Shown here in pieces: positions 1 to 5,192 of a stretch of DNA of 5,192 nt. Position 1 is the stretch's first letter, and each line of letters begins with the position of its first letter. This DNA is from Candidatus Rokuibacteriota bacterium. Its GTDB lineage: Bacteria > Methylomirabilota > Methylomirabilia > Rokubacteriales > JACPHL01. Where the stretch lies: positions 1 to 5,192 of the forward strand of contig JACPHL010000086.1 in assembly GCA_016188625.1 (NCBI GenBank), read 5' to 3'. The notes under the pieces are model-generated. The model saw only the letters and a program-made list of their open reading frames with translations, ran no database searches and was not told the origin of the DNA. The position numbers were made by a program, and so were the translations under genes.

Positions 1-18
1 AAGTTCGCCCGCCGCTAA
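1..18 (+). CDS. C-terminal end of an upstream gene (partial)
   Basis: Reading frame 1 gives Lys-Phe-Ala-Arg-Arg followed by TAA. The last base of that stop is the first base of the aminotransferase ATG (TAATG), a common arrangement for translationally coupled genes in one operon. Only five residues are present, so no function can be assigned. The basic end and the exact stop/start overlap are the only evidence, and the stop could be coincidental. Confidence 0.45.
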   Translation, partial: KFARR

Positions 19-1208
19 TGCTCGCCGAACGCGCCCGCCGCCTCGTCCCCTCCTCGACCCTCGCCATCACCGCGAAGGCGCGCGCCCTCCGGGCCCGCGG
101 GATCGACGTCATCAGCTTCGGGGCGGGGGAGCCCGACTTCGACACCCCCGAGCACATCAAGGCGGCGGCCGTCCGGGCCCTGCGGGACGGGCAGACCAAG
201 TACACCGACGCGGCCGGGATCGCCGAGCTTCGGGCCGCAGTCTGCCACAAGCTCCGGCGGGACGACGGCCTCGAGTACGAGCCGGGCCAGGTGGTCATCT
301 CCTGCGGGGCCAAGCACTCCCTCTACAACCTCGCCGCGGTCCTCTTCCAGGCCGGCGACGAGGTGCTGATCCCGTCGCCCTACTGGGTCAGCTACCCCGA
401 GCAGGTCCGCCTGGTGGACGCCACGCCGATCCCGGTCCCCACCGACGAGGGCGCGGGCTTCGCCCTCGACCCCGGGCGGCTGCGGGCGGCGGTGAACCCC
501 CGGACCCGGGCCGTGATCCTGAACAGCCCGAACAACCCCACGGGCGCGGTCTTCGCCCGGGAGGCCCTCGCGGCCGTGGTCGAGCTGGCCCTCGAGCGGA
601 ACCTCTGGGTCATCTCCGACGAGTGCTACGAGGCCCTGGCCTACGAGGGGCGGGTCCCGAGCGCGGCTGCCCTCGGCCCCGAGGCCAGGGCCCGGACCAT
701 CGTGGTGAACACCTGCTCCAAGGCCTACGCCATGACCGGCTGGCGGATCGGCTACGCCGCGGGGCCGGCCGAGGTCATCCGGGCGATGGCGGACTTCCAG
801 AGCCAGTGCACCTCGAACCCGTCCTCCATCGCCCAGTGGGCGGCGGTGGAGGCCCTCACCGGCCCCCAGGACGAGGTCGCCAAGATGGTCGGCGAGTTCG
901 ACCATCGTCGCCGGGCGATCGTCGAGGGGCTCAACCGGATCCCGGGCCTCTCCTGCGCCATGCCCCGGGGGGCCTTCTACGTCTTCCCCGAGGTCTCGGG
1001 GCTCTTCGGCCGGCGGTGGGGCGACCGGGCCCTCGGCGGCTCGGCCGACGTCGCCGCCTTCCTCCTCGAGGAGGCGCGGGTGGCCGTGGTCCCCGGGCTG
1101 GACTTCGGCTCCGACCGGCACATCCGCCTCTCCTACGCCACCGGCCTTCCGGCGATCCAGGAGGGGCTCGAGCGGATGGCGGCGGCCGTGGGGAGCCTCG
1201 CGGGATGA
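18..1208 (+). CDS. Pyridoxal-phosphate aminotransferase, aspartate aminotransferase subgroup Ib (possibly also prephenate)
   Basis: A cytosolic PLP enzyme of 396 residues, the normal length for fold-type I aspartate aminotransferases. It should transfer the amino group between aspartate and 2-oxoglutarate. Visible family marks are the N-terminal PSSTLAITAKA and GAGEPDFDTPEHIK (residues 11-48), SPYWVSYPE (120-128), NSPNNPTG (169-176, with Asn173 as cofactor contact), SDECYE (200-205, Asp201 and Tyr204), the Schiff-base Lys235 in NTCSKAYAMTGWR with phosphate-binding Arg243, and HIRLSYA (368-374, Arg370 for the substrate alpha-carboxylate). The sequence lines up with the Thermus-type enzyme from its first residues, which supports this ATG. 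Thr14 and Lys99 match positions tied to dicarboxylate or prephenate recognition in this subgroup, so a role in arogenate (Phe/Tyr) synthesis is possible. It overlaps both the upstream stop and the downstream start, so it sits inside an operon. The family call is firm; the substrate is inferred. Confidence 0.95.
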   Translation: MLAERARRLVPSSTLAITAKARALRARGIDVISFGAGEPDFDTPEHIKAAAVRALRDGQTKYTDAAGIAELRAAVCHKLRRDDGLEYEPGQVVISCGAKHSLYNLAAVLFQAGDEVLIPSPYWVSYPEQVRLVDATPIPVPTDEGAGFALDPGRLRAAVNPRTRAVILNSPNNPTGAVFAREALAAVVELALERNLWVISDECYEALAYEGRVPSAAALGPEARARTIVVNTCSKAYAMTGWRIGYAAGPAEVIRAMADFQSQCTSNPSSIAQWAAVEALTGPQDEVAKMVGEFDHRRRAIVEGLNRIPGLSCAMPRGAFYVFPEVSGLFGRRWGDRALGGSADVAAFLLEEARVAVVPGLDFGSDRHIRLSYATGLPAIQEGLERMAAAVGSLAG

Positions 1209-2230
1209 GCCCCGACCCGAGCTGGGAGGCTGCGGTCCGCCGGGCGGAGGCGGCCCGCGTCCTGTTCGTCATCGGCGAGACCGACACGGGCAAGACGAGC
1301 TTCACGACCTACCTGGCCGGGGGGCTGGCGAGCCGCGGCTTCTCGGTCGCGGTGGTGGACGCCGACCTCGGGCAGTCCGCCATCGGCCCGCCGACCACCG
1401 TGGGGCTCGGGCGGATCACCGGTCCGGTGGAGCGGCTCGGCGAGGCCGAGGTGGTCGGCCTCTTCTTCGTCGGCGCCACCTCCCCGCAGGGTCACCTCCT
1501 CCCCACCGTCATCGGGACCAAGAAGCTCGTCGAGAAGGCCCTCCGGCTCGGCTTCGACAAGGTGGTGGTGGACACCAGCGGCCTGATCCACGGCGAGCTG
1601 GGGCGGCTGCTCAAGCAGCACAAGATCGAGGCGGTCGGCCCCGACCTCGTCCTCTGCCTCCAGCGGAACGGCGAGTGCGAGCACATCCTCCGCCCCTATC
1701 TGGCGGGGGCGCGGCCGGAGGTCCTGCGCCTGGCCTCGGCCGGGACCAGCCGACGCCGGTCCCAGGAGGAGCGGCGCCAGCACCGGGAGCGGAGTCTCCA
1801 GGCGTATTTTCACGACGCCAAGCCGGTCCAGCTCGACCTCGGCCGGGTCGCCCTCTGCCAGCCGGCCCTCTACGTGGGGCAGGCCCTCTCCCCGCGGCAG
1901 CTCGAGGAGCTGGCCGGGTCCATCGACGACATGGTCCTCTGGGCCGAGCGGCGGGGGAACGAGCTGGTCCTGGTGACCCCCGACCCGTTGCGGGAGGGCC
2001 AGCTCCGCCAGCTCGGCCGGCGCCACGAGGACGCCGTGGTGACCAACTACTCCCTGGACGACTTCCAGGGGGCCCTGGCGGGCCTCGAGGACGCGGAGCG
2101 CGAGACCCTGGGGCTCGGGATCGTGCGGGGCGTGGACTTCGGCCAGAAGGTCCTGACCGTGGAGACCCCGGTCCCCGAAGCGGCAGGCGCCGCCGTCCGG
2201 ATCGGGCGCCACAAGATCCGCCCGGGATAG
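1205..2230 (+). CDS. Clp1-type P-loop protein, putative polynucleotide 5'-hydroxyl kinase
   Basis: 341 residues. Walker A is GETDTGKT (24-31, Lys30 and Thr31). It is followed by the Clp1-specific VVDADLGQSAIGPPTTVGLG (50-69), where Asp54 fits the catalytic aspartate and Gly56-Gln57 the invariant GQ. The Walker B region is VVVDTSGLIHG (120-130). An arginine-rich stretch at 183-196 lies where the lid of Clp1 kinases sits. The C-terminal part (about 206-341) ends in a small beta-rich segment, GLGIVRGVDFGQKVLTVETP (303-322), seen in archaeal and bacterial Clp1-like proteins. It lacks the N-terminal beta-domain of eukaryotic Clp1; only about 23 residues precede Walker A. In eukaryotes and archaea this family phosphorylates 5'-OH ends of RNA or DNA with ATP/GTP; the bacterial role is not established. 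The frame is open well upstream of 1205, but homology starts just after this ATG, which overlaps the aminotransferase stop (ATGA) and has GGGGAG at 1190-1195. A generic nucleotide-binding function is the alternative. Confidence 0.88.
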   Translation: MSPDPSWEAAVRRAEAARVLFVIGETDTGKTSFTTYLAGGLASRGFSVAVVDADLGQSAIGPPTTVGLGRITGPVERLGEAEVVGLFFVGATSPQGHLLPTVIGTKKLVEKALRLGFDKVVVDTSGLIHGELGRLLKQHKIEAVGPDLVLCLQRNGECEHILRPYLAGARPEVLRLASAGTSRRRSQEERRQHRERSLQAYFHDAKPVQLDLGRVALCQPALYVGQALSPRQLEELAGSIDDMVLWAERRGNELVLVTPDPLREGQLRQLGRRHEDAVVTNYSLDDFQGALAGLEDAERETLGLGIVRGVDFGQKVLTVETPVPEAAGAAVRIGRHKIRPG

Positions 2231-2269
2231 GACGGTCCTGGCCAACAGCCGGACGCGCGGGGGCGGGTC

Positions 2270-3046
2270 GTGAGCGCGCTCGACTCGCCGCTGACCTACC
2301 GGGCGATCGCGCTGGCCCTGATCGTCGCCACGGCCCTGGCCTGGGTGGGGATCGTCTCCTGGACTCCGGGCTCGGCGGCGATGGACGACATGGCGATGGC
2401 CCCGCTCTCGAGCGTCGCGGCCCTCGGCCTCTTCCTCCTGATGTGGACGATCATGATGGTCGCCATGATGTTCCCGGCCGCGCTGCCGATGGTCCTCATC
2501 TTCCACCGGGTCTCGAACGACCGCCGCCCAAAGGGCCTGGCCGCTGTCCCGACCTGGGTCTTCGTCGCCGGCTACCTCGCCGTGTGGGCCGGCTTCGGGG
2601 TGGCGTTCTACGGGGTCGAGTGGGGGATCCGCTGGCTGACCGGATCCGGGATGGCGCGGTTCCCCGCCACGGTCGCGGCCCTCGCCTTCCTCGCGGCAGG
2701 GGTCTATCAGCTCACCCCGCTCAAGACGGTCTGCCTCCAGCACTGCCGCTCCCCGATGGGGTTCGTGATGTTCCACTGGCGCGAGGGAACGGCGGGGGCC
2801 GTCGGGATGGGGGTGATCCACGGGGCCTACTGTCTCGGCTGCTGCTGGGCCCTCATGGTGATCCTGCTCGGGGTGGGGGTGATGAACCTCGCCTGGATCG
2901 GGCTCCTCACCCTCCTCATCTTCGTGGAGAAGGTCCTCCCCGCCGGAGCCCTCGTCGGCCGGGTGGTCGGCGGCGGCCTGATTGCCCTCGGGCTTCTCGC
3001 CCTGGCCCGGCCGTCCCTGCTCCCCCTCCTGACCCTCGGTCTCTGA
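2270..3046 (+). CDS. DUF2182 family multi-pass membrane protein, predicted metal-binding
   Basis: 258 residues in the inner membrane with about six or seven hydrophobic segments (near 11-31, 47-78, 94-117, 131-148, 174-207, 208-222 and 232-256). It carries the DUF2182 (COG5486) signature: MWTIMMVAMMFPAALPM (58-74), YQLTPLKTVCLQHCRSPMGF (146-165, Cys155 and Cys159) and IHGAYCLGCCWALM (183-196, His184, Cys188, Cys191, Cys192), then EK at 220-221. The conserved Cys, His and Met residues led to the 'metal-binding membrane protein' label, but no transport or enzymatic activity is established. There is a Met-rich loop (Met38, 41, 43). GTG at 2270 is the only usable start between the in-frame TAG at 2228-2230 that ends the preceding gene and the first membrane segment; only a weak G-rich stretch (2259-2267) serves as ribosome site. 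It lies 39 bases after the Clp1-like gene and converges on the transporter gene. The DUF1326 partner often found beside this family is absent here. Confidence 0.9.
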   Translation: MSALDSPLTYRAIALALIVATALAWVGIVSWTPGSAAMDDMAMAPLSSVAALGLFLLMWTIMMVAMMFPAALPMVLIFHRVSNDRRPKGLAAVPTWVFVAGYLAVWAGFGVAFYGVEWGIRWLTGSGMARFPATVAALAFLAAGVYQLTPLKTVCLQHCRSPMGFVMFHWREGTAGAVGMGVIHGAYCLGCCWALMVILLGVGVMNLAWIGLLTLLIFVEKVLPAGALVGRVVGGGLIALGLLALARPSLLPLLTLGL

Positions 3047-3052
3047 GCGATT

Positions 3053-3070
3053 CGGGGGCTCAGGCCCCCG
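3053..3070. terminator. GC hairpin between convergent genes, candidate bidirectional terminator
   Basis: A perfect 7-bp inverted repeat, CGGGGGC - TCAG - GCCCCCG, with a 4-base loop lies just after the DUF2182 stop (3044-3046). It covers the TGA of the transporter gene on the other strand (3060-3062), which falls in the loop. Two G-U wobbles could extend it on the + strand transcript. Neither side has a U-run, so it is not a classical intrinsic terminator. Its position between converging genes still favours a role in ending or protecting both transcripts. Confidence 0.55.
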
Positions 3071-4274
3071 GGTGAATCTCCACCCCGCCCGGGGCGCCGA
3101 TGGACGCGACCCTGAGCCGCGGGCAGAGCGGGAGGGTCCCAAGCGCCATCACGCCGACGACCGCCAGGGCGAACGTCACGCCGGCCCAGTCGCCGAGGAG
3201 CCCGTAGAGCGGCGGGGCGACGGCCGCCGCGCCAACCCCCATCGTGTAGAAGAGCCCGTAGGCCCGGGCGCGCCGCTCCGGCGCGACCAGGTCCGCGACG
3301 CTCCCGTAGAGAACCGAGGAGGTCCCGTTGAGCGCGATCCCGAGGAAAGGGAGGAGGACCAGCGCCGGGGTGAGGGGGAGCGGCAGGAGGAGGAAGATCC
3401 CGGCCCCGGTCGCCAGTTCGGTCAGGACCACGGTCCGCACGACGCCCACCCGCTCGGCGATGACCCCGCAGACGAACTTGCCGACCGCCCCACCGCCGAA
3501 GACGAGCGCCAGGGCCAGGCCCACCGACTGGACCGGAGCGCCCTTGGCCATGAGGAGAAAGGGGAGGAACGTCAGGAGCGCGTAACGGGTCGCGGTGTCC
3601 AGGACCGCGATGGCGGCCAGGGCTGAGAAGCCGCGGCTGTCGAGGATCCCCCACCTCCCGGCCGGCGCGACCGCCGGCGCTCCCGCCGCCCCGCCCTCGC
3701 GCCCTCCGACGATCCGACCCAGGAGGACGAAGATCACGACCGTCGCCAGGAGCCCGAGAACCCCATACCCCCGCGTCGCCCACCGCCACCCCGCCCACGC
3801 CGCCACGAGCGCCGCGACCGCGGGGACCGTGACCTTCCCCAGGTCACCGGCGAAGTTGTAGGTCCCGAGCGCCACGCGGCGCGGCCCGGTCTCGTACCCC
3901 TTGGAGACCAGCGAGGAGGAGAGCGGGTGCTGGACCCCCGAGCCGAGCCCGGCCAGGAGGAGCAGGCCGAGGAGCGCCCCGAACCCTCCGGCTGTCCCCA
4001 GGAGGAAGTACCCCGTCGCCACGAGGGCCGTCCCCGCGGCGAGGAGGTCACGCTCGCCCCACCGCTCGGCCAGGAGCCCCGCCGGGGTCTGGAAGCCGGC
4101 CATCCCCCCCATGTAGGCCATCTTCAGGAGCCCGACCTGGGTGAGGGAGAGGCGGAAGTCACCCGCGAGGAGCGGGAAGAGGACGTAGAGGGTGTCGGAG
4201 AAGCCGTCGTGGAGGAAGTGGATGGCCGAGCAGGCGGCCAGGGTCGCCGCCGCGCGCCGGCGCGGAGGGCTCAT
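3060..4274 (-). CDS. MFS transporter, fosmidomycin-resistance-like branch
   Basis: 404 residues, the usual length for a 12-helix major facilitator. The start reads HFLHDGFSDTLYVLFPLLA (19-37) in helix 1, as in FsrA-like permeases. The motif A loop between helices 2 and 3 is GLLAERWGERDLL (66-78). GSGVQHPLSSSLVSKGY (111-127) and TYNFAGDLGKV (138-148) are typical of this branch. A polar, Gly/Ala-rich central loop (about 188-208) separates the two six-helix halves, and the second half repeats a motif A-like loop near KFVCGVIAERVG (266-277). It acts in the inner membrane, probably as a proton-coupled importer or exporter; the substrate cannot be read from sequence. It lies downstream of the CoA-transferase genes on the same strand with a 111-base gap, so an organic acid used by that enzyme is one plausible substrate (inference). 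The ATG is preceded by AAGGTGG at close spacing. The C-terminal tail after about residue 385 is short and cytosolic. Confidence 0.92.
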   Translation of the reverse strand: MSPPRRRAAATLAACSAIHFLHDGFSDTLYVLFPLLAGDFRLSLTQVGLLKMAYMGGMAGFQTPAGLLAERWGERDLLAAGTALVATGYFLLGTAGGFGALLGLLLLAGLGSGVQHPLSSSLVSKGYETGPRRVALGTYNFAGDLGKVTVPAVAALVAAWAGWRWATRGYGVLGLLATVVIFVLLGRIVGGREGGAAGAPAVAPAGRWGILDSRGFSALAAIAVLDTATRYALLTFLPFLLMAKGAPVQSVGLALALVFGGGAVGKFVCGVIAERVGVVRTVVLTELATGAGIFLLLPLPLTPALVLLPFLGIALNGTSSVLYGSVADLVAPERRARAYGLFYTMGVGAAAVAPPLYGLLGDWAGVTFALAVVGVMALGTLPLCPRLRVASIGAPGGVEIHPGA

Positions 4275-4277
4275 CGG
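4268..4277 (-). repeat. 10-base direct repeat, copy at the MFS start
   Basis: CCGATGAGCC on the - strand includes the start codon and first codons of the transporter gene. An identical copy lies 98 bases upstream at 4366-4375. The pair brackets the hairpin-bearing spacer. Confidence 0.5.
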
Positions 4278-4278
4278 T

Positions 4279-4285
4279 CCACCTT
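4279..4285 (-). promoter_or_regulatory. Ribosome binding site of the MFS gene
   Basis: On the - strand AAGGTGG stands four bases before the ATG at 4274-4272, one mismatch from the ideal AAGGAGG, although the spacing is tight. Its first three bases (AAG, 4285-4283) are also the last bases of the upstream hairpin arm, so the hairpin could partly mask ribosome access. This supports the chosen start. Confidence 0.6.
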
Positions 4286-4315
4286 GGGGGGGAGCGGCGT
4301 CGCTCCTCCCCCAAG
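4283..4315 (-). promoter_or_regulatory. Strong hairpin in the leader of the MFS gene
   Basis: The arms 4283-4296 and 4301-4315 are complementary over 14 base pairs, with one unpaired base (4307) and a 4-base loop (4297-4300). The stem is almost all G-C. In the leftward transcript it ends directly in the ribosome binding site, nine bases before the ATG. No U-run follows, so it could be a stability or translation-control element, a weak terminator of the CoA-transferase transcript, or part of a dispersed palindromic repeat. A second C-run (4316-4322, + strand) could compete for the same G-run (4286-4292), which would allow an alternative fold. Confidence 0.55.
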
Positions 4316-4365
4316 CCCCCCCACCGCCCGGGGCCGCGGTTGGGTGGCGACAGGGAGAGGCGGGT

Positions 4366-4375
4366 GGCTCATCGG
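4366..4375 (-). repeat. 10-base direct repeat, upstream copy
   Basis: Identical to 4268-4277 (CCGATGAGCC on the - strand), located 10 bases after the CoA-transferase beta stop. It creates a second ATGAGC but has no purine-rich ribosome site before it. It may be a duplication made when the spacer arose, or chance. Confidence 0.5.
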
Positions 4376-4385
4376 AGGGGCGGCC

Positions 4386-5159
4386 TCACGCCGCCGAGCG
4401 GGTCCAGAACCCCTCGGGGTCCAGGCCCCGGATGATCTCGAGCTCCTCCGCCGAGGGCCCGGGGACCTCGTGGATGTCGGAGAGTACGCGGAGCGGCCAG
4501 CCGGTCTCCCGCCGGATCGTCTCCACCCCGGCCCCGGGGAAGGAGGCGGCCAGGTACGCCTCGCGGCTGTCGGGGTCGAAGCGCAGGACGCCCAGGGTCG
4601 TGATGATGGCGGCCGGCCCGCCGCCGGGGAGCCCGACCCGACGCCGCCAGTCGCCGCCCTCCCCGTACCCCGGCGAGGTGACGTAGTCCACGCGCTCGCG
4701 GAAGCGGTGGCGCTCGTGGGGGATGATGATCACGTGGCGCCGGGCCAGAGACGCGATGTCCGCCGCCCCGCCGCTCCCCGGCAGCCTGACCCGCGGCCGG
4801 CGGGGGTCGCCGATATAGGAGGTGTTGAGGTTGCCGAAGCGGTCCACCTCCGCCCCCCCGATGAACCCCAGGTCCACGCACCCCTGCCCGAGGAGGGCCA
4901 TGATCTCGGCGGTCCCGCCCGAGAAGACCGCCCCGAGGACGTTGGGCGGGTCGCTCATGGTGTAGAGCAGCTCGGCGGCCGGCGTCTCCCGGATGATCCC
5001 GTTCTCGAAGAGCCCGATCGCCCCCGGGGCGTGGGTGCGCTTGGCCAGGGCGAAGGCCAGCAGGGGGAGGCGCATCCCCACGAAGACGACGTCGCGGTCG
5101 CGGATCTCCCGGGCCGCGACGACCACCATCAGCTCGCGCTCGGTGTACTCCACGCCCAT
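4386..5159 (-). CDS. CoA-transferase beta subunit, glutaconate CoA-transferase (GctB) type
   Basis: 257 residues, close to the roughly 266 of Acidaminococcus GctB, with which it aligns nearly end to end. Family I CoA-transferases work as alpha/beta complexes in the cytosol and move CoA between carboxylic acids through a glutamyl-CoA thioester. Visible motifs are GMRLPLLAFALAKRTHAP (28-45), LFENGII (50-56), in which Glu52 aligns with the catalytic Glu54 of GctB, FIGGAEVDRFGNLNTSYIGD (99-118), GSGGAADIA (128-136), and HERHRFRERVDYVTSPGY (148-165). The retained Glu argues against the related ring-cleaving hydrolase IpdB, which lacks it. The true acid substrate (glutaconate, a ring-cleavage product, or another dicarboxylate) cannot be told. 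The ATG lies three bases after the stop of the preceding gene with no clear ribosome site, suggesting coupling to an alpha-subunit gene. Confidence 0.93.
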   Translation of the reverse strand: MGVEYTERELMVVVAAREIRDRDVVFVGMRLPLLAFALAKRTHAPGAIGLFENGIIRETPAAELLYTMSDPPNVLGAVFSGGTAEIMALLGQGCVDLGFIGGAEVDRFGNLNTSYIGDPRRPRVRLPGSGGAADIASLARRHVIIIPHERHRFRERVDYVTSPGYGEGGDWRRRVGLPGGGPAAIITTLGVLRFDPDSREAYLAASFPGAGVETIRRETGWPLRVLSDIHEVPGPSAEELEIIRGLDPEGFWTRSAA

Positions 5160-5162
5160 GGC

Positions 5163-5192
5163 TCAGTAGCCGTAGTTGAGCGGCTCGGAGAG
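5163..5192 (-). CDS. C-terminal end of the gene upstream of the beta subunit, probably CoA-transferase alpha subunit (partial)
   Basis: On the - strand the window edge opens in a frame reading LSEPLNYGY and then TGA (5165-5163), three bases before the beta-subunit ATG. In this family alpha and beta genes are nearly always adjacent, alpha first, with such spacing. The identification rests on that context; nine residues are too few to recognise a domain. The rest of the gene lies beyond the window. Confidence 0.65.
   Translation of the reverse strand, partial: LSEPLNYGY

Follow-up and report, generated by a model that had tools for sequence, protein, structure and literature searches.

An apparently intact bacterial member of the Clp1 family, a probable polynucleotide 5′-hydroxyl kinase, encoded behind an aminotransferase gene in one bacterial order

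The window, by which we mean the whole stretch of DNA that was analysed, is one complete contig of 5,192 bases and begins at an aminotransferase gene. It belongs to a genome of Rokubacteria type, with Candidatus Rokubacteria / Rokuibacteriota as the nearest named relatives. The gene under study follows directly. The features on which the argument depends are given below, with conservation referring to the relatives described further on.

18..1208, plus strand: class I/II (aspartate-type) PLP aminotransferase, 396 aa, directly upstream of the Clp1 gene
1205..2230, plus strand: probable Clp1-family polynucleotide 5′-hydroxyl kinase gene, 341 aa, with the ATG at 1205 and the stop codon at 2228-2230
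1274..1297, plus strand: Walker A motif (P-loop) GETDTGKT, residues 24-31; G24, G29 and K30 invariant
1358..1375, plus strand: Walker B-type motif DADLGQ, residues 52-57; D52, D54, G56 and Q57 invariant
1571..1585, plus strand: clasp-equivalent DTSGL, residues 123-127; the Trp of the clasp [TSL]xGW is replaced by Leu
1757..1786, plus strand: lid RxxxxRxxxR (R185, R190, R194); R190 and R194 invariant, R185 at least 90% conserved
1814..2227, plus strand: C-terminal domain, residues 204-341, a Clp1-type beta barrel with an inserted alpha-beta module
1880..2065, plus strand: the inserted alpha-beta module, residues about 226-287, weakly KH-like

The reading frame lies where the preliminary description had placed it, with its start overlapping the aminotransferase stop: the TGA of the aminotransferase frame (1206-1208) and the ATG of the Clp1 gene share a 4-nt overlap, ATGA. 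The upstream protein matches the aminotransferase model PF00155 with 251 bits, and its best NCBIfam model is aspartate transaminase at 417 bits, which is under the equivalog cut-off of 617. On the 3′ side of the Clp1 gene, a PpoB2-type protein (PF09948, 208 bits) is encoded at 2270-3046 (+), a position that is occupied by a coxG-like gene in most relatives in the order. An MFS transporter gene (3060-4274, -) and a gene for a CoA-transferase subunit (4386-5159, -) lie beyond it; homologues of both are found downstream of Clp1 at locus L003.

The search against the Pfam model CLP1_P (PF16575) gave the 341-aa protein 122.5 bits (E 2.5e-35) over 187 of 188 positions. Because the cut-off of this model is 26.6, a chance match is excluded, and the membership in the Clp1 family that had been proposed from the letters alone is confirmed. 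The remaining P-loop families in Pfam all stayed under their cut-offs, and no NCBIfam model exceeded its own cut-off for this protein. Orthologues that are 70-75% identical align along its full length, and a profile search of the PDB with the alignment of 31 relatives returned human CLP1 (4e-17) and NOL9 (9e-16) as the top two entries. The window gene appears intact, belongs to a known family and is ordinary as a protein. As to enzyme class, we put the probability that it encodes a prokaryotic Clp1-family polynucleotide 5′-hydroxyl kinase at roughly four in five.

Conservation was read from an alignment of 31 relatives found in this search, which are 28-75% identical to the window protein. All of them share G24, G29, K30, D52, D54, G56, Q57, R190 and R194, and conservation is at least 90% at D27, T31, T124, G126, R185 and R191. 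A loss of K30 or D54 in homologues, which had been named as grounds for doubt, is thus not seen in this set. Both the Walker A pattern GxxxxGK[ST] and the Walker B-type pattern [DE]hhQ (D54-L-G-Q57) are present in the window protein, and [DE]xDxGQ is present in 83 of 83 bacterial homologues. The Arg-rich lid comprises residues 183-196; its RxxxxR element, R185-S-Q-E-E-R190, aligns with the human Clp1 lid RSKDFRRECRDERIREYF in the profile search of the PDB. The GETDTGKT, DADLGQ and lid motifs that had been reported are therefore all in place and, judged from sequence, the catalytic residues appear to be intact, with invariance in the 31 relatives. The clasp differs. This motif, [TSL]xGW, serves in RNA binding; it characterises active members, and the family model does not require it for membership. 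The window protein retains T124-S-G126 and has Leu127 in place of the Trp; 59 of the 83 bacterial homologues contain the clasp pattern, with Leu at this place in 42, Phe in 12 and Trp in none. The active Clp1 of Thermus scotoductus (Ts-Clp1) is said to keep the clasp motif, and it too differs from the eukaryotic enzymes in a motif, that of the lid, yet is active (PMC6777427).

The AlphaFold2 model, built on the alignment of 31 relatives, has a mean pLDDT of 91.9 and a pTM of 0.89. Foldseek ranks 1-23 are exclusively Clp1, Grc3 or Nol9 (best E 7e-19), and these three are the only full-length structural matches of the model; the solved structures found did not include an archaeal Clp1. The better-fitting P-loop family that had been envisaged as an alternative was sought and did not emerge, the next family in Foldseek being the SRP-type GTPases at 2e-5. 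According to VIA, model residues 1-340 align with C. elegans Clp1 (Z 27.9, 277 residues, 3.1 A) and with human CLP1 (Z 27.9, 273 residues, 2.9 A). The eukaryotic N-terminal domain is absent, the protein starting about 18 residues ahead of the first strand of the kinase domain; the preliminary description was right on this point, and prokaryotic Clp1 proteins in general are without that domain (PMC6777427).

The same description had credited the protein with a beta-rich C-terminal domain of its own, and here the model argues otherwise. Modelled alone (pLDDT 91.9), the C-terminal domain finds Clp1 first in VIA, with Z 8.8 to residues 313-422 of human Clp1 (73 residues, 2.3 A), and this alignment spans the domain end to end. 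The barrel is formed by segments of about 204-225 and 290-340, and residues 295-327 give a weak Pfam match to NOL9_C. A unique domain is ruled out by the Clp1-first matches of both the whole model and the isolated domain; as modelled, this is the C-terminal domain fold of Clp1 plus an insertion. The insert (about 226-287) weakly matches an archaeal NusA KH domain with Z 6.9 and KH-CPSF with Z 6.5. We do not regard it as a KH domain, since Z 6.9 is too low to exclude a mere common arrangement and the model has only one helix at the expected site of the two-helix GxxG motif. The insert is gapped in many relatives, including shorter homologues of 265-298 aa, and its presence varies among close relatives.

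Clp1 kinases are usually viewed as tRNA- and rRNA-processing enzymes of eukaryotes and archaea. Bacterial Clp1 was surveyed in 2019, found in 0.9% of complete genomes and reported as very rare (PMC6777427). It is commoner in the groups sampled here: of 95 genomes from the window's phylum, 31 carry PF16575, always as a single copy, and in a second phylum, a deltaproteobacterial one, 62 of 297 genomes pass the cut-off of the model, about 45 of them with strong matches. Because Clp1 is missing from about two thirds of the genomes in the window's phylum, its role appears dispensable. In the tree, for which support values are those of FastTree, the 24 Clp1 sequences from the window's order group together in a clade of their own (0.90), and the remaining Clp1s of this phylum fall outside it. 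These 24 sequences form a clade (0.93) together with those of loci L119 and L111, and L119 also carries the protein that, outside the order, is the best relative of the window protein by BLAST. A single acquisition in the order followed by repeated loss would fit this distribution. A mobile or phage gene was considered and rejected, as searches of 72,556 plasmid and 50,697 phage records found no match, and viral models gave no convincing fold match to the window protein.

Throughout the order, Clp1 belongs to the string recG, a variable GNAT-like gene, rsmD, coaD, aminotransferase, Clp1 and usually a coxG-like gene; these names come from similarity and reading, with only the aminotransferase and Clp1 confirmed by Pfam. 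In all nine Clp1-less genomes of the order that were checked, the aminotransferase is followed by the coxG-like gene and Clp1 is cleanly missing. At the loci examined outside the order, an aminotransferase stands next to Clp1 in none, and the arrangement is therefore specific to one bacterial order. For these two reasons we consider the coupling to be positional, the aminotransferase most likely being an operon partner by position only, and we reject a functional link between the two. Of the coupling proposed at the outset, the 4-nt overlap thus stands and the shared function does not. Likewise, the statement that no repair gene lies nearby holds for the 5,192-bp contig but fails for the orthologous loci, in which recG is located 4-6 genes upstream.

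Other lineages place Clp1 among different genes. Immediately before it and on the same strand we found fpg (L036, L038 and L042), nfo, encoding endonuclease IV (L127 and L131, with gaps of 1 and -4), and uvrC (L132 and L133), as well as, in L112, the gene of an EndoQ-like PHP protein, its match to the database family TIGR00375 being under the cut-off. Immediate same-strand neighbours also include DUF72 genes (five loci) and a macro-domain protein (L111), and at position -3 there are a relative of spore photoproduct lyase (L099) and a LigD-type ligase (L100). At L119:3897-6904 (-), Clp1, archease and RtcB form a same-strand string in which Clp1 and archease overlap by 4 nt, apparently a bacterial RNA-repair operon with a 5′-kinase; among the loci fetched, this is the only one with Clp1 beside archease or rtcB. 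Two genes upstream of Clp1 in L109:2294-3629 (-) is a gene for a Tpt1/KptA-like RNA 2′-phosphotransferase (PF01885, 30.8 bits). Strings with DUF72, a TGS-domain GTPase and DUF763 recur around Clp1 (L098, L101, L103, L105, L112 and L123), some with an added EndoQ-like PHP protein, DUF488 and an SPL-like radical SAM protein, and possibly represent an uncharacterised repair cluster. At L115, L120, L172, L175, L177, L179 and L183, Clp1 is preceded by a CoA-transferase-like gene and shares an overlap (-8 nt) with a gene pair of the class II glutamine-amidotransferase-like kind. The varied neighbours, archease-RtcB, Fpg, Nfo, UvrC and EndoQ-like genes included, hint at nucleic-acid end healing, and they make the repair of RNA or DNA ends directly testable.

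No protein-spliced tRNA introns are known in bacteria. Therefore, the role of a bacterial Clp1 must be other than tRNA splicing. By the proposed mechanism, K30 and T31 of the P-loop would bind ATP and Mg, D54 of DADLGQ would act on the attacking 5′-OH and the metal, and R185 and R190 of the lid would close over the phosphates, so that the gamma-phosphate would pass to the 5′-OH end of a polynucleotide. RNA would be preferred and DNA weakly used, as the Thermus and Pyrococcus enzymes suggest. In the cell, the enzyme would heal 5′-OH ends left by RNA-cleaving enzymes or by damage; such ends would no longer be substrates for RtcB and would offer 5′-phosphates for sealing or decay, and the kinase would in this way compete with RtcB or back it up. 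Activity, substrate preference and role are here all deduced for the window protein. The genome carries RtcB (contig C310) and archease (C240) as well as Clp1 (C219). However, the two genes are near-universal in the window's phylum and do not track Clp1, and their co-occurrence with it is thus uninformative as evidence. The ATP-dependent RNA ligase PF09414 was not found in this genome, which is 84% complete, and only 2 of 95 genomes in the phylum have a match above the cut-off, which leads us to reject it as a partner for Clp1. The lack of this ligase for sealing 5′-phosphate RNA ends, the Leu in the clasp and the dispensability of Clp1 in the phylum count against the proposed explanation. In animals, phosphorylation by CLP1 removes the substrate of RtcB, and silencing of CLP1 in insect cells raises ligation (PMC13247085). 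From the chemistry of Ts-Clp1, the presence of RtcB and archease, these effects of CLP1 on ligation by RtcB and the Clp1, archease and RtcB string of L119, one of the closest relatives outside the order, we take RNA 5′-end healing, in competition with RtcB or as a backup to it, to be the most likely cellular role, although our confidence in it is less than even.

A broader proposal is that bacterial Clp1s might act as gatekeepers of the 5′ end, diverting RNA from RtcB and archease or preparing DNA ends, with the long forms reading RNA through the KH-like insert. We find this doubtful. If true, it would have left its traces in the genomes as the string of Clp1, archease and rtcB and as the repeated occurrence of Fpg, Nfo and UvrC beside Clp1.

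It is unlikely, in our opinion, that the protein is a DNA-repair kinase that phosphorylates 5′-OH DNA ends at strand breaks for DNA ligase. The position of Clp1 directly behind fpg, nfo, uvrC or the EndoQ-like gene in relatives, the recG gene in the string of the order, and the activity of Ts-Clp1 on ssDNA at high enzyme amounts and of archaeal Clp1 on DNA (PMC6777427) all speak for such a function. Across 30 contexts, 5 of 43 same-strand immediate neighbours are clear repair genes. However, the category was defined post hoc, after the neighbours had been inspected, and the crude binomial probability of 0.0005 to 0.03 hinges on the background assumed (1.5-4%). Moreover, 15 newly fetched loci of one class have no clear repair gene at +-1, and a DNA-repair neighbourhood is accordingly rejected as a general rule and stays a lead. 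The products of Fpg, Nfo, UvrC and EndoQ mostly carry 5′-phosphates already, which likewise argues against the need for such a kinase.

Far less probable is a repurposed P-loop enzyme acting on a small molecule, perhaps tied to the aminotransferase of the operon or to CoA metabolism. The operon with coaD and the aminotransferase in the order, the genes for a CoA-transferase, amidotransferase or nitroreductase beside Clp1 elsewhere, and the missing clasp Trp are compatible with it but lend it no positive support; the fold is that of Clp1/Grc3/Nol9 throughout, lid and C-terminal domain included, the neighbours differ between lineages, and the string is complete without Clp1 in the nine Clp1-less genomes. 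Least probable of all is a catalytically inactive adaptor that binds ATP and another protein, for which inactive yeast Clp1 is a precedent (PMC6777427) and the replaced clasp Trp a possible sign, since every catalytic and lid residue is kept and invariant across distant relatives, and the inactivity of yeast Clp1 arose from changes within its kinase domain (PMC6777427).

The Grc3/NOL9 pre-rRNA kinases have the same fold (Z 18-23) and a C-terminal region that residues 295-327 weakly resemble, but the window protein is much shorter, and no Las1-type nuclease partner was noticed among its neighbours. C. elegans and human Clp1 (4ohy, 8hmy) are the best structural match and share the lid RxxxxR and DxGQ, whereas the window protein is about 20% identical to them, is without their N-terminal domain, and has the clasp Leu for Trp and the insert in the C-terminal domain. 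The family is known and includes one characterised bacterial enzyme, Ts-Clp1 (UniProt E8PQM6). The preliminary description had presented the purpose of bacterial Clp1 as unclear, which is too strong if taken biochemically, because Ts-Clp1 has been assayed: it is an RNA-preferring 5′-OH kinase with a Km(ATP) of 2.5 uM that also phosphorylates ssDNA when more enzyme is used, and the archaeal Clp1 accepts DNA too (PMC6777427). Like the window protein, Ts-Clp1 is bacterial and has a short N-terminus and a CLP1_P domain with Walker A and B. It is, however, of about 27 kDa and described as having no N- or C-terminal domain (PMC6777427), whereas the window protein, at 341 aa, has a Clp1-type C-terminal domain with an insert. 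It also retains the lid RxxxxR, for which conservation is poorer in Ts-Clp1. Archaeal PH0197 of Pyrococcus horikoshii is alike, by its description, in the layout of a kinase domain followed by a C-terminal domain and likewise in lacking the eukaryotic N-terminal domain (PMC6777427).
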